Position numbers and translations under genes: made by a program | Shown here: positions 1-64,000 of the stretch, piece by piece | Layout of the letters: every line of letters begins with the position of its first letter | Numbering within the stretch: position 1 is the first letter of the stretch | Assembly (NCBI GenBank): GCA_947496235.1 | Contig: CANMCE010000005.1 | Coordinates: forward strand, 1 to 64,000 | Source of the DNA: an uncultured Glaciecola sp. | GTDB lineage: Bacteria > Pseudomonadota > Gammaproteobacteria > Enterobacterales > Alteromonadaceae | DNA: 64,000 bases | Reading direction: 5' to 3' | Notes under the pieces: model-generated | Database searches by the model: none | Told to the model about the DNA's origin: nothing | The model's input: the letters and a program-made list of their open reading frames with translations, nothing else

Positions 1-71
1 TAAGTTCCAAGGAGGTCGTGGCCTGCGCCACGATGACGATTCTTCGTAGTTAATTTCATTAGGACAGCAAT

Positions 72-102
72 TTGTCTCAATATGCCTCTGGCGCTTTGGG
101 GC
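72..102 (-). repeat. 31-bp inverted repeat, copy beside vapC
   Basis: Read on the minus strand this segment matches 858-888 on the plus strand at about 26 of 31 positions, including 14 identical bases in a row (GCATATTGAGACAA). The two copies face each other around vapBC. The similarity stops on both sides, as for terminal repeats of a small mobile element or paired recombination sites. I could not match it to a known attC or IS end. Confidence 0.6.
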
Positions 103-109
103 ATAATGA

Positions 110-478
110 TTACTGATCAAACATGACGTCAAATGACTTGGCTAGTTTTCTTAACTTCTTGTCATTTGTCCAAAGTCGAGTACCCCTGTCCAATACAACG
201 GAAGCAAGCAAAGCAAAATCAATAAACCCGCAACCTTTGCCATAAAGCTTATGTTCTTCAATGAAAGCTAACACTTCATCATGACTTGCAGTTTTTATAG
301 GTTTCAGAAGAGATAAGTCGTACAATGTTTGCTTTCTTGGCTCTGGAGGCGTGCCGCAAGCAATTTCAGCAATTACAAACGGATGACATAAAACGTTGTC
401 AGATTGGAGCAAGCCAATCAGCGTGTTATTTCCCATTTTAAAATGATTTACCCAAACAGAGGTGTCGACCAAAACCAA
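110..478 (-). CDS. vapC: VapC-type PIN-domain ribonuclease toxin
   Basis: This 122-residue protein is a single PIN domain, the length usual for VapC toxins. VapC enzymes are Mg-dependent endoribonucleases that cut tRNA or rRNA when not neutralised by VapB. The acidic metal-binding residues appear in the expected order: Asp5 in the opening LVDTSVW strand, Glu38 in IAEIACG, Asp87 in GFIDFALL and Asp106 in LWTNDKKL, so the toxin looks catalytically intact. It lies 5 bases after vapB on the same strand, in the usual antitoxin-toxin order, and the pair will be co-transcribed from the vapB promoter. The RNA target cannot be read from sequence. Confidence 0.9.
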   Translation of the reverse strand: MVLVDTSVWVNHFKMGNNTLIGLLQSDNVLCHPFVIAEIACGTPPEPRKQTLYDLSLLKPIKTASHDEVLAFIEEHKLYGKGCGFIDFALLASVVLDRGTRLWTNDKKLRKLAKSFDVMFDQ

Positions 479-483
479 ATTAC

Positions 484-675
484 TTAGTCCTTTCTTCTGG
501 GAACGTCATCTATAGCTGGAGATTTTCCAGCGAGGCTTGCCAAACGTTTTGCTGCTTGCACCCTTACGAAGGTTTGCATAGCTTCCCTTATAATGCTTGC
601 CTTATCGCTTGTGGGATCACAAAACTGAGCTGCTTTTTCAAAAAGCTCATCATCAATGCTTACGGTAGTTCTCAT
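484..675 (-). CDS. vapB: VapB-type antitoxin
   Basis: This 63-residue protein starts MRTTVSIDDELFEKA, the beta strand and first helix of a ribbon-helix-helix DNA-binding domain of the VapB/DUF2191 kind. Its basic C-terminal tail would wrap the toxin. It precedes vapC by 5 bases and has a good Shine-Dalgarno (AGAGGA) 6 bases before its ATG. VapB proteins neutralise VapC and, as a complex, repress their own promoter. A direct repeat that could be the operator lies just upstream (689-725). Confidence 0.88.
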   Translation of the reverse strand: MRTTVSIDDELFEKAAQFCDPTSDKASIIREAMQTFVRVQAAKRLASLAGKSPAIDDVPRRKD

Positions 676-688
676 AACATCCTCTTAT

Positions 689-725
689 TATCATATCTGA
701 TGCATTAGGGTATCATGTTTGATGC
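689..725 (-). promoter_or_regulatory. Candidate vapBC operator and promoter
   Basis: Two 15-bp direct repeats, TATCATATCTGATGC (689-703) and TATCATGTTTGATGC (711-725), match at 13 of 15 positions and start 22 bases apart, about two helical turns. On the coding strand a TATGAT-like -10 element sits in the first copy, so a bound VapBC complex would cover the promoter. The assignment as operator is inferred from position and from known autoregulation of the family. Confidence 0.5.
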
Positions 726-857
726 AAAAGCGAGAGGTAAAATTTAAATTGCTAAAAGCTTTTGTCTGTAACAACTTTAATCAGGGGGGCAGCAGATCTG
801 CTAATCAATCACAACGGCCATTGAATCGAATAAACGATAACGGCGGCAACTGGCACC

Positions 858-888
858 GCCCCATAGCGTCAAGCGCATATTGAGACAA
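858..888 (+). repeat. 31-bp inverted repeat, copy upstream of vapBC
   Basis: Partner of the repeat at 72-102, in opposite orientation and about 26/31 identical. Together they bracket a segment of about 815 bp whose only genes are vapC and vapB. No transposase gene lies between them. Confidence 0.6.
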
Positions 889-966
889 GATACGGACGGT
901 CTGGCTTGCATTTTCATTTGTACCTAAGTGACACTACCGTTCCTTCACCTGCTGACGCGTTATGCA

Positions 967-1311
967 TCAATATACCGAAGGGTCTTCGCCGTCCCACAAA
1001 TTTAAATCTGTCAATATCTCAAAGGTTGCATAAGTAAAGTCATTCACACTCAGTGACACCGAATTACACATTCCAACAACAGACGTTTGGGTGTCTGGTC
1101 TTCGGATGTAACTGGTGTCTGTGCCGACCCAACCTCCGTTGTGGAAAAAATAACGACCATCGGTATTTTGCCCATTGGCGTAGTACCATTTTCCTTCGTC
1201 ACTCTCTGGCACATTCACATTTGGCTTGTTCATTAGCGCCATTAGCGCCTCAGGATCTTTGCCCAACTTAGGAGCATAGAAGTGATTATCCCTTTGTGAG
1301 CTGGCATCCAA
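967..1311 (-). pseudogene. C-terminal stump of a serine beta-lactamase-like hydrolase
   Basis: The 114 readable residues resemble the C-terminal part of class C beta-lactamase/serine hydrolases (Pfam Beta-lactamase). FFHNGGWVGTDTSY corresponds to the third active-site box (HxG/KTG) and is followed by the usual strand SVVGMCNSVS. The SxxK nucleophile and YxN boxes, which need about 250 more residues, are absent. The reading frame starts inside the end of the neighbouring S1-like gene in a different frame (26-bp overlap), so the 5' part appears deleted or replaced. It is therefore called a remnant, not a working enzyme. Confidence 0.65.
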
Positions 1312-2545
1312 AGATTAAGTTTGTGACGCCTTGCATCTGGGTGCCCTTTGAATCCTTTTGAATACCAAGATCCAAGCTTTTATAGGATTTTTGATTACCA
1401 TTTTTTAATTCAACCATTGTAGGTTCACCTCCAAAAGCAGCTCCACCCTTTGGATCAAGAATTACGTAGCGTAGCTCACGCTCTTCAGCTCCGGTGAAAA
1501 AAAACTCATATGAACCCATCCACAATTGTTTTCGTTCAGTTGGTTGCATTAACTTGTCATCCGGCAATTGTTCTAAAAGTATTACGTGATAGAAGTAAGC
1601 GTGGCAGGTATTGATAAATCGAGTAAAGTAAACTCTTCCTAAAACGCTTATATCAAATTGCCCGTCTAGTTCAGAGTTAGAGGCTAATTCACCCTCCTGC
1701 TGGAAGATATCAATAAGCCTTTTGAAATCTGGAGAAAAAAAGCTAACTACGGGAGAGCGGCTACCGTCGTCTTCGTTGAATACCGACGATCTACCTATCA
1801 TCCCTACAAGCCGGGGTGAACCAAAAGTATTGGAGGTGACAAAACTGCCTTCCCGATTTTCCTCAGGGAATTGACAGTTTGCTTTTCCATAAAACTTATT
1901 GTTACCGACAACATCTACTTTGCATGCACTTTGCAGTTGCAATTGGTGATCATCAAAATTATCTTCGTCGGAATAATTACGGACAGTATAAAAATCCATA
2001 AATTTATTCAAGTTCTCAGTGGCAATACCTTTATCCATATTAAGTACAGGTACAAGTGGCAAGTCTTTGTCTTTTAAAGCCAATTTGTGACCTTGATGAA
2101 AATATAAAAATATAAATGGGTCTTTTAGAGACTGCGCATCATGCAATGGCTCTCCTTTTTTAACCGACTCTACGTAGGGCTTTAGATGTTTAGGAACTAA
2201 AACAGCGTTAGCAGCAGCGCTGTAAGCTGTTGCGGTCTTGTTAAAACCTAATTTAGTTTTGAATCCACCTGTATCAGAGCTTACCAAAAACAATTTGTTT
2301 GTTTGCTGTTTATCAGATTTCAAAAACAAACATTCTACAGGCGCTAACACCACGTTGGGACTAATCCATATACCTGTACATCGGGTTCGGTGGCTCTTAG
2401 TTAATCCTGCTTTAGTATTGAATGCTTCAATAAACACGGCGTTTTTTGTGAAAACATTTTTATTGGAGTAAACGGGTTCCGCTGCGAATAACCCATTGAC
2501 TAAAGACCCAAAAACAATCAAAACGACGAACAACTTATACATCAA
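1286..2545 (-). CDS. Secreted trypsin-fold-like protein, probably inactive
   Basis: This 419-residue protein begins with a signal peptide (MMYKLFVVLIVFGSLVNGLFA) and has a good Shine-Dalgarno, AGGGAG, before the ATG. Residues 55-73 (CTGIWISPNVVLAPVECLF) align by eye with the S1 protease block C-TG-LISP--VLTAAHCL, but the catalytic His is Glu here. A later segment, GSFVTSNTFGSPRLVGMIG, resembles the strand after the nucleophile (GDSGGP...LVGI), yet the GDSGGP box itself is not intact. The C-terminal 130 residues have no assignment. I infer an S1-fold pseudo-protease. Its role is unknown and the fold call rests on these two short motifs. Confidence 0.6.
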   Translation of the reverse strand: MMYKLFVVLIVFGSLVNGLFAAEPVYSNKNVFTKNAVFIEAFNTKAGLTKSHRTRCTGIWISPNVVLAPVECLFLKSDKQQTNKLFLVSSDTGGFKTKLGFNKTATAYSAAANAVLVPKHLKPYVESVKKGEPLHDAQSLKDPFIFLYFHQGHKLALKDKDLPLVPVLNMDKGIATENLNKFMDFYTVRNYSDEDNFDDHQLQLQSACKVDVVGNNKFYGKANCQFPEENREGSFVTSNTFGSPRLVGMIGRSSVFNEDDGSRSPVVSFFSPDFKRLIDIFQQEGELASNSELDGQFDISVLGRVYFTRFINTCHAYFYHVILLEQLPDDKLMQPTERKQLWMGSYEFFFTGAEERELRYVILDPKGGAAFGGEPTMVELKNGNQKSYKSLDLGIQKDSKGTQMQGVTNLIFGCQLTKG

Positions 2546-2730
2546 TTACTCCCTACCTCGCTTACTCACATAAATGATACCACCAAAAATGCATAAAATT
2601 AATTGACGGGAAGCAGTTTGAAAAGACGGCTTTGGTGTTAAATGACCAAAATAGTACTGAGATTATTCACAAAACACCTGTAATATATTTATGCCATCAT
2701 TTAAATTTTGTTTATAGGTTAATCCACATC

Positions 2731-3909
2731 ATGAGAGTCGTCTTTTTATCCCTTCTCTTTCTTTTGTTTCAACAGATTGCCTTTGCCACTGAAGTGCGAG
2801 TTGCGGCTTTTAATGTCAGTATGGAGGCTACTAATTATCAGTCGCAAGAAACTGAGCAATCAATAGAGCCTAGCCAGCAACTTTTACAGCATCTAAAAAC
2901 GGGTGAGCATCAACAAATTAAGAATATTGCAGAGATCATTCAGCGGGTGCGTCCGGATATAATATTACTGAATGAGTTTGATTATTATGCCGATGTTTCT
3001 CCTTCGGCATTGTCATTATTTGTCACCCATTACTTGCAAGTTAGTCAATCAGGGCAGGCCCCTATTGATTATCAGTATCAATACATTGCGCCGGTCAACA
3101 CAGGTGAGCCGACGCCCTTTGATTTAGATAATGATGGCAAGGCAAGTGGTAATGGGGCTGATGCTTATGGTTACGGACTTTATCCTGGGCACTATGGCAT
3201 GGCGTTGTTATCTCGTTACCCAATAAAGATGGAGGATATCCGCACTTTTCAATATTTTCGTTGGGTAGATATGCCAGGCGCATTAAAACCAGTGGATCCG
3301 TCGTCAGAACAGCCTTGGTATAATGACGAGGAATGGCAAGCAATGCGCTTAAGTTCAAAATCTCATTGGGATATTCCCATCGAGATTGATGGAAAAACTG
3401 TGCACGTGTTGGCCATGCATCCTACTCCTCCAGGTTTCGATGGACCAGAAGATCGCAACGGCAAACGCAACCATGATGAAATTCGCTTAATGGCAGATTA
3501 TCTAACCGCAGATTCTTCTTCCTATATCTATGATGACAAAAAGGCTTTCGGCGGAATAAAAGGGCAACGATTTGTGCTGGTGGGTGATTTTAATGCAGCG
3601 GATATAGGCGATAAACATCGCCCCGGCGTTATCGAACAACTCACCGAGCATCCTTTGGTTGATGCTTCGCTTGTACCCACAAGCAAAGGTGGCGCAAATG
3701 CCAGTGAAGAAGAATTCAGCAATAGATACACTGCTTATTGGGGCGCGCGTGCCGATTACGTTTTGCCGTCTGCATTTGGATTCAAGGCGAAAGATGCTGG
3801 TGTATTTTGGCCAGAACAAAAATCTTCCTTATATCGACTAGTAAAAGATAGGAAAAGTAGCTCTGACCACAGATTAGTATGGATGGATTTAATCTTGAAA
3901 GATGATTAA
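2731..3909 (+). CDS. Secreted endonuclease/exonuclease/phosphatase-family enzyme
   Basis: The protein (392 residues from the chosen ATG) has a signal peptide, MRVVFLSLLFLLFQQIAFA, and then the EEP fold: VRVAAFNVS opens the fold, ILLNEFD gives the metal-binding Glu, MHPTPPGFDGPEDRNGKRN contains the first catalytic His, FVLVGDFNAAD is the Asp/Asn pair and SSDHRLVWMDL the final Asp-His. All of the family's key residues are therefore present. Such proteins hydrolyse phosphodiester or phosphomonoester bonds in the periplasm or outside the cell. An in-frame TTG at 2632 would add 33 residues before the signal peptide, so ATG 2731 is preferred. The gene converges with the PhoX-like gene, only 2 bases apart. 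Confidence 0.85.
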   Translation: MRVVFLSLLFLLFQQIAFATEVRVAAFNVSMEATNYQSQETEQSIEPSQQLLQHLKTGEHQQIKNIAEIIQRVRPDIILLNEFDYYADVSPSALSLFVTHYLQVSQSGQAPIDYQYQYIAPVNTGEPTPFDLDNDGKASGNGADAYGYGLYPGHYGMALLSRYPIKMEDIRTFQYFRWVDMPGALKPVDPSSEQPWYNDEEWQAMRLSSKSHWDIPIEIDGKTVHVLAMHPTPPGFDGPEDRNGKRNHDEIRLMADYLTADSSSYIYDDKKAFGGIKGQRFVLVGDFNAADIGDKHRPGVIEQLTEHPLVDASLVPTSKGGANASEEEFSNRYTAYWGARADYVLPSAFGFKAKDAGVFWPEQKSSLYRLVKDRKSSSDHRLVWMDLILKDD

Positions 3910-3911
3910 AC

Positions 3912-5306
3912 CTAACTTAGCTCATCAAATATATGCCACGGACCAGTAATTGCCACTGTCCTGGTGGGCGAATATAAATTCACAAACATAACGGAGCCAT
4001 CAGGTGAAAAACATGCGCCTGCTGGTTCTGTTTGCCATCTTACCCTAGCAAAGTCAAACAGTTGACCCGAAGGCGTGACGAGTTTTAGGTTATTGTGAAC
4101 TTCATCCAGATATTGATCTTCGCACACAATCAAATGCCCCGAAGGTGTAATGACCAAGTTGTCACCAAAGTTCAGGGATGAAGGCGAATCGCTCTCTACA
4201 AATAGTTGTAAGACTCCAGGATTGTCTTGTTCCTTGTCTGTACCTTCATCGGTTGATGGAAGATAGCGCATTATTTGACCGAGTTTTTTATTGCCGCCAC
4301 TAGTGCAACAAAAATAGAGTTCTGACTTATCAGGATCATCTGAAAAGTAAATACCTTCTCCGCGAGCAAACAGCGCAGCCCCTTGCTCGTGACCTCTTAA
4401 CCTAAGGTCATCTTCGGGACTTTTTACATTGTCTAAAGTAATCCATTCACAGGTATAATCTGTGTCGGGTTGCATTTGGACTTGTTCCCAGTTGCGGGTA
4501 TCAAACTTGGCCTTTCCTTTTATTGCTAGTGCTTGTAGAGTTCCGCCTGCATGCAAATTGGTCTTTTCGTTTGGAATAAATCGATAAAGCAAACTATCCC
4601 AGCGGTCTTCGGTTAAGTAAACAATGCCTGTTTTGGGATCTATACAAGCAGCTTCATGATTGAATCTCCCCATGTCTACTATAGGCTTGGGTTCTACAAG
4701 TCCATTGGCTTGCGATGGTACTTCAAACACATACCCGTGTTCTTTGTTGATTAAATCAGAAGGTGTTGCAACCGACTCTTCACATGTGAGCCAAGCGTTC
4801 CAAGGTGTTTTTCCACCAGCACAGTTTCGAATGGTGCCAAGGAGTGACATGTATTCTTTTTCTACTTTCTGGGTTTTTAGATTATAAACAATATTCGATG
4901 TGCCACCGGGCAAAGGGCTCGCATCCGAATAATGATCATAGGCTTGAAGATTTGTTACGTCGATTTTTGCGCTTTCTACTTTAATTCCTTTATCGTGTTT
5001 TAATTCATGATTTCTAACCAATATTACCCGATCATCATCCAGCTTAAAGCAGCCCATTCCATCTGCACTATCAGGCACTGTAAAGCCATCGCTCATAGAA
5101 TTACCCAACTGCGAAATGATTTGATAACTAAATCCTTCGGGTAAATCTAACATACCCTTTGGGTCGGGTATCAGATATTCAGCAGTGAATAACTTTGCAA
5201 CCTTGGTATTAAGCACTTTCTTTTCAGCGCTTGTAAGATGGGTAGCAAGACCTGATAGCGCAATGGCTAACATGCCTTTATTAAAATTTCTTCGGGTGAT
5301 TGTCAT
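3912..5306 (-). CDS. PhoX-like (DUF839) Tat-exported phosphatase
   Basis: The protein has the DUF839/PhoX signature: GMLDLPEGFSYQII near the start, ILVRNHEL, RNCAGGKTPWNAWLTCEES, and GRFNHEAACIDPKTG followed by VYLTEDRWDS, then FSPDGSVMFVNL near the end. PhoX enzymes are secreted Ca/Fe-dependent phosphomonoesterases that release phosphate from organic esters. The start at 5306 places a twin-arginine signal (MTITRRNFNKGMLAIAL) at the N terminus. A GTG 24 codons upstream is open but adds nothing typical of an export signal. With the convergent EEP enzyme it may serve extracellular phosphate scavenging, which is inference. No Pho box was identified. Confidence 0.82.
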   Translation of the reverse strand: MTITRRNFNKGMLAIALSGLATHLTSAEKKVLNTKVAKLFTAEYLIPDPKGMLDLPEGFSYQIISQLGNSMSDGFTVPDSADGMGCFKLDDDRVILVRNHELKHDKGIKVESAKIDVTNLQAYDHYSDASPLPGGTSNIVYNLKTQKVEKEYMSLLGTIRNCAGGKTPWNAWLTCEESVATPSDLINKEHGYVFEVPSQANGLVEPKPIVDMGRFNHEAACIDPKTGIVYLTEDRWDSLLYRFIPNEKTNLHAGGTLQALAIKGKAKFDTRNWEQVQMQPDTDYTCEWITLDNVKSPEDDLRLRGHEQGAALFARGEGIYFSDDPDKSELYFCCTSGGNKKLGQIMRYLPSTDEGTDKEQDNPGVLQLFVESDSPSSLNFGDNLVITPSGHLIVCEDQYLDEVHNNLKLVTPSGQLFDFARVRWQTEPAGACFSPDGSVMFVNLYSPTRTVAITGPWHIFDELS

Positions 5307-5464
5307 AGGTTTATCGCTAAATGTTGCGTTATAAAAATTTTTCGCCATTAATGACGTTATAAAGCAATAAAGCGACACAATGCAAGGAGGGTAATAAAAA
5401 CTTAATATTATTACCCAAGTGAATTGATTGAATGAACGTGGACTTTACTCTATGCGACCAAAGC

Positions 5465-6695
<1,231 letters not shown>

Positions 6696-7415
6696 ATGAA
6701 TAATCTATATTATATTGAAGAGTCTGCGTACGATGAATCTACCGACGTTAGCGAACCGCTGGTGGGCGAAAAAAGTAACCTTCAAGATGAAGTGAAAGAA
6801 AATTTTAGAGATAACGTATTTTCAGTGCTTCGCAATACATTTCCCAGCCGCGAGCGTGAATCTTTAGTTGAAAAGCAACAGGATCAAAATGCCCATGATA
6901 TTGTTGCTAAAAATCTACAAGCGTATTTTTCAGAACTTTCTAATACTGAGCAATTCTCAAATAAAACAATCACATTATTTGAAAGCTTGGCCAATATAGA
7001 AAACTCTACTGACTACCGTGAATCATTAGAAAAAATAATGACAACACATGACCTCATTAGCAAAAGGCTCGATAACGCTGTTGAAGTAGATTTTAAAGCT
7101 TACTTGCCGAAAAAGGCGCCTATTTTATATAAAGACTGGAAGAAAAAGAACAAGGGTAAAACCGCGCTTGATTGCTTGCACGAGCTTTATGGTGATTACT
7201 TACAACTAGGAGTTTTGTTTCAAGATGATTTAGGGGGCAAAGAAGGACTAGATCCTAGTTTAAATGCCGCACTGAAAACCTATTGTGCAAAGCATCAGCT
7301 CGTCCTTTCGGACATACTTCCTCCGAAAAGTGCTCGAATTGAAAAACTTATAAACAAATTGGATATGAATAAAGCAATATTTATCAATAACTTATATAAT
7401 AAATCCAGAAAATAA
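6696..7415 (+). CDS. Unknown soluble 239-residue protein, first gene of the DUF4407 cluster
   Basis: I do not recognise this protein. It is hydrophilic, acidic at the N terminus (ESAYDESTDVSEP) and mostly helical in appearance, with a lysine-rich patch (KDWKKKNKGKT) around residue 150 and no signal peptide or membrane segment. It lies 184 bases before the OB-fold gene on the same strand and follows a TATAAT box at 6661, so it probably opens the cluster. The spacer to the next gene has a 7-bp palindrome (ATTTGTT/AACAAAT, 7502-7520) that could be an operator. Function cannot be assigned. Confidence 0.7.
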   Translation: MNNLYYIEESAYDESTDVSEPLVGEKSNLQDEVKENFRDNVFSVLRNTFPSRERESLVEKQQDQNAHDIVAKNLQAYFSELSNTEQFSNKTITLFESLANIENSTDYRESLEKIMTTHDLISKRLDNAVEVDFKAYLPKKAPILYKDWKKKNKGKTALDCLHELYGDYLQLGVLFQDDLGGKEGLDPSLNAALKTYCAKHQLVLSDILPPKSARIEKLINKLDMNKAIFINNLYNKSRK

Positions 7416-7599
7416 CAAATTTAACCTTAAATTAGTTATTTACAAGTATTCAATTTTCCCCTACCGTAAAAGCGTAGCTAGAAATTAGCTGCGAGGTTTG
7501 TATTTGTTGCTGTAACAAATTTGACCCGTCTTAACGCAAAGGCTTCTCGAAGCTCACATAACTAACCAGAAACACACTGTTGTTTTAGGGAGATGTTAG

Positions 7600-7983
7600 A
7601 TGTTGAAACTTACTTCCATTTTTATGGGTTTATTGGTCTTGATCGTGGGGTTGTTCTTTTATCTCGAAGACTCACCGTCAGAATTGCTACTCACCTTTTC
7701 AGCTGAAACTATTGCTGATATTCAAACCAAATCCAGTGAATTTCACAACCAAAGCGTTACTGTGCAAGGCGTCGTAGGAAAGCGCCTCGGTTTTCTTGGA
7801 AGTGGGATGTACTACTTAGATGATGGAACCGACAGTATTTTGATAATGACATCAAAAGCATTACCGGCTACCGGCAGCAAAGTCATCGTACAGGGCGTTG
7901 TAAACCAGACATTCTCGTTTGGGGACAATCAAGTGGTTGTCATTGTAGAAGCCACAAATTCAGATGATGTAGGGGAAATCTAA
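7600..7983 (+). CDS. Membrane-anchored OB-fold protein
   Basis: This 127-residue protein has one N-terminal membrane helix (LTSIFMGLLVLIVGLFFYL) and then a small beta-barrel pattern typical of nucleic-acid or ligand-binding OB folds (tRNA_anti-like): VTVQGVVGKR, MYYLDDGTDSILIMT, LPATGSKVIVQGVV. The 'Y-LDDGT--I' stretch is the most diagnostic. Its stop overlaps the ATG of the DUF4407 gene (TAATG), so the two proteins are translationally coupled and probably work together at the inner membrane. The ligand is unknown. Confidence 0.72.
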   Translation: MLKLTSIFMGLLVLIVGLFFYLEDSPSELLLTFSAETIADIQTKSSEFHNQSVTVQGVVGKRLGFLGSGMYYLDDGTDSILIMTSKALPATGSKVIVQGVVNQTFSFGDNQVVVIVEATNSDDVGEI

Positions 7984-9647
7984 TGAGACTAATCAATAAG
8001 TTTTTGTACAAAGTCGCAGGCATTGATCGCGATACTATCGAAAAATGCCCGACCACAGATAAAATCTATGCCCGCCATTTGGGTGTAGCCTTATGCTTTA
8101 CCTTCATTTTGGTGTTTCTCATCAGTTTTTACTCTTTTTCTTATGTGGGAAAAGGTGCAATGGAATTTGATGTTGCGACCAACAGCATTGTTAACTCAAA
8201 TCTATCCAATACTTGGGTGATGTTGGGGGCTTTCTTTATCGCATTTGTGGTTTCAACCGTAATTATTCTGTTCGACAGAACCTTGTTTATGTCGGATTGG
8301 TTCACAAAAAAGCCTTACGGTATCAACACCGGATTCTTCGCTTCTCTGTTCAATAAAATCACCATCTTGTTTCGTATTAGTATCCGCATTGCGATTTCCC
8401 TAACTGTGGCATATGCCCTCTCGATTTTTCTTGAGCTTAAGGTGTATGAGTCTGAAATTGTGAGAAAAATGTCAGATGAGCATTTAACCGAAAACCAAGC
8501 CGCTTACGACTATTTAGCCGGTTATCACAGCGACTTGTTTAATAACTTGGATCAGAAGAAAGAACGGCTACAGCTTTTACAGGACGAATATACCCGCTTA
8601 ATAAAATCTAAGTCGGGTAACACCTTACCCACTCAACGTATTGAAGATATCAACACAGAAATTAGCCGGTTGACGTCTGAATCAAAAGCAGAATTGGAAC
8701 AAACTCATGCCAATTATGCGGCTATGTTGGCACCTTTGTACGACGAACAAAAGTCTCTGAAAGCGCGGATGATCGAAGTGAATCAAAATATTCTGGCGGC
8801 GAAAAAGCGCAAAGCATCTGAGGCAACAGGTAAAAACCCTGAGGGCTTTAATAATGTGAGTGGTGTAAAGGGCACCGGTGATGGCTACACCTACTGGGAT
8901 CAAGACATTAAAAGTAATAAAGCGTTTTTAAATGAACTTGGACTGATATTGAACCCCATTGAAAGCAGAATTGAAGAGCTGGAAATAGAGAAAAAAACCA
9001 TCATCGATGCGGTGCTACACAATACTGCGATGGCTGTAGATTCTCTAGTCGCTCAGAAAAACCAAATCTACCAGGCCTTTCAGAACAAAGACGAAGCTGA
9101 TGATGAACAATATAAGCGTGTGCTTACGTCTTATGACGAGAACCTTAAGGCATTACAAACTGAAATCAACGCCGAGGAAGTTTTGTTAGATGCCAAATAT
9201 CAAAAGGAGAAGAATCGCATATTTTCCGAGCCGACTTTCAAACCATTAATTGATGGCCCTCTAAGTCGATTGACAGCTTTGAATCAACTAAAAAATCCTG
9301 AGAATGGTGTAGTAACCACAGAAAGCAAGACCATCGACAGGTTCTCTTTGCTTTTAAAGTCCATCGTGGTGTTTTTAGAGATTGCGCCTGTCATTTCTAA
9401 ACTTATTTTCTCCCCACCCACCGCGTATTCATACAAAACCCAAGGTTTGGTTATACGGGATGTTATGGAAGAAAAGTGGCAGCGGGAGCATTCTGTGAAT
9501 GTAGCGGATAAAGAGTCTGAACGAGATGTAAAGAAACGCATTATCGAAATTGAGTCAGAAATTGCCATGCTCAAATATAGGCAAAAGTTTAACAATGCCT
9601 TTGAGCAAGTTTCAGATGAAGAAATTGCTAAAGCCGTGAATCAATAG
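7983..9647 (+). CDS. DUF4407 membrane protein with long coiled coil
   Basis: This 554-residue protein begins with a short cytosolic stretch (YKVAGIDRDTIEKCPTTDK) and membrane helices near residues 33-54, 76-98 and 130-152, with VIILFDRTLFMSDWF between, as in DUF4407 proteins. Residues about 160-420 are charged and heptad-like, suggesting a long coiled coil, and a last hydrophobic segment (RFSLLLKSIVVFLEIAPVISKLIF) precedes a charged tail. DUF4407 proteins are found in diverse bacteria without a defined function. The 1-base overlap with the OB-fold gene and the following coiled-coil gene suggest an envelope-spanning or scaffold complex, which is inference. Confidence 0.78.
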   Translation: MRLINKFLYKVAGIDRDTIEKCPTTDKIYARHLGVALCFTFILVFLISFYSFSYVGKGAMEFDVATNSIVNSNLSNTWVMLGAFFIAFVVSTVIILFDRTLFMSDWFTKKPYGINTGFFASLFNKITILFRISIRIAISLTVAYALSIFLELKVYESEIVRKMSDEHLTENQAAYDYLAGYHSDLFNNLDQKKERLQLLQDEYTRLIKSKSGNTLPTQRIEDINTEISRLTSESKAELEQTHANYAAMLAPLYDEQKSLKARMIEVNQNILAAKKRKASEATGKNPEGFNNVSGVKGTGDGYTYWDQDIKSNKAFLNELGLILNPIESRIEELEIEKKTIIDAVLHNTAMAVDSLVAQKNQIYQAFQNKDEADDEQYKRVLTSYDENLKALQTEINAEEVLLDAKYQKEKNRIFSEPTFKPLIDGPLSRLTALNQLKNPENGVVTTESKTIDRFSLLLKSIVVFLEIAPVISKLIFSPPTAYSYKTQGLVIRDVMEEKWQREHSVNVADKESERDVKKRIIEIESEIAMLKYRQKFNNAFEQVSDEEIAKAVNQ

Positions 9648-9707
9648 TAAGCGCTATTTATAAACTAAGTTTTTTAATGCAATACAACGTGAAAAGAGGA
9701 AATCGAT

Positions 9708-10322
9708 ATGGGATTTTTTGACAACAAAACTACGACTAAATCTGTTGATACAAAAAGCACAGATAACCTGGCCTCGCCTTACGAAGCCGGCGCAAGCTCA
9801 ATATCGCATGAAATGATTAAGGAAAAAGAGAGTGTATTGACTTTTATGGCGAAAATTAGACATAGGAACCTGAAAAGTCAGCAAGTCGAAGCGCAGTTAC
9901 GTGAGTTAACATCGAATGTACTCAAGGCGCAAAACGATCATATAAGACATCAACTTGAGTTGGGCTTAGACAAAAAAAAGAAAGAAGAATATTTAAAGTA
10001 CCAAGCGGACATAGCGGTTATTGATAAAGAAATTGTTGAACTTTCCCATAGTATGGCAAAGTCATTGGTCGAACTTTCTTTTGATTCTGCTGAAGAGAGC
10101 TTTACCTTGGAAAATTCATCTTTCGAACGATTTCAATTAATGTATGATAATGGAAAGATTACTAAACAGCAGTTTGAGCTTCAAAAACAAAAAATAATGT
10201 CCTGTACTAACGCCCTGCAAAATAGATTGGAAAGTATGGTGTCGACTATTTTGGACAACGGCATGAAGACCTTTGAACATACCGTACAACTATTTTGTGA
10301 AACTAAAATAGATAAGATGTAG
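9708..10322 (+). CDS. Unknown coiled-coil protein, 204 residues
   Basis: This protein starts MGFFDNKTTTKS, has no signal peptide and is rich in Glu, Lys and Gln heptads between residues 40 and 130, so a cytosolic coiled coil is likely. A GRKxSxxQF-like stretch (GKITKQQFELQKQKIM) near residue 157 resembles short helical linker segments but defines no family. It sits 60 bases after the DUF4407 gene, with a GAGG before its ATG, and is followed by a strong terminator. That makes it the last gene of that transcript. It may bind the DUF4407 coiled coil. Function unknown. Confidence 0.7.
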   Translation: MGFFDNKTTTKSVDTKSTDNLASPYEAGASSISHEMIKEKESVLTFMAKIRHRNLKSQQVEAQLRELTSNVLKAQNDHIRHQLELGLDKKKKEEYLKYQADIAVIDKEIVELSHSMAKSLVELSFDSAEESFTLENSSFERFQLMYDNGKITKQQFELQKQKIMSCTNALQNRLESMVSTILDNGMKTFEHTVQLFCETKIDKM

Positions 10323-10353
10323 GATCATCTTTGTTTTCACAGCTCCAATTTTG

Positions 10354-10390
10354 AAAAGTACTTGTAATCTAGCAAGTACTTTTTTGTTTT
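10354..10390 (+). terminator. Strong intrinsic terminator
   Basis: A perfect 11-bp stem, AAAAGTACTTG (10354-10364) with CAAGTACTTTT (10373-10383), an 8-base loop and a T-rich tail. It ends the 6696-10322 gene group and separates it from the 10431 gene. Confidence 0.85.
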
Positions 10391-10430
10391 CCACCTAAAC
10401 GAATTAAATGAATAATTGGCAATCTATAAG

Positions 10431-11966
10431 ATGAAAAGCTCCGAGATTGAAAAGTCATTTGGCTCAACGTTTGACCATTGGTATTTTCCCCTTCAAGCAA
10501 GTTTTCCTCAATTTCTCAACGAGTATTTAGATTCCTTTATTGGGACCAACCCTCACTTTGACATGGTACAAAGAGAGGCGTTCGTGGAATCAGTTTTTCA
10601 TTCATTTTCGTTGAGTATTTCGGAGAAAAAACGAGTGCTTCGTGAATACAGCAATTTGTCCCAATTTCAATTGGATGAATTGTTAAAAGTATTTATTGAA
10701 GAGACCAAAAAGTTTCAGCAATTAGAAGTTGAGCACCCGCACGATGTCTCTAAACTAAAACTAAATCGAGGATTGGATTGGATATTCATTTTAGAAAATA
10801 TTGATTATTCAGTCGCCGTATTAGATTTAGCCTACAAAGCTGATTTAACTTTTGTTGCTACCTATTGTTTACAGAAACTAGAACAACAAGATTTGACCAA
10901 AGAATACATACTAGTTTTTGAATCTGTCAAAGACGCTGTTAAGCTTTCTACTTTTCAGTGGAATTATTACCTGCATTGCTTATCAGAGCAAAACGCTTTA
11001 GAAACACTTAAATACGTTACCATTCCCGAAGCTAAAAAAACGCCGTTTCTAGATGCGGTACGCGGTTCCTACGTATTGAAAAAATTCAATTTCCGGAAAT
11101 TTCCAGAGAAGCTATTAACTCCCGTCTTCAACCTAATTAAGAGTAAAGAGACAGATTTAGTTAAAAATCAATTTTTAGATGATTTGAAATTCTATTATTT
11201 GTTTAAAACCAGAAACTTAAATAAGTTTTTTATCCGTTCTATAAAACTGTTTTTATCAAGCTATAAAAAAAGTATCTTTGATGTGAAAAGAGATTTCACC
11301 TGGTTTCAAAAGAGTTTTATGTATATTTTTCCTATATACGTTCACCTTAGTCCAGGCGACCTGAGGTACATTTTACATTTTTTACATCAAGCATTGGTTA
11401 GACAGCTAGACGCAGCGGAACATAAAATGGGAGACGTAGCGTTAAGGTCATTTTACGATGAAAACGCTGACTATATTTTGTCACTGGCGACGACTTTACT
11501 GTTAACGCCTAACAATCAACACCAATACTTTGAAATTATCAATAAACACCCAAGACTCAAAGAATCATCCGAAGTGTTCGCCAATATTCTTCTGCAAACA
11601 AATCAGATGCTTGATCCAGCATTTTTAGAATATAGCATCGACTATTATATTAACGATAAAAAAGACAATATTCGCAACCAGTATTATTTGTATCAGTCTC
11701 TTTTAGTTGTAGATAAACCATCGGCAGCAAGCTATGTGTTAGGCAAAATAAGAACGAACAAATACGCCTATGAATTACCTGAGACTCTAGCAGCACTAAA
11801 TACCAATACTTTTACTAGCACTGTAGATTACGGGATCTACTCAAAATGCATCGGCAACCTAAAAGCCGAAATTGAGACGTGTAAAAAAAAGACATGCTTG
11901 GATTTAAGTTTTCAGGAGTACTTGGCGAAGGCTGAGGAAAATGGTGACGATCACCGAAGTGAATAA
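10431..11966 (+). CDS. Unknown large alpha-helical protein, 511 residues
   Basis: A cytosolic-looking protein with no signal or membrane segment. It is rich in Phe, Tyr, Leu and Lys, with many short amphipathic helices (YDENADYILSLATTLLLTPNN, DYGIYSKCIGNLKAEIETC) that recall helical-repeat scaffolds, though I could not define a repeat unit. It starts 40 bases after the terminator at 10354, so it either has its own promoter or depends on read-through. An in-frame TTG at 10416 is an alternative start 5 codons upstream. Neither start has a strong ribosome site. Function unknown. Its position suggests a link with the DUF4407 cluster. Confidence 0.68.
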   Translation: MKSSEIEKSFGSTFDHWYFPLQASFPQFLNEYLDSFIGTNPHFDMVQREAFVESVFHSFSLSISEKKRVLREYSNLSQFQLDELLKVFIEETKKFQQLEVEHPHDVSKLKLNRGLDWIFILENIDYSVAVLDLAYKADLTFVATYCLQKLEQQDLTKEYILVFESVKDAVKLSTFQWNYYLHCLSEQNALETLKYVTIPEAKKTPFLDAVRGSYVLKKFNFRKFPEKLLTPVFNLIKSKETDLVKNQFLDDLKFYYLFKTRNLNKFFIRSIKLFLSSYKKSIFDVKRDFTWFQKSFMYIFPIYVHLSPGDLRYILHFLHQALVRQLDAAEHKMGDVALRSFYDENADYILSLATTLLLTPNNQHQYFEIINKHPRLKESSEVFANILLQTNQMLDPAFLEYSIDYYINDKKDNIRNQYYLYQSLLVVDKPSAASYVLGKIRTNKYAYELPETLAALNTNTFTSTVDYGIYSKCIGNLKAEIETCKKKTCLDLSFQEYLAKAEENGDDHRSE

Positions 11967-11988
11967 ATCACTCCGGTGAATTATCAAA

Positions 11989-12351
11989 CTATTTACCCAC
12001 CATATCTGCACTTTGTGCCAATCTAAACCCTAAGGTTTGCGACACGGTTTTGCGATCAAAGTTATATCTAAAATCGATATGCATTTTATCGGCTTTATCT
12101 AAATAATCTCCGCCTCTCACCGCATGCGCTTTGCATCGTTGCGTTTGACAAGCACTGCCATCTTGAGGTAGGTCCGACAAATCACGGGTGGAACAATCTG
12201 CCATCATTTCTTCTACATTACCGCGCATATCGTAAATACCAAACCCATTGGGTCGATAGCTAGCAACTTCTTTCAATTGACCAGCGCAGGCTTTGTTATA
12301 CGCATAAAACTGGTAGTTTGCTTGCTTACATCCGGTTTTTCGATCCCACAA
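11989..12351 (-). pseudogene. C-terminal fragment of a formylglycine-generating-enzyme-like protein
   Basis: The 120 residues match the C-terminal half of the FGE-sulfatase (SUMF1/EgtB-type) fold: RPNGFGIYDMRGNVEEMMADC, then AVRGGDYLDKADKMHIDFRYN and TLGFRLAQS. Complete family members have roughly 230-300 residues and a leading 'G-F-MG' segment, which is missing. The frame is open upstream only to about 12410, where a stop occurs, and there is no ATG, only a TTG. It is most likely the stump of a larger gene lost by deletion. Confidence 0.65.
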
Positions 12352-12464
12352 AATGTTAGGCTCGTTGCTATTTGTAGTTTCCCCTTTAAGAATTAATAAA
12401 TGTGTGTGTAATTTTTAACCAATTATCAGCTGCGGTTTAGTGCTGTCTTCAAGGGACTGAACCT

Positions 12465-13799
12465 ATGCTATTTGCACAAAAGAAGCCTGCACTATATTTC
12501 TTAACCGCCTCACTGTTTGGTTTGATTGTTTTATTTGGACCAGTTTCTTACAATGATGAGCATAGGGTGCTGATAGGGTTTATCAGTGAGACTGTAAAGT
12601 TAGTCCTTGCCAATTATCTTCCATACATAGTTGTTTTCCTTTGTGTTCTCTCATCTGTTGGTGCTTTGTTCTACCGATTTTTTCCTAAACAGACTTTAGC
12701 GTTTAGTGCTCTCTCCAATATTTTCAAAATGAATTATCTTTGGTTGCTGTTGAATTGTGGAGGAACAAGTTTAGCGGTATTGGTTTTATTTCAGATTGGA
12801 CCGGTCTGGTTATGGGGCGATAATACTGGAGGATTAGTCTTATATGATCTTCTAGTAAGTATTTTGGTTGCCGTTGCTTTGGGTTGCATTGTTTTACCCT
12901 TACTCACAGACTTTGGACTTATGGAGTTTGTAGGCGTTCATGCGGATAAATGGTTTAGGCGACTATTTACCTTACCTGGGAGAAGTGCTGTAGATGCATT
13001 CGCATCATGGTTTGGAGGTAGCACTATCGGGCTGATTGTAACATCGAATCAAATGAAGGCTGGGTTTTATACACAACGTGAAGCTGTTGTAATTGCTACT
13101 AACTTTTCCATTGTTTCCATTACCTTTACCCTAGTCATTTTAGATACACTACATCTTGCCAGCCACTTTTATCTTTTCTTTATAACTATGATTATTTCTG
13201 GTGGCGTCTGCGCCTTAACTTTGCCGCGAATTCCTCCGCTTTCTAGAATATCTAATGCTTACCTTAAACAACATCAACAAAAAGATAATAAACCTAGCGG
13301 CAGTAGCTTGCATAAAAGAGCATGGATAGCGGCGTTAGAAAGGGCAAGTCATACCCCAGATTCAAAACAATTAATCAATAGAATAATGGCGAACATATTG
13401 GAAGTTTGGTTTGGGGTGCTACCAGTCGCAATGTTTATCACCACTTTGGGATTATGTATAACCGAGTACACGCAGATATTTACATGGTTAGCGACACCAA
13501 TAACCTACTTACTTAATATCTTGCAAATACAGCAAGCAGACGCTGCGGCACCAGCTTTTTTAATAGGCTTTATTGATATGTTTCTACCGGCACTGGTCGG
13601 CGCAAATATTGAATCTGAAAGCACCAGATTCATCATTGCAGTGATAGCTGTTGGTCAGTTAATTTTTGCATCTGAAACCGCAATAATGATGCTTAAACTA
13701 GGATTGCCTATCAAAATTCTAGAGTTGGTCGTGGTATTTGTACTGCGCACCGTCATAATTCTTCCGATCGCAAAATTAAGTGCGCTTTTCTTTTTATAG
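12465..13799 (+). CDS. YjiH-family membrane protein with nucleoside-recognition (Gate) domains
   Basis: This 444-residue protein has about ten hydrophobic segments arranged in two halves linked by a charged loop near residue 270 (LKQHQQKDNKPSGSS), as in YjiH-like Gate proteins. Conserved-looking features include FASWFGGSTIGLIVTSNQMKAGFYTQREAVVIATNFSIVS in the first half and FLIGFIDMFLPALVGANIES in the second. Gate proteins are thought to carry or sense small solutes; the substrate of YjiH is not established. It stands alone, followed by a hairpin terminator. The start ATG has GGGAC upstream. Confidence 0.8.
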   Translation: MLFAQKKPALYFLTASLFGLIVLFGPVSYNDEHRVLIGFISETVKLVLANYLPYIVVFLCVLSSVGALFYRFFPKQTLAFSALSNIFKMNYLWLLLNCGGTSLAVLVLFQIGPVWLWGDNTGGLVLYDLLVSILVAVALGCIVLPLLTDFGLMEFVGVHADKWFRRLFTLPGRSAVDAFASWFGGSTIGLIVTSNQMKAGFYTQREAVVIATNFSIVSITFTLVILDTLHLASHFYLFFITMIISGGVCALTLPRIPPLSRISNAYLKQHQQKDNKPSGSSLHKRAWIAALERASHTPDSKQLINRIMANILEVWFGVLPVAMFITTLGLCITEYTQIFTWLATPITYLLNILQIQQADAAAPAFLIGFIDMFLPALVGANIESESTRFIIAVIAVGQLIFASETAIMMLKLGLPIKILELVVVFVLRTVIILPIAKLSALFFL

Positions 13800-13824
13800 T
13801 CTTTTCAACGAAGCTTTTTCTAAC

Positions 13825-13865
13825 CAACATTCAGTTCAATCATATCTGAGAATGTTGATTGTTTT
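13825..13865 (+). terminator. Probable terminator after the YjiH-like gene
   Basis: CAACATTC (13825-13832) pairs with GAATGTTG (13850-13857) around a 17-base loop and is followed by ATTGTTTTT. The loop is long, so strength is uncertain. Confidence 0.55.
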
Positions 13866-14080
13866 TGCAATCTAAATAATGAGGTATATTTTTCAGTTGG
13901 CCAATAAACAATAAAGTTACAAGTGATATTGGTCTAGTCAGGCGTGTAGTTTTTATATAATTTCATTAAGTAAGGTGAACTGTCAGAACCTAGTTTGAAG
14001 GCTTTTACACTTGCACTTTCTGCGTTCATCGGTATGCTTAAACAACACTACAAAGACTCACCGTTATTTCTTACTTTCAG

Positions 14081-14698
14081 ATGTCATTTCAACAATTTAT
14101 AGCAGGTTTTTTGGGCGCTGGCGCAATTGAAATTTTGGCGTCAATCTCGGGATTTTTATGTATTTACCTGTTGATCAAACGAAGCATCTGGAGTTGGTTT
14201 TTCGGGTTCATTCAGGTCAGCCTCTACACCTATATTTTTTATATAGCTAAGCTGTATTCAGACACGGGTTTGCACATTATTTACATGTTTTTACAAGTGT
14301 ATGGTTGGTGGAATTGGAAGCATAACAAAAGTGAAGGCAATGACCTCGTTATCGAAAATGGATCTTTGTTCTCGTTTTTAATTTGTTGGGGTGTTGTATT
14401 GCTTGCTACTGTTGTACTCGGTTTCACCATGGATGAGTATACGGATGCAAGTTTTGCTTATCCAGATGCATTCACTACAACGGCTTCTCTTGTTGCTCAG
14501 TTTTTACTGAGTAAGAGATACTGGTTTAACTGGATTTTCTGGATAATTGTCGATGTTGTTGCAGTTTATATTTATCTTCAAAAAGGCCTATACCCAACAG
14601 CAGCCTTGTACTTTACCCTACTTATCATGTGTTTTTTTGGGCTCTATGCTTGGTTAACACAATCCAAAACGCAAAATTTAGAATCTGCAAAAGCATAG
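14081..14698 (+). CDS. pnuC: PnuC-type nicotinamide riboside transporter
   Basis: This 205-residue inner-membrane protein has about seven hydrophobic segments and the PnuC hallmarks: RSIWSWFFGFIQVSLYTYIFY, then LHIIYMFLQVYGWWNWKH, and near the end YWFNWIFWIIVDVVAVYIY and FFGLYAWL. PnuC proteins take up nicotinamide riboside by facilitated diffusion, with metabolic trapping by phosphorylation. The next gene, 15 bases downstream, encodes the kinase that would do that phosphorylation, a common pairing in gammaproteobacteria and Bacteroidetes. No NAD-responsive riboswitch or operator was recognised upstream. Confidence 0.92.
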   Translation: MSFQQFIAGFLGAGAIEILASISGFLCIYLLIKRSIWSWFFGFIQVSLYTYIFYIAKLYSDTGLHIIYMFLQVYGWWNWKHNKSEGNDLVIENGSLFSFLICWGVVLLATVVLGFTMDEYTDASFAYPDAFTTTASLVAQFLLSKRYWFNWIFWIIVDVVAVYIYLQKGLYPTAALYFTLLIMCFFGLYAWLTQSKTQNLESAKA

Positions 14699-14713
14699 GA
14701 CCCCTTATTCCAC

Positions 14714-15244
14714 ATGAAAAATGTTAAACGCGTTGTATTCTTAGGAGCGCCCAGCACGGGTAAAACGACCATTGCTGAACTAGTAGCTGAACGCTATGAA
14801 ACGGAATTTGTGGCAGAATACGGTCGCGAGTATTGGCTTAAGCATCAGCAAAACCGATTACTTACACAGGAACAGTTGCTGCACATTGCCGAAGAACAAA
14901 TTCGCCAAGAAGACGACGCTATCAAACGAGCGAACAAGTTTCTTATCGTAGACACTAACGCCTTAACTACTTGGCATTTTGCCATAGATTATTATGGTAG
15001 TGCTCATCCTAAACTGGAAAAACTGGCAGATGAGAGCAAAGCGCGATTCGATGTGGTTTTTTTGTGCAAAGACGATATCCCCTTTGAAGACACTTGGGAA
15101 CGTAGCGGCCAAGTAAAACGCAGGGAGTTTCAAGATTTTATCACCCAGCAATTGAAGCAAAGGGACATCAGGTATACAGAACTATCAGGAAGTTTAGAGA
15201 ATAGATTCCAACAAGTCGCTCAGGTGCTAAGTGAATTAGCCTGA
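14714..15244 (+). CDS. NadR-like ATPase, probable ribosylnicotinamide kinase
   Basis: This 176-residue P-loop protein has the Walker A motif GAPSTGKTT at residues 11-19, then VAEYGREYWLKH and FLIVDTNALTTWHFAIDYYG, which match the C-terminal kinase domain of NadR (AAA_28). The NMN adenylyltransferase and HTH domains of full NadR are absent, so this is a stand-alone kinase converting nicotinamide riboside to NMN with ATP. It lies 15 bases after pnuC, and trapping of the imported nucleoside is its likely job. It could instead be a NadR-like kinase acting on another nucleoside. Confidence 0.85.
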   Translation: MKNVKRVVFLGAPSTGKTTIAELVAERYETEFVAEYGREYWLKHQQNRLLTQEQLLHIAEEQIRQEDDAIKRANKFLIVDTNALTTWHFAIDYYGSAHPKLEKLADESKARFDVVFLCKDDIPFEDTWERSGQVKRREFQDFITQQLKQRDIRYTELSGSLENRFQQVAQVLSELA

Positions 15245-15394
15245 ATAACCCAGTAAACCACCTTATTAATAATTTATTTTATTTTTTCAATTTTAATTGG
15301 AATAAATTATTTGTATGATGGAATAGAACACTACCTAATTACTATATCCAGACACTTAGGCAAAAAAAGCAAACTAGGCTTGCAGGGGACAGTC

Positions 15395-16447
15395 ATGTTA
15401 AATCGCAGAAACTTCATTCGATCTTTGGTCGCCAGTTTAGTGGTAGCGCCATCTTTGAGCCGAGCGGGCGATAACAAAGCATCTTTGCCCAAGCTTTTAC
15501 CGAAAAGGCTTTCTACTGGAAGTAAAGTAGCCATAGTGACACCCGCAAGCGCCGTGTTTGATCCTATGGATTTGCAAATTGCCAAAGAATCTTTCGAAGC
15601 CATAGGGCTGGAAGTTGTAGTGGGCAAACATGCACTTGACCGATTTGGATATCTAGCTGGCACAGATGAAAATCGTGCCGCGGATGTCAACGCAGCTTTT
15701 GCGGATCCATCCGTGGATGGTATCATTGCGTTGCGAGGCGGCTGGGGTTGTAACCGGATCCTTCCGTTGCTCGATTATGCGTCTATAGCGGCTAATCCCA
15801 AAATTCTGTTGGGATATAGTGATATTACCTCTTTGTTGAACGCAATCTATGCCAAAACTGGCATGGTGTCTTTCCATGGACCTGTGGGTATTTCGTATTG
15901 GTCGGATTTTCAAGTTGAACAATTGAAACAGCAGCTTTTCGATGCTCAAGCCACTGTTATGCGAAATTATCAAAAAGACACAAAACCTGTGGCTATGCGA
16001 GAGAATAGAACCCGTACAATTACCGGTGGTAAAGCAAAAGGTATTTTAGTGGGCGGTAATCTTACGGTCATGACCACTATGGTAGGTAGCCCATATATGC
16101 CAGATATGCGCGGTAAAATTCTCATGCTAGAAGATGTTGGTGAAAGTATCTATCGAATCGATCGATACTTATCTACGCTTAAATTGGCAGGGATACTCGA
16201 TCAGCTTGCTGGCATAGTCTTCGGGCATTGCAACGACTGCGGACCGCAAAGAGGCGGTTATGGAAGCTTTACTTTACCAGAAATATTTGAACAGTATTTT
16301 GCGCCACTAAAGATTCCCACCTATACAGGTGCTCAATTTGGGCATATTCGTGACAATCATATTTTAGCAGTAGGGGCAGAAGTAGAAATAGATGCGGATG
16401 CCGGCACTCTTAAAATGCTTTCACCCTCGGTCAAAAAAAATCATTGA
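15395..16447 (+). CDS. LD-carboxypeptidase, peptidase family S66
   Basis: This protein (350 residues from ATG 15395) has a twin-arginine-like signal, MLNRRNFIRSLVASLVVAPS. The S66 catalytic set is visible: nucleophile Ser in ILLGYSDITSLL, Glu in LEDVGESIYRIDR and His in TGAQFGHIRDN. LALRGGWGCNRILPLLDY is also typical. S66 enzymes remove the terminal D-Ala from murein tetrapeptides (LdcA) or hydrolyse microcin C-like compounds (MccF). With an export signal, the murein recycling role would be periplasmic. An upstream frame opens at 15311 but the ATG with AGGGGA 7 bases before it is preferred. Confidence 0.88.
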   Translation: MLNRRNFIRSLVASLVVAPSLSRAGDNKASLPKLLPKRLSTGSKVAIVTPASAVFDPMDLQIAKESFEAIGLEVVVGKHALDRFGYLAGTDENRAADVNAAFADPSVDGIIALRGGWGCNRILPLLDYASIAANPKILLGYSDITSLLNAIYAKTGMVSFHGPVGISYWSDFQVEQLKQQLFDAQATVMRNYQKDTKPVAMRENRTRTITGGKAKGILVGGNLTVMTTMVGSPYMPDMRGKILMLEDVGESIYRIDRYLSTLKLAGILDQLAGIVFGHCNDCGPQRGGYGSFTLPEIFEQYFAPLKIPTYTGAQFGHIRDNHILAVGAEVEIDADAGTLKMLSPSVKKNH

Positions 16448-16482
16448 GGGCTAAGTTAAAAAAACTAGCCCTTCCTCGTTTT
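16448..16482 (+). terminator. Terminator after the LD-carboxypeptidase gene
   Basis: GGGCT-A-AGTT (16448-16457) pairs with AACT-AGCCC (16463-16471) across an A5 loop, with one bulged A, followed by TTCCTCGTTTT. Confidence 0.65.
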
Positions 16483-16511
16483 GCTAAAAATAAGTTAAAT
16501 CCTGCCGACAT

Positions 16512-16528
16512 CTTAAGTAATCCTTAAT
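16512..16528. promoter_or_regulatory. Possible PmrA/QseB-type box upstream of the START-domain gene
   Basis: CTTAAG-N5-CTTAAT, two half-sites 11 bp apart, very like the repeats at 48216-48233 and 52143-52170. It lies about 210 bases before the START-domain gene, far for a typical box, and may be chance. Confidence 0.35.
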
Positions 16529-16739
16529 CCTTGTGGTGGATTATGGTGATCTGAACAATTTGTATTGTGCTGCACCCTTAGGCGTTTTTGTTGGCGTATA
16601 GGGTTTCGAGCACAATATAAAACACCTATTTACGTGTTTGTATTGTTAATTTTTAGCAAAAGTGTCAATAACCCTTTTCAGTTGTTCATAGGGACTTCAA
16701 TAGAAATTGATTCAAGGCACTTGAACACTCGACGGGTGA

Positions 16740-17384
16740 ATGGATATGAATACAACAGACAAGTTTTACACTTTGGCGAAAGCGTTATTGTGGCTTCTCG
16801 GTATATCGCTTAGTTTGAATCTTATGGCCAAGGTCAAAACAGAAGATTGGCAGCAGGTTAAAAGCGAGAATAATATTGTTATTTCTGTGGCCGCCGCTTC
16901 TTCGGGATATTCTTGGATTAAAGCTAAAACTAGACTGTCTGGAGAGCCAACAGATTTGGTAAGCTTATTGAATAACACAGCAGTAGCCGAGCAGTGGATA
17001 GACAATTGTAAAAAAGTAGAAATCTTGGAGACTTCCTCCCCCAATGAAGTTGTAGTGCGCACTGTTTTCAACGCGCCTTGGCCGGTTAAAGACAGAGAAA
17101 TGCTGACTCGTTCCATACTTACAATTGATCCTGAGACCGGCAGAATTACAATTAAGATTGAGGACGCTTCATCTTACTTGCCTTCGCCCAGCAAACTAGT
17201 GCGAATGCAGCATATTTCTGGAGAATGGCAACTGCAGCCAGTAGAAGACGGACATTATGAAGTGATCTATATTGGTTATGGGGAGCCCGCGGGCAATATG
17301 CCTGCGTGGATAGCAAATGAAATGCTGGTTAGTTCAATGATGACCACATTTAAAAATATGCAAAAACAGTTGCAGCCAATATAA
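16740..17384 (+). CDS. START-domain lipid-binding-type protein
   Basis: This 214-residue protein has an N-terminal hydrophobic signal or anchor (LAKALLWLLGISLSLNLMAK) and a START/SRPBCC-like domain: NIVISVAAASSGYSWIKAKTRL, VAEQWIDNCKKVEILE, VVVRTVFNAPWPVKDREMLTRS and IKIEDASSYLPSPSKLVRM. 'PWPVKDRE' is characteristic of bacterial START proteins. START folds bind lipids or other hydrophobic ligands in an internal cavity; the ligand here is unknown. It is probably periplasmic. It is a single gene ended by a 10-bp hairpin, with a CTTAAG-type repeat about 210 bases upstream. Confidence 0.82.
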   Translation: MDMNTTDKFYTLAKALLWLLGISLSLNLMAKVKTEDWQQVKSENNIVISVAAASSGYSWIKAKTRLSGEPTDLVSLLNNTAVAEQWIDNCKKVEILETSSPNEVVVRTVFNAPWPVKDREMLTRSILTIDPETGRITIKIEDASSYLPSPSKLVRMQHISGEWQLQPVEDGHYEVIYIGYGEPAGNMPAWIANEMLVSSMMTTFKNMQKQLQPI

Positions 17385-17419
17385 AGCTACTTAAGTTTTC
17401 TGTTTAACAATGTTAAGAA

Positions 17420-17442
17420 TTAGGGCAAAACATTTGCCCTAA
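17420..17442. terminator. Hairpin between convergent genes
   Basis: Perfect 10-bp stem TTAGGGCAAA/TTTGCCCTAA with a 3-base loop between the START gene and the response-regulator gene. The T-run is weak on either strand, but the position fits a shared terminator. Confidence 0.6.
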
Positions 17443-17520
17443 TAAACTTGTTGTAGAGACTGGCAGTGTTGAAAATAGCAAACTCAAAACCTGTGTTTTG
17501 TTTATTCGATTAACACTCTT

Positions 17521-17970
17521 TTAGTGGGTCAATATTGTTGAATTGTCCGTCCAATACATCAACATAACTTGTACTGCTGATATCAAACTACCGTAATCTC
17601 TAGGTTTAGTCATATAAGTATTACAACCAAGGCTGTAACATTCTTTTACGTCGATATCTGCATCAGAGGTTGAGAACATAATGACCGGAATATGACGGAA
17701 TCTTGTATCGCTGCGAAGTGAGGTCAACACTTCACGACCACCCATTTTGGGCATGTTAAGATCCAAAATAATAATGGATGGTAGTACTTTTTCATTACTT
17801 AGTTGCTCAATGAAATCAGTACCATCCACTGCCAATTTTATTTGCGAATTTGAGAGCTGATTTTCAATCAATGCATCTGTTAATAGCTCGCGATCATCTT
17901 CGTCGTCATCAACAATAAAGACGCAACTTAGCTCTCTCAATTTTTTTTGATTAATTTTCAACATTTCCAT
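17521..17970 (-). CDS. Single-domain response regulator of the phytochrome operon
   Basis: This 149-residue CheY-like receiver has no output domain. The acidic pocket (VFIVDDDEDDRELL), phospho-acceptor Asp70 (IIILDLNMPKMGG), Thr/Ser in VIMFSTSDAD and Lys in TYMTKPRDYGS are all present. The pattern 'DDDEDDRE' and 'DLNMPKMGGREVL' is that of Rcp1-type regulators paired with phytochromes. It lies 114 bases downstream of the bacteriophytochrome kinase on the same strand and is the likely phosphate acceptor. The signal may then pass to a further protein outside this window. Confidence 0.88.
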   Translation of the reverse strand: MEMLKINQKKLRELSCVFIVDDDEDDRELLTDALIENQLSNSQIKLAVDGTDFIEQLSNEKVLPSIIILDLNMPKMGGREVLTSLRSDTRFRHIPVIMFSTSDADIDVKECYSLGCNTYMTKPRDYGSLISAVQVMLMYWTDNSTILTH

Positions 17971-18084
17971 AATTTACCAAAAACCTCAAAACTCCAGATA
18001 GAAAGAATTTTCTACTGGTGACAATTTTCGCGAGTGCGTGTAGTTTGCTTTGAAATTAGCGCTTTTTCAATAAAATCAGATACA

Positions 18085-20421
18085 CTAGTATACAGATTTT
18101 TTAGTGGGGAGTTGTATGTAGAAACTACTTCCTTGATTTTCCGAGGCTTCTGCCCATATTGCTCCGTTATGCCTTTCTATTATTTTTTTGCAGATAGCTA
18201 ACCCCATTCCAGTTCCATCATATTCACTTTTTCCGTGTAATCGCTCAAACAGATTGAATATACGGTCTGAATATTGTTCATCAAAACCAATACCATTGTC
18301 TTTGAACACCAGTGTAACATTGGATGTGTCCTGATTCACTTGCAATATTTCGATAATAGGATCGCGGTCTGGTGAAATAAACTTAAGTGAGTTTTGCATT
18401 AGATTCTGAAACACGCGAGATATTTGTCCTTGGTCAGCGTAAATCTCTCCTGATACTTTTACTTGGATCTGCGCGTTCTTTTCCTGAATCAACACTGAAA
18501 TATCATCGATTACTGTTTGAATCAGTTGGTTGGTATCGACCATCGCCATGTCCATTTCATCATTGCTAATACGGGAAAAACTCAGGGTATTTTTAATTAA
18601 TGTTTGCATCCTGAGTGCTGCACTGCGCATTCTTGAAATGTACGACAGGTTTTTTTCAGAAAACACTTCGCCAGACCGTTGCAAGCGGTCACCAAAGGTT
18701 TGAATTTTTCGCAACGGCTCTTGCAAGTCGTGGGACGCTACAAAAGCGAATCTTTCCAATTCCCGGTTAGATGTTTCTGATTTTTCTAACGCAACTTTAA
18801 GATTGATTTCTGCTTCTTCTCGTTGTTTGATTTCTTCATTTAACGCGGCTGTTCGTTGTTCAACCAGCTCTTCTAAGAGGCTGTTCATTTTGAACACTTT
18901 CTCAGATTCGATGATAATTTTACTTTGAATAATGCTACGCAGCTTTAACGCTATATCGAGCTCGGAATCGCGCCAAGGGGCTGACTTTTTATAAACATTT
19001 TGTTTCCATAGCTCAAAGGAACTTCTTGGCATTAATCTGTGGCTGCCATCGTCGGTAAACTCTATTACTTTTTCAGGTTTACCTCCCCAATTCTTGGCTT
19101 GAATAATCTCTTCTCTAAACCAGATAATATAGTCACTTTTGTCCGATGTCAGTGCAATGAAGAGTATACCGCTAGCGATTTCAGCGAAGTCGGCAAACTC
19201 AGGATTCTCAATTCCTATTTGATGAGTCGCATAATATTCCTCATCTTCATCTAATTGCTCATCGATCCATTGATAAAGGCGTAAGATGAAATCGTCATCA
19301 GGCACTAAACCACAACTCATCAATTCTTCGTCAATACACCAAGCAACGCCTGATGCCTCAACTAGCTCCTGCAATACCTGTTTTTCTTGCACTATGCCAA
19401 CGCTAAAATCATCTTGATTGGATAGGGCGTTTGAAATGGTATCTAAGGCCGCAATGTGTCTGGCGTTTCTTTGTGTTTCCTCTTCGTGGATTCGAACCGA
19501 TATCAACTGAGACAACATTACACTGGTATATTGGGCTATTTCTCGAATCTCAAAGGCGATAAAGTTTGGCGAATAATGATGGCAAGCAATCAAGCCCCAC
19601 AATTTCCCCTGAATAATGATGCTAATTGACATGGATGCACTTACACCCATGTTGCGCAAATACTGACAATGGATAGGAGAAACGCTGCGTAATGTACAAT
19701 TGCCTAAATCAACATGGGGTCTTCTTGGGTACAAAGGAGAGACCTGAGCATCAACATCACAAAGCAAGCGAATAGGGTTTTTTATATAGAGTTCGCGGGC
19801 CTGTTTTGGAATATCCGATTCTGGAAAATGTTGCCTAAGAAAGGCGTTTAAATGAGGTTCTTTTGCTTCTGCAATGACCTCACCGTTATATTCATGATCA
19901 AATTGATACAGCATGACCCGATCAAAGCCAGAAAAGCGTTTAACTTCTTCCACCACATTTTGAAAAAGCGAATCCAATTTGTGGACACTCATCAAGGATT
20001 GCACCGAGTCCTTTAACATGCGCAAAACAGACTCGTAGGCGCGATCACTGACTTGTGATACTGGTTCTAATGCAATTAATATGACTTCACCGTTAAATGT
20101 AACAATGGCAGACATTTTTTCACTGCTACCATTATTGTGCCGAATGTCTATCGCGGTAGGATTGAAAGCTTGTAAATCATCTGTATGCCAATGCTGTTCT
20201 ATGATTCGAAAATATTCAACGTCGACTAAATCTTTAAGGTCTATACCAATACAGTTTTCAAAATTCCCGCCTAATATTTCTGTCACATTTTCACTGACAC
20301 AAGATAATTGCATGGTTTTAGGATCTACCACTAATAAATATCCGTGGGGTTGAATTGAGCCCGGAATGTGGATGGGTTCCTCGTGACAATTGTCTATGGT
20401 GACTTTGAAGCTATCAGGCAT
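18085..20421 (-). CDS. bphP: Bacteriophytochrome histidine kinase
   Basis: This 778-residue protein has the complete phytochrome layout: an N-terminal extension with Cys12 (NCHEEPIHIPGSIQPHG), the residue that binds biliverdin in bacteriophytochromes; PAS-GAF with FPESDIPKQARELY (the PASDIP-type motif) and SPIHCQYLRNMGVSASMSIS; a PHY tongue with PRSSFELWKQ; then HisKA with His564 (ASHDLQEPLRK) and HATPase with NSLKF, GIGFDEQY and GTGMGLAICKKI. It senses red and far-red light and autophosphorylates. Its ATG overlaps the end of the heme oxygenase gene by 8 bases, which couples chromophore supply to the apoprotein. Confidence 0.96.
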   Translation of the reverse strand: MPDSFKVTIDNCHEEPIHIPGSIQPHGYLLVVDPKTMQLSCVSENVTEILGGNFENCIGIDLKDLVDVEYFRIIEQHWHTDDLQAFNPTAIDIRHNNGSSEKMSAIVTFNGEVILIALEPVSQVSDRAYESVLRMLKDSVQSLMSVHKLDSLFQNVVEEVKRFSGFDRVMLYQFDHEYNGEVIAEAKEPHLNAFLRQHFPESDIPKQARELYIKNPIRLLCDVDAQVSPLYPRRPHVDLGNCTLRSVSPIHCQYLRNMGVSASMSISIIIQGKLWGLIACHHYSPNFIAFEIREIAQYTSVMLSQLISVRIHEEETQRNARHIAALDTISNALSNQDDFSVGIVQEKQVLQELVEASGVAWCIDEELMSCGLVPDDDFILRLYQWIDEQLDEDEEYYATHQIGIENPEFADFAEIASGILFIALTSDKSDYIIWFREEIIQAKNWGGKPEKVIEFTDDGSHRLMPRSSFELWKQNVYKKSAPWRDSELDIALKLRSIIQSKIIIESEKVFKMNSLLEELVEQRTAALNEEIKQREEAEINLKVALEKSETSNRELERFAFVASHDLQEPLRKIQTFGDRLQRSGEVFSEKNLSYISRMRSAALRMQTLIKNTLSFSRISNDEMDMAMVDTNQLIQTVIDDISVLIQEKNAQIQVKVSGEIYADQGQISRVFQNLMQNSLKFISPDRDPIIEILQVNQDTSNVTLVFKDNGIGFDEQYSDRIFNLFERLHGKSEYDGTGMGLAICKKIIERHNGAIWAEASENQGSSFYIQLPTKKSVY

Positions 20422-21052
20422 GACAAATATCCTTTAATAACATATACATATTAGAAAAGCTGGCCTTTGCACCCTTGATGATTTCTTCGCTAGCACTAGG
20501 GGTGAAATGAGCAAATGCCCTTAATTCAGTTTGAAATCTGCGCCATCTAGCTGGGGTGTTTTTTCCATAACTCGCAAAAAACCTAAGCCCTTGGTCTTGT
20601 GGAAAGTAGCCATGTACTCGTAATTTAGGAATAATATGCATGCCTCCAAGGGTGGCACCCTCGAACACATAAATAAACCCCATAGCCTCTGCCGGAGTTT
20701 GTGGCAATAAGGTAATGCAACTAATATCAAGCGTTGGGGTGGTTTGCCTCACTTCGTAATTATTCTGCACATAGGCTAAATCAGCGTCTAGCCATTTAGT
20801 TTTTTCGCTGTTATTGACCATTTGCAGCATGGTAGGAAATTGACTAACCTGGGATTCAACAGCGGCATAGTAGTCGCGTTTTATTTGTAGCATATTGAAA
20901 TAGTCTGTGAGCTTGAAATGCTTAGAAAATAAAAAAGTGCTCATCAGAGATTCAATTTTATTATGTTCGGCAGAGGTATCTTGACGCAAACGAAGACAAA
21001 TATCGTCGCTAGGTTCGATTCCATTCTTGTTAGAAGATAACAGTTCTGCCAT
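20414..21052 (-). CDS. bphO: Biliverdin-producing heme oxygenase
   Basis: This 212-residue heme oxygenase-fold protein has the proximal His30 in SAEHNKIESLMS and the distal-helix glycine segment GFIYVFEGATLGGMHI. It cleaves heme to biliverdin, CO and iron. Biliverdin is the chromophore of the phytochrome encoded immediately downstream, with which this gene overlaps by 8 bases, in the standard bphO-bphP order. No signal peptide is present, so it acts in the cytosol. It is the first gene of the operon, which ends with the response regulator. Confidence 0.94.
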   Translation of the reverse strand: MAELLSSNKNGIEPSDDICLRLRQDTSAEHNKIESLMSTFLFSKHFKLTDYFNMLQIKRDYYAAVESQVSQFPTMLQMVNNSEKTKWLDADLAYVQNNYEVRQTTPTLDISCITLLPQTPAEAMGFIYVFEGATLGGMHIIPKLRVHGYFPQDQGLRFFASYGKNTPARWRRFQTELRAFAHFTPSASEEIIKGAKASFSNMYMLLKDICHA

Positions 21053-21197
21053 GACTTTCCTTTGTGTTTTCTTTACCTGAACCTGCTAATGTCCAATTCA
21101 AATATGGTAAGGTGTAAGATAAAAATTATTTAGTATTGTAACTATATGATGAGCGAACATTATCTTTAACGATCTGTTATTTGCAATAATTATCCAA

Positions 21198-22070
21198 TTA
21201 TCCCGCAACAGTAGTTCTCGGGCGGTAATAACAAACATCGATATTGCCACTGCCCTTAAAATGATAAAAGGGATTGGACAATTCTCTTGCATTTTTTAAG
21301 CGATTCTGAAATTTTTCACTGCTATCACTGTTTCGTACAAATGTTAGTTGCTGGTCAGCTTTAACCTTGTCTCCCATAACTGCTCTTACTATTTTGGACC
21401 GGTTTTCCGGAGTGTCTATTACACCGCCTTGGTCAGGCTTTCCTCGTTTCATTGATTGAAGAGATGACATACCATAAACCACTTGACCGAATACTGACAT
21501 ATTGCGGTCTAGATGCCGGGGCGCATGACCTATGACTGCATAAAAATGGTTGGTGGCTGAATCCTTTCCTTCACTTCTGGCCATGGCAACAGCGCCGGGA
21601 CAATGCAACAGCCATTCAATGTTTGCAGTATAGTCTCTACCTGCTGGAAAGCCATTAATAAAGCCAGTTTCTTGGGCTAAAAACTCGGGCTTTTGTACCG
21701 ATATAAAGCTAGAGGTTTCAGCAATAGGCCGGCTAAATTCAGCACTTAATGTAGCGCCGAATTCAGTTGGCTTTTGTTCACTTAGATCACCGCCTTGAGC
21801 AACAAAACCATCAATAACTCGATAAAAATCTAAGCCATCATAATAGCCATCATTTATCAAAGCCTTAAAACGTTCTACATGTTTAGGCGCCATGAATTCA
21901 GCCAATTCAATGACGACTAAGCCTTCATCGGTAAAAAAATAGGCTAGATTGCTTTGCTCTAAGGTTACGCTTAAACTTGCTTCGGTATTTTGTGCTGCCC
22001 CTGTTTTACTAATAACCGTAAAAACTAGCAGGGCTAGGCACAAGGATTTTATAGAGTAAAGCATGATCAA
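21198..22070 (-). CDS. Periplasmic cyclophilin-type peptidyl-prolyl isomerase
   Basis: This 290-residue protein has a signal peptide (MLYSIKSLCLALLVFTVIS) and a cyclophilin domain: MAPKHVERFKALINDGYYDGLDFYRVIDGFVAQGGD is the classical start with the FYRVIDGFVAQGGD block, and NHFYAVIGHAPRHLDRNMSVFGQVVYGM the second half. It catalyses cis-trans isomerisation of Xaa-Pro bonds and would help folding of exported proteins. The 60-residue tail after the domain is unassigned. Codon 3 is also an ATG and gives the same signal peptide. The neighbouring heme oxygenase gene is separated by 145 AT-rich bases. Confidence 0.9.
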   Translation of the reverse strand: MIMLYSIKSLCLALLVFTVISKTGAAQNTEASLSVTLEQSNLAYFFTDEGLVVIELAEFMAPKHVERFKALINDGYYDGLDFYRVIDGFVAQGGDLSEQKPTEFGATLSAEFSRPIAETSSFISVQKPEFLAQETGFINGFPAGRDYTANIEWLLHCPGAVAMARSEGKDSATNHFYAVIGHAPRHLDRNMSVFGQVVYGMSSLQSMKRGKPDQGGVIDTPENRSKIVRAVMGDKVKADQQLTFVRNSDSSEKFQNRLKNARELSNPFYHFKGSGNIDVCYYRPRTTVAG

Positions 22071-22246
22071 TCATCCATATTGAGCTTAATTTATCACTAC
22101 TTTACTGTATTAATTGCTCAGTTAACAGACTAAATCAGTTTGAGATTTATTAAGTCTTTCTAAGTGACTTCTGCAGGGGAATGTAGCTAATTTAGGTATA
22201 TTATAATTATGTATTGAGAAACTTGTGATAAGGCTGGAGTTTAGTT

Positions 22247-22963
22247 GTGAATGACTTAATACAAATTATTATACTTACCCTAATCGCGGGGCTCGCGATG
22301 CCCATTGGGGCTTCGGTTGCTGCGATTGAAAATATTCGTCCACGTTGGCTAGAAAAAGAGGTTCGCCACAGCGTTATTGCTTTTGGTGGAGGGGCATTAT
22401 TAGCCGCAGTAGCATTAGTGCTGGTGCCAGAAGGGATAAAGGAACTATCTTTAATGACTACTGCCATTTGTTTTGCAGCGGGTGGCATAAGTTTTATGTT
22501 GTTGGATATGCAACTGGCAAAAAACAATACCTCGTTAAGCCAGTTAGTCGCGATGTTATCGGATTTTATTCCCGAAGCACTCGCCCTTGGCGCTACCTTC
22601 GCAGTTTCTAGCAGTGCCGGTATATTGTTAGCGGGGATCATAGCATTACAGAATTTACCCGAGGGCTTTAACGCATTCAGAGAGATAAGAGCATCAACAC
22701 ATTACAGTAAGCTATTAATTGTGGGTGCACTAGCAGCCATGGCCCTATTAGGACCAGTTTCCGGCTTGTTAGGCTATTTTTTCCTTACAGATTTCCCACA
22801 AATAAAAGCTGGCATTATGCTTTTTGCGGCTGGTGGGATTTTGTATATCATTTTCCAAGATATAGCACCTCAGGTAAAATTAAAGCAACATTGGGCGCCG
22901 CCTCTGGGCGCCCTAGCCGGGTTTTTATTAGGAATTGTTGGTAAAGTGGTAGTAGGTGAGTAA
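22247..22963 (+). CDS. ZIP-family metal transporter
   Basis: This 238-residue protein has about eight membrane segments. The ZIP signature occurs in SDFIPEALALGATFA (helix 4, with the Glu that takes the place of the usual His) and LQNLPEGFNAFREIR (helix 5, NLPEG motif). ZIP proteins move Zn, Fe or Mn into the cytosol. The usual His-rich loop is missing, so the preferred metal is uncertain. It starts at a GTG preceded by a GGAG (GGCTGGAG) and stands alone between divergent and unrelated genes. Confidence 0.85.
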   Translation: MNDLIQIIILTLIAGLAMPIGASVAAIENIRPRWLEKEVRHSVIAFGGGALLAAVALVLVPEGIKELSLMTTAICFAAGGISFMLLDMQLAKNNTSLSQLVAMLSDFIPEALALGATFAVSSSAGILLAGIIALQNLPEGFNAFREIRASTHYSKLLIVGALAAMALLGPVSGLLGYFFLTDFPQIKAGIMLFAAGGILYIIFQDIAPQVKLKQHWAPPLGALAGFLLGIVGKVVVGE

Positions 22964-23130
22964 ACACAAACGGCTTTTGAGTGTCTAGTTTAATACCTAT
23001 TGATTTGAAAGTATGCCTATAGCTACTTGGAATAGACTAAAGTTACAAAAGTAGCTTTTTATTCGATTTGTCAGTACATTAGGTAATCCAAAGTAAAACT
23101 TTTATCATTGTTATTCTGCAAGTTTTAGGA

Positions 23131-24642
23131 TTGCTGTCTTACTTATTTTTTGACCCATGGGAAAATGTATTGAGCGATTTTGATCCCAAGCAGTTTTTTC
23201 ATCAAATGCCCGTTAGCTTGTTATGCAAACAGCTGGATAAAGATGAAACCTATGCTAACCCAGCATGTCTGGCGCTTTTTAGTGCATCACAGGCTCCCGA
23301 TGAGTTTCTGCAAAGCATCGACTTCTTCGATGCTTTAACACATATTCCCCTTGCTGGCGCTTCCCATCCGTTTTATGCCTGCGACAGTGAGAATGTCGTC
23401 ACCTTGTATGTAAGAGTAAAGAGTAAGACTCGCAACATCAGTTGCACAGTTGAAGGTAAACGATTTTCAAGTCCAAATTCCCAGTGGGTAGTTTTACATG
23501 TTTCAAGTGCCCAAGAAAACGATGTTACTGAACTACAACCAGGTAGCTCCCCTCTTGCTAATCACTTAGCCTTTAGCCATTTATTGTCTAGTATTTCTTC
23601 TCAGTTGATCAACGTTAGTACAGAAAACCTTGATTACTTGATAGAAAAAAGCCTAGGCGCTTTTGGCGACTTTTGCGGAGTCGATAGATGCTATTTATTC
23701 AAATTTTCAAAAGATAAAAGCGCTATGGATAACACCCATGAATGGGTGGCTGCAGGTATAGAGCCTTATAAAGATGAATTGCAAAATGTAAGTCTGGCAG
23801 ATTTGCCTTATTTTGAAAAAATCATTAAACAAGAGTATGTGTTTAAAGTCGATGATGTTGAGACGCTGCCTGAGGCTGCAATTCTTGAAAAAGAAGAATT
23901 CGAACGGGAGGGTATTCAATCGGTATTATGCGTTGCCGTGCATTTAAATGATGATCTTTTTGGATTTGTTGGCTGTGACATCGTGGGTAGCGCTTATACT
24001 TGGCGTGAGCATGACATCAGATATTTAAAATTAATCGGTGAAATATTAAGTAATTCTCTAGAAAGCGTGGCAAATCGTTTGTCACTGCAAAAAGTTACCC
24101 GAGCGTTAGAAAAGGCCAACAAGAAACTAGCTTATTTGGCTAATTCAGATGGGTTAACCGGTATTGCGAATCGACGACAATTTGATGATAGCCTAGAGAA
24201 ATCGATTCAGCGAGGTATGAGAGAACGTAAACCTATTAGTCTGCTGATGGTCGATGTTGATCATTTTAAATTATTCAACGATACCTTTGGTCATGCAGTT
24301 GGCGACGAGGCCATACAAAGAGTGGCGAAAGCCTTAGATGCATGTTGTAAACGCAGTGATGATTTGGCCGCACGATATGGGGGAGAAGAATTTGCAGTCA
24401 TACTCCCAGACACAGGCTGTTCGCAGGCAAAATTAGTTGCCGAACAAATCATGCAGGCAGTGGAAGATTTGAATATTAGCTTTGAGAACTCCCCAACCAA
24501 GGGTCGGCTAACAGTGAGTATAGGGATCATTAGTGAAACCTGTACTCAATCGCTAAGTAGCAATGCTTTGGTGACTATGGCTGACAAGGCACTTTATAAA
24601 GCCAAAGAAAATGGTCGAAACCAAGTAGTTTGCAAATCTTAA
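23131..24642 (+). CDS. GAF-GGDEF diguanylate cyclase
   Basis: This protein of about 503 residues has a PAS-like N-terminal part, a GAF domain (about residues 150-315; GDFCGVDRCYLFKFS, VLCVAVHLNDDLFGFVGCD), a short coiled linker and a GGDEF domain. The active site is ARYGGEEFAVILPDTG and an RxxD inhibitory site (RSDD) sits five residues before it, so product feedback is expected. It should make c-di-GMP from GTP in response to a small ligand bound by GAF. No EAL domain. The start is uncertain: the TTG at 23131 has AGGA immediately upstream, too close; a TTG at 23170 is an alternative. Confidence 0.9.
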   Translation: MLSYLFFDPWENVLSDFDPKQFFHQMPVSLLCKQLDKDETYANPACLALFSASQAPDEFLQSIDFFDALTHIPLAGASHPFYACDSENVVTLYVRVKSKTRNISCTVEGKRFSSPNSQWVVLHVSSAQENDVTELQPGSSPLANHLAFSHLLSSISSQLINVSTENLDYLIEKSLGAFGDFCGVDRCYLFKFSKDKSAMDNTHEWVAAGIEPYKDELQNVSLADLPYFEKIIKQEYVFKVDDVETLPEAAILEKEEFEREGIQSVLCVAVHLNDDLFGFVGCDIVGSAYTWREHDIRYLKLIGEILSNSLESVANRLSLQKVTRALEKANKKLAYLANSDGLTGIANRRQFDDSLEKSIQRGMRERKPISLLMVDVDHFKLFNDTFGHAVGDEAIQRVAKALDACCKRSDDLAARYGGEEFAVILPDTGCSQAKLVAEQIMQAVEDLNISFENSPTKGRLTVSIGIISETCTQSLSSNALVTMADKALYKAKENGRNQVVCKS

Positions 24643-24661
24643 GACGCAGTAAACAAAGTTG

Positions 24662-25123
24662 TTAACGTTTCAAAAATTCATTAAGGGCATCTAGACCTTC
24701 TTTATCGCTGGTTATTCCTCGAATAACTCTATCCCGCGTCAGTTGTTCCATAGCAGCATCACTAAGCGTACAAGGGATTAATCCGTGATAGGTGTCAAAA
24801 CTCGCTTCTTTGCATGCTTTGTATTCGTTAACAAAAAATCCTTTTGATAGAACGAAAAATATCTCGCCCAGTTGTTGAATAGATTGTGTCATGCATTCGG
24901 CAACTTCACAGTATTCAGTTTCCGCTTCTAATAAAGCAAGCGCTAACTCAGGACAAGGTGTCTTAGTTTGGTAAAGTACGGCGATAAGTTTTGAACGGAA
25001 TACGTGATTTAAATCTTCGGCACCTTGCTTTTCGCCCCAGTCTGGCACGATAGAGGATTCAAAGGTTGGATCATTTGGATCATATGATGCAATCCATTGT
25101 CGAAGATAAGTAGCTTCATCCAT
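24662..25123 (-). CDS. Hypothetical 153-residue protein
   Basis: I do not recognise this protein. It is acidic, soluble and without signal peptide (MDEATYLRQWIASYDPNDP), with several cysteines (TPCPELALALLEAETEYCEVAECM) and an alpha-helical appearance. It converges with the diguanylate cyclase gene 19 bases away and has no obvious partner. Function unknown. Confidence 0.6.
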   Translation of the reverse strand: MDEATYLRQWIASYDPNDPTFESSIVPDWGEKQGAEDLNHVFRSKLIAVLYQTKTPCPELALALLEAETEYCEVAECMTQSIQQLGEIFFVLSKGFFVNEYKACKEASFDTYHGLIPCTLSDAAMEQLTRDRVIRGITSDKEGLDALNEFLKR

Positions 25124-25457
25124 AAATTATAGTCTGTTGATAAGGTTTCAGATCTAGGTTCTGAATAAGGTCAGCATTATTCAATTTTAAATGCGTTTGC
25201 AATAACAACGAACAGTTCCCGTCAAGTGCTGATATCTACAATACTATTGTTTTTTGCATCTTAAAAGAAATAAACAAGCAAAACTAATTGGTATTGCAAA
25301 CAGAGTAGACTAAATAGGAACGGGTTTTGCAAATTCTCGTGAAACTACTCAATTGCACCAAAATATTGACCAAAACGGTACCGATTGTCGGCTATATTCA
25401 ATTGTTAGCGGCATGATTTTGCCAATATTAACTATATTCGAGATGGGAATTAACAAT
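25124..25457. other. Intergenic region between divergent genes
   Basis: 334 AT-rich bases between the hypothetical gene and the TPR-sulfotransferase gene. It must hold both promoters, but I see no convincing -35/-10 pair, operator palindrome or structured RNA. The plus-strand frame running into the sulfotransferase from 25353 has no features of that family and is treated as untranslated. Confidence 0.5.
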
Positions 25458-27020
25458 ATGTCCTTACATGCATTAACTACGTCAAATTCAGCGCACGCGT
25501 TAGATCACAGTTTCCTTACTGGCGCATTGGCTAAAGGGGCTTTGTTTGAAGCCAACCAGCGCCCCAATGACGCCATTGCAATCTATCAGCAAATTTTGGC
25601 GAAGATGCCAACGGTAGAAGAGCCGATTAATCGAATTGCACAAATTTTTATTCGTCATAAAGAATATGCTAACGCAATCAAAGCCTTACAATATCAGTTA
25701 TCTATATCTCAAGAAAAAGGTAAGGTTTTGTTTACATTGGGTATTGTAAACGAACTTATGGATAATCAGACCGCAGCCTTTGATTATTTGAAGCGTTCAG
25801 TCCAAGAAGATCCTAGAGCAGTTGATCCTTACTTTTCCTTATTTACAGTGGCCAAGGTCACCCATAAAGTTGATCAAATTAAAGACTTTATTAAAGCTCA
25901 ACTAGAGCACCAAGATCATGCTGGTACCAAGCACTACATTTTAGGTAAGTTAGCTGAGGAAGAAAAAGCCTTAGAGCTGGCACATACGCACTTTAGTGAA
26001 GCCGAGCAAACAGGTCTCTATGAGCGGCAATTACCTTATTTTTATCGAGATTTTGCTTTTTTAAAACACAAACTAAAAGACTACCCAAGCGCTTTCAATT
26101 ATCACCGTAAGGCTCAATCACTGTTCGGTAGCAAGCCAGAAGTTAAGCAAGTTGATACCGAAAAATTTAAACGATTTACCCAGAAATCTCTGCAATGGTT
26201 TAGTTCAGAACGGGTTAAAGACTGGCAACCTTTAGCGTTAGAAAACGAAAAATCCCCCATATTCGTGGTAGGTTTCCCGCGTTCAGGAACTACTTTAATT
26301 GAGCAAATGTTGCATGCTCATCCCAATTTAGTTGTTACAGATGAAGCGCCAGTTTTAAAACGGTCAGTAACCAATTTAAGCAAAATTTTGAATAAAAAAA
26401 TCGAATATCCGAGCGGCTACAAAAACCTTAAAACAGCAGATATCAAAAAGTGGCGAGAGCATTATTTTAAAGAAATAAAAGCGGGCTTGCAGGAACAAGA
26501 AAAGTCACTTCGCATTGTGGATAAACATCCAATGTCACTTCGCCATTTAGGCACAATTAAGCGGTTTTTTCCGGATGCTCCTATCATTGTAATGTTGCGC
26601 GATCCTAGAGATGTTTGTTTATCGAATTTCTTTCAAACCTTTAGAACCAACGCGTTTTCTGCGCAATGTTTTGATCTTGAATCTACGTTTAAACTTTACG
26701 CCAATACTATGTCGTTGTATTTGCACTTTAAACAACACCTTGGTCTAAATATTTTGGAAATAAAATACGAGGACATGTGTTGCGACACTGAAAATAAAAT
26801 GCGCGAAGTAGCAGCTCACATTGGTGAAGATTTTAGCGATAACATGCTTAATTATTATGATGATAATTTTAAACGTGTCGTATCTACGCCAAGTTTCGAG
26901 GGAGTTGCAAAACCGATTTATCATAGCGCTATGCAAAAGTGGAAAAATTACGAGACCTTTGTAAAACCTTATCAACCAATAGTCGCTAGATTCATTGAAA
27001 CCTTTGGTTATGAACTTTAA
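25458..27020 (+). CDS. TPR-repeat sulfotransferase, paralogue 1
   Basis: This protein of 520 residues has N-terminal tetratricopeptide repeats (about residues 20-230; ALFEANQRPNDAIAIYQQIL, FIRHKEYANAIKALQYQL) and a C-terminal sulfotransferase domain. PIFVVGFPRSGTTLIEQML is the 5' phosphosulfate-binding loop for PAPS and MLRDPRDVCLSNFFQTF the 3'-phosphate-binding segment. It should transfer sulfate from PAPS to an unknown acceptor, with the TPRs perhaps binding a protein. The ATG at 25458 starts the conserved part; the longer frame is atypical. A close paralogue lies at 55341-56885. No PAPS synthesis genes are in the window. Confidence 0.88.
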   Translation: MSLHALTTSNSAHALDHSFLTGALAKGALFEANQRPNDAIAIYQQILAKMPTVEEPINRIAQIFIRHKEYANAIKALQYQLSISQEKGKVLFTLGIVNELMDNQTAAFDYLKRSVQEDPRAVDPYFSLFTVAKVTHKVDQIKDFIKAQLEHQDHAGTKHYILGKLAEEEKALELAHTHFSEAEQTGLYERQLPYFYRDFAFLKHKLKDYPSAFNYHRKAQSLFGSKPEVKQVDTEKFKRFTQKSLQWFSSERVKDWQPLALENEKSPIFVVGFPRSGTTLIEQMLHAHPNLVVTDEAPVLKRSVTNLSKILNKKIEYPSGYKNLKTADIKKWREHYFKEIKAGLQEQEKSLRIVDKHPMSLRHLGTIKRFFPDAPIIVMLRDPRDVCLSNFFQTFRTNAFSAQCFDLESTFKLYANTMSLYLHFKQHLGLNILEIKYEDMCCDTENKMREVAAHIGEDFSDNMLNYYDDNFKRVVSTPSFEGVAKPIYHSAMQKWKNYETFVKPYQPIVARFIETFGYEL

Positions 27021-27109
27021 CTGAACAAAGATAAACAGCCGCTAGTTTTAAACCTATTTAATTTTGGTAAAGTAATAATTAATACACATAAAATGGAGCC
27101 TGTGTTGAT

Positions 27110-27490
27110 ATGAAATTATTATTGCTTTGTTTAATCCCACTAGCATTGGTTGCTTGTACAAATTTACCCTCTCCAACGCAAACGGCAGAGGCTGATTATG
27201 GCGCCTATCCTGAGGATTATGAGGCAATTGCGAAAGCTTATTTAATGGAAGAATTAAGAGATCCAGATTCGATAGTTATTGAAAGCATTTCGGAACCTCA
27301 AAAACAATGGATTGGTGACAAGGTAACAGGCATCGATTATGGGTATTTAGTATGCGCCAAAGTAAATTCTAAAAACCTGTTCGGCAATATGACCGGCTTT
27401 CGTTCAGATGCCGTTCTTATTCGCAACGGCGAAGTAGTTGAATATGCAAAAGACGGTAAATTACTTAGTGGTATGAAGCTTTGTGATTAA
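27110..27490 (+). CDS. Hypothetical lipoprotein, 126 residues
   Basis: A signal peptide with lipobox (LIPLALVACTN, Cys16) marks this as a lipoprotein. The mature part contains YEAIAKAYLMEELRDPDSIVIESISEPQKQW and YGYLVCAKVNSKNLFG, with the 'F-DP-S' type pattern of small envelope proteins of unknown function. It starts 89 bases after the sulfotransferase gene, has GGAG before its ATG and is followed by a terminator. Role unknown. Confidence 0.7.
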   Translation: MKLLLLCLIPLALVACTNLPSPTQTAEADYGAYPEDYEAIAKAYLMEELRDPDSIVIESISEPQKQWIGDKVTGIDYGYLVCAKVNSKNLFGNMTGFRSDAVLIRNGEVVEYAKDGKLLSGMKLCD

Positions 27491-27500
27491 TATGTGGAGC

Positions 27501-27525
27501 GCGTGGATGGCATATCCACGCTTTT
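27501..27525 (+). terminator. Intrinsic terminator after the lipoprotein gene
   Basis: GCGTGGAT (27501-27508) and ATCCACGC (27514-27521) form a perfect 8-bp stem with a 5-base loop, followed by TTTT. Confidence 0.8.
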
Positions 27526-27557
27526 CCAAAGTTATTTCTGCGTAATTAAGTTCCAAA

Positions 27558-29096
27558 TCAATGCAAATGCGCAATGCTTTTGGTGCGACTTTGATCATTA
27601 GCTTGTTTAACCGCATCTAACATGGCATCCAGCGTACTACGCTCATATAAACGACCATTACTGATAACAGCTTCAATGTTACGGGTATTTCGAATGTCTT
27701 GTAACGGATTAGCGGTCAATAATACTAAATCAGCTTGATATCCTTGTTTAATTTTACCGCTCTTGATTCCCATTATTGTTGCGGGATTTTCGGTTGCGGT
27801 TCTTATTATGTCAGCTTGGCTCATACCAGTTTTAAGCATTGATTCGAATTCTTCATGTAGCGAAAAACCAGGAACCATTACTGGTACATTCGCGTCAGTG
27901 CCAGCAAGTATAGTAACTTGATGCTTCACTAATGCCTGAAGAACTAATCTATGCGCTTGAGCATAGGCTTTCCAATAACGTTGATTCCCGGCTATTTTAT
28001 CTTGTGGGTAATTTTCAGGAAGGCGATAAATATTGACGTCTGGTAACCATCCCATTACGCGAATAGAAGGAAATGTAGACTCTGCGATTCCAGGGTTGAC
28101 ATAGGCTAGTTCTACTTCTGAAAGACTTTGATGTAAGGCTATTTTTTGCTTTGCAAAGCTCTCAGATAAAGTCAGAGTTGTTACCACCGAAACATTATTT
28201 TCTGCCAGTTCCTTGGCTACTGCGTCACTTCGCTCTTGCACGTAGTCAAGATGCTCTTGTGTATTATCGCGTGTCATCCCACCAAATTCCCAATCGAGTG
28301 CTTTTACAATTTCTTCAATGTGGGCGAGGTCTCTTAAATTGGATTTGGCAATATCTTCGAGCTTCATACTGTAAGGAATATGACCTAATAACTTAATATT
28401 GTGTTGGCTTGCGACTCTGTTGAATTCAGCAAAATGCTCAGGCGTTAAATGGGTGTATACCTTAACTGCATCAAACCCTTGTTTATCAAGAGCTAACAAA
28501 TCTTGTTCTATGGATTCTGAGCTACTGACATTGTTCATTTTTGCGGTCCAACGATTGAACAATCCAGCAATGACATTATTTGAATTATGGCGCCTACTTG
28601 CGACAAAAATATCTGGACCAGCGCGGCCAGTTAAGACTTCTTGCTTCCATTGCAAATGTTCTTCACTCCCATTGAGCTCTCTTATATGGGTGACGCCGTT
28701 GGCAAGATACAACAACAGGTCATTTGGACTTTGCCAGAGATGAACATGAGCATCTACCAGCCCAGGTATTAAAAATTGATCTTTACCGTCGATAATCTTT
28801 GCATCTTCAGGAATGTCAAAGTCTGTTCCTATGGCTACGATAACGCCTGAATCAATAAAAACATTTTGATTAGGAATCATGGTTTCGCCACCTTCTGACA
28901 GCATGCTTACATTTGATATAACAATTTTTTGTTGTTTTTGCTTAAATCTATCAGGGGATACTTTTTGCGTATGTTCTCCCCAATATTGATTAATTTCATA
29001 ATTTAATCCAAGGGCAAAACACCCTGTTAAAACCACCAAGATAATCAATGTCCAGAGGATGATTTTTTTTAACATTAAGGTTTTCCTTTTCATCAT
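27558..29096 (-). CDS. Amidohydrolase-family metal hydrolase, membrane-anchored
   Basis: This 512-residue protein has an N-terminal membrane anchor or signal (KKIILWTLIILVVLTGCFALG). The metal site residues of the amidohydrolase superfamily are seen in order: HxH in GLVDAHVHLW, carboxylated-Lys position in AVKVYTHLT, His in KLLGHIPY and DLAHIEEIV, and Asp in ILAGTDANVPV. The C terminus (GKIKQGYQADLVLL) is typical of imidazolonepropionase-like members. The Cys in VLTGCFA might be a lipobox. It probably hydrolyses an amide or peptide-like substrate in the periplasm; substrate unknown. The AraC-type gene 150 bases upstream on the same strand could control it. Confidence 0.85.
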   Translation of the reverse strand: MMKRKTLMLKKIILWTLIILVVLTGCFALGLNYEINQYWGEHTQKVSPDRFKQKQQKIVISNVSMLSEGGETMIPNQNVFIDSGVIVAIGTDFDIPEDAKIIDGKDQFLIPGLVDAHVHLWQSPNDLLLYLANGVTHIRELNGSEEHLQWKQEVLTGRAGPDIFVASRRHNSNNVIAGLFNRWTAKMNNVSSSESIEQDLLALDKQGFDAVKVYTHLTPEHFAEFNRVASQHNIKLLGHIPYSMKLEDIAKSNLRDLAHIEEIVKALDWEFGGMTRDNTQEHLDYVQERSDAVAKELAENNVSVVTTLTLSESFAKQKIALHQSLSEVELAYVNPGIAESTFPSIRVMGWLPDVNIYRLPENYPQDKIAGNQRYWKAYAQAHRLVLQALVKHQVTILAGTDANVPVMVPGFSLHEEFESMLKTGMSQADIIRTATENPATIMGIKSGKIKQGYQADLVLLTANPLQDIRNTRNIEAVISNGRLYERSTLDAMLDAVKQANDQSRTKSIAHLH

Positions 29097-29245
29097 AAGA
29101 ATTTACCAATAATGCTAGATACTAAAGGCGTTACCGTCTGGTCGATTATTAAAAAAAGCTGGTCGATTCTTTGTTTTTCGCAGATAAATCGATGCCCAGT
29201 TTCTGAAAAGGAAGTTTGGGTTTATTCTAACTACTTTAAAAAATG

Positions 29246-30262
29246 TTAGTAAAGCGTTCTGTATTGTGATGGTGTCATACCCGTATGTTTTTTAAATGCA
29301 CGGTTAAAAGGCGGTAAGGAATTAAACCCATGATCCAGCGCCAAAGTCAAAATCGGTAAGTGCTCTTTTTCTGGATCCTTTAATGCCCGTTGAACAGCTT
29401 GAATACGAAATGTATTTAGGTAACTACTGAAATTTGTGCATTGAGAATGTTGTTGTATAAAGTTACGTAAGCGACTGTCACTCACTGCCAAGCGTTTAGC
29501 TAAAGCATCAATCGTGAGTTTGGAATCCAAATAAGCTTTTTGCTCAGTCATAATTTCCTGTAACTGGTCAAACAGCTGTTGATCTTTTACTGACATTTCC
29601 TTGATTTCGGGTACTGGTTCGGCAAACGCAAATGACTGAGGATTAATGTGAAATATCCAAAGTGCCATACAAAGTATTGCTGGCCATAAACTCAGGATGC
29701 TCACCGAATCTTGATATTCATGTAGTACTATAGAACCCAGTACAATAGTTAATGTGGCACATAAACAAATCACTAAAGTTACGTACAGACGAGATTGTCG
29801 ACGCTTTTCCAATAGATCATCGTGGCGACCTAAAACTATGGTCGCTAACATGTGCGCGACCATCAAAAGCGATATTAGATTAACCAGTACAGCCCAAAAA
29901 TCTGGAAGATCTTGCAGCCAACCTAAGAACACAAAACGTTCGGCCAACATTGCCAAACTAAGGGTTAAATAGGCGGTAATATGCCAATAAGTGATGCGGA
30001 AATCTTTTTGAAATAGCGAAAGCAATAGGAGCCATACGCTAGGTAGCATGAGGATATTGCCTAATCGCAGCAAACTGCCTATGTCAGTAGGTAAAGCAAT
30101 AGGTGCTGGAGCAGTTGCTAAAAAATGAAACACCAGGCTAGTATTGGTAAGTAGGAGTAAGGCTAGCCTACGAGACCAGCTCAGATCTCGTATTGCTAAA
30201 ATAACAATCAGGACTAATAAACCTATTCCAGTAAAGCGGAAAAAGGCGTCGATAAAAAGCAT
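29246..30262 (-). CDS. Membrane-bound AraC-family transcription regulator
   Basis: This 338-residue protein has about six to seven hydrophobic helices in the first 210 residues (MLFIDAFFRFTGIGLLVLIVIL onward) and a C-terminal AraC/XylS HTH pair (LTIDALAKRLAVSDSRLRNFI, ILTLALDHGFNSLPPFNRAFKKHTGMTPSQYR). The type is a membrane sensor fused to a DNA-binding domain. It lies upstream of the amidohydrolase gene in the same direction and may activate it; that is inference from position. Confidence 0.88.
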   Translation of the reverse strand: MLFIDAFFRFTGIGLLVLIVILAIRDLSWSRRLALLLLTNTSLVFHFLATAPAPIALPTDIGSLLRLGNILMLPSVWLLLLSLFQKDFRITYWHITAYLTLSLAMLAERFVFLGWLQDLPDFWAVLVNLISLLMVAHMLATIVLGRHDDLLEKRRQSRLYVTLVICLCATLTIVLGSIVLHEYQDSVSILSLWPAILCMALWIFHINPQSFAFAEPVPEIKEMSVKDQQLFDQLQEIMTEQKAYLDSKLTIDALAKRLAVSDSRLRNFIQQHSQCTNFSSYLNTFRIQAVQRALKDPEKEHLPILTLALDHGFNSLPPFNRAFKKHTGMTPSQYRTLY

Positions 30263-30375
30263 AAATAATCAAACAACTGCTAAACAATTTACCTAATCTA
30301 TCACAGCTATTTGAAGAACAAAATTTCGCACCTTTACTCTTCATTTTATTTTAGGAAGGCAACTACCCAATGTAC

Positions 30376-30984
30376 TTAGATTTCAATGATCAGTAATAAA
30401 GTGGCCGCGGTTAAGGCTCCCATTATTAGATTGAAGATACGTTGGCGTCTTGGATTGTTTAACAACACTCTCAATTTAGCGCCAGTACCAGCCCAAATAG
30501 AAATGGAAGGAAAACCAATTACTGCGAACGCTAGCATTATCATAGCACCTGAGAATGCATACTCTTTGCCTGGCAAACTAAAGGTACTCACACTGCCTAA
30601 CGCCATCATCCAAGCTTTAGGGTTTACAAATTGAAACAGTGCAGCCTGCCACCATGTGAGAGGATGGCTATTCTCTTGTGCATCGTTTTGAATGGCGGAT
30701 ACTGGTCCGGTGGCAATTTTAAAGGCTAACCATAATAAATAGATGCCACCTGCCACGTTCAAAATAGAATACATCATAGGGTACAAACTAAAGATTACGC
30801 CTAAACCCAAAAGTACACTCAACAGCAGCATGGCGACACCAAAAACAATGCCGAACATGTGGGGTAAAGTACGTGCAAAGCCAAATTGAGCGCCAGACGC
30901 TAACAACATCATATTATTGGGGCCAGGCGTGACTGACGTAATAAACGCGAAGGTCGCGATACCAAAAAGTAATGATGTTTCCAT
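30376..30984 (-). CDS. LysE/RhtB-family amino-acid exporter
   Basis: This 202-residue protein has six membrane segments and the LysE/RhtB start, FAFITSVTPGPNNMMLLASGAQFG, plus FVNPKAWMMALG near residue 125. Family members export amino acids such as threonine, homoserine or lysine. ATG 30984 with GGAG 8 bases upstream is preferred over a TTG four codons earlier. It is divergent from a MocR-type regulator, with shared operator repeats between them, and is probably its target. Confidence 0.9.
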   Translation of the reverse strand: METSLLFGIATFAFITSVTPGPNNMMLLASGAQFGFARTLPHMFGIVFGVAMLLLSVLLGLGVIFSLYPMMYSILNVAGGIYLLWLAFKIATGPVSAIQNDAQENSHPLTWWQAALFQFVNPKAWMMALGSVSTFSLPGKEYAFSGAMIMLAFAVIGFPSISIWAGTGAKLRVLLNNPRRQRIFNLIMGALTAATLLLIIEI

Positions 30985-31085
30985 GCTCTGCTCCAAATGT
31001 AATAGAAGAATTGGCGAATCTGTTTAAGGTAGAGAATGATGCCCTGAATATCTGTATTGAAAAATGCACAAATTGAAATAGGTTT

Positions 31086-31184
31086 AACCATACAGATATG
31101 ATGAATTGATTACTGTATGGTAGAAATCACCCTTATCTGTATGGTTTATGATATAAAACTGCTGGTATATTATAATTTGTATGG
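31086..31184. promoter_or_regulatory. Repeat cluster, likely MocR operator between lysE-type and mocR-type genes
   Basis: AACCATACAGATA (31086-31098) is a perfect 13-bp inverted repeat of TATCTGTATGGTT (31134-31146). CTGTATGG also recurs as direct repeats at 31113-31120 and 31137-31144, with a variant TTGTATGG at 31177-31184. MocR regulators typically bind such mixtures of direct and inverted repeats. Confidence 0.7.
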
Positions 31185-31200
31185 TTTTGGTGAGCATCCA

Positions 31201-32637
31201 ATGAGTAAATATTTACACTTAGCAAGTAGATTACGTGAGCACATCCAGATGGGGTATTACGGACAAAGTGACAAATTACCCTCTGTCCGCCAGTTAGCGG
31301 CTGAACATGAAGTGAGTATTTCGACGGTTCAGGAGGCTTATAGGCGTTTAGAGCAAGATGGCCTAGTTGAAGCGAAAGCAAAGTCGGGGTATTTCGTGGC
31401 GCAAGGGAAGCAGCCAATAGCCTTACCGAAAGAATCAAAACCTCCTCAACGTCCTATGGATGTTTCCCAATGGGAAGATGTTCTTGCTATGTTAATGGGT
31501 CATAGCGGTGAATCAGTCTGTGAATTTCAACACGCTATGCCAGATATGACGTCAAACACCCTAAAACCTCTTATTAAAACCTTGTATGAGCTGAATCGTC
31601 ATCGACCGCAAGATGGTATGTCGTACGGTCATGTTCAAGGTGAGTTAGGACTAAGAGAGCAACTTTCCCGGTTAACAGCAACTGCCGGATGCCAGCTAGA
31701 AGCTGAAGATTTTGTTGTTACTTCCGGTTGTCAGGAGGCCTTGTCAGTCTGTTTAAGGGCAGTGGCTGAAAGTGGTAATGTAATAGCCGTTGAATCGCCC
31801 GGATTTTATGGCGCCATGCAAGCGATCAAAGCCGCGAATTTGAAAGCCTTGGAAATTCCCACTGATTCTCGCGATGGCATCAGTATTGAAGCGCTAAAAC
31901 TCGCTATGGACCAGTGGCCAATCAAAGCCATTTTAGTCACACCCACGGTTAATAATCCTCAAGGATATGTGATGCCGTTGCAGAAGAAACAGGCGCTTTA
32001 TCAATTAGCGCGGGAATATGACATCGCGATTATCGAAGATGACATATACGGTGATATTGCATTTGAATATCCACGTCCTAAAACCATTAAATCCTTTGAT
32101 CAGGATGGGCGTGTTTTATTGTGTTCTTCTTTTTCTAAAACGCTCGCGCCAGGTTTTCGGGTTGGATGGATAGCGCCTGGACGTTATCGAGATAAGGTGA
32201 CCCACATTAAATATGTCAGCAGTTCTATGTGTCCTACCTTGCCACAATTGGCAATCGGCAGTTTTATTCGTCAAGGAGGTTATGATCGTCATTTGCGCGC
32301 CATGCGCCAATCTTATCGCAAATCAAGAGATGTCATGCTCAAAGGCATTGAACAACACTTTCCACAAGGCACAAGGGTCAGTTTTCCTGAAGGAGGATTT
32401 ATACTTTGGGTCGAATTGCCAGATAGTTATGACGCGGCAAAATTGGCCGAACTTGCCAAAAATCAAGGTATTATTCTGGCGCCGGGTCAAATGTTTTCAG
32501 CTACTGGAAAATATCGAAATTGTTTGAGGTTCAACTATATAGATAAAGAATTGTCTGTTAGGCGAAAAGCCCTTAACACTTTGCAGCAAATCTTTACAGA
32601 GTTAGCTGATAAACAAGCATTGGAAAACTCGATATAG
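31201..32637 (+). CDS. MocR-type regulator (GntR HTH fused to aminotransferase fold)
   Basis: The protein (478 residues from ATG 31201) has an N-terminal GntR winged helix (KLPSVRQLAAEHEVSISTVQEAYRRLEQDGLV, about residues 15-65) and a fold-type I aminotransferase domain with the PLP-binding Lys in LCSSFSKTLAPGFRVGW, the Asn/Pro turn TPTVNNPQG and IIEDDIYGD. MocR proteins use PLP or a PLP-amino-acid adduct as effector. The divergent LysE-type exporter and the repeat cluster between them suggest control of amino-acid export and of itself. Codons from 31117 lack the HTH start and are left out. Confidence 0.9.
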   Translation: MSKYLHLASRLREHIQMGYYGQSDKLPSVRQLAAEHEVSISTVQEAYRRLEQDGLVEAKAKSGYFVAQGKQPIALPKESKPPQRPMDVSQWEDVLAMLMGHSGESVCEFQHAMPDMTSNTLKPLIKTLYELNRHRPQDGMSYGHVQGELGLREQLSRLTATAGCQLEAEDFVVTSGCQEALSVCLRAVAESGNVIAVESPGFYGAMQAIKAANLKALEIPTDSRDGISIEALKLAMDQWPIKAILVTPTVNNPQGYVMPLQKKQALYQLAREYDIAIIEDDIYGDIAFEYPRPKTIKSFDQDGRVLLCSSFSKTLAPGFRVGWIAPGRYRDKVTHIKYVSSSMCPTLPQLAIGSFIRQGGYDRHLRAMRQSYRKSRDVMLKGIEQHFPQGTRVSFPEGGFILWVELPDSYDAAKLAELAKNQGIILAPGQMFSATGKYRNCLRFNYIDKELSVRRKALNTLQQIFTELADKQALENSI

Positions 32638-32669
32638 TGGTCAACTTAAAACGGCATAAGGTGACCACT
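32636..32669. terminator. Hairpin between convergent genes
   Basis: AGTGGTCA (32636-32643) pairs perfectly with TGACCACT (32662-32669) across an 18-base loop. No T-run follows, so its role as terminator is tentative. Confidence 0.35.
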
Positions 32670-32680
32670 AAGAAGGAAGA

Positions 32681-33922
32681 TTAAAAATCGCGTGCAGCAA
32701 TACCTTGAATGCCTTGGGCTGCGGGAAGACCAGTTTCAACTTCAATTAAACTTAGTTCTCCAGTTGATGGATCTACTTCGAAGCTTGAAATTTCGCCAGT
32801 GCCTGCATCAAGGGTATAAAGGAAACTACCATCGTTTGCTAGAATCATATCTGTAGGAGCGCCACCAGGAGAAACTGTTGCAGCTGTAGCGTCAATTAAC
32901 GATAATTCACCCGATCTTTCATAGCCATACAAACTTATTGTATCTGAAACAGTGTTACTTACATAAGCGTAGCCATTGTCGGTAACGACAATCCAACATG
33001 TAGCTGCTTGACCATTAGCAACAGACTCTACTGTTTGTACAAGAGGATGTCCTACAGGGCTTTCAAATACTGATACTGCACCACTACCTGCTTCAGTAAC
33101 TAAAATGTTGCCGAATGGCGTAATGTCAAATGAAAAGGGCACTACACCTGTTGTAGGAGTTGAGGTTAATTCGTTCGAGGGAATGCCGTCATTGTCTAAC
33201 GGAGTAGTAAGTAACTCTTGACCCTGTGCGTTCGCAACGATCAAGCGACGTGATAATGCGTCAACACCTACCTGTCCCGGTGCGAAGACATTGTTAAAAG
33301 GTACTTCAGTAGCGTTATTAAGACCAAGCTCTATAGCACTGATTTGGGTTAAATCACCGTTTTTATCAATTTCAAACGTACTAATTACACCAGTACCACC
33401 GGCATTTAACACATATAAAAGATCGCCACTTACCGCAACGCTAACAGGAATATTACCGCCTGATTCAACTAAAGCTGTTTGTTTAGGGCGAAGAAGTCTT
33501 GAACGAACGGCTCTGGCACCTACTGTACCTGCTTTAAATGCAAAAACAGTGTTGTCACCAGCATTCACGCCAAACAGCATATTATGATCTTCAGAATAAA
33601 CCAATGAGCCTTGTGAACCTAAAGGATCAACAGGAGCATTGCTGGAAGCACCAATACCGCCTGTTCTTACGGTGGCATATGGCATCTTTGAAATTTCGCC
33701 TGATTTATCTCTCCAATAAACCATAACTTTATTCGCGGTATCGTCGTTGGTCATGACATAAACCAGGCCTCCACGATCTTCAGATTCTTTCTTTTTTGCG
33801 AAAAAAGGACGAGCTTCAGCTGGAGAAGTTACACTTGCTCCAGCAATAAAAGCAGCTAGAGCAATGCCCAGCGCTAATTTGGATTTTCTTTCAGAAAATT
33901 GTTTCATTTGGCGTGTAACCAT
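32681..33922 (-). CDS. Secreted beta-propeller (lactonase/YncE-like) protein
   Basis: This 413-residue protein has a signal peptide (LALGIALAAFIAGASVTSPAEA) and repeated blades of the type DLLYVLNAGGTGVISTFEIDKNGDLT, YAYVSNTVSDTISLYGYERSGELS and SFLYTLDAGTGEISSFEVDPSTGELS, as in 7-bladed lactonase/YncE-like propellers. The charged stretch KKKESEDRGG follows the signal. Function is unknown; such propellers may bind ligands or act as hydrolases. ATG 33922 has AAGGA 9 bases upstream. It stands alone. Confidence 0.8.
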   Translation of the reverse strand: MVTRQMKQFSERKSKLALGIALAAFIAGASVTSPAEARPFFAKKKESEDRGGLVYVMTNDDTANKVMVYWRDKSGEISKMPYATVRTGGIGASSNAPVDPLGSQGSLVYSEDHNMLFGVNAGDNTVFAFKAGTVGARAVRSRLLRPKQTALVESGGNIPVSVAVSGDLLYVLNAGGTGVISTFEIDKNGDLTQISAIELGLNNATEVPFNNVFAPGQVGVDALSRRLIVANAQGQELLTTPLDNDGIPSNELTSTPTTGVVPFSFDITPFGNILVTEAGSGAVSVFESPVGHPLVQTVESVANGQAATCWIVVTDNGYAYVSNTVSDTISLYGYERSGELSLIDATAATVSPGGAPTDMILANDGSFLYTLDAGTGEISSFEVDPSTGELSLIEVETGLPAAQGIQGIAARDF

Positions 33923-34110
33923 TTTGTAGATTCCTTGAATTTTGAAAAAATTTGGTTAAGCGCTGCGCAGCGTATTAGTAGAACGGGCTATTTCAGAATT
34001 TATTACGAATAAGGTATAATAATTTTTAAAAAAGGTGGAAAACTAGACAAATAGAAGCGCTTAATATTGGGGAAATATTAGGCGCAGATTGGAGAGATTT
34101 TAGATCAATA

Positions 34111-34671
34111 TCAGAACTTGTTTTTACGTCTTAAAATTAGTATTCCAGCCAGTAAAAGTAGCAGTATTGGAGGGCTCTGAACTGGTACAGAAGAGCGTTC
34201 GCTAATGAACATATCAACCTCAAAATCATATCCATTATTACTGTCTCTCAGCCCCCCTTCGAAACGATCACCAAATATCTGAAAATTAATGATGCGTTCA
34301 TCAAGAATTTCAGTGCCGATCCCATCTTCTACGAAAAAATCGAGCGAGTTTGATATTGAATCTGAAAGACTAAATAGAGGCAATAGTGGAAAGTCTGAAT
34401 CATCAGCGCCAGAATAAGTCTGACCTAAAAAGTTAAATGATAACGCGGTTAAGGCTTCGATGTCAGAAAAGAAGCTGCCACTGAATCCTAGAAAAGTGAT
34501 GCCAGTTAAAGGGACATCGGTATTTTCATAGCTAATGGACCCGAAACCACTTTGCCCAGCAAAGGTCCCTTCAACAACGACAGCTTCAAAATTTAATGTA
34601 ATGATCTCGGCTTTTGTCTGTACTGAACAAACGACAATGACAGCTGCGAGTATTAAATGATGCAATCTCAT
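34111..34671 (-). CDS. Secreted protein with PEP-CTERM-like sorting tail
   Basis: This 186-residue protein has a signal peptide (HHLILAAVIVVCSVQTKA), a beta-rich, aspartate- and serine-rich body and a C terminus of the PEP-CTERM type: SVPVQSPPILLLLLAGILIL followed by basic RRKNKF. The normal VPEP motif is replaced by VPVQSPP. Proteins of this kind are cleaved and sorted by an exosortase. No exosortase is encoded in the window, so the sorting call rests on the tail alone. Confidence 0.7.
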   Translation of the reverse strand: MRLHHLILAAVIVVCSVQTKAEIITLNFEAVVVEGTFAGQSGFGSISYENTDVPLTGITFLGFSGSFFSDIEALTALSFNFLGQTYSGADDSDFPLLPLFSLSDSISNSLDFFVEDGIGTEILDERIINFQIFGDRFEGGLRDSNNGYDFEVDMFISERSSVPVQSPPILLLLLAGILILRRKNKF

Positions 34672-34752
34672 AAATACTTCCTAGCGTGATAAGTGTGAAT
34701 GCTAAGTATAGACACAAAAATCTCTCCTTGCTGAGCTAGTATCAAATACTTT

Positions 34753-35511
34753 TTATTTATCTATCTTTTTGTTGAGCAAATGTATGAATTGAGCAACCTG
34801 TTCTGCAATCTCTTTATGTGTATTATGACCGAATTGGGATGAACGAACATGAATTACTTCTTTTGATTTTGCAACCAATGCTTGATGCAATGACAACCAT
34901 TGCTGTTTTCCCTGTTTTGTTTCTTCAAAAAACATAGGTTCTTTGCGGATTTGGGTTGAAGTGAAGATAACGACAGGAAGATCTTCTGGTAGCGCGCGGG
35001 TATCAATTGAAGATTGGTCAAGTTGACGAACTAAAACGTCATATTGGGCCTTTAGAGGCTCCGGCAAAAATTGTTTAAGCAGTGCATCGTCATCACTGAT
35101 TCTTTGACTATCGATGGCTTTAAAATGCTGCCGTTGGCTACGCACCGTGGGCTCGAGTAAGACAATGCCATCAACTAAATCTGGTACCTGCTGAGCCGCT
35201 TCGGTCACGATAAGACCACCGTAAGAATGTCCTACCAGAATAATCTTGTCATCAGACGTTTGTTTAATCTTGTTAATTAAAAAATTAACGTCTTGTTCAA
35301 TAGTCGATGGGCCTGTTTCGGAATTTATGATACTTGGGCGAGTGTAGGTAACTATAGTGAATTCAGCATTCGCGGGGAATTGCTCAACTAAGCTTTTCCA
35401 AGTCGCCTTATCCTGACCAAAACCAGCTTCGAATATAAGCGTAGTTGCCAATATTGGTTTGCTGAACAGCACAACCAAAAGTAACGCTAAGAATTTAAGT
35501 AAAATTTTCAT
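34753..35511 (-). CDS. Secreted alpha/beta hydrolase
   Basis: This 252-residue protein starts with a signal peptide (FLALLLVVLFSKPILA). The nucleophile elbow GHSYGG is at ILVGHSYGGLIVTEA, the catalytic Asp is probably in EDLPVVIFTSTQIR-region and the His in SSQFGHNTHKEIAEQVAQF. The oxyanion segment is FEAGFGQDKATW. It is a serine esterase/lipase-like hydrolase of the periplasm; substrate unknown. No operon partner is apparent. Confidence 0.8.
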   Translation of the reverse strand: MKILLKFLALLLVVLFSKPILATTLIFEAGFGQDKATWKSLVEQFPANAEFTIVTYTRPSIINSETGPSTIEQDVNFLINKIKQTSDDKIILVGHSYGGLIVTEAAQQVPDLVDGIVLLEPTVRSQRQHFKAIDSQRISDDDALLKQFLPEPLKAQYDVLVRQLDQSSIDTRALPEDLPVVIFTSTQIRKEPMFFEETKQGKQQWLSLHQALVAKSKEVIHVRSSQFGHNTHKEIAEQVAQFIHLLNKKIDK

Positions 35512-35648
35512 GATGGGCCCCAGTTAACTGATGAAGTACATTCATAATAATTTGGGAAGGGTAAAATGATGGTGAAAGGGGTGCGAAAAAAGTGAAACTG
35601 GATAACAATTCTAAAATGAAGTTTAAAACCATTTTCTTTTCTTTATTT

Positions 35649-36518
35649 CTATTTTTCTCCTTCGATAAGTGATTTTTTATTTAATAATGCATCAACTAAG
35701 AACTGCATTAGCAATTTTATTTTTGGTTGCTGGTGTAAATCTGGGTGAGTAAGCACCCAAATATCATATTTTAGCATTGGCGAACTGCCTTCAAGCCTCA
35801 CTAAATTGGGATTGGTATCTCCCATAAAACAAGCCGCTCGTCCCATTCCTAAGCCTTTATCTATCGCATGGTAGCGAGATATAATGTCGTCAACGGCAAT
35901 GCCTATCGGGACGTCTGGGAAAGGTGACTCAGCAAGCCATTCTGGCCATACTTCGTTTTCAAGAGGCGCTATCCATCGCCAATTGTTTTGAGGGACAGTA
36001 TTACAGTACGCTTTATGCGCATAAAAACATAAGCCAAGCTTGCATACCCTTCTTCCAATGAGATGTTCAGGAAGTTTGTATGCACCACGAATCACCACGT
36101 CAGCTTCACCTTTATCAATGTTGGCAAATGCAGTAGAACTTTTTATGCGTAAATTTATATCAGGGTACAGTTGAGAAAATTTACCCAGTTCTTCAATGAG
36201 TAAAAATTGAGACATGGGTTCGCCTAGTGAGAGGGTAATTGGCCCTGATAGCTGGTCGCTACTAGAGCATTCAAAACGTTCAGACACCAGAATAACATCT
36301 TCTACTTTTTTTGCGGTAGCAACTAATTGCTCTCCAAACGGCGTAGCGCGATAGCCGCTAGGGATTTTTTCGAACACCTCGGTTTTGTGCTGCCTTTCGA
36401 GTATTGCTAGCCGCCGTGCCACAGTAGTATGGGTAATGCCCAATGAGATAGCAGCGCTGCGCAATGTACCTGTGCGGTGAAGTGCTAATATTAGTGCGTA
36501 ATCATTCCAATCTTTCAT
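35649..36518 (-). CDS. LysR-family transcription regulator
   Basis: Of 289 residues, the first 60 form a LysR winged HTH (LILALHRTGTLRSAAISLGITHTTVARRLAILERQHKTEVFEK), and the rest the periplasmic-binding-like effector domain (GPITLSLGEPMSQFLLIEEL). ATG 36518 fits the family; an in-frame TTG at 36536 adds six residues. It is divergent from the secreted protein gene at 36620, about 100 bases away, and may regulate it. Confidence 0.88.
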   Translation of the reverse strand: MKDWNDYALILALHRTGTLRSAAISLGITHTTVARRLAILERQHKTEVFEKIPSGYRATPFGEQLVATAKKVEDVILVSERFECSSSDQLSGPITLSLGEPMSQFLLIEELGKFSQLYPDINLRIKSSTAFANIDKGEADVVIRGAYKLPEHLIGRRVCKLGLCFYAHKAYCNTVPQNNWRWIAPLENEVWPEWLAESPFPDVPIGIAVDDIISRYHAIDKGLGMGRAACFMGDTNPNLVRLEGSSPMLKYDIWVLTHPDLHQQPKIKLLMQFLVDALLNKKSLIEGEK

Positions 36519-36619
36519 GGAACGATAATGCACCAATATGAATTAAAATAAAACCGTGTTAGCTGAAATTGACCTTGGTAACATAGTACTAAATGAGCAC
36601 TTACTAAAGGTGGTTATAA

Positions 36620-37375
36620 ATGAAAAAAATAGAATGCTTTATGCTAGGTTATTGTTTTAAAGTGATTATTATGTTTTATGGGCTGTGCTGTGCGTCGCAT
36701 ATTTTAGCACAGGAAAAAAATGATGAACTCTTGGTGCATTATTATCCGGGGGCAGTGATGCAGCTCATCGCTCCGGTCACTGTTCCAGAAAAACGAGCAC
36801 TGAGAGACCGCTATTTTGAGCAAAATGCAGACACAGCCCGTCAATTTGGTTATCAACAAAACGGTGTGCTTATGGTTGATAAGACATTACTGGGTAAATT
36901 TAAACCAAATGTATTCGTCATCAGTCAATGGTCTTCATTGAAAGCGCAGAAAGCATTTCAGTCTCTTGCCCAATTTACGGAAGTGAAATCCCTGAGGCGA
37001 CAAGCGTGGGAGGCCCTAAGACTCTATGATCATGAATTAGAAGCACCGCTAACATTAAGTTTTAAAAAAGATAAAACTTACACATTGGCTTTCGCTTGGA
37101 ACAACCCCGAGAAAGCAAATGAATATTTTAGATATACTGATATATTTCCTGCGCTATTGGATAAAGTTAAAGGGCGGATCATATATACAATAAACAATGC
37201 TGTATTAAGTGCGCATGATCCGAATGCGGCAGCTCCAAAGCAAATTATGATAGTGGAATGGGATTCAATGGATGACGTTGAGAAGCTGCTAGAGTTACCA
37301 GAAATGATAAACCTTGCTCAAAAGCTACACGATACTAATGTGAGTTTCGAACTACACGCAGCTAGTTTGAGGTAA
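36620..37375 (+). CDS. Secreted protein with two ferredoxin-like barrel-type domains, unknown role
   Basis: This 251-residue protein has a signal peptide (LGYCFKVIIMFYGLCCASHILA). Two similar halves follow: NVFVISQWSSLKAQKAFQSLAQFTEV and QIMIVEWDSMDDVEKLLELPEMINL each look like the C-terminal half of a DUF1330 or antibiotic-monooxygenase-like alpha/beta barrel. I therefore infer a duplicated dimeric-barrel fold. Function unknown. It is divergent from the LysR gene and convergent with rtcA. Confidence 0.62.
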   Translation: MKKIECFMLGYCFKVIIMFYGLCCASHILAQEKNDELLVHYYPGAVMQLIAPVTVPEKRALRDRYFEQNADTARQFGYQQNGVLMVDKTLLGKFKPNVFVISQWSSLKAQKAFQSLAQFTEVKSLRRQAWEALRLYDHELEAPLTLSFKKDKTYTLAFAWNNPEKANEYFRYTDIFPALLDKVKGRIIYTINNAVLSAHDPNAAAPKQIMIVEWDSMDDVEKLLELPEMINLAQKLHDTNVSFELHAASLR

Positions 37376-37387
37376 TTAACGTAGGCC

Positions 37388-37423
37388 TATGCAGCTAAAT
37401 CACTGTGGTGATCAAACTGCATA
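37388..37423. terminator. Nested hairpin between convergent genes
   Basis: TATGCAG/CTGCATA (37388-37394, 37417-37423) encloses ATCAC/GTGAT (37399-37403, 37408-37412). It lies between the 36620 gene and rtcA and may end both transcripts. Confidence 0.4.
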
Positions 37424-37441
37424 TGCGTCAGGTTTTATTTA

Positions 37442-38488
37442 TTAAACTTGCTTAGGTCCTATCTCCACCTTCCATAAAAGATCAGTTATTTGTGAAACCT
37501 TTATTTCGATATCCAAAAACATCTTGATAATGTCGATATTGGTCAGTGTATGTAGGCTTGGCTTGGTGGTAGTGAAGCTTCCTTGTCCCGCTAATGCCAT
37601 TGGGAGCAATAGCTGGTCCGCTAAATGTTCCTCAACGGTGGCTTGGGAATACAAGAATTTATTTACTCTACCAGCACAGCGTTTGGCGATATTTTCAGCC
37701 ATAACGCCAATCTCGCCAACAACTTCAAACAGGCTGGCGTGAGTATCATGTATAACCTTTAATTGAAAGCTGTTCCCCGGTCCTGGAGTATCCGCTTCGG
37801 TAATTTTTTCATCAGCGTCTATCCAATTTAAAATGGCTTTTGCTTTTGATATTTCACGTTCCGCTATTGATACTGGCAACTTACTCACTAACGAGTGAAG
37901 TTGGTACTTACTTTTATTTAAATCGCTGTTGGGTTTGCAATCTAGCAAGCTAATTGGTTTAAACTTTCCAACTGGTTCAATAGTTATTTCCCACTTTCCT
38001 CCGCCGGCTGGATAAAACCCTAATGAGGTTTGTTTCACGTCAGTTTTAACGCCCATTAACGCCATCAACGGCAAAAAAGATTCTTCCAAAAAGCATAATG
38101 AAGGTGACATGCCATTATGAGTGCCACCTTCAAAGGTCACTTTAGAAATTCCTTTGGTAAGCGCCAATACGCAAAATATGGTTTGGCAAACTAGCACTGT
38201 ACTTCCCGCGGTTCCAATGCAAAAGTGATAATTTCCTGCTTTTACATTTCCCGGTTTAAACCTTATCCGAGTAGAGCCAAGTTCAGCGCCTTCCACTGTA
38301 GCAGAGCTGATTTCTTTTGCCGCCAGCAAAGAGGTTAGATGTTGGCGCAATAATCCAGGTTTTCGCCGCCCAGCTCTTATATTCATGATTTCTAGAGGTT
38401 GTTGAGTCACTATAGACAGGCAAAGTGCTGTCCTTAGCACTTGCCCACCTCCTTCGCCCTTAGATCCATCTATGGTTATATACTTCAT
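37442..38488 (-). CDS. rtcA: RNA 3'-terminal phosphate cyclase
   Basis: This 348-residue protein is full-length RtcA. Recognisable blocks include ITIDGSKGEGGGQVLRTALCLS at the start, RAGRRKPGLLRQHLTSL, and GGTHNGMSPSLCFLEESFLPL, and the C-terminal TVEEHLADQLLLPMALAGQG which carries the adenylylated His. It converts 3'-phosphate RNA ends to 2',3'-cyclic phosphates with ATP, and can adenylylate 5' ends. It follows rtcB by 3 bases and is co-transcribed with it from the sigma-54 promoter at 39800-39815 under RtcR control. Confidence 0.95.
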   Translation of the reverse strand: MKYITIDGSKGEGGGQVLRTALCLSIVTQQPLEIMNIRAGRRKPGLLRQHLTSLLAAKEISSATVEGAELGSTRIRFKPGNVKAGNYHFCIGTAGSTVLVCQTIFCVLALTKGISKVTFEGGTHNGMSPSLCFLEESFLPLMALMGVKTDVKQTSLGFYPAGGGKWEITIEPVGKFKPISLLDCKPNSDLNKSKYQLHSLVSKLPVSIAEREISKAKAILNWIDADEKITEADTPGPGNSFQLKVIHDTHASLFEVVGEIGVMAENIAKRCAGRVNKFLYSQATVEEHLADQLLLPMALAGQGSFTTTKPSLHTLTNIDIIKMFLDIEIKVSQITDLLWKVEIGPKQV

Positions 38489-38491
38489 CTT

Positions 38492-39718
38492 CTATCCTTT
38501 CACACACACGATTTGCTTGAGGGTGTATACCACTTCCACTAAATCTTTCTGTGCTTCCATTACTTTATCTATGTCTTTATATGCGTGAGGAATTTCATCA
38601 ATTACCGCTGCATCTTTACGACATTCCACACCCTTAGTAGCTTCAATCTGATCCGCTATGGTATAAACCTTTTTCGCTTTGGTTCTGGACATTACGCGTC
38701 CAGCACCATGGCTACAGCTGTTGAAGCTATCTGGGTTACCCAGTCCTCGTACAATGTACGAACGCGCGCCCATGCTACCTGGAATTATGCCCATTTCACC
38801 TTTTTGGGCACGCACTGCGCCTTTTCTTGTGACAAAGCAATCTTTACCAAAGTGATGTTCACGAGAAATGTAATTGTGATGACAATTTACCGCTAACTCC
38901 GCCGTTGAAAACTCAACGGGTAGTTGGCTTTTTAATGCACGAATCGCGTTGAACATCATAATTTCTCGGTTTTTGGCTGCGTAATCCTGGGCCCATTCAA
39001 CCGCTTCAACATAGTCATCAAAATACTGACTACCCTCTTGCAAATAGGCTAAATCTACGTCTGGCAAATTTATTTGATGCTGTTGCATTTCTTTCTTTGC
39101 TAGCTCTATAAAATAGGTACCAATACGATTACCAACGCCTCGACTACCTGAATGCAACATAATCCAAACGGCGTCATTTTCATCTAAGCACAACTCTAAA
39201 AAGTGATTGCCAGTGCCCATGGTTCCCAAATGGTTCACATGGTTACTTTTGGCTATTGCTGGATGTTTTGCGCAGATCTTTTCAAATCTTGCTTCAAGCT
39301 TTTTCCACTCAGCAGCAACCACTTCAGGTATGTTGTGCCATGCACCTCTATCGTTTCTGCCTCTTTTCCCACCGGTTCTACCGTGAGGTACAGCAGATTC
39401 AAATGCATGGCGAATTGCACTTAGATTATCAGGTAACTGACTCGCCTTTAGAGTGGTTTTGGTAGCGACCATACCGCAACCAATATCCACACCAACTGCT
39501 GCAGGTATCACCGCGTTCACAGAGGGGATCACGCTACCAATGGTGGCACCCATTCCCATATGTACGTCTGGCATCACTGCAATATGTGAGTGCACCATTG
39601 CCATGCTGGCAATATTATCTAATTGCTGACGCGCTTGATCTTCAAAAGGAACCCCATTGGTCCAGGCTTTTATATCTGCTCGCCCCTCACCTTGAATAAG
39701 GTTGTAGTTTTTACACAT
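38492..39718 (-). CDS. rtcB: RNA-splicing ligase RtcB
   Basis: This 408-residue protein has the E. coli length and all key blocks: AVGVDIGCGMVATKT with the metal-binding Cys, NHLGTMGTGNHFLEL, MLHSGSRGVGN, MGARSYIVRGLGN and SCSHGAGRVMSRTKA with the guanylylated His. RtcB joins 2',3'-cyclic phosphate or 3'-phosphate ends to 5'-OH ends using GTP and Mn. It is first in the rtcBA operon, downstream of a -24/-12 promoter and divergent from rtcR, as in E. coli. No archease is nearby. Confidence 0.97.
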   Translation of the reverse strand: MCKNYNLIQGEGRADIKAWTNGVPFEDQARQQLDNIASMAMVHSHIAVMPDVHMGMGATIGSVIPSVNAVIPAAVGVDIGCGMVATKTTLKASQLPDNLSAIRHAFESAVPHGRTGGKRGRNDRGAWHNIPEVVAAEWKKLEARFEKICAKHPAIAKSNHVNHLGTMGTGNHFLELCLDENDAVWIMLHSGSRGVGNRIGTYFIELAKKEMQQHQINLPDVDLAYLQEGSQYFDDYVEAVEWAQDYAAKNREIMMFNAIRALKSQLPVEFSTAELAVNCHHNYISREHHFGKDCFVTRKGAVRAQKGEMGIIPGSMGARSYIVRGLGNPDSFNSCSHGAGRVMSRTKAKKVYTIADQIEATKGVECRKDAAVIDEIPHAYKDIDKVMEAQKDLVEVVYTLKQIVCVKG

Positions 39719-39799
39719 GATTTACTCCAACAAATCCATTTTTTATTAGGATTCAAAAATTTCTAAATGCTGAATCGCTTTATCTATATTTGTTCTTTT

Positions 39800-39815
39800 A
39801 TCAATCCTTGTGCCA
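39800..39815 (-). promoter_or_regulatory. Sigma-54 promoter of rtcBA
   Basis: On the minus strand TGGCAC-N5-TTGAT matches the -24/-12 consensus TGGCAC-N5-TTGCA except in the last bases (GC is GA). It lies about 82 bases before the rtcB start, leaving room for RtcR sites between it and rtcR. RtcR-dependent sigma-54 control is established for rtcBA in E. coli. Confidence 0.75.
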
Positions 39816-39964
39816 TAAAAATCCATCATGAAAATTTAATCTTAACCTATTGAAATTATTTAAATAATTTTTATTACTAAATTTCTTATACAAGAATCGG
39901 GATTGACAAGTATGAAATAAAATATACTAATAGATACTAAATATATCCATATGGATAGTAAGAA

Positions 39965-41557
39965 TTGAAGAGAACCATTGCAGTTAGTTTAATCGGCACA
40001 CAGTTAGATGTAGGCGCCAAAGTTGATCGCTGGGCCAGATGGAGGCCTAATGTAAGCTTGTGCAGCCAAGATAATCTAGTTATTCATCAGTTACATCTTC
40101 TGCACGATAACCATGGTACTAAGTTGGCCAATACTATCAGTGGGGATATCGAATCTGTAAGCCCTGAAACCCAAGTGCAACTGCATAAGGTCAACTTCAA
40201 AAACCCTTGGGATTTTGAAGAGGTATACGCCAAGCTATATGACTGGTGTCATCAACAAATGTTTGATACTGAGGCCAATGACTATCTGTTTCATATCACA
40301 ACAGGTACTCATGTTGTGCAAATATGTAGTTTCTTGTTGGCTGAAAGCGGACACTTTCCTGGCAAGTTAATTCAGACCTCACCTGATAAAAGCAACAAAA
40401 ATAAATCCGTGGGTACTGTACAAATTATTGATTTGGATTTGTCAAAGTACGATCAATTAGCCACCCGTTTTGATAAAGAACACCTTGAAGGTAAAGAGTT
40501 TCTAAAAGGTGGCATCAAAACCAAAAATAAGGCTTTTAACCGTCTTATTTCACAGATAGAAAAAGTGGCCATACGTTCTAAAGAGCCCATTATGTTAACT
40601 GGGCCAACAGGTGCAGGTAAGAGTCAATTAGCATCTAGGATTTATCAACTTAAAAAAAGGCGTTTAACTTTAGCGGGTGAGTTTGTTTCCGTTAATTGTG
40701 CAACATTGAAAGGTGAAAACGCTATGGCAGCTTTGTTCGGGCACACCAAGGGCGCTTTTACCGGTGCGCAAAAAGAACGAAGTGGTTATCTGTTAACTGC
40801 AAATAAAGGTGTGTTGTTTTTGGACGAAATAGGCGAGTTAGGTCTAGAAGAACAAGCCATGTTATTGCACGCAATTGAAAATAAGACCTTCCATCCTGTC
40901 GGCAGTGATCGAACTGTATCCAGTGATTTTCAGATAATTGCCGGTACTAATAAAGATCTCAAGCAGGCCGTTTTACAGGGCAAATTCAGAGAAGATTTGT
41001 TGGCGCGCATTAACCTTTGGAATTATGCTCTGCCTGGATTAAAAGATCGAAAAGAAGATATTTCAGCCAATATTGATTTTGAGCTAGAACGATTCGAACA
41101 AAAATCGGGACAGCGAGTGCGATTTAATAAAGAAGCTAGAAATAAATTTGAAAAATTTGCGGTATCTCAACAGGCCAGTTGGTTAGGCAATTTCCGCGAT
41201 TTAAGTTCAGCGGTAACTCGTTTAAGTACACTGGCAGATTCATCTAGAATATCTACCCATGATGTAGAGGAAGAAATAACGCGATTACAACAAGCTTGGT
41301 TCTCACCTAAGGCTATTCAAGAAAGTCAGTTGGCACAATCCTACTTGTCGGCAGAAATCTTAGAAGACCTAGACAACTTTGAACTTGAACAATTGAACTA
41401 TGTGCTAGGTGTTTGCCTGCGGCATTCCAGCATGGCGTCTGCAGGGCGAGAACTGTTTAACAAAAGCCGGACTAAAAAATCTAACATAAACGATTCTGCT
41501 CGTTTGCAAAAATACCTTAGAAAGTATCAGTTAAATTGGTCTGACCTTTTTTCTTAG
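39965..41557 (+). CDS. rtcR: Sigma-54-dependent activator RtcR
   Basis: This 530-residue protein is RtcR by its whole length. The N-terminal CARF-like domain (about residues 1-180; ISLIGTQLDVGAK-type start, DYLFHITTGTHVVQICSFLLAE) is thought to sense RNA fragments with 2',3'-cyclic phosphate and to repress the ATPase. The AAA+ domain has Walker A TGPTGAGKS, the sigma-54 contact loop GAFTGA and Walker B VLFLDEIGE. The C-terminal HTH contains SMASAGRELFNKSR. It starts at a TTG, divergent from rtcB. It switches on rtcBA when damaged RNA accumulates. Confidence 0.96.
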   Translation: MKRTIAVSLIGTQLDVGAKVDRWARWRPNVSLCSQDNLVIHQLHLLHDNHGTKLANTISGDIESVSPETQVQLHKVNFKNPWDFEEVYAKLYDWCHQQMFDTEANDYLFHITTGTHVVQICSFLLAESGHFPGKLIQTSPDKSNKNKSVGTVQIIDLDLSKYDQLATRFDKEHLEGKEFLKGGIKTKNKAFNRLISQIEKVAIRSKEPIMLTGPTGAGKSQLASRIYQLKKRRLTLAGEFVSVNCATLKGENAMAALFGHTKGAFTGAQKERSGYLLTANKGVLFLDEIGELGLEEQAMLLHAIENKTFHPVGSDRTVSSDFQIIAGTNKDLKQAVLQGKFREDLLARINLWNYALPGLKDRKEDISANIDFELERFEQKSGQRVRFNKEARNKFEKFAVSQQASWLGNFRDLSSAVTRLSTLADSSRISTHDVEEEITRLQQAWFSPKAIQESQLAQSYLSAEILEDLDNFELEQLNYVLGVCLRHSSMASAGRELFNKSRTKKSNINDSARLQKYLRKYQLNWSDLFS

Positions 41558-41589
41558 AGGTTACTACGCTCTACCTTGTCATGACTTCA

Positions 41590-41670
41590 CTCTTAGTCGC
41601 AACTAGTTTACTCTTAGTCGCTATTGCTGCCTCTTAGTCGCTATTGCTGCCTCTTAGTCGTCATTACTGC
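41590..41670 (+). repeat. Minisatellite, four 20-21-bp units starting CTCTTAGTCG
   Basis: Units begin at 41590, 41611, 41631 and 41651. Units 2 and 3 are identical (CTCTTAGTCGCTATTGCTGC); units 1 and 4 diverge in the second half. The last unit runs into the REP-like double hairpin. Confidence 0.9.
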
Positions 41671-41713
41671 GGAGGCAGTAATCTGAGAGATTCCCTTTTT
41701 CAAGGGAATGACG
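41659..41713. repeat. REP/REPIN-like double-hairpin element
   Basis: Bounded by CGTCATT (41659-41665) and its complement AATGACG (41707-41713). Inside are two perfect 8-bp hairpins with 4-base loops: ATTACTGC/GCAGTAAT (41663-41682) and ATTCCCTT/AAGGGAAT (41690-41709). The arrangement and the CGTCATT ends resemble REP doublets common in proteobacterial spacers. Confidence 0.75.
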
Positions 41714-41782
41714 GGGTGTTTCAAGGGAATGACGGGGTGTTTCAAGGGAATGACGGGGTGTTTCAAGGGAATGACGAGAGTG
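41698..41782 (+). repeat. Minisatellite, four 21-bp units TTTCAAGGGAATGACGGGGTG
   Basis: Units start at 41698, 41719, 41740 and 41761. The first three are identical, the fourth differs at its end. The unit is the right arm of the adjacent REP-like hairpin, so the array seems to arise by tandem duplication of that arm. Confidence 0.9.
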
Positions 41783-41813
41783 TTTCCAGGAAACAAAAAG
41801 AGCTAACGAGATT

Positions 41814-43091
41814 TTAAGGTCTCATCAGCCCATTCAAAAGGCTTTGGTCGCAGTCATTTTTCTCTGCTGGTTTCGCATCCATCAGTTTCGCAATAATGCA
41901 GTGAACATTAACATTCTCTATGCTTGGCCATTTAGACTGAGGATCTATGCCTTTACCTTTTACTAAAAGTGTTGCATGCATAATTTTGTTTTTCGGATCA
42001 TATCCATGAGATGCAACATAGGTTGGATCAAATGGAATATGCCGTTGAGAAATTAACCAACCTGGTTCGGGCATAATCACAATGTCCGGTTGTCGAGTCG
42101 GATGCGCCAAGTGGGCATTGTCAGGTAAATTTGTTTTGTCGTACACCTGCCAGTGATCACTAAGGTTCTTCAACTGATTAATCAATTTATCGCTATCCAC
42201 ATTTTCGCCTAAAAACAGATAGGAGAAAATTTGGTTACCGCTTTCTTCGCTATAAAGTTGTGGAGAGAAAATATGATTAGGGTCAGATCTTTCCAATTTC
42301 ATCGCATCGCCGATAACATCATCAATATAAATAATCTGATGCTCTGACAGGTCTGCCATGCCGTGGTCACCAACAATAACAAAGGCAGTATCTTCATACA
42401 CTTTTCTTTGTTTTAGCCCGTCGATGAGCGCACCGACCAAACTATCAGCTTCTGTGGCAGCTTCTAACGCTTGTTTACTATCAATGCCATGTCCATGTTG
42501 CGCACTGTCTAAAATTGAAAAATACAATGAAATGAAAGTAGGAGAAGCCGTTTCTTTATCTATCCAATCCAATACTTGTTCCACTCGCTCCATGTTGGGT
42601 TTGTAATGATCATATTTGTACCAGTAAGTTGGAAGTTCATCGTTTACCGAGGCTTCTGATCCGACCCAAAACATAGAAGCAGTCACAAACCCTTGTCGCT
42701 CAAGTACATTCCAAATTGGGTCGCCTTGGAAGAAGTTGGGATCACCGCCATCTTTTTGCCTAAACAAACGATCCAATTCTTTATCATAAGTGTTATTCGC
42801 GACTACCCCATTGCCTTCTGGATACAAGCCAGTGGCCATAGCATAAAAGTTTGGGAAGGTTTTCGATGGGAACACCGGAATTAAAGATTCTGCTCTAGCT
42901 CCCTCATCCGCTAATTGTTTTAAGTGTTTCATATTCCAACGCTCAATAGCGTCATAGGACAAACCGTCGATACCAATCAGAATTACAGTCTGATTTGTAT
43001 TTGCAGCTTGCAGGTTAAAACTGAGTAAACAAAAAACACAAAAAGAAAATAGCAATCGCTTCAAAATATTCGGCCTTGTTGGGGTTAGCAA
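41814..43091 (-). CDS. Ectonucleotide pyrophosphatase/phosphodiesterase (NPP) family enzyme
   Basis: This protein of up to 425 residues has a signal peptide (LLFSFCVFCLLSFNLQA) and the NPP core of the alkaline phosphatase superfamily: VILIGIDGLSYDAIERWN, PSKTFPNFYAMATGLYPEGNG with the nucleophilic Thr, DSAQHGHG and VIVGDHGMADL giving metal ligands, and DPTYVASHGYDPKNKIMHATLLVKG near the end. It hydrolyses nucleotide or lipid phosphodiesters in the periplasm; substrate unknown. There is no ATG; a TTG at 43064 has AAGG upstream and may be the true start rather than TTG 43091. Confidence 0.87.
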   Translation of the reverse strand: MLTPTRPNILKRLLFSFCVFCLLSFNLQAANTNQTVILIGIDGLSYDAIERWNMKHLKQLADEGARAESLIPVFPSKTFPNFYAMATGLYPEGNGVVANNTYDKELDRLFRQKDGGDPNFFQGDPIWNVLERQGFVTASMFWVGSEASVNDELPTYWYKYDHYKPNMERVEQVLDWIDKETASPTFISLYFSILDSAQHGHGIDSKQALEAATEADSLVGALIDGLKQRKVYEDTAFVIVGDHGMADLSEHQIIYIDDVIGDAMKLERSDPNHIFSPQLYSEESGNQIFSYLFLGENVDSDKLINQLKNLSDHWQVYDKTNLPDNAHLAHPTRQPDIVIMPEPGWLISQRHIPFDPTYVASHGYDPKNKIMHATLLVKGKGIDPQSKWPSIENVNVHCIIAKLMDAKPAEKNDCDQSLLNGLMRP

Positions 43092-43268
43092 ATTGGGTTG
43101 GAACGTTACCTAGCTCATTAAATTAATCTTAATTTATTAGTTCTTAGCAAGGCAAATTAAAGATCTGTGAAATGGTAGAAATTTGCGCAACATTAGACTT
43201 TTGTGGATAAATTAGGCTAAGCTTTTAAACCAAAACTCTCAAAATCATCAAAATAAAATGGACTTTAA

Positions 43269-44165
43269 ATGAAATACCTTTTGATACTTCTGGCCCTTTT
43301 GTATCCATGGCAAATAAATGCAGCAGCCACAAAATGGGTGGATTTTACTTTGCATAATGGTCACATATATATACCAGTGACCATAGAAGGTATTGAATCA
43401 CATGCAATACTTGATTCAGGCGCACAATTACACGGAATAAATAAAGCTTTTGTCGGTAAAAATGAATTGGAATTATCCAAGGGGCCAAAAATAAGAGTTC
43501 AAGGGGTGCATGAAGTAATGAAACGCACCTCTTATAACCAGCTTAAAATAGAGCTTTTTGGCACGGAGTTTCTGTTAGATAAGGTGGTTGAGTCTAGTTT
43601 AGGACATCATTCTACAGGTCTTTTATTGGGTTCTGGTTTTTTTCAACCATTTATTGTACAACTTGATTATCCCAATAAAAAAATACGTATTCTCACCAGA
43701 GATACGGTAGATATGGATAAAGTATCTAATGTGAATTCAACCGCAGATCGGCAAAGAGGTATGCCGATTGCCGAAGTTCTTGTAAATGAAAAACCCTTTT
43801 GGTTTTTAGTAGATACCGGTAGCTCGGGTAGTATCTTGATGGAAAGACGTTATGCATCACAAGCTGGTTTGTTAGAAAATATTGAAGGTTCAACATCTTC
43901 AAGAGGGGTTAATGGATTTGGTACTCAAGATTTTGCAACAGCTGATGTCGTTGGTTTTGGTCCTTATGATATTAGGGATGTTAAGGTTCGTTTTCCATCA
44001 GAAGGTGAGAAAACCTATCTAGAAAGTCAATATAGCTCAACCAAGAGCCGTATTAAAGGTAAAAAGGTTGTAGGGATAATCGGGTATGATTTATTTCAAC
44101 ATTTTATTATTACCTTAGAATATAAAGAGGGTAGAGTGCATATAGCATTACCAAAAAAAGACTAA
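43269..44165 (+). CDS. Secreted retropepsin-like aspartic protease with two active-site motifs
   Basis: This 298-residue protein has a signal peptide (YLLILLALLYPWQINA). Two aspartic protease motifs occur: AILDSGAQLHGINKAF (about residue 50) and FLVDTGSSGSILMERRYA (about residue 180), so each half can provide one catalytic Asp, as in pepsins, whereas bacterial retropepsin-like proteins often dimerise. A late GIIGYDLF resembles the hydrophobic-hydrophobic-Gly motif. It is probably a periplasmic protease; substrate unknown. It is directly followed by a sodC remnant. Confidence 0.82.
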   Translation: MKYLLILLALLYPWQINAAATKWVDFTLHNGHIYIPVTIEGIESHAILDSGAQLHGINKAFVGKNELELSKGPKIRVQGVHEVMKRTSYNQLKIELFGTEFLLDKVVESSLGHHSTGLLLGSGFFQPFIVQLDYPNKKIRILTRDTVDMDKVSNVNSTADRQRGMPIAEVLVNEKPFWFLVDTGSSGSILMERRYASQAGLLENIEGSTSSRGVNGFGTQDFATADVVGFGPYDIRDVKVRFPSEGEKTYLESQYSSTKSRIKGKKVVGIIGYDLFQHFIITLEYKEGRVHIALPKKD

Positions 44166-44187
44166 ATTTTAGCGACCAGAAGGGAGG

Positions 44188-44523
44188 CTTGCCTTTCACT
44201 TACATGAGAATCCTTCTTGCGATTTATCAATGAAAGATGGTAAAGAAGTACCTGCTGGTGGTGCTGGAAGTCATTTCGATCCAGATGAAACCGGTTCTCA
44301 CAGTTTTCCATGGTCGAGTGATGGCCATTTAGGCGACTTACCTGCAATCTATGTCGATGACAATGGAATGGCTACCATGCCAGTTCATGCGCCCCTTTTG
44401 ACTATAGATGACTTACAAAACAAAGCGCTCATGTTGCATGAGGGCGGCGATAATTATTCAGATGACCCTAAAAAATTAGGCGGAGGCGGCAGTCGAGTCG
44501 CTTGTGGGGTAACCACACAATAA
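44188..44523 (+). pseudogene. sodC: 5'-truncated Cu/Zn superoxide dismutase gene
   Basis: The frame running from just after the protease stop reads LAFHLHENPSC, then DGKEVPAGGAGSHFDPDETG, GHLGDLPAIYVDDNGMA, MLHEGGDNYSDDPKKLGGGGSRVACGV, which is the C-terminal two-thirds of periplasmic SodC. Both Cu-site His of HLHEN, the bridging and Zn-site His and Asp and the second disulfide Cys are kept, but the signal peptide and the first beta strands (roughly 50 residues or more) are missing. Translation from the internal ATG 44230 would lose HLHEN too. It is a recent remnant; its terminator is still present. Confidence 0.85.
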
Positions 44524-44542
44524 GAGGTTCTTACGCCTCGAG

Positions 44543-44569
44543 AGTGTAATAACGGTAAGTTATTACACT
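44543..44569 (+). terminator. Hairpin after the sodC remnant
   Basis: Perfect 11-bp stem AGTGTAATAAC/GTTATTACACT with a GGTAA loop, followed by TCTCAAATTCT. Likely the original sodC terminator. Confidence 0.6.
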
Positions 44570-44734
44570 TCTCAAATTCTACCCCAAGATAATACAATTT
44601 CTTCAGCATAAAAAAGAAAATAATTGGTTTGTGAAAAACCGAATTTTGTAGTGTGTAGAAATTGTCGTATGCTGTGGGTCTGCGCACATTTTTTTCAATC
44701 CACTGAAAATCTTTACTTTCATTCAAGGAATACT

Positions 44735-45949
44735 ATGCAACGTCGATCCGCCACTACGGTGATCTTTATTGGCTTTATGTTATTAGGGGTAGCTTTTATT
44801 CTTTGGGGGATTTTGTTGCCAGAACTCGCAGAGAGTTTGGCAATGACGGAAATTATCAGTGGCGCATTTTTCACTCTTATCTCTATTGGCGCTATTGTAG
44901 GTGCCTTTATTGGTGGAAAATACATTCATAAATTTGATTTTATGTCCTTGTTTTCCGGATTAACTAGCTTACTTGCAATTTTACTTACCATCTTATCCTT
45001 TGTGTATCATTGGGGATTCATGTTGGTTGGCGCCTTTTTAATGGGGTTAGTGTGTTCCAGTTTATTTACCATAGGCCACACCATGATAGCCCGATTGTAT
45101 GTGACTCGTCGCTCAACCATGATGGGATTAATGGACTTCATGTTCAGTGTGGGGACTTTGGCTGCTCCCTTGTATATTTCAGCGCTTTATTTGTTGGAAC
45201 AAAACTGGCGCTGGCCGCTTCGTTTACTTTCAATCGCATTAATAATGTTGTCAGCTTACGCATGGTATGTTGCTCATCAAGGTAAAAAGCTTAAGTTGCA
45301 TGATGACAAACCCAAACCAAAACAAACCCATACTTATTCAAGTGTGATCAAACAGCCTATTTTCTTGTTTTTAGCACTTTCTGCGGTGGGCTATGGTGCT
45401 GTGGAGTTCGGCAATGGCAATTGGTTTGTCAGTTATGCCCAAAATGGTCGAGGATTTGATGGTGAAGATGCAAGGCTTATATTTGCATTTTTTACTGGTG
45501 GTATGGCAATCAGCCGATTGGGTTTTTCATTTCTTCTACGATGGGTTAGCCCTCATCGGCTAATGATTATTCTTGCTTCAGTTATGGCGTTGGGAACTTT
45601 CATTATAAAGCTTTCCTCAGATCCAATCATGATGTCATTTGGGAACCTACTCGTTGGTTTGGGACTTGGCGGCTTGTTTCCACTAATGCTTTCTTGCGCT
45701 ATGGATGTGGATAGTGACAATGGCCCTCTTATTTCCGGGGTTTGTGTGATTGGCTCTGCTACTGGAGTGCAATTGGCATCTTTTGGCACTGGATTCTGGG
45801 CGAACTTTGCACCCCTTACCACAGCGTTTTGGGTGATTCCTATGAGCGGTGTCTGGTTACTTGCTATGGCTTGGGTATATAGTCGCCAGATAAAAACACA
45901 TATCCAATCGCATACACCTCATGAAGAGATTGAAACATCTATACGTTAA
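44735..45949 (+). CDS. Major facilitator superfamily transporter
   Basis: The protein (404 residues from ATG 44735, which has AAGGA upstream) has about twelve membrane segments in two halves, with a hydrophilic loop near residue 195 (HDDKPKPKQTHTY). GGKYIHKFDF lies in the loop between helices 2 and 3, where the MFS motif A is expected. Features such as GNGNWFVSYAQNGRGFDGEDARL resemble FucP/GlcP-like sugar porters, but the substrate cannot be assigned. It stands alone. Confidence 0.85.
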   Translation: MQRRSATTVIFIGFMLLGVAFILWGILLPELAESLAMTEIISGAFFTLISIGAIVGAFIGGKYIHKFDFMSLFSGLTSLLAILLTILSFVYHWGFMLVGAFLMGLVCSSLFTIGHTMIARLYVTRRSTMMGLMDFMFSVGTLAAPLYISALYLLEQNWRWPLRLLSIALIMLSAYAWYVAHQGKKLKLHDDKPKPKQTHTYSSVIKQPIFLFLALSAVGYGAVEFGNGNWFVSYAQNGRGFDGEDARLIFAFFTGGMAISRLGFSFLLRWVSPHRLMIILASVMALGTFIIKLSSDPIMMSFGNLLVGLGLGGLFPLMLSCAMDVDSDNGPLISGVCVIGSATGVQLASFGTGFWANFAPLTTAFWVIPMSGVWLLAMAWVYSRQIKTHIQSHTPHEEIETSIR

Positions 45950-46035
45950 CCAAATTTGACATAACTCTGCATTGGGCAAGGTATTTTTAAGTGATAGTAT
46001 AAAACACCTCGAGTTTTAACAGGGACGATGTAACA

Positions 46036-46422
46036 GTGAATTTTAATCAAGTAACCTTACCAGTTAAAAACATGCCCGAAGCAATAAAATTTTATCTGAC
46101 TCTAGGTTTTACTCAGATTGTAGACACTCCTCACTATGCCAGATTTTCTTGTCCTCAAGGGGATGCTACTTTCTCGTTATCCTTGGAAGAGCAGAATTTT
46201 ACCAATGGCGCAATTCTGTACTTTGAGTATGAAGCACTGGACGAATGGGTGGCTAGGCTTTTACAAAAAGGCGTAGAATTTATACAGCTCCCAACCGAGC
46301 AACGCTATTTATGGAAAGAAGCTGTTTTGAAAGATCCTTCGGGTAATAAAATAAAACTGTATTGGGCTGGTGAAAATCGTTTGCATCCGCCGTGGGAAGT
46401 CGAAATAAAGGATGATCAATGA
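46036..46422 (+). CDS. VOC (glyoxalase/bleomycin-resistance-like) family protein
   Basis: This 128-residue protein is a single vicinal-oxygen-chelate domain: FNQVTLPVKNMPEAIKFYLTLGFTQIVDTPHYARFSCP at the start and VLKDPSGNKIKLYWAGENR at the end. It starts at a GTG. It overlaps the next gene by 4 bases (ATGA), so the two are coupled. Small VOC proteins of this type act on small organic molecules or bind them; the ligand is unknown. Confidence 0.85.
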   Translation: MNFNQVTLPVKNMPEAIKFYLTLGFTQIVDTPHYARFSCPQGDATFSLSLEEQNFTNGAILYFEYEALDEWVARLLQKGVEFIQLPTEQRYLWKEAVLKDPSGNKIKLYWAGENRLHPPWEVEIKDDQ

Positions 46423-46736
46423 CTGAGATTGCTAATACACCTAAACCACCCTATTACGCAGTTATTTTTACCTCTGTTCGCACAGATATTGAAGATGGCT
46501 ATGCTGAAACGGCAAATCGAATGTTGAATCTGGCGGCAGAACAACCTGGATTTTTGGGTTTTGAGTCAGCCAGAGAAGCGGTAGGAATCACAGTTTCATA
46601 TTGGTCAGATTTACAAGCTATTAAAGGGTGGAAGCAGAACGTTGAACATATAGCCGCTCAAGAAAAGGGCAAGTCTGTATGGTATTCGGCGTTTACCACC
46701 AGAATTTGCAAAGTAGAGCGCGAATACTCAATGTAG
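46419..46736 (+). CDS. Antibiotic biosynthesis monooxygenase (ABM) domain protein
   Basis: This 105-residue protein has an ABM-type alpha/beta barrel: YAVIFTSVRTDIEDGYAETANRML, EQPGFLGFESAREAVGITVSYWSDLQAIKGWKQN and HIAAQEKGKSVWYSAF. Members are cofactor-free oxygenases or binding proteins that work as dimers. It overlaps the upstream VOC gene by 4 bases and precedes the small DUF1737-like gene. Confidence 0.86.
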   Translation: MTEIANTPKPPYYAVIFTSVRTDIEDGYAETANRMLNLAAEQPGFLGFESAREAVGITVSYWSDLQAIKGWKQNVEHIAAQEKGKSVWYSAFTTRICKVEREYSM

Positions 46737-46785
46737 TTTTCTCTCAAGCGTTTCAATTCACAGAAAGTACAAAAGGATGGTCAAA

Positions 46786-46926
46786 ATGGAATACAAAATT
46801 GTATATGGCGAAACCATGCTCGCGTTGGAAAATGAGGTGAAAGACTACATTAAGCTAGGCTGGATACCTCAGGGCGGAGTAGCGATTCATTTGGGTGTGA
46901 TGTACCAAGTGATGGTTAAGCAATAA
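46786..46926 (+). CDS. Small DUF1737-like protein, 46 residues
   Basis: The frame MEYKIVYGETMLALENEVKD and the following LGWIPQGGVAIHLGVMYQVMVKQ match the small DUF1737 pattern ('GW-P-GG'). An AAGGA lies 7 bases before the ATG, which supports translation. It follows the ABM gene by 49 bases on the same strand. Function unknown. Confidence 0.75.
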   Translation: MEYKIVYGETMLALENEVKDYIKLGWIPQGGVAIHLGVMYQVMVKQ

Positions 46927-46949
46927 TAAAACTGGTATAGAGGTATAAA

Positions 46950-47243
46950 TTGAATCAAGAGCAACGTAGTAACATAATTGCAGCTAGTTGGGAAATCCAC
47001 AGCCTAGTGGAAACTAGTTATCGTCAGAATTGGGCTAAAAAAGGCGATCATGAATGGCTGGAAAAACAGCGTATGCTTCTGGCAGACATGGCGATTCATT
47101 TATTGCAAACAGCACTAAAGCCAGATGAGTTAAACCTTGAGAAACTCAAAAACAATATTCATGCTATTTTGACAATTTCAGATCAATTTTTACCACAAGC
47201 AGACTTAATAAAAGCCACTGAAAAACTCTACGCTGTTGAATAA
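46950..47243 (+). CDS. Hypothetical 97-residue helical protein
   Basis: A small soluble protein (MNQEQRSNIIAASWEIHSLVE), rich in helices and Trp in the first third, without recognised family. It starts with a TTG 24 bases after the DUF1737-like gene and probably belongs to the same transcript as the VOC and ABM genes. Function unknown. Confidence 0.6.
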   Translation: MNQEQRSNIIAASWEIHSLVETSYRQNWAKKGDHEWLEKQRMLLADMAIHLLQTALKPDELNLEKLKNNIHAILTISDQFLPQADLIKATEKLYAVE

Positions 47244-47323
47244 TTTCAAACTACGAAACGGGAGAGGCTGCCAGCTTCATAGCAGAAGCCGACAATCTCA
47301 ATGGGGTAAGTGCACAAGCGTTG

Positions 47324-48070
47324 CTATGCGAGGGCTATTGCGATAGATAGCATCCAAGCGCCTGCGGCAATCATAATTAAGTTCTCTGAAAGTGATACAA
47401 ATCCAAGGGGGACGTTACTGTCTCCTCCAACACATGCGCATTTCAATTCACGTTTGTCGATGTACACAGCTTTGATAACAGAAATTGCGCCTACGGCACC
47501 TATAAATAAAGAGACTGGGCCTACAACAAAACCACTTAATCCGGCTATCATTCCTATGCCTGCAAAGGCTTCTGCAAAGGGATAGACATAAGCATATCTA
47601 ATGTTTCGCATAGCGATGAGATCGTACGTGATAAAACTATTGGTAAAACTGTATAGATCTTGTAGCTTTTGCACGGCAAGGATTACCATGGCATAGGCGA
47701 CAAACATCAACGGTAGCTTTAAGGTCAATAAAGGTTGTGCTGTACCTGCTAGATGGGCAACAGCTAAAAGTAAACTAACGGAAAAAATAGCGATTACCGG
47801 TGTGTAAGTAGTGCCAGACTGTCCAGCTTGGTCTTTATGGAAGTATTCGCGTAAGTCATCGTAGCCACCGACCCGTTCACCTTCAATAAAGGTTTGCGGC
47901 GTGGTTTTAACACCTTGTTCGCGTTTAAATTTTTCTTGTTCTTCTCTAGTTGTTAACAGATGATCTTCGACTTCAAACCCTTCTCGCTCCAACAAATCTT
48001 TAGAGCGCAGTCCAAAGGGACAAATATGGTCATCAGTATGCATGCGATACAGTACTGCAGTAGTTGCCAT
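47324..48070 (-). CDS. Glutaredoxin fused to MauE-like membrane domain
   Basis: This 248-residue protein joins two domains. Residues 1-80 are a glutaredoxin (VLYRMHTDDHICPFGLRSKDLL with the active-site CPFG, only one Cys; VKTTPQTFIEGERVGGYDDLREYF). Residues 90-248 hold about four membrane helices typical of MauE/DoxX-like redox-associated proteins, including the Cys pair KCACVGGDS, which could exchange electrons with the membrane domain. It has AAGGAG before its ATG and is divergent from the two-component operon, with the CTTAAG repeat in the shared spacer. Probably it moves thiol-disulfide electrons across the inner membrane. Confidence 0.8.
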   Translation of the reverse strand: MATTAVLYRMHTDDHICPFGLRSKDLLEREGFEVEDHLLTTREEQEKFKREQGVKTTPQTFIEGERVGGYDDLREYFHKDQAGQSGTTYTPVIAIFSVSLLLAVAHLAGTAQPLLTLKLPLMFVAYAMVILAVQKLQDLYSFTNSFITYDLIAMRNIRYAYVYPFAEAFAGIGMIAGLSGFVVGPVSLFIGAVGAISVIKAVYIDKRELKCACVGGDSNVPLGFVSLSENLIMIAAGAWMLSIAIALA

Positions 48071-48215
48071 TTTATTCTCCTTTTAGGGTGTAAAATTTTT
48101 ATGTTAATAAGAATTTTTTTCTCATTTCGAGGGTGATTTACAAGGAAATTCAGCCTTTAAAGCAGATAGAGCATTTTTTGTGCCGAACTTCTTTTCACCT
48201 AAAAAATACTAAAGC

Positions 48216-48233
48216 CTTAAGGTTAACCTAAGG
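48216..48233. promoter_or_regulatory. PmrA/QseB-type box before the two-component operon
   Basis: CTTAAGGTTAACCTAAGG: two half-sites (CTTAAGG, CCTAAGG) 11 bp apart, matching the known PmrA/QseB box of hexamers separated by 5 bp. It lies about 96 bases before the response regulator and in the spacer shared with the divergent glutaredoxin gene, so autoregulation and control of both is inferred. Confidence 0.65.
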
Positions 48234-48328
48234 GACTGAGTTAAAAATACTTTCCATGTTTAATCTAGACCGCTACACTTTGAGCATTATTTCCCACCAT
48301 GTTTAATTTTTACAAAGGCATTAGTTAG

Positions 48329-48985
48329 ATGCGACTACTGTTAGTAGAAGACGATATACCCCTAGCCGAAGGACTCAAACAATCTCTCAAACGAGAAAAC
48401 TACTCGGTGGACTGGGTCGACAATGGAAAATTTGCCTTAGCGGCTGCGCAAACTGGAGAGCCAGACCTCATCATTTTGGATTTAGGCTTACCTGATATGG
48501 ATGGATTAGATGTTCTTCGTAGCCTGCAAGCAAAGAAAATTCAAATTCCAGTACTAGTTTTAACAGCCAGAGACGGCATAGAAAATAAAGTGCAAGGGCT
48601 TGATCTTGGGGCTCAAGACTATTTGGCGAAACCTTTTGATATCGCAGAATTATTAGCTAGGATCCGAGTGATAGAACGCCGTTTGGGCACGGGACAATCG
48701 AATAACATCGAAATTAAAGGTATCAGCTTGGATATCACAGCGCATATGCTCTATTACCAAGGAGAGCCCATCAGCTTGTCCAAAAAAGAGTACATGATAG
48801 TGAAATCTTTGATGGAAAATGCAGGTCGAATTATCTCTAAAAATCAATTAGAAACAAAATTGTACGAGTGGGGTGAAGAAGTCAGTAGCAATGCTATAGA
48901 AGTGCATGTACATAACATTCGCAAAAAGCTTCCTGTAGATTTAGTTCAGACGGTTCGTGGTGTTGGTTATATTGTGAGAAAATAA
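48329..48985 (+). CDS. OmpR-family response regulator of QseB/PmrA type
   Basis: This 218-residue protein has a receiver domain with acidic pocket (LLLVEDDIPLAE), phospho-Asp51 (LIILDLGLPDMDG), Thr in VLTARD and Lys in YLAKPFD, then a winged-helix domain whose recognition segment (KLYEWGEEVSSNAIEVHVHNIRKKL) matches QseB and PmrA. These regulators bind CTTAAG-N5-CTTAAG. The kinase gene starts in the next base after its stop. It probably controls its own operon and the TlpA operon at 52217 through the boxes described. Confidence 0.92.
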   Translation: MRLLLVEDDIPLAEGLKQSLKRENYSVDWVDNGKFALAAAQTGEPDLIILDLGLPDMDGLDVLRSLQAKKIQIPVLVLTARDGIENKVQGLDLGAQDYLAKPFDIAELLARIRVIERRLGTGQSNNIEIKGISLDITAHMLYYQGEPISLSKKEYMIVKSLMENAGRIISKNQLETKLYEWGEEVSSNAIEVHVHNIRKKLPVDLVQTVRGVGYIVRK

Positions 48986-50308
48986 GTGTCGATAAAACGT
49001 CAGCTTGTTCTGTTAATAATATCCGCGGTAGTACTGGCCAGTTTTTTTGCTGGCTTACACGGATATCGCAATACCAAACAACAGATGGACGCAATTTTTA
49101 CCAATGAACTAATTACAGTCGCCAATTTTATTCTCAGCACAGCACGTCAGAATGACGGTCTGCCCGCATCTGTAGAGGCTAAATATGCTTTTCAGGTCAT
49201 CGCAAACAACCGAGTAATTAGCCGCAGTAATAACACCCCTGAAGAGCCTGTTCCTACAAATTTAGCGGGTTTCTCAGAACGTAGTTTTAGTAACCAGCGT
49301 TGGTATTTGTATACTTTGGTATCCCATGATTTAACCGTGGTGGTAGGGCAACCGGTAAATTCTAGGGTAAATGCCGCCGAATCCGTGTTAGTTGTGACTT
49401 TAACACCCATAGTATTTTCAGTGCCTATTATTGGGTTATTAATTTATTTTATTGTGGCTAAAAGTTTGAATCCGCTGTTGTTGTTATCATCTCAATTAAC
49501 GAAAAAGGACAGTCGAGATTTAACCCCAGTCGACATAGGCACACCTCCCACAGAGCTAACACCTGTGGTCGAACGCTTGAACAACTTACTAAATAGGTTA
49601 GACAATGCCTTTGAGCGGGAAAAGCAATTGACCGCCAATGCAGCACATGAATTGCGCACCCCTGTGAGTGTTCTAACGCTAACCGCTCACAACATTGCAG
49701 CGGATTTTGCGGCAGGAAAATTATCCAAAGAAACCTTGCAGCAATTGGCCGCCAATGTTGACCGCATGGCCCATGTTATTGAACAAATGATAGCCTTGTT
49801 CCGCTTTACGCCTGAGCAGTTTAATGCAGAGAAAAAAGACACTGATCTAGAAGCGATTCTGCAAGAGGTAATTGCTAAAAATTATGATTCAGTGGAGCGA
49901 AATGAACAAAATATCAGTCTTGAATCCGAACATTTGAGCTTAGTGGCAGACAAGTTCGCTTTAATGACGCTGTTTCAAAACTTGATTGGTAATGCGATTA
50001 AATACAGCGGACCGAAAGCCACTATTGCCATTAGATTGCAATCTGAACAGCATTTGATAGAAATAGTAGTAGAAGATTCAGGAAAAGGCGTATCAGAAAA
50101 TGAATATAAAGCCATTTTTGAACGTTTCTATAGAGTCAATCATAATCAAACCAGAGAAAAAGGTTCTGGATTGGGATTAACTATCGCTCATTATATTGTT
50201 GAACTTCATGACGGAGAAATTTTTGCGACTAAATCTCAACTGGGCGGCTTAGCCGTGCATGTGCGACTGCCAATGTCAGAACAATCACAGGAAAAAGTAT
50301 ATGGGTAG
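48986..50308 (+). CDS. Sensor histidine kinase of QseC/PmrB type
   Basis: This 440-residue protein has a membrane helix at residues 7-25, a periplasmic sensor of about 110 residues ending with RWYLYTLVSHDLTVVVGQPVNSR (as in QseC), a second helix around 137-157, HAMP, HisKA with His221 (AAHELRTPVSVL) and HATPase (NLIGNAIKYSG, SGKGVSENEY, GSGLGLTIAHYI). Its GTG start directly follows the regulator stop. The signal is unknown. PmrB relatives sense ferric iron; the classic ExxE sites were not seen in the sensor. Its end overlaps the cupredoxin gene by 8 bases, so sensor and redox genes are one operon. Confidence 0.92.
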   Translation: MSIKRQLVLLIISAVVLASFFAGLHGYRNTKQQMDAIFTNELITVANFILSTARQNDGLPASVEAKYAFQVIANNRVISRSNNTPEEPVPTNLAGFSERSFSNQRWYLYTLVSHDLTVVVGQPVNSRVNAAESVLVVTLTPIVFSVPIIGLLIYFIVAKSLNPLLLLSSQLTKKDSRDLTPVDIGTPPTELTPVVERLNNLLNRLDNAFEREKQLTANAAHELRTPVSVLTLTAHNIAADFAAGKLSKETLQQLAANVDRMAHVIEQMIALFRFTPEQFNAEKKDTDLEAILQEVIAKNYDSVERNEQNISLESEHLSLVADKFALMTLFQNLIGNAIKYSGPKATIAIRLQSEQHLIEIVVEDSGKGVSENEYKAIFERFYRVNHNQTREKGSGLGLTIAHYIVELHDGEIFATKSQLGGLAVHVRLPMSEQSQEKVYG

Positions 50309-50666
50309 CATAAAACCTTTTTCCACTATTTATAGTTGTATAACTTTGCTGTTACTTACGGCATCTAGTCTTGCTTTGGCTGAACTGAAAGTCTTCACAC
50401 TCACCCTCGAAAATCACGTATTTACGCCTCAAGAAATACAAATACCTGCGAATCAAAAAGTGAAGTTGGTGATTGAAAATAAAGATGATTTAGCAGAAGA
50501 ATTTGATAGTTTCGATCTCAACCGAGAAAGAGTGATCTTTGCCAATAAAAAAGCCAGCATATATATAGGACCCCTTGAACCAGGACGCTACGAGTTTTTC
50601 GGTGAATTTAATCCTCATACCGCAAGAGGTTATGTCGTGGTTAAGGAGGAAAATAAAGATGACTAA
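50301..50666 (+). CDS. Periplasmic cupredoxin-like protein without the copper ligands
   Basis: This 121-residue protein has a signal peptide (CITLLLLTASSLALA) and a Cupredoxin_1 domain: FTPQEIQIPANQKVKLVIENKDDLAEEFDSFDLNRERVI and IGPLEPGRYEFFGEFNPHTARGYVVV. The Cys and Met ligands of blue copper proteins are absent, while conserved acidic residues (EEFDSF, NRE, GEF) remain, as in the cupredoxin-like partners of FTR1 permeases. It may bind ferric iron or another ion through carboxylates. It starts within the kinase gene and overlaps the permease gene by 8 bases. Confidence 0.82.
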   Translation: MGSIKPFSTIYSCITLLLLTASSLALAELKVFTLTLENHVFTPQEIQIPANQKVKLVIENKDDLAEEFDSFDLNRERVIFANKKASIYIGPLEPGRYEFFGEFNPHTARGYVVVKEENKDD

Positions 50667-51432
50667 CATAGTGATTGTTTTCCTCAGAGATCTATTGCCA
50701 ATTTTTATATTAATTTGTTATGCCACTGAAATACCACAGCATTTTGCTTATTCAAAAGGCAAGTGGATTACTATGGTAGTTATCGGCGTGCTGGGATCTG
50801 TTGTCATTTGGGGCAATGTAGAAATTTTTGTGGATTGGTTTGAAGGTGCAGGTATGGAAGTCGTCTATACCCTAATGATTATGCTGAGTTATCTTATGTT
50901 TGTGTTGGCTTGGCTGGCCTCACCTAAGAATGCAAAAGCCCTACTGTTTACTGGGGTTGCACTCTTTGTTTGCTATAAACTTACCGAATTTTTGATTTTC
51001 TTTGAAGTTGTGACTCAACAACAAGTTGGTTTTCTCAACGCTGGATTAGGGGTTATTTTTGGTATCGGCATTTGTAGCAGTTTTGCGGTTCTTTTTAAGT
51101 TTGCGTTAAGCCAAATAGGGCAAACTAAATACAGATACTTTATTATTCTGTGTTGGAGTATGTTCTTGGCGGGATTGTTGAGTCAAATATCTCCCTTACT
51201 GGCGCAAGTCGATTTTGTGAATACAGGGGTGTCCGTTTTTAATCTTTCAGATTATGTCAGCGACAGTTCTGAATATGGACATTTGCTTAACGCGCTAATC
51301 GGCTACGAATCTTCACCAGATGCTACTTATTTAGCCATCTATTCTATTGCGTTTCTGGTCTCTTTATTGGTTTATAAATTTAGGCGGGGACAGCAGCATG
51401 CTGTTATTAGTGGAGCCTTAAGTCATGAATAA
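50659..51432 (+). CDS. FTR1-like membrane permease with altered REXXE motif
   Basis: This 257-residue protein has about seven membrane segments, as in FTR1/EfeU iron permeases. The first segment, IVFLRDLLPIFILICY, holds Arg-Asp-Leu-Leu-Pro where FTR1 has REGLE, so the two glutamates that bind iron are Asp and Pro. The segment GMEVVYTLMIMLSYLMFVLAW corresponds to the second half's EG--T region with a Glu kept. ATG 50659 has GGAGG 8 bases upstream and overlaps the cupredoxin gene. It may move iron or electrons rather than be a standard permease; this is inference. Confidence 0.75.
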   Translation: MTNIVIVFLRDLLPIFILICYATEIPQHFAYSKGKWITMVVIGVLGSVVIWGNVEIFVDWFEGAGMEVVYTLMIMLSYLMFVLAWLASPKNAKALLFTGVALFVCYKLTEFLIFFEVVTQQQVGFLNAGLGVIFGIGICSSFAVLFKFALSQIGQTKYRYFIILCWSMFLAGLLSQISPLLAQVDFVNTGVSVFNLSDYVSDSSEYGHLLNALIGYESSPDATYLAIYSIAFLVSLLVYKFRRGQQHAVISGALSHE

Positions 51433-52117
51433 GTTACTCACTTTGATTTTGCTCTTAATGTCATTTAATGCACTGGCAGATGGCATTGTGGTTGATCGTG
51501 TATATCATCCTTATGTTACCGTTAATGAGCGCGAATTCGAGTGGCGATTCATGTCTAGTCAAACCGACGATAAGAACATACTCAACCAGAAACTAGGTTA
51601 TGGGCACGCTATTTTCGAAAAGGTTGCGGTAGAGTTTTACATTATTGGTGAACGTGACCAAAATGATAACTTTGCAGTCTCAGGATACGAACTAGAGTCT
51701 CGTATAATGCTCACGGAACAAGGACAATATTGGGCTGATTGGGGTGCTGTGATTGAACTTGAAAAGGCCAATGCAAATGAAAATTATGAAGCGTCCGTAG
51801 GTTTATTGTTTGAAAAAGAATTCACCAAAACCAGCTTAACGTTAAATTTATTTGGTATCTATGAATGGGGTAAAACCATTGAAAGTGAATGGGAAACTGA
51901 ATTTAGATTAAAGTACCGTTATAGATACATGCCTGAAATACAACCTTCGATAGAACTCTATTCCGGAGAAGACTTTGTTGGTATTGGTCCGGGATTTATG
52001 GGGGTTCACCGTATTGAAGGTCAACGTCAGATAAAATGGGAAGCGGGTTTTATCACAGAAGTTGCACACTCTGGTAAAAACCATACCTTCCGCTTTGCCT
52101 TTGAATATGAGTTTTAA
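51425..52117 (+). CDS. Outer-membrane beta-barrel protein
   Basis: This 230-residue protein has a signal peptide (LLTLILLLMSFNALA) and many alternating strands (VAVEFYIIGERD, ELESRIMLTEQGQYWADWGAV, LTLNLFGIYEWG) ending with the aromatic C-terminal residue Phe (FAFEYEF) needed for outer-membrane insertion. It overlaps the FTR1-like gene by 8 bases. It is likely the outer-membrane part of the metal/redox module, but no ligand is known. Confidence 0.78.
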   Translation: MNKLLTLILLLMSFNALADGIVVDRVYHPYVTVNEREFEWRFMSSQTDDKNILNQKLGYGHAIFEKVAVEFYIIGERDQNDNFAVSGYELESRIMLTEQGQYWADWGAVIELEKANANENYEASVGLLFEKEFTKTSLTLNLFGIYEWGKTIESEWETEFRLKYRYRYMPEIQPSIELYSGEDFVGIGPGFMGVHRIEGQRQIKWEAGFITEVAHSGKNHTFRFAFEYEF

Positions 52118-52142
52118 GGTTTCTTTGTTTATTTTACGTTAT

Positions 52143-52170
52143 CTTAAGTAATCTTAAGGTTCACTTAAGG
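52143..52170. promoter_or_regulatory. Three CTTAAG repeats before the TlpA-DUF4266-DUF3570 operon
   Basis: CTTAAGT (52143-52149), CTTAAGG (52153-52159) and CTTAAGG (52164-52170), spaced 10 and 11 bp, with a weaker TTTAAGG at 52113-52119. The last pair, CTTAAGGTTCACTTAAGG, fits the PmrA/QseB box very well and sits about 47-65 bases before the TlpA start. Confidence 0.72.
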
Positions 52171-52216
52171 TTGCCCAGCTAATCTTGGTCTCAATACTCG
52201 TTATTGTAGCCAGATT

Positions 52217-52705
52217 ATGCAAAAAACCTTTGTCTTTATTATTTTCCTGTCAATTAACATGGCATTGGCGTCTTTGAGTTTCGCCAATCAAGTAGCGCCG
52301 AATTTTACACTTGATGCTCAGACAAAACTTTCCGATTTAAAAGGTCAGGTGGTGTATGTGGATTTTTGGGCAAGTTGGTGTAAGCCTTGTCGAAAATCCT
52401 TTCCTTGGATGAATGATATGCACGCTAAATATCCACACCTAAAAGTTATCGCAATAAACCTAGATGAAGAGCGTGAAATGGCAGCAAAGTTTTTAGCACA
52501 AACTCCTGCCGATTTTCAGATTGTTTATGATCCTCAGGGCGAAATAGCCCAAGACTATGAACTGGTTGGTATGCCGAGCAGTTATCTGATCGACAAAAAG
52601 GGCAATATTAGATTTGCCCACCAAGGTTTTTTCCTCAGTAAACAAGCGCAATATGAACAGGAAATTCAGCTATTAATGTCTGAATTTGCTGATGATGCAA
52701 AATAG
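52217..52705 (+). CDS. TlpA/ResA-type periplasmic thioredoxin
   Basis: This 162-residue protein has a signal peptide (FVFIIFLSINMALASLSFA) and a thioredoxin fold with active site WASWCKPCRKSFPW, then YDPQGEIAQDYELVGMPSSYLIDKKG with the cis-Pro before the active site partner. It should reduce disulfides in the periplasm, and may serve DUF4266 lipoprotein cysteines downstream. Its own promoter region carries the CTTAAG boxes. The next gene begins 13 bases after its stop. Confidence 0.9.
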   Translation: MQKTFVFIIFLSINMALASLSFANQVAPNFTLDAQTKLSDLKGQVVYVDFWASWCKPCRKSFPWMNDMHAKYPHLKVIAINLDEEREMAAKFLAQTPADFQIVYDPQGEIAQDYELVGMPSSYLIDKKGNIRFAHQGFFLSKQAQYEQEIQLLMSEFADDAK

Positions 52706-52718
52706 AAGGATAAGTGTC

Positions 52719-52958
52719 ATGAAAAAAATAAACATTAAGAACAATCTGCAAAAAATCGTCTTTTTGCTTTGTATCGCTCAATTAGGCGGTTGTGCATCTC
52801 TAGGTGTAGAACCTTGGGAGCGTCAGTTTTTGGCTAAAGAAGAAATGGCGTTAGATGCTGAAGGTGTAGATTTAGGTTTAGATGACCATATTTATTTTAG
52901 TAAAGAAGCTACCAGTGGTGGTAGAGCCTTTGCTGGAGGCGGCTGCGGATGCAACTAA
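52719..52958 (+). CDS. DUF4266 small lipoprotein with Gly/Cys tail
   Basis: This 79-residue protein has a lipobox (AQLGGCAS) and the DUF4266 body: VEPWERQFLAKEEMALDA, DHIYFSKEATSGG and the C-terminal RAFAGGGCGCN. The final GGGCGCN is the family's hallmark and offers two cysteines for a metal, flavin or thiol link. ATG 52719 has AAGGA 9 bases upstream. It overlaps the DUF3570 gene by 10 bases. In this kind of cluster it co-occurs with TlpA, DUF3570 and ApbE. Function unknown. Confidence 0.88.
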   Translation: MKKINIKNNLQKIVFLLCIAQLGGCASLGVEPWERQFLAKEEMALDAEGVDLGLDDHIYFSKEATSGGRAFAGGGCGCN

Positions 52959-54244
52959 TCAAAGATAAAAAAGTCGCAGCGACATTAGCCGCAGCTACTT
53001 GTGCCCTGTTAGGCACTCAACCAGCCCAAGCTAACGAACAAAAGGATGATGCTTGGCAATTTGATACAGCTATTTTGTACTATGGAGAAAGTGATCGTGT
53101 TCAGCTAGTAGAGGGTGTTTTTAACGCCAAAAAAGACTTTGGAGACGAACATATTTTCTCAGCCAAATTGGTCGTAGATACGCTAACAGGTGCAAGTGCA
53201 TCAGGTGCAGTTGCTCAGCCTGGCGTGCAAACCTTTACGCGTCCTTCAGGCAATGGTTCATATCAAGTTAATGCAGGAGAAACTCCCTTAGATGATACTT
53301 TTAGAGATACCAGAGTTCAGTTAAGTGGTCAGTGGACACAACCAATTTTCGAAAATACTCGGGTAAGTACGGGTTTTAACTTCTCTAACGAGTACGATTA
53401 TTTATCCATAGGCGCCAATGCTTCGTTAGCGCGAGATTTTAATCGCAAAAATACCACGCTTTCTTTTGGAGTTTCTTATCAGTTTGATAGCATAGATCCG
53501 GTAGGGTATGCACCTATTGGTCTAGCGCAAATGCAACTGGCCAGTGAATTTGATAGCGAAGAAGCCTTTAGAACTGCGTTTGATGCGACTCGTGATACAG
53601 AAGATAAAGACAAAGATACATTTGATGTATTATTAGGTTTAACACAAGTCATCAACAAGCGCATGCTAATGCAATTCAACTATGGATATTCGGTAGTTGA
53701 CGGTTATTTAAACGACCCTTACAAGTTGGTGAGTGTGGTAAATGACACAGGTTTAACGCTACGAAATCTGCATGAGAATCGTCCAGACGAGCGAACCAAA
53801 CACAATGTGTTTTGGCAAACCAAATATGCCTTAGATTCAGGTGTAATTGATGTGTCCTATCGATATTCAACGGACGACTGGGATATTGATTCTCACACTA
53901 TCGACAGTAGATTTAGATGGAATATTTCTGAGACTTCTTATATTCAACCGCATTTTAGGTATTACACCCAAAGCGCAGCGAAGTTTTATGAGCCTTTCTT
54001 GGAAGAAAGTACCCCGTTGCCAATGTTTGCAAGTGCTGACTACCGCTTAGGCGAGATGGATGCCTACACCATAGGGTTAAAATATGGGCAAACACTCAGC
54101 AATGGCCATAAATGGGCAGTTCGAGCAGAGTATTATAGTCAACGTCCCACTTCTGATGGTACAGCAGCTATAGGTGTTCTAAACGATCTAGATCTTTACC
54201 CGTCTATCGACGCCTTTATTTTGCAATTTAACTACCATTTCTAA
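52949..54244 (+). CDS. DUF3570 outer-membrane beta-barrel protein
   Basis: This 431-residue protein has an export signal (AATLAAATCALLGTQPAQA) and matches DUF3570: WQFDTAILYYGESDRVQLVEGVFNAKKDFGDEHIFSAKLVVDTLTGASASGAVAQ at the start, a series of amphipathic strands and the C-terminal IDAFILQFNYHF with a final Phe. It is an outer-membrane barrel of unknown role whose gene overlaps that of the DUF4266 lipoprotein, so a physical complex is plausible. Confidence 0.88.
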   Translation: MQLIKDKKVAATLAAATCALLGTQPAQANEQKDDAWQFDTAILYYGESDRVQLVEGVFNAKKDFGDEHIFSAKLVVDTLTGASASGAVAQPGVQTFTRPSGNGSYQVNAGETPLDDTFRDTRVQLSGQWTQPIFENTRVSTGFNFSNEYDYLSIGANASLARDFNRKNTTLSFGVSYQFDSIDPVGYAPIGLAQMQLASEFDSEEAFRTAFDATRDTEDKDKDTFDVLLGLTQVINKRMLMQFNYGYSVVDGYLNDPYKLVSVVNDTGLTLRNLHENRPDERTKHNVFWQTKYALDSGVIDVSYRYSTDDWDIDSHTIDSRFRWNISETSYIQPHFRYYTQSAAKFYEPFLEESTPLPMFASADYRLGEMDAYTIGLKYGQTLSNGHKWAVRAEYYSQRPTSDGTAAIGVLNDLDLYPSIDAFILQFNYHF

Positions 54245-54265
54245 CACCCCATCAGGCAATTGTGT

Positions 54266-55210
54266 ATGATAGATCTGCATACACAATTGTCATCTAGTTT
54301 TCTCATGACGAAATTAACAGCCGAACTCGACTATCAATTAGAAACTAAAGAAGACTTTATCATTGGCAGATTCAATGCCATGGCGAGTCCATGTGAACTC
54401 TTGATCGATAGCAAAGATCTTTCTTTAGGCCAAAACTTAATGAGTGTGGCAGTAAACGAAACCCGCCGCATAGAAGCAAAATTTAGTCGCTATAAAAACG
54501 ATAATCTAATGCATGCTATCAATAACAGCCGCGGTAACCCCGTGTTTATTGATCAGGAAACTTATCAGCTACTTCAATTTGCCGATACCTGTTACCAACT
54601 TAGCGAAGGCATGTTTGATATTACCTCCGGTGTTTTGAGAAAAATTTGGAAATTCGATGGCTCTGATAACATACCCACAGCGACTCAGGTACGCCAAATT
54701 TTACCCTTTATCGATTGGCAAAAGGTTGTATTTACGCCGACACAGATAATTTTGCCTAAGGGGTTTGAATTAGATTTAGGCGGCATCGGAAAAGAATATG
54801 CGGTAAGTCGGGTAAGTAATTTGATGCTCTCAATGGCACCGAATAACTCAGTGCTGGTCAATTTTGGTGGTGACATCCAAGTGAGCCAAGTGCGTAAGGA
54901 TAAGAAAGCATGGCAGGTAGGTATCGAGAATCCAACAAACGCCAAAGGTCTGGCGGTTGTACAAATCAGAGAAGGCGGCTTAGCAACCTCTGGTGATGCC
55001 AATCGTTACCTGTTAAAAGACAACAAACGCTATTCTCATATACTCAACCCTAAAACAGGTTATTCGATAGAGAATGCGCCGAGATCCGTTACTGTTGCAG
55101 GGATAGATTGTATTCAATCAGGAATACTAGCTACCCTAGCGTTACTGCAAGGACAGCAAAGCGAAACGTTTTTGGAGGCTCAAGGCGTTACTTTTTGGTG
55201 TTACAGATAG
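54266..55210 (+). CDS. ApbE-like FAD:protein FMN transferase
   Basis: This protein of about 314 residues has the ApbE fold: FNAMASPCELLIDS, FSRYKNDNLMHAINNS, GMFDITSGVLRKIWKFDG, FELDLGGIGKEYAVSRV, VNFGGDIQVS, GGLATSGDANRYL and YSHILNPKTG. ApbE moves FMN from FAD to Thr/Ser of exported flavoproteins. No clear signal peptide or lipobox is visible, and in the C-terminal helix (CIQSGILATLALLQG) the Mg-binding Asp of the family's 'D-L-T' motif is Gly while the Thr is kept. A full signature target motif (S/T-G-A-[ST]) was not found nearby. ATG 54305 is another possible start. Confidence 0.85.
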   Translation: MIDLHTQLSSSFLMTKLTAELDYQLETKEDFIIGRFNAMASPCELLIDSKDLSLGQNLMSVAVNETRRIEAKFSRYKNDNLMHAINNSRGNPVFIDQETYQLLQFADTCYQLSEGMFDITSGVLRKIWKFDGSDNIPTATQVRQILPFIDWQKVVFTPTQIILPKGFELDLGGIGKEYAVSRVSNLMLSMAPNNSVLVNFGGDIQVSQVRKDKKAWQVGIENPTNAKGLAVVQIREGGLATSGDANRYLLKDNKRYSHILNPKTGYSIENAPRSVTVAGIDCIQSGILATLALLQGQQSETFLEAQGVTFWCYR

Positions 55211-55340
55211 CTACGTAATTTCCATTTTAGTTTTCTTTTACTATTAGGCATGGCCTTTGCTAATACAAGATAATTAATTGTGTTGAGTTATCACTATTTA
55301 CATTGTGATAGCAGCCTATTTGAAAAAGGAAAACCTGAAC

Positions 55341-56885
55341 ATGTTAGCCGCTACTCAAAATCCTGTTGCTGAAGCTTTAGCTTTAGGGCAATCATTAGAG
55401 CAAAAGAATAAACCTAACGAGGCCATTCAAGTTTATCAAAACCTGTTAGGAAGAGTACCTAACAATGAAGAGGCTATCATTCGGATAACCCAAATATTTT
55501 TACGCCACAAAGAATATGCAAACGCGGTCAAAAGCTTAAACTACTATTTAAAAATAACGAAAAACAAAGAGTTAGCTCATTACAATTTGGGGATCGCGTA
55601 CCAAAAATTACGTAAAAATGAAGAAGCAATTAATGCCTTTATTGCAGCAATTAAAGCAAACGCAGGCTATCCATTGAGTTACGCACCTCTGTATTCTTTA
55701 CTAGAACGTTTTGGTCGCCTGAGCGAAATGAGAGAGTTAATTGCCAAAGTTCATAAGAAACATGAAAAAGTAGGCGAGATAGCTTGGATGCAAGCTAAAC
55801 TATTAGTGGCCGAAAAAGCATTTGTTGAAGCTGCTGATATCTTTGCTAAAGCAGAGAAACTAGGCATCTGTAAGGAAATGAAGTCGATATTTTTCTCCGA
55901 CTATGCTCATTTGCTAGCTAAATGCGGCCGTTATGACGATGCAATGGAAGTGCACAAAAAAGCGCAAAAACTACTGTCACTAACTCCCGATGCCAAAGCT
56001 GTAGATGAAACCTTTAGCGAAAATGTGATCAAGTTTTCTTACCAAGGATTTGCCGAAGAAGAGGTAAAACAGTGGCAAACAACTGCCGTTTCCGACAAAA
56101 ATGATCCCATTTTTGTCATTGGTTTTCCGCGCTCTGGCACAACGCTAATGGAGCAAATTCTATCTGCCCATCCAAATTTGATTGTGACTGATGAATTACA
56201 AGTGCTACGTAAACGAGTGGCTAATTTAAATCAGCTGCTGGGAAGAACCATCAACTATCCCAAAGGTTTAAATACCTTATCTAAAAAAGAACTGAATACG
56301 ATTCGAGAAGCCTATTTTAAAGGCATGTCAGAGGAATTACCTGAATATGACAAGCATTTACGTATTGTCGATAAAGTGCCTATGTCGATTAAATTCTTAG
56401 GCTTTATTAAAAGATTGTTTCCTGAGTCACCTATTTTAATGATGATTCGGGATCCAAGGGATGTGTGCTTAAGCTGTTTTTTCCAGCACTTTGCATCGAA
56501 TGAAAGTACAGTTAACTTTTTTTCTTTAAAGCAAACTTTTGAATATTACGCTAAAACCATGGAACTCTATTTGTTCTTCAAAGAGCGTTTAGGGGCGAAT
56601 ATTATGGAAGTAAAATACGAAACTATGTGTGAAGATTTTGAACCTTACGCGCGTCGTATAATGGAACATGTAGGTGAAAATTGGCAAGATTCGTTATTGG
56701 ATTTTTATAAGCCTCAGCATAGCCGTTTTATTGCCACACCAAGTTTTGATGCAGTATCACAACCGGTTAATAAGAAAGCTGTGGGAAATTGGCAAAATTA
56801 CACTAAGCACATTGAACCTCTAGAACCGATTATTGCACCTTATTTAGATAAATTTGGATATGCTCGGATATCTGAATTGAAATAA
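55341..56885 (+). CDS. TPR-repeat sulfotransferase, paralogue 2
   Basis: The protein (514 residues from ATG 55341, AAGGA upstream) has N-terminal TPRs (LEQKNKPNEAIQVYQNLLGRVPNNEEAIIRITQIF, YANAVKSLNYYLKITKNKELAHYNLGIAYQKL) and a sulfotransferase domain with FVIGFPRSGTTLMEQILSAHPNL and MIRDPRDVCLSCFFQHF. It is strikingly similar to 25458-27020 across the whole length and has the same domain order. PAPS-dependent sulfation of an unknown envelope molecule is inferred. It follows the ApbE gene by 130 bases and is not clearly part of that operon. Confidence 0.9.
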   Translation: MLAATQNPVAEALALGQSLEQKNKPNEAIQVYQNLLGRVPNNEEAIIRITQIFLRHKEYANAVKSLNYYLKITKNKELAHYNLGIAYQKLRKNEEAINAFIAAIKANAGYPLSYAPLYSLLERFGRLSEMRELIAKVHKKHEKVGEIAWMQAKLLVAEKAFVEAADIFAKAEKLGICKEMKSIFFSDYAHLLAKCGRYDDAMEVHKKAQKLLSLTPDAKAVDETFSENVIKFSYQGFAEEEVKQWQTTAVSDKNDPIFVIGFPRSGTTLMEQILSAHPNLIVTDELQVLRKRVANLNQLLGRTINYPKGLNTLSKKELNTIREAYFKGMSEELPEYDKHLRIVDKVPMSIKFLGFIKRLFPESPILMMIRDPRDVCLSCFFQHFASNESTVNFFSLKQTFEYYAKTMELYLFFKERLGANIMEVKYETMCEDFEPYARRIMEHVGENWQDSLLDFYKPQHSRFIATPSFDAVSQPVNKKAVGNWQNYTKHIEPLEPIIAPYLDKFGYARISELK

Positions 56886-56894
56886 AATAATAAA

Positions 56895-56921
56895 CATTGG
56901 GCGCAAAGATGGCGCCCAATG
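56895..56921. terminator. Bidirectional terminator
   Basis: A perfect 10-bp stem CATTGGGCGC/GCGCCCAATG with a 7-base loop lies between the convergent sulfotransferase and DUF4397 genes. Confidence 0.75.
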
Positions 56922-56936
56922 AACAGTTTCCCTAAC

Positions 56937-58337
56937 TTATTCAATGAAATCATCGGCCAGGATTAACTGTGGTCCATCACCTGGCATATCACCATCGACT
57001 GCTAATGCGGTGTAAATTTTTGCAGCTTCGAGCATCAGGACACCGGTTTCGATAGCTTCAGTTTTTGTTCCAGTTGGGGTAACAGTGACCACATAATCGC
57101 CGGGAGCGAGTTGCACATATCCAGTATTTGTAAGCATGTCAGTGCTGTATTCTACATTTGTAAAAGTAGGTTCAACACTATCAATTTCGCCATCAGCGGT
57201 TACGTATATATCTACACCGCCCGTTGCTTGAGAAGCATGAAAAATTCTAACTTGCGCAGCAGTTGCTAATGGACGAGCGTCATCAACAGCAAAATCCAGA
57301 TCAGCATTAGTAAGGGTATTATTTGCAATTGCCGTGTAGCGCACGCCAGCAGATACGGCGGCAGTGACATCATTTATAGCAACTATAGAATTATCTGCAT
57401 CTGCGACCACATCCAAGAGGTATTCACCTTCTTCTACTTCGATATAGGTAGTTACGCCTTTAAATGGTGCTCCATCAAATAACAGAATGTCGTCCCCATT
57501 GGCTACATCTACTAGCACATCAACCGCTGGCGCATCTGCGATACCATGGATAGCTCTTACTTCTGCAGGTGTGTTCGCATCAAGTAAAAGGCTGCCCCCT
57601 TCTGTAGTTGCAACTAAAAGCGATACTGGTGACATCCCTGCATCAACATTTTTAGTTGCCGCCACTATTAAATCAGCTCCTGCAGCGAGTGAGACAGTGC
57701 CAGAATCAAATACAGCAGTTGTTTCGCCTGCAGCAGTAATTCTAATTTGATAATCGCCTTCAGGGACTTCAACTTGCTCGGTATATTCTTTAAACGCTAA
57801 GGTGTCTAGGGGCTGTTCCGCTGTCAGATCAGCTCCTGGTGCAGTGACGTAAATATCGACTGTTGGTGCGTTTGGCGCAGCATGTACTACCTGTACTCGA
57901 AGATTACCCGCACCAATGTCGGCATCTTGATTTGCAATGATTAATGGCTCTAGACCAGCAACATTATCGACAGCTAAGATAGTATAATCTGTAGCTTCTT
58001 CAAGGGTTGCTTGGGCATCGATGACAGTAGAGGTCGTATCGCTTGGCAACAAAGCATCGACTGTAATTTGATAGGTCCCTGGATCAACCGAAAATACACT
58101 GGTGGCCCCTTGATAGTCTAGATTTTGTGCAACCTCGATTGGATTTCCGTCGGCATTCACGTTGACCATAGGTGCGTCAGGAGATGCATGTAATATGCGT
58201 ATGTCTGAGGGGACGGGCGCTGGCATTTCAGGTACTTCAATCGGCACATGATCATCATCAGAATCGTCATCTAAACAAGCTGATAACATAAAGAGAGTAC
58301 AAAGAATTAAAGTCAGTTTTGTTGTGCTTTTCATCAT
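56937..58337 (-). CDS. DUF4397-repeat lipoprotein
   Basis: This 466-residue protein has a lipobox (FMLSACLDDDSDDD, Cys21) and four DUF4397 repeats, each opening with the pattern '-R--H-----V-V-V': IRILHASPDAPMVNVNAD, RVQVVHAAPNAPTVDIYVT, VRAIHGIADAPAVDVLVD and VRIFHASQATGGVDIYVT. The Asp-rich linker after the Cys suggests export to the surface. DUF4397 proteins are extracellular or surface proteins of unknown function, often with many acidic residues. Confidence 0.86.
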   Translation of the reverse strand: MMKSTTKLTLILCTLFMLSACLDDDSDDDHVPIEVPEMPAPVPSDIRILHASPDAPMVNVNADGNPIEVAQNLDYQGATSVFSVDPGTYQITVDALLPSDTTSTVIDAQATLEEATDYTILAVDNVAGLEPLIIANQDADIGAGNLRVQVVHAAPNAPTVDIYVTAPGADLTAEQPLDTLAFKEYTEQVEVPEGDYQIRITAAGETTAVFDSGTVSLAAGADLIVAATKNVDAGMSPVSLLVATTEGGSLLLDANTPAEVRAIHGIADAPAVDVLVDVANGDDILLFDGAPFKGVTTYIEVEEGEYLLDVVADADNSIVAINDVTAAVSAGVRYTAIANNTLTNADLDFAVDDARPLATAAQVRIFHASQATGGVDIYVTADGEIDSVEPTFTNVEYSTDMLTNTGYVQLAPGDYVVTVTPTGTKTEAIETGVLMLEAAKIYTALAVDGDMPGDGPQLILADDFIE

Positions 58338-58590
58338 GGTATTGCTTCCGTGGTTGTTGTTGAGCTTCTACATACTGATGAAATTTTTGCTGAGTTTATT
58401 CAAATTGTGCCTAGCAAAATTAAAAAAATGTAACTTTATGCTAACTATTTATTTACATAAAAAATTTAGAAAATAATTAATGGTCTTACCAATTAAATTT
58501 TTTTAATTTTCAATCATTTTATTAAATATTGATTGATCGTTGGCACTGGGATACCGTAAATAATTAGCAAATTAGTAGGCGTGTGGTGAT

Positions 58591-59628
58591 ATGGATTCAG
58601 TAACACAAGTAGTGCTTGGTGGCGCTGTTGGCTATGCCGTTTTGGGTAATAAAGTCGGCCGAAAAGCAGCTATTTATGGCGCTATCTTAGGTACTTTGCC
58701 TGATTTGGATGTTTTTCTGGATTATGGCGGACCTGTCGAAAACTTTACTTTCCATCGTAGCTTTAGCCATAGTTTTTTAGTCCAAGCCCTTATTAGTCCA
58801 TTACTTGCGTGGCTGGCTGTGCGAATTCATCCTTCAAGCAAACAGCATTTTCGCGCTTGGTTGTTGATGATCTTCTTAACCCTTTCAACTCATGCCATTC
58901 TTGACAGTTTTACCGTTTATGGGACTCAACTCTTATGGCCATTAACGGATTATCCCTTTGGGATATCGAGCATCTTTATCATAGATCCCTTATATACCCT
59001 TTCTCTGTTAATCGCCATGGTAATAATGTGTTTCCCAAAAGTATCACCACAGCGATTAACCAGAGTGAATACTTTGGCGCTCGCAATAAGTAGTTTGTAT
59101 TTACTTTGGACCCTTGGCGCCAAATGGATGATCGATAATAAAATTGAATCCGCATTGGCAGAGCGTGATATAGGTAATGGAAATTATGTTAGCACACCGG
59201 CACCTTTTACTACTTTGCTTTGGCGCGCTGTGTTGGTGAAAGAAGATCAATATTATGAAATATATGCTTCAGTCTTTGATAAACCAGAAGAGGTCACTAT
59301 CGATTCTTACCAAACCTCGCCAGAGTTATTGAATACTTTACAAGAAGAATGGGTAGTAACTCGATTACAATGGTTTACCAAAGGCTTATATTCAGTCAAA
59401 GAACAAGAATCAAATATTGTCATTAGTGACTTACGCATGGGCGTAGAAGGGAGTTACGTTTTTAACTTTAAGGTCGCCGAATTGAGCGAAAACGCAATTT
59501 CAGCTGCAAAAGTAGAACAGATAAGTGTTCGACCCGCCGTATCTGAAATGAAGGCGATATGGCAGAGGATCTGGGATCCCAATGTGGACATGACACCGGA
59601 AGGACGCAAGAAATACTCTAGCCAATAG
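58591..59628 (+). CDS. YdjM/DUF457-family membrane-bound metal-dependent hydrolase
   Basis: This 345-residue protein matches the YdjM-type family: MDSVTQVVLGGAVGYAVLGNKVGRKAAIYGAILGTLPDLDVFLDY, then FHRSFSHSFLVQALISPL with the His pair and STHAILDSFTVYGTQLLWPLTDYPFG. Four to five membrane helices precede a soluble C-terminal domain. These proteins are thought to be membrane-bound, metal-dependent hydrolases, some LexA-controlled. No SOS box was identified upstream. The 253-base AT-rich spacer before it has no other gene. Confidence 0.82.
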   Translation: MDSVTQVVLGGAVGYAVLGNKVGRKAAIYGAILGTLPDLDVFLDYGGPVENFTFHRSFSHSFLVQALISPLLAWLAVRIHPSSKQHFRAWLLMIFLTLSTHAILDSFTVYGTQLLWPLTDYPFGISSIFIIDPLYTLSLLIAMVIMCFPKVSPQRLTRVNTLALAISSLYLLWTLGAKWMIDNKIESALAERDIGNGNYVSTPAPFTTLLWRAVLVKEDQYYEIYASVFDKPEEVTIDSYQTSPELLNTLQEEWVVTRLQWFTKGLYSVKEQESNIVISDLRMGVEGSYVFNFKVAELSENAISAAKVEQISVRPAVSEMKAIWQRIWDPNVDMTPEGRKKYSSQ

Positions 59629-59693
59629 CTAAGCAACATTTGATATTTCTACCCAAGCGTATTCTATTGGCTATTAAATATTGGAGATCAGAG

Positions 59694-60149
59694 TTAACTT
59701 CTAGACGCGGCATAAGCCTCATAGTCAGGCACTCGATATTCATATTCATCATGAATTAACGGCGACGATAGCAAATAGTCGGCACTACTAGGGTTACAGG
59801 CCACAGGAATATTCCAAACCGCTGCAATTCGTAATAGCGCTTTTACATCTGGATCGTGAGGCATAGACGCTAGTGGATCCCAGAAGAAAATTAACATATC
59901 AAGCGTTTGCTCAGCTATTTTAGAACCAATTTGCTGATCACCACCCATAGGACCAGAAAGAAGCGAGTGAATCTCCAGATGGGTAGCTTGATGTATTGTA
60001 TGAGCAGTTGTACCAGTAGCATAAAGTTCTTGTTTACTTAACGTGCCTTTATGCTTTTCACACCATTGTGCTAATGAGTCCTTCATATGGTCATGAGCAA
60101 CTAATGCAATGCGCTTTTGTGAGGGGGCTTTCTTTTGTCTATATTCCAT
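59694..60149 (-). CDS. mgsA: Methylglyoxal synthase
   Basis: This 151-residue protein is MgsA: IALVAHDHMKDSLAQWC, LYATGTTAHTI, LLSGPMGGDQQIGSKIAE with the catalytic Asp, and IFFWDPLASMPHDPDVKALLRIA, as in the E. coli enzyme, which has 152 residues. It converts dihydroxyacetone phosphate to methylglyoxal and phosphate, bypassing lower glycolysis when phosphate is short. It is inhibited by phosphate in E. coli. It converges with the YdjM-like gene. Confidence 0.95.
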   Translation of the reverse strand: MEYRQKKAPSQKRIALVAHDHMKDSLAQWCEKHKGTLSKQELYATGTTAHTIHQATHLEIHSLLSGPMGGDQQIGSKIAEQTLDMLIFFWDPLASMPHDPDVKALLRIAAVWNIPVACNPSSADYLLSSPLIHDEYEYRVPDYEAYAASRS

Positions 60150-60315
60150 AGCTATCCAACAGTTTTCTTATGTTAGTAACGAGATATACAAAAGCGCGAA
60201 ATCGTAACTAACTATATTAGATAATCCGATATGTCACGCTTAGCAAAGAATGCAGTTTTTGAAAAAAACTGACGGGGGCTAAAATAACACTATTTATATG
60301 ATAAATGCCATTACC

Positions 60316-61512
60316 TTAACGCATTTCTACTGTACCTGAATTTGTTTCCGGCCAGTACTTTTTCACCGTGTTACGCAACATCAATGCAGCTAACAATGTT
60401 GCACAAGCATAATAGATCCATTGTGTAGATGAATGCTCATGGTTATCAAAGTGAAATGGTGCAGCAAACATTTGAAGGTAGTCGTATAAATAATTTAACC
60501 CATAGCCCAAAAAGATGGCAGAACTGATCACTCCGAATAAATAAAGCCACAGGGTTCTAGCGCCCATTTCTTTTCCGATCATTCCCATGGTGGATATGTT
60601 AGTCGCAGGGCCGGCAAGTAAAAACACCAACACAGCGCCTGGCGATAAACCCGCGATCAAGAATCCTACAGCAATTGGCGTTGACGCAGTTGCGCAAATG
60701 TACATTGGGATTCCAATCACTGCCATTAGTAGCATAGCGACTATACCGTCACCCCATTGAGTTAAAAAATCCACTGGCACGAAGGTTTTAATGACCGCCG
60801 CCATGGCCAAACCAATGAGCAACCACAAGGTAATATCAATAAGTAACTTGCCTGATGCGAACTGTAAGACTTCTATAGTTTTAGTGCTCCAGCTAGGCGT
60901 TTTGGCAACAGGTTGTTCAGCACTGCAACAACTGGTTTCCTCTACTTTTTCGTTACTACTACAGCAGCTTGTAGTTACTTCCACTTGTTCTGATTTAGAG
61001 CCACAACAGCTTTGGGGTTCAGGCTCTTTTTTGCTACTACAACAACTCTTAACTTCGGTGCTTTTGTTGAATTTAGCATCTGAATTGAGCGCTGAAGATT
61101 CTTGTCCAAACAACTTTACTAAAACCCCGGTATAGATAGCGCTAAGTATCGCCGCTATTGGTCGAAAAACAGCAAAAATGGGCCCTAGTAATGCATAAGA
61201 TACACTGACAGAATCCACACCCGTTTCCGGCGTCGCCACTAAAAATGAAACTGTCGAGGATTTACTCGCACCACTTCTTCGTAGGCCAAGAGCTGCGGGT
61301 ATCACGCCACAAGAGCACAAAGGTAAAGGAGCACCTATCACAGCCGCTTTGCCAATGGCGCTATAACTATTGCTGCCCATGTGTTTCTTTAGAAAATCAA
61401 TCGGCACTAGTTCATGCATTATACCGGCCACTAGAAGCCCTAAAATTAACCATGGCGCCGACTCAACAAATAAGTCGACAAAGTTAGTGAGCAGGTCAAT
61501 TAAGGTATTCAT
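60316..61512 (-). CDS. SO_0444-family Cu/Zn efflux permease
   Basis: This 398-residue protein is of the SO_0444/DUF318 permease type: about eight membrane segments in two halves, with PLPLCSCGVIPAALGLRRSGASKSSTVSFLVATPETGVDS in the first and PMYICATASTPIAVGFLIAGLSPGAVLVFLLAGPATNIST in the second. Between them, around residues 155-197, is a Cys-rich loop with four CC pairs (SCCSSK, SCCGSK, SCCSSN, SCCSAE), a likely metal-binding region. Its ATG overlaps the MerR gene by 4 bases (ATGA), so both are one operon driven by the metal-responsive promoter upstream. Confidence 0.9.
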   Translation of the reverse strand: MNTLIDLLTNFVDLFVESAPWLILGLLVAGIMHELVPIDFLKKHMGSNSYSAIGKAAVIGAPLPLCSCGVIPAALGLRRSGASKSSTVSFLVATPETGVDSVSVSYALLGPIFAVFRPIAAILSAIYTGVLVKLFGQESSALNSDAKFNKSTEVKSCCSSKKEPEPQSCCGSKSEQVEVTTSCCSSNEKVEETSCCSAEQPVAKTPSWSTKTIEVLQFASGKLLIDITLWLLIGLAMAAVIKTFVPVDFLTQWGDGIVAMLLMAVIGIPMYICATASTPIAVGFLIAGLSPGAVLVFLLAGPATNISTMGMIGKEMGARTLWLYLFGVISSAIFLGYGLNYLYDYLQMFAAPFHFDNHEHSSTQWIYYACATLLAALMLRNTVKKYWPETNSGTVEMR

Positions 61513-61934
61513 ATTGATTTCTCCGCATTCAGAATTTGTAAAATAGTGCAGTTTTCCGCTGTTTCAGCGCCACCACAACAGGCGGAATGCATTGTTTTTA
61601 ACGAAGCTTGAATTTCTTGTAGCTGATCAATTTTTTGCTGAATTTGATCTATTTTATTCGCTGTATACTGCTTTACTTCACCGCAAGAATGTTCATCAGG
61701 ATGCAGGCGTAGTTCAAGGAGTTCGCTAATTTCATCCAATGAAAACCCAACCGCCTTGGCTCTTTTAATAAACAGCAGCTTTTCCAAATCTGCATTGGAA
61801 AATAACCTATATCCCCCTTCTGAGCGGCTACTAGAATTTATCAGGTGTTTACTTTCATAAAACCTAATGGCTTCCACAGTCATATCAGTCAATTTGGCTA
61901 ACTGACCTATTTTAAATAAGGATTCTTTTTTCAT
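61509..61934 (-). CDS. ZntR/CadR-type MerR regulator
   Basis: This 141-residue protein has a MerR winged helix (FKIGQLAKLTDMTVEAIRFYESKHLI) and a dimerisation helix. The metal ligands follow the ZntR pattern: Cys84 (HSCGEVK) and CCGGAETAENCTIL with Cys119, Cys120 and Cys129. By alignment, E. coli ZntR Cys79, Cys114, Cys115 and Cys124 are kept, while its His119 is Glu124 here. It should activate its own operon with the permease when Zn, Cd or a similar ion rises. It overlaps the permease gene by 4 bases. Confidence 0.93.
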   Translation of the reverse strand: MKKESLFKIGQLAKLTDMTVEAIRFYESKHLINSSSRSEGGYRLFSNADLEKLLFIKRAKAVGFSLDEISELLELRLHPDEHSCGEVKQYTANKIDQIQQKIDQLQEIQASLKTMHSACCGGAETAENCTILQILNAEKSI

Positions 61935-61941
61935 GTTGCTT

Positions 61942-61973
61942 AGTATAAACCCTAAAGTAGACTATAGAGTCAA
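61942..61973 (-). promoter_or_regulatory. MerR-type promoter with 20-bp spacer and operator dyad
   Basis: On the minus strand TTGACT and TATACT lie 20 bp apart, the overlong spacer typical of ZntR/CueR promoters, where the regulator unwinds DNA to align the boxes. Inside is the dyad ACTCTATAGT-CT-ACTTTAGGGT, whose arms match at 8 of 10 positions. It drives the merR-permease operon. Confidence 0.85.
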
Positions 61974-61985
61974 TACTTTATAATT

Positions 61986-62594
61986 TTATTTCATTGGTTG
62001 GCGGATAACTGTTCTATATTTATCAGGTGTGACGCGCCTGATATCGCTTAAATAGATTTCGTGGTGCTTTCCAGCTAGGTGGCCGCCAGATTGTGCTATG
62101 GCGTTATGAACTTTTTGTATTACAGGGCCTTCTTCTGAAAAAGGTCCAAGATGTAAAATTTGCGCGCACTTTCCTTCATTAATGGTTTCAAAGGTTACTT
62201 TGTTTAAGGCTTTTGGCGCATCTTTTTTATTGGCAATTGTATTGATAACAGAGGCTACTGTGTCAGCACTGACTGATTCTGGCTGCATAATCATCATGGT
62301 CCATTGCCATTCATCTCGGTTGTTATTTTCAAAATCAGAAAAATCGTCAGCCCACCATAAACCTTCTAACGGCGGAACCACATAATCGAAATTCTTATGT
62401 TGTTTCATCCAGAATTTAGTTTTGTAAGCTACCGGATATAGGGCATGTAAGGCTAGTTGATATTCCTCGCCTTCTGGTTTACCTTTTCCGGTAACCGTAA
62501 TGTAATTTAGTGTAGGGATTTCAATAAATTCAACTTGCTTGGCACTGGGCTTATATAGATGCTTAAGCGATTTTTTATAGTCGATTTTTTGCAT
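61986..62594 (-). CDS. GyrI-like small-molecule-binding domain protein
   Basis: This 202-residue protein matches the GyrI-like family: VEFIEIPTLNYITVTGKGKPEGEEYQLALHALYPVAY, PPLEGLWWADDF and CAQILHLGPFSEEGPVIQKVHNAIAQSG near the end. Members bind or hydrolyse hydrophobic cytotoxic molecules. No DNA-binding domain is attached. It lies 11 bases after the CPBP gene on the same strand. Confidence 0.86.
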   Translation of the reverse strand: MQKIDYKKSLKHLYKPSAKQVEFIEIPTLNYITVTGKGKPEGEEYQLALHALYPVAYKTKFWMKQHKNFDYVVPPLEGLWWADDFSDFENNNRDEWQWTMMIMQPESVSADTVASVINTIANKKDAPKALNKVTFETINEGKCAQILHLGPFSEEGPVIQKVHNAIAQSGGHLAGKHHEIYLSDIRRVTPDKYRTVIRQPMK

Positions 62595-62605
62595 GTTTTA
62601 ATCCT

Positions 62606-63112
62606 TTAAGCACCGAGTAAAGGTTTATGAAACGAGTGGATTTGCAGTAATTTGGGAACCAAGAACCCCCTCCAGCCCAACTCTTCACCTAGGGCTCCTG
62701 TAATTGCAGTTCCCAAAACACCTAAAGTTGCACTGGCTCCCACGATAAATAATATGGCTTTTGCTTCGGTCATATTGGGCATTACCGTTATTAATTCGGC
62801 TACATATTCACTGTTAGGAAAGTTATTAAATATTAACCAAACTATTAGGTAAACCGGCAATAAATAAACAAGAGGAATCAAATAGCCGACGGCCAAAAAT
62901 TTTGCACGACCTAAACCAATAGCGAAGGTACTTAAGGGTTCTTTGAATACAAGTTTAGTTAAAATTGCAGCTAACCCTGGACAAATCATGTAAAGGATAA
63001 TTAGTTCAATTTTACCCAAGTAATGTAAGAGGGAAAAAGCTAAAGCACTAAAAAATAACGTAATAAGCAAAAAAACAAAAACTTGCTTGTGTAGATACCG
63101 GCTGTCTTCCAT
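62606..63112 (-). CDS. CPBP-type intramembrane protease, C-terminally short
   Basis: This 168-residue protein begins with membrane helices (FVFLLITLFFSALAFSLL, LIILYMICPGLAAILTKL, FLAVGYLIPLVYLLPVYLIVWLIF) and reaches the first CPBP motif, GEELGWRGFLVPKL (EExxWRG). It then stops after SFHKPLLGA. Normal family members continue for about 100 residues with two further motifs holding the other metal-binding His. The gene is thus truncated by a stop or deletion, or encodes an inactive form. It is followed by the GyrI-like gene after 11 bases. Confidence 0.7.
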   Translation of the reverse strand: MEDSRYLHKQVFVFLLITLFFSALAFSLLHYLGKIELIILYMICPGLAAILTKLVFKEPLSTFAIGLGRAKFLAVGYLIPLVYLLPVYLIVWLIFNNFPNSEYVAELITVMPNMTEAKAILFIVGASATLGVLGTAITGALGEELGWRGFLVPKLLQIHSFHKPLLGA

Positions 63113-63257
63113 GTCTGACTAATCCTTAGCAATAAAACGCTTTTTGATAATTGAAGACTGGGAAGATAGAGTCACTAAGACTTTTGTAAAAAGTTGTAAA
63201 GTAAAACTTTAAGCTTAACTGCCAAAAATGCTTATTTTGGGACAAGCGTATTCAATT

Positions 63258-64000
63258 TTATATATTTAACAATCCAAGTTCTTTATCAGAAAGCTGTTTG
63301 CCTTCTAGGATATAGATGCTTTCTTGTTCCGGCATAACATTGTTTAGTATTAAAAATTCAGTGGATCTTTCGTTGACTGAATCGGCCGGAAAAACGTAAA
63401 GATTGAATTTAGAGGAAAGCTTATTCAGTTTGCTTGCCATTGTTTGTTCAGACTGCCCTTTGCCCAAAACCAAGGCTAAATTGAATTTGCTGTCATCCAC
63501 GTCTGCAATTAAGAAATCTGAATAGCGTTGCCAAGGCAATCGGGTAGGGCTGTTATTCACTATACTTTGAATACGCTGTTCATTCGTTTGCGATAACTTA
63601 AGTTGGGTAACCCAAACTTTGCGATCAGCATACCAGTATTGCGGCACAGAGTTTGGTTTGTATTCATCGGTGATTTCTTTATTTACAGCCCATAAATCTT
63701 GATTGAACTCGTTATCGCATTTTATTTGTTTGCGCTGCATAACAGAATTGATTACAGCCTCACCCATTGGCTCATCGCAATGAAAGAAATTTTCCACTTG
63801 TCGAGCACTGGTGTTGCCTAAAATAGGTGCCCAAAAAACGTAAACGTTATAGTTATCCAAGGTTTCTTTTTCTTTAAAAGCTTTAATGCAGTACGGACAT
63901 CTTGGATCTTTGAAAGCAATCAAGTCTGGCTTATTTGCATCATAGGGATTTAGCAGAAAAGCGGCATGCTTTTCGGGATCAGGAGAAAGCTTAGGTTCGG
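63258..64000 (-). CDS. Thioredoxin-fold (DsbC/DsbG-like) protein, partial
   Basis: The frame is open to the window edge, so the N terminus lies outside. At least 247 residues are visible. LIAFKDPRCPYCIKAF is a thioredoxin-fold active site of the CPYC type, and NSVPQYWYADRK provides the cis-Pro segment. The following 120 residues are unassigned. It is probably a periplasmic disulfide isomerase- or DsbG-like protein. The reading starts upstream of the TTG at 63923, so the true start is not visible. Confidence 0.72.
   Translation of the reverse strand, partial: EPKLSPDPEKHAAFLLNPYDANKPDLIAFKDPRCPYCIKAFKEKETLDNYNVYVFWAPILGNTSARQVENFFHCDEPMGEAVINSVMQRKQIKCDNEFNQDLWAVNKEITDEYKPNSVPQYWYADRKVWVTQLKLSQTNEQRIQSIVNNSPTRLPWQRYSDFLIADVDDSKFNLALVLGKGQSEQTMASKLNKLSSKFNLYVFPADSVNERSTEFLILNNVMPEQESIYILEGKQLSDKELGLLNI

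Follow-up and report, generated by a model that had tools for sequence, protein, structure and literature searches.

Two adjacent transcription units in a 64,000-nucleotide stretch of DNA from an uncultured Glaciecola sp. (the window) probably belong to one PmrA/QseB-type regulon whose products would carry electrons from thiols to a flavin at the outer membrane. Unit A comprises a PmrA/QseB-like response regulator of the OmpR family (48329–48985) and a QseC/PmrB-like sensor histidine kinase (48986–50308), both assigned by profile matches, followed by an exported EfeO-type cupredoxin-like protein (ATG at 50301, to 50666), a degenerate FTR1-like membrane protein (ATG at 50659, to 51432) and a 230-residue outer-membrane protein modelled as a 12-strand beta-barrel (51425–52117). 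Unit B encodes a TlpA/ResA-like exported thiol-disulfide protein with a WCKPC motif (52217–52705; profile matches), a DUF4266 lipoprotein (ATG at 52719, to 52958), a DUF3570 protein (52949–54244) and an ApbE FMN transferase (ATG at 54266, to 55210), with both units on the plus strand. The common regulon and the repeated linkage of the two units are well supported by sequence comparison, the topology of barrel and flavin is predicted from models, and the direction of the electrons, their acceptor and any metal are what we infer from these.

The positions of all ten genes called in the original prediction were borne out. The regulator and kinase genes abut (48985/48986), an 8-base overlap with the preceding gene is seen for the cupredoxin, FTR1-like and barrel genes alike, and 21 bases separate the end of DUF3570 from the ApbE ATG. 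The tenth gene, a glutaredoxin–MauE fusion on the minus strand (47324–48070), had been counted with the locus; it is conserved in none of the related loci examined and was rejected as a member of the system.

Regulator and operator

The regulator scored 229 of 330 bits for PmrA and 207 of 345 bits for QseB, both under the equivalog cut-offs. Its nearest paralogue in the genome is 37% identical, and the genome encodes other OmpR-family regulators at 32–40% identity. At positions conserved in at least 70% of 111 orthologues, the sensor part of the kinase shows no Cys, His or Met other than the start Met.

Two putative operators with the consensus CTTAAG-N5-CTTAAG accompany the units. The one before unit A (48216–48232) reads CTTAAG-GTTAA-CCTAAG, with half-sites CTTAAG and CCTAAG and a 5-base gap, while that before unit B (52153–52169) is an exact copy, CTTAAG-GTTCA-CTTAAG, 64 bases upstream of the TlpA ATG and with an additional CTTAAG half-site at 52143. 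Verified PmrA boxes have half-sites five bases apart (PMC3973317), and the boxes of the locus match them in both half-sites and spacing. The window holds three PmrA-type sites against 0.24 expected. Counting against a shared regulon, other regulators can also recognise boxes of the PmrA type, and one exact copy in this genome is found outside the locus. When up to one mismatch is allowed, boxes are not enriched across the genome (13 versus 14 in the control), so the motif alone is weak and the argument is carried by position and conservation. The operator lies upstream of TlpA in all 31 loci bearing unit A, where shuffles predict 0.95. It precedes the regulator in 23 of 35 loci in which that gene leads the operon, as opposed to 0 of 75 in which another unit comes first (Fisher p=3e-15), so that it stands before whichever unit heads the operon. 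Further, unit B genes far from unit A in the same genome still carry it (L143, L154 and L157), as do four unit B clusters with a QseB-like pair of their own (L138–L141); eight of ten B clusters with neither unit A nor such a pair are without it. Generic scans for sigma-70 promoters and terminators performed at or nearly at chance level. Co-regulation of the two halves, which the original prediction had drawn from gene spacing alone, is very probable in light of the shared operator.

One unlikely alternative is an envelope-stress regulon of PmrAB/QseBC type whose units A and B would serve to remodel the outer membrane or to protect it, their redox chemistry serving maintenance without metal transport. 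The PmrA-type box itself is consistent with this. One exact box outside the locus in the same genome precedes a glycosyltransferase and a VTT-domain gene, a membrane acyltransferase stands between A and B in L026–L028, and the operator is also found at unit C, the genes preceding unit A in some loci. However, the conserved members of A and B include no lipid A modification gene, and the cupredoxin and the FTR1-like ancestry point to metals. Unit C consists of an acyl-activating enzyme, a di-iron oxidase and an SDR. It was considered as a P19-type iron system and rejected, as Pfam gave a different gene set. Within the literature searched, no paper connects FTR1 or AMP-binding enzymes to thermostable-hemolysin genes.

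Flavin and thiol components of unit B

The favoured reading, a regulated thiol-to-flavin path, draws its chemistry from unit B. TlpA–DUF4266–DUF3570–ApbE is a published type of flavinylation cluster in which DUF3570 has been shown to be a substrate of ApbE (Meheust et al. 2021, PMC8238504); the cassette and this substrate relationship are thus already known, and the original prediction's statement that DUF3570 has no assigned function is outdated. The DUF3570 protein of the locus (E=9e-172) carries the [S/T]GA[S/T] motif as TGAS at residues 80–83 (codons 53186–53197, plus strand), and Ser83, the predicted site of FMN attachment, is invariant in 47 sequences. Chlorobium DUF3570 has a second flavinylation motif (PMC8238504). 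In the window the second motif is degenerate (SGAV, the acceptor residue missing), which counts against the favoured reading, and in most relatives it reads [STN]GA[VIATM] with Gly-Ala invariant.

For DUF3570 an outer-membrane barrel is predicted. The model is a closed 16-strand barrel (pLDDT 90, pTM 0.84), its structural matches (Foldseek, VIA) are outer-membrane barrels, and the protein has a signal peptide and a C-terminal Phe; a sequence search of solved structures gave no credible match. Invariant loop residues are concentrated on the long-loop side, 30 against 1 on the short-turn side. In the model, the FMN-acceptor Ser83 is predicted at the start of the most conserved extracellular loop (82–117), on the surface side; against this, the flavin loop could be folded into the barrel lumen. 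Of the genomes sampled from the order, a quarter have DUF3570, and a search of viral contigs for relatives found none.

The DUF4266 lipoprotein, identified by profile and alignment, has the lipobox LGGC and a C-terminal CXC in a GGGCGCN tail conserved in 50 sequences. None of the ten locus genes encodes DsbD, which is not essential given that 316 clusters without DsbD have been counted (PMC8238504). That a thiol protein, a lipoprotein with reduced cysteines and a flavin step come together at the outer membrane, as originally predicted, is supported by the literature and by the model. ApbE, a profile match, shows no recognisable signal peptide or lipobox by N-terminal hydropathy and motif start: hydropathy is 1.36, compared with 2.3–2.6 for TlpA, DUF4266, the cupredoxin and the 12-strand barrel, and the enzyme motif begins a median of 22 residues in. 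The flavin would therefore probably be attached in the cytoplasm, before DUF3570 is exported.

Metal-related proteins of unit A

Unit A was originally taken to bring a metal into the pathway, with FTR1 moving iron. The cupredoxin is related in sequence to the EfeO-type family (PF13473, 91.6 bits; PDB 8vuk, E=4e-13) and has the conserved acidic motifs EEFDSFDLNRE and GEFxP; the type-1 copper ligands (His-Cys-His/Met) sought in the alignment are absent. The FTR1-like protein has no match to the Pfam FTR1 model (PF03239) above cut-off, reaches 18 bits against an EfeU cut-off of 255, and has lost both REXXE motifs to RDLLP and KLTE, so that the FTR1 label of the original prediction has to be qualified. 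REXXE is replaced in all but 4 of 112 aligned sequences, with Glu changed to Pro in every degenerate copy. The L031 copy of the same operon keeps both motifs and scores 60.6 bits to PF03239; the FTR1-like protein is 28% identical to it (E=8e-12) and, judging by these alignments, shares descent with FTR1. A profile search of solved structures gave no match. The loss of REXXE here and in nearly all relatives makes canonical iron transport unlikely, and a metal pathway is not established by an FTR1-like protein without REXXE and a cupredoxin without type-1 copper ligands. FTR1 annotations in such operons should not be taken as iron permeases. The 12-strand barrel model (pLDDT 93) matches the COG4313 channel 4rl8 (Z=21) and the KdgM porin (Z=18.5).

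These proteins bear directly on a rather improbable alternative, iron uptake, in which a surface flavin would reduce Fe(III), the 12-strand barrel admit Fe(II), the cupredoxin re-oxidise it and the FTR1-like permease import it. The literature ties iron to cupredoxin–FTR1 pairs and to FTR1–P19 systems that have thioredoxin-like or FMN-binding proteins as partners, and the motifs retained in L031 fit this reading. It is opposed by the loss of REXXE in all but 4 of the aligned sequences, by a Pfam search that found no FTR1 anywhere in the genome, by the lack of P19 or polyferredoxin among the locus genes and by a kinase sensor without conserved metal ligands. In the literature searched, no paper connects cupredoxin–FTR1 with REXXE.

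Linkage, mechanism and known systems

Across over 100 Alteromonadales and related loci, unit A makes up an operon of its own. In a 395-genome sample, 88 of the 102 genomes with unit B have no unit A, and in 6 of the 14 carrying both the units lie no more than 5 kb apart, where about 0.03 genomes would be expected if positions in a 4.3-Mb genome were random (calculated). The neighbourhood is not due to chance. The linkage occurs in three orientations, and at least 13 changes are needed on the unit A tree; that A and B became neighbours repeatedly is well supported by this comparison. Since B often occurs without A, the two do not form one obligate pathway. Of the single pathway proposed in the original prediction, the linkage thus proved real and co-regulation very probable, while a fixed pathway did not stand. 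That prediction had also named what would speak against it: B clusters without A are indeed common, whereas an absence of shared expression appears to be contradicted by the shared operator. It is quite doubtful that unit B is an independent housekeeping flavin–thiol system lying beside A by accident, its box read by another PmrA-like regulator: most B genomes have no A and the genome has further OmpR-family members, but the adjacency arose repeatedly and independently and the box is present in B beside A or beside its own QseB-like pair.

In the favoured thiol-to-flavin mechanism, the two-component pair of unit A would switch on the operon it belongs to, with the cupredoxin, the degenerate FTR1-like protein and the 12-strand barrel, and, through the separate operator at 52153, unit B. 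TlpA would keep the DUF4266 CXC reduced, and DUF4266 would pass electrons to the FMN that ApbE would have attached to Ser83 of DUF3570; held in the extracellular loop, the flavin may reach an acceptor on or close to the cell surface. Sensing of the condition and handling of the product, perhaps a metal ion, would fall to unit A, by a route other than the FTR1 REXXE mechanism. As a more tentative and specific possibility, the locus may be a haem-free conduit under a PmrA/QseB-type switch, the DUF4266 CXC tail reaching into or through the 16-strand barrel to carry electrons supplied by periplasmic thiols to an FMN that is bound covalently on the surface side and was loaded in the cytoplasm before export; this would be a flavin–thiol equivalent of porin–cytochrome conduits. 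With regulator, operator, predicted location and partner genes now given, the electron-transfer role of DUF3570 becomes testable. Should the flavin be surface-exposed, bacteria would have a haem-free electron route through the outer membrane. It would also be unexpected for an ApbE lacking a signal peptide to modify an exported barrel.

Like the clusters of Meheust et al. (PMC8238504), the locus has ApbE, DUF3570 with [S/T]GA[S/T], a thioredoxin-like protein and DUF4266 with a C-terminal CXC. It differs in lacking DsbD, in having one flavinylation motif instead of two, in its PmrA-type operator and two-component partner operon, and in an ApbE without signal peptide; the assignment of DUF3570 as an outer-membrane barrel is made here and not stated in that paper. 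As in EfeUOB and P19–FTR1 systems, an EfeO-type cupredoxin is paired with an FTR1-derived membrane protein, but REXXE, P19, EfeB and polyferredoxin are missing and the operon includes a 12-strand barrel and a two-component pair. PmrAB/QseBC regulons share the type of regulator and kinase and the box; in the locus, however, the regulator falls under the PmrA and QseB equivalog cut-offs and the targets are redox and cupredoxin genes rather than lipid A modification. Finally, porin–cytochrome conduits such as MtrCAB are outer-membrane electron conduits with haem. The likeness would lie in a barrel with a redox partner moving electrons surfaceward, whereas the Glaciecola locus, without haem, has flavin and cysteine pairs instead and a smaller barrel.

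Two operons with a repeated association

The ten genes between 47324 and 55210, which the original prediction had read as one metal/redox pathway, are real and correctly placed. Unit A (48329-52117) consists of the regulator, kinase, cupredoxin, FTR1-like and barrel genes, and unit B (52217-55210) of TlpA, DUF4266, DUF3570 and ApbE. The divergent glutaredoxin-MauE fusion, also counted as a member, is excluded from the system because it has a counterpart in none of the related loci examined.

Unit A is conserved as an operon in its own right: its FTR1-like gene marks it in 16 of 41 relatives, its barrel gene in 25 of 395 sampled genomes of the order, and the genome collection contains 249 stretches with it. 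Of these 395 genomes, 102 have unit B, traced via DUF3570, and 88 of the 102 lack unit A. The single-pathway proposal, which stood to suffer from B clusters without A together with a lack of shared expression, is thus weakened on the first count. Both units occur in 14 genomes of the sample (at most 5 kb apart in 6 of them), and 30 of 101 distinct loci with unit A also have B close by: co-oriented and upstream in 17, co-oriented and downstream in 6, the class of the window, and on the opposite strand in 7. On a tree built from the regulator, kinase and barrel, B linkage needs 17 changes, a soft count given a FastTree topology with some long branches, and at least 13 are forced by well supported branches. 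That A and B are repeatedly associated is beyond doubt. Several species from the genus of the window carry a membrane acyltransferase gene (HGSNAT_cat) between the two units (loci L026:7595-8236, L027:10389-11084 and L028:11272-11967).

A shared PmrA-type operator

Scanning the 250 bases before first genes for tandem hexamers gave a single clear winner, two CTTAAG copies 11 bases apart. Verified PmrA half-sites, five bases apart, read CTTAAG/NTTAAT in Salmonella and CTTAAT/CCTAAG in Klebsiella (PMC3973317); judged by sequence, the tandem element is a PmrA box. Putative operators precede unit A at 48216-48232 (one mismatch to CTTAAG-N5-CTTAAG) and unit B at 52153-52169 (no mismatch, 64 bases ahead of TlpA). 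When up to two mismatches were allowed, with shuffles as the control, the box was found before TlpA in 31/31 loci with unit A (shuffles 0.95) and before a further cassette, unit C, in 58/60 (shuffles 1.45). Of 35 loci whose operon starts with the regulator, 23 have the box before that gene, against 0 of 75 with B or C immediately upstream of it (Fisher p=3e-15); this argues that the box marks the operon start, whichever unit leads.

The box is also kept in B clusters distant from A within A-bearing genomes (L143, L154, L157), and in four B clusters (L138-L141) that lack A and have their own QseB-like pair. Ten further B clusters have neither A nor such a pair; the box is missing from eight of them and weak in the other two, L142 and L145. 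Loci L138-L141 come from another family of the order; their QseB-like regulator and kinase directly follow ApbE, and cupredoxin and FTR1-like genes are absent.

Some sites are perhaps read by another regulator, since the motif is no commoner genome-wide than the control (13 vs 14) and an exact copy stands outside the locus. That copy (L240:1501-3017, G000:C4:193023 in the same genome) precedes genes for a family-2 glycosyltransferase and a membrane protein with a VTT domain; these may belong to the regulon too, or answer to a different PmrA-like regulator. The unit A regulator would nevertheless be the best candidate reader, because it is linked and apparently self-regulated; its nearest paralogue in this genome is 37% identical. 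A further one-mismatch box in the window (16512-16528) lies >200 bases upstream of the probable next gene.

Unit C and the proteins of unit A

Of the 101 loci with unit A, 56 have the five-gene unit C close by, usually directly upstream; it encodes a thermostable-hemolysin family protein (a family name only), an AMP-binding ligase, a haem-oxygenase-like iron enzyme, an SDR and a TPR protein. C, B and A stand in a row in Colwellia (L175, L187); the window's genome carries unit C on a separate contig (L239:8761-13121, G000:C2), with the same box at G000:C2:486701. The iron enzyme was absent from 16/16 tested genomes without A and from several with A and B. Unit C, apparently a biosynthetic cassette, is linked with unit A in most relatives, and B and C would seem to partner A either in place of or in addition to each other.

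The FTR1-like protein is an FTR1 descendant, judging by its alignment with the copy that the same operon encodes in related locus L031; that copy matches Pfam FTR1 and has the two REXXE motifs intact. At these positions the window protein reads RDLLP and KLTE. Among 112 aligned sequences, both motifs are kept in 3 and part in 1, and all 108 others have Pro in place of the final Glu of motif 1. Glu95 in helix 3 is kept, and the gene (23-37% identity to relatives) evolves faster than its neighbours. Given the motif loss, the protein is unlikely to carry out canonical iron permeation, the transport originally ascribed to it; it may instead act in sensing, as a scaffold or in transport of another kind. 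The EfeO-type cupredoxin has conserved acidic motifs and lacks type-1 copper ligands, and conserved metal ligands were not found in the kinase sensor part. The 230-aa unit A protein is a predicted 12-strand barrel (pLDDT 93) that most resembles channels, COG4313 and KdgM among them.

DUF3570 and flavinylation

AlphaFold2, given 47 aligned sequences, predicted DUF3570 (52949-54244) as a 16-strand barrel (pLDDT 90, pTM 0.84), and in the PDB the model matches outer-membrane barrels, among them the BamA barrel (Z=21.8) and the polysaccharide exporter 4y25 (Z=19.9). In barrels of this kind an even strand number is known to leave both chain ends periplasmic, so the long connections would be extracellular. 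In the model, TGAS ends strand 3 at the start of loop 82-117, the most conserved of the long loops. Invariant loop residues number 30 on the long-loop side vs 1 on the short-turn side, and those in the matching strand halves 27 vs 10. Extracellular loops of barrels usually vary; their conservation here points to an active site on the predicted extracellular side.

In 47-49 ApbE proteins of these clusters, the enzyme fold starts almost at the N-terminus without a hydrophobic leader, a strong hint of leaderless enzymes; flavin attachment would therefore precede export, with ApbE placing flavin on DUF3570 beforehand. New here are the putative A-B(-C) regulon, the FTR1 iron motif loss, DUF3570 as a predicted outer-membrane protein with its flavin site on the surface side, and the apparently leaderless ApbE; what may be said of electron direction, acceptor and metal is what we infer.

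The window also shares its genome with a second, divergent TlpA-DUF4266-DUF3570 set (L034:8704-10673, G000:C14) with motif SGAS, next to genes for OMP_b-brl proteins and for one bearing a hydrazine-synthase alpha-like domain; neither a PmrA box nor an adjoining ApbE was seen there.

Clusters that combine ApbE and DUF3570 with DUF4266 and a thioredoxin-like protein have already been described, 221 DUF4266 clusters with DsbD and 316 without, in a paper that does not describe DUF3570 as a barrel and whose authors raised an iron role as possible (PMC8238504). Unit B of the window fits this known flavinylation cluster type, which is the ordinary part of the finding. In Chlorobium, DUF3570 is flavinylated by ApbE at [S/T]GA[S/T] motifs (Meheust et al. 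2021, PMC8238504); by comparison, the second site of the window protein has lost the acceptor residue and kept Gly-Ala, and one full motif only is retained, T80-G81-A82-S83.
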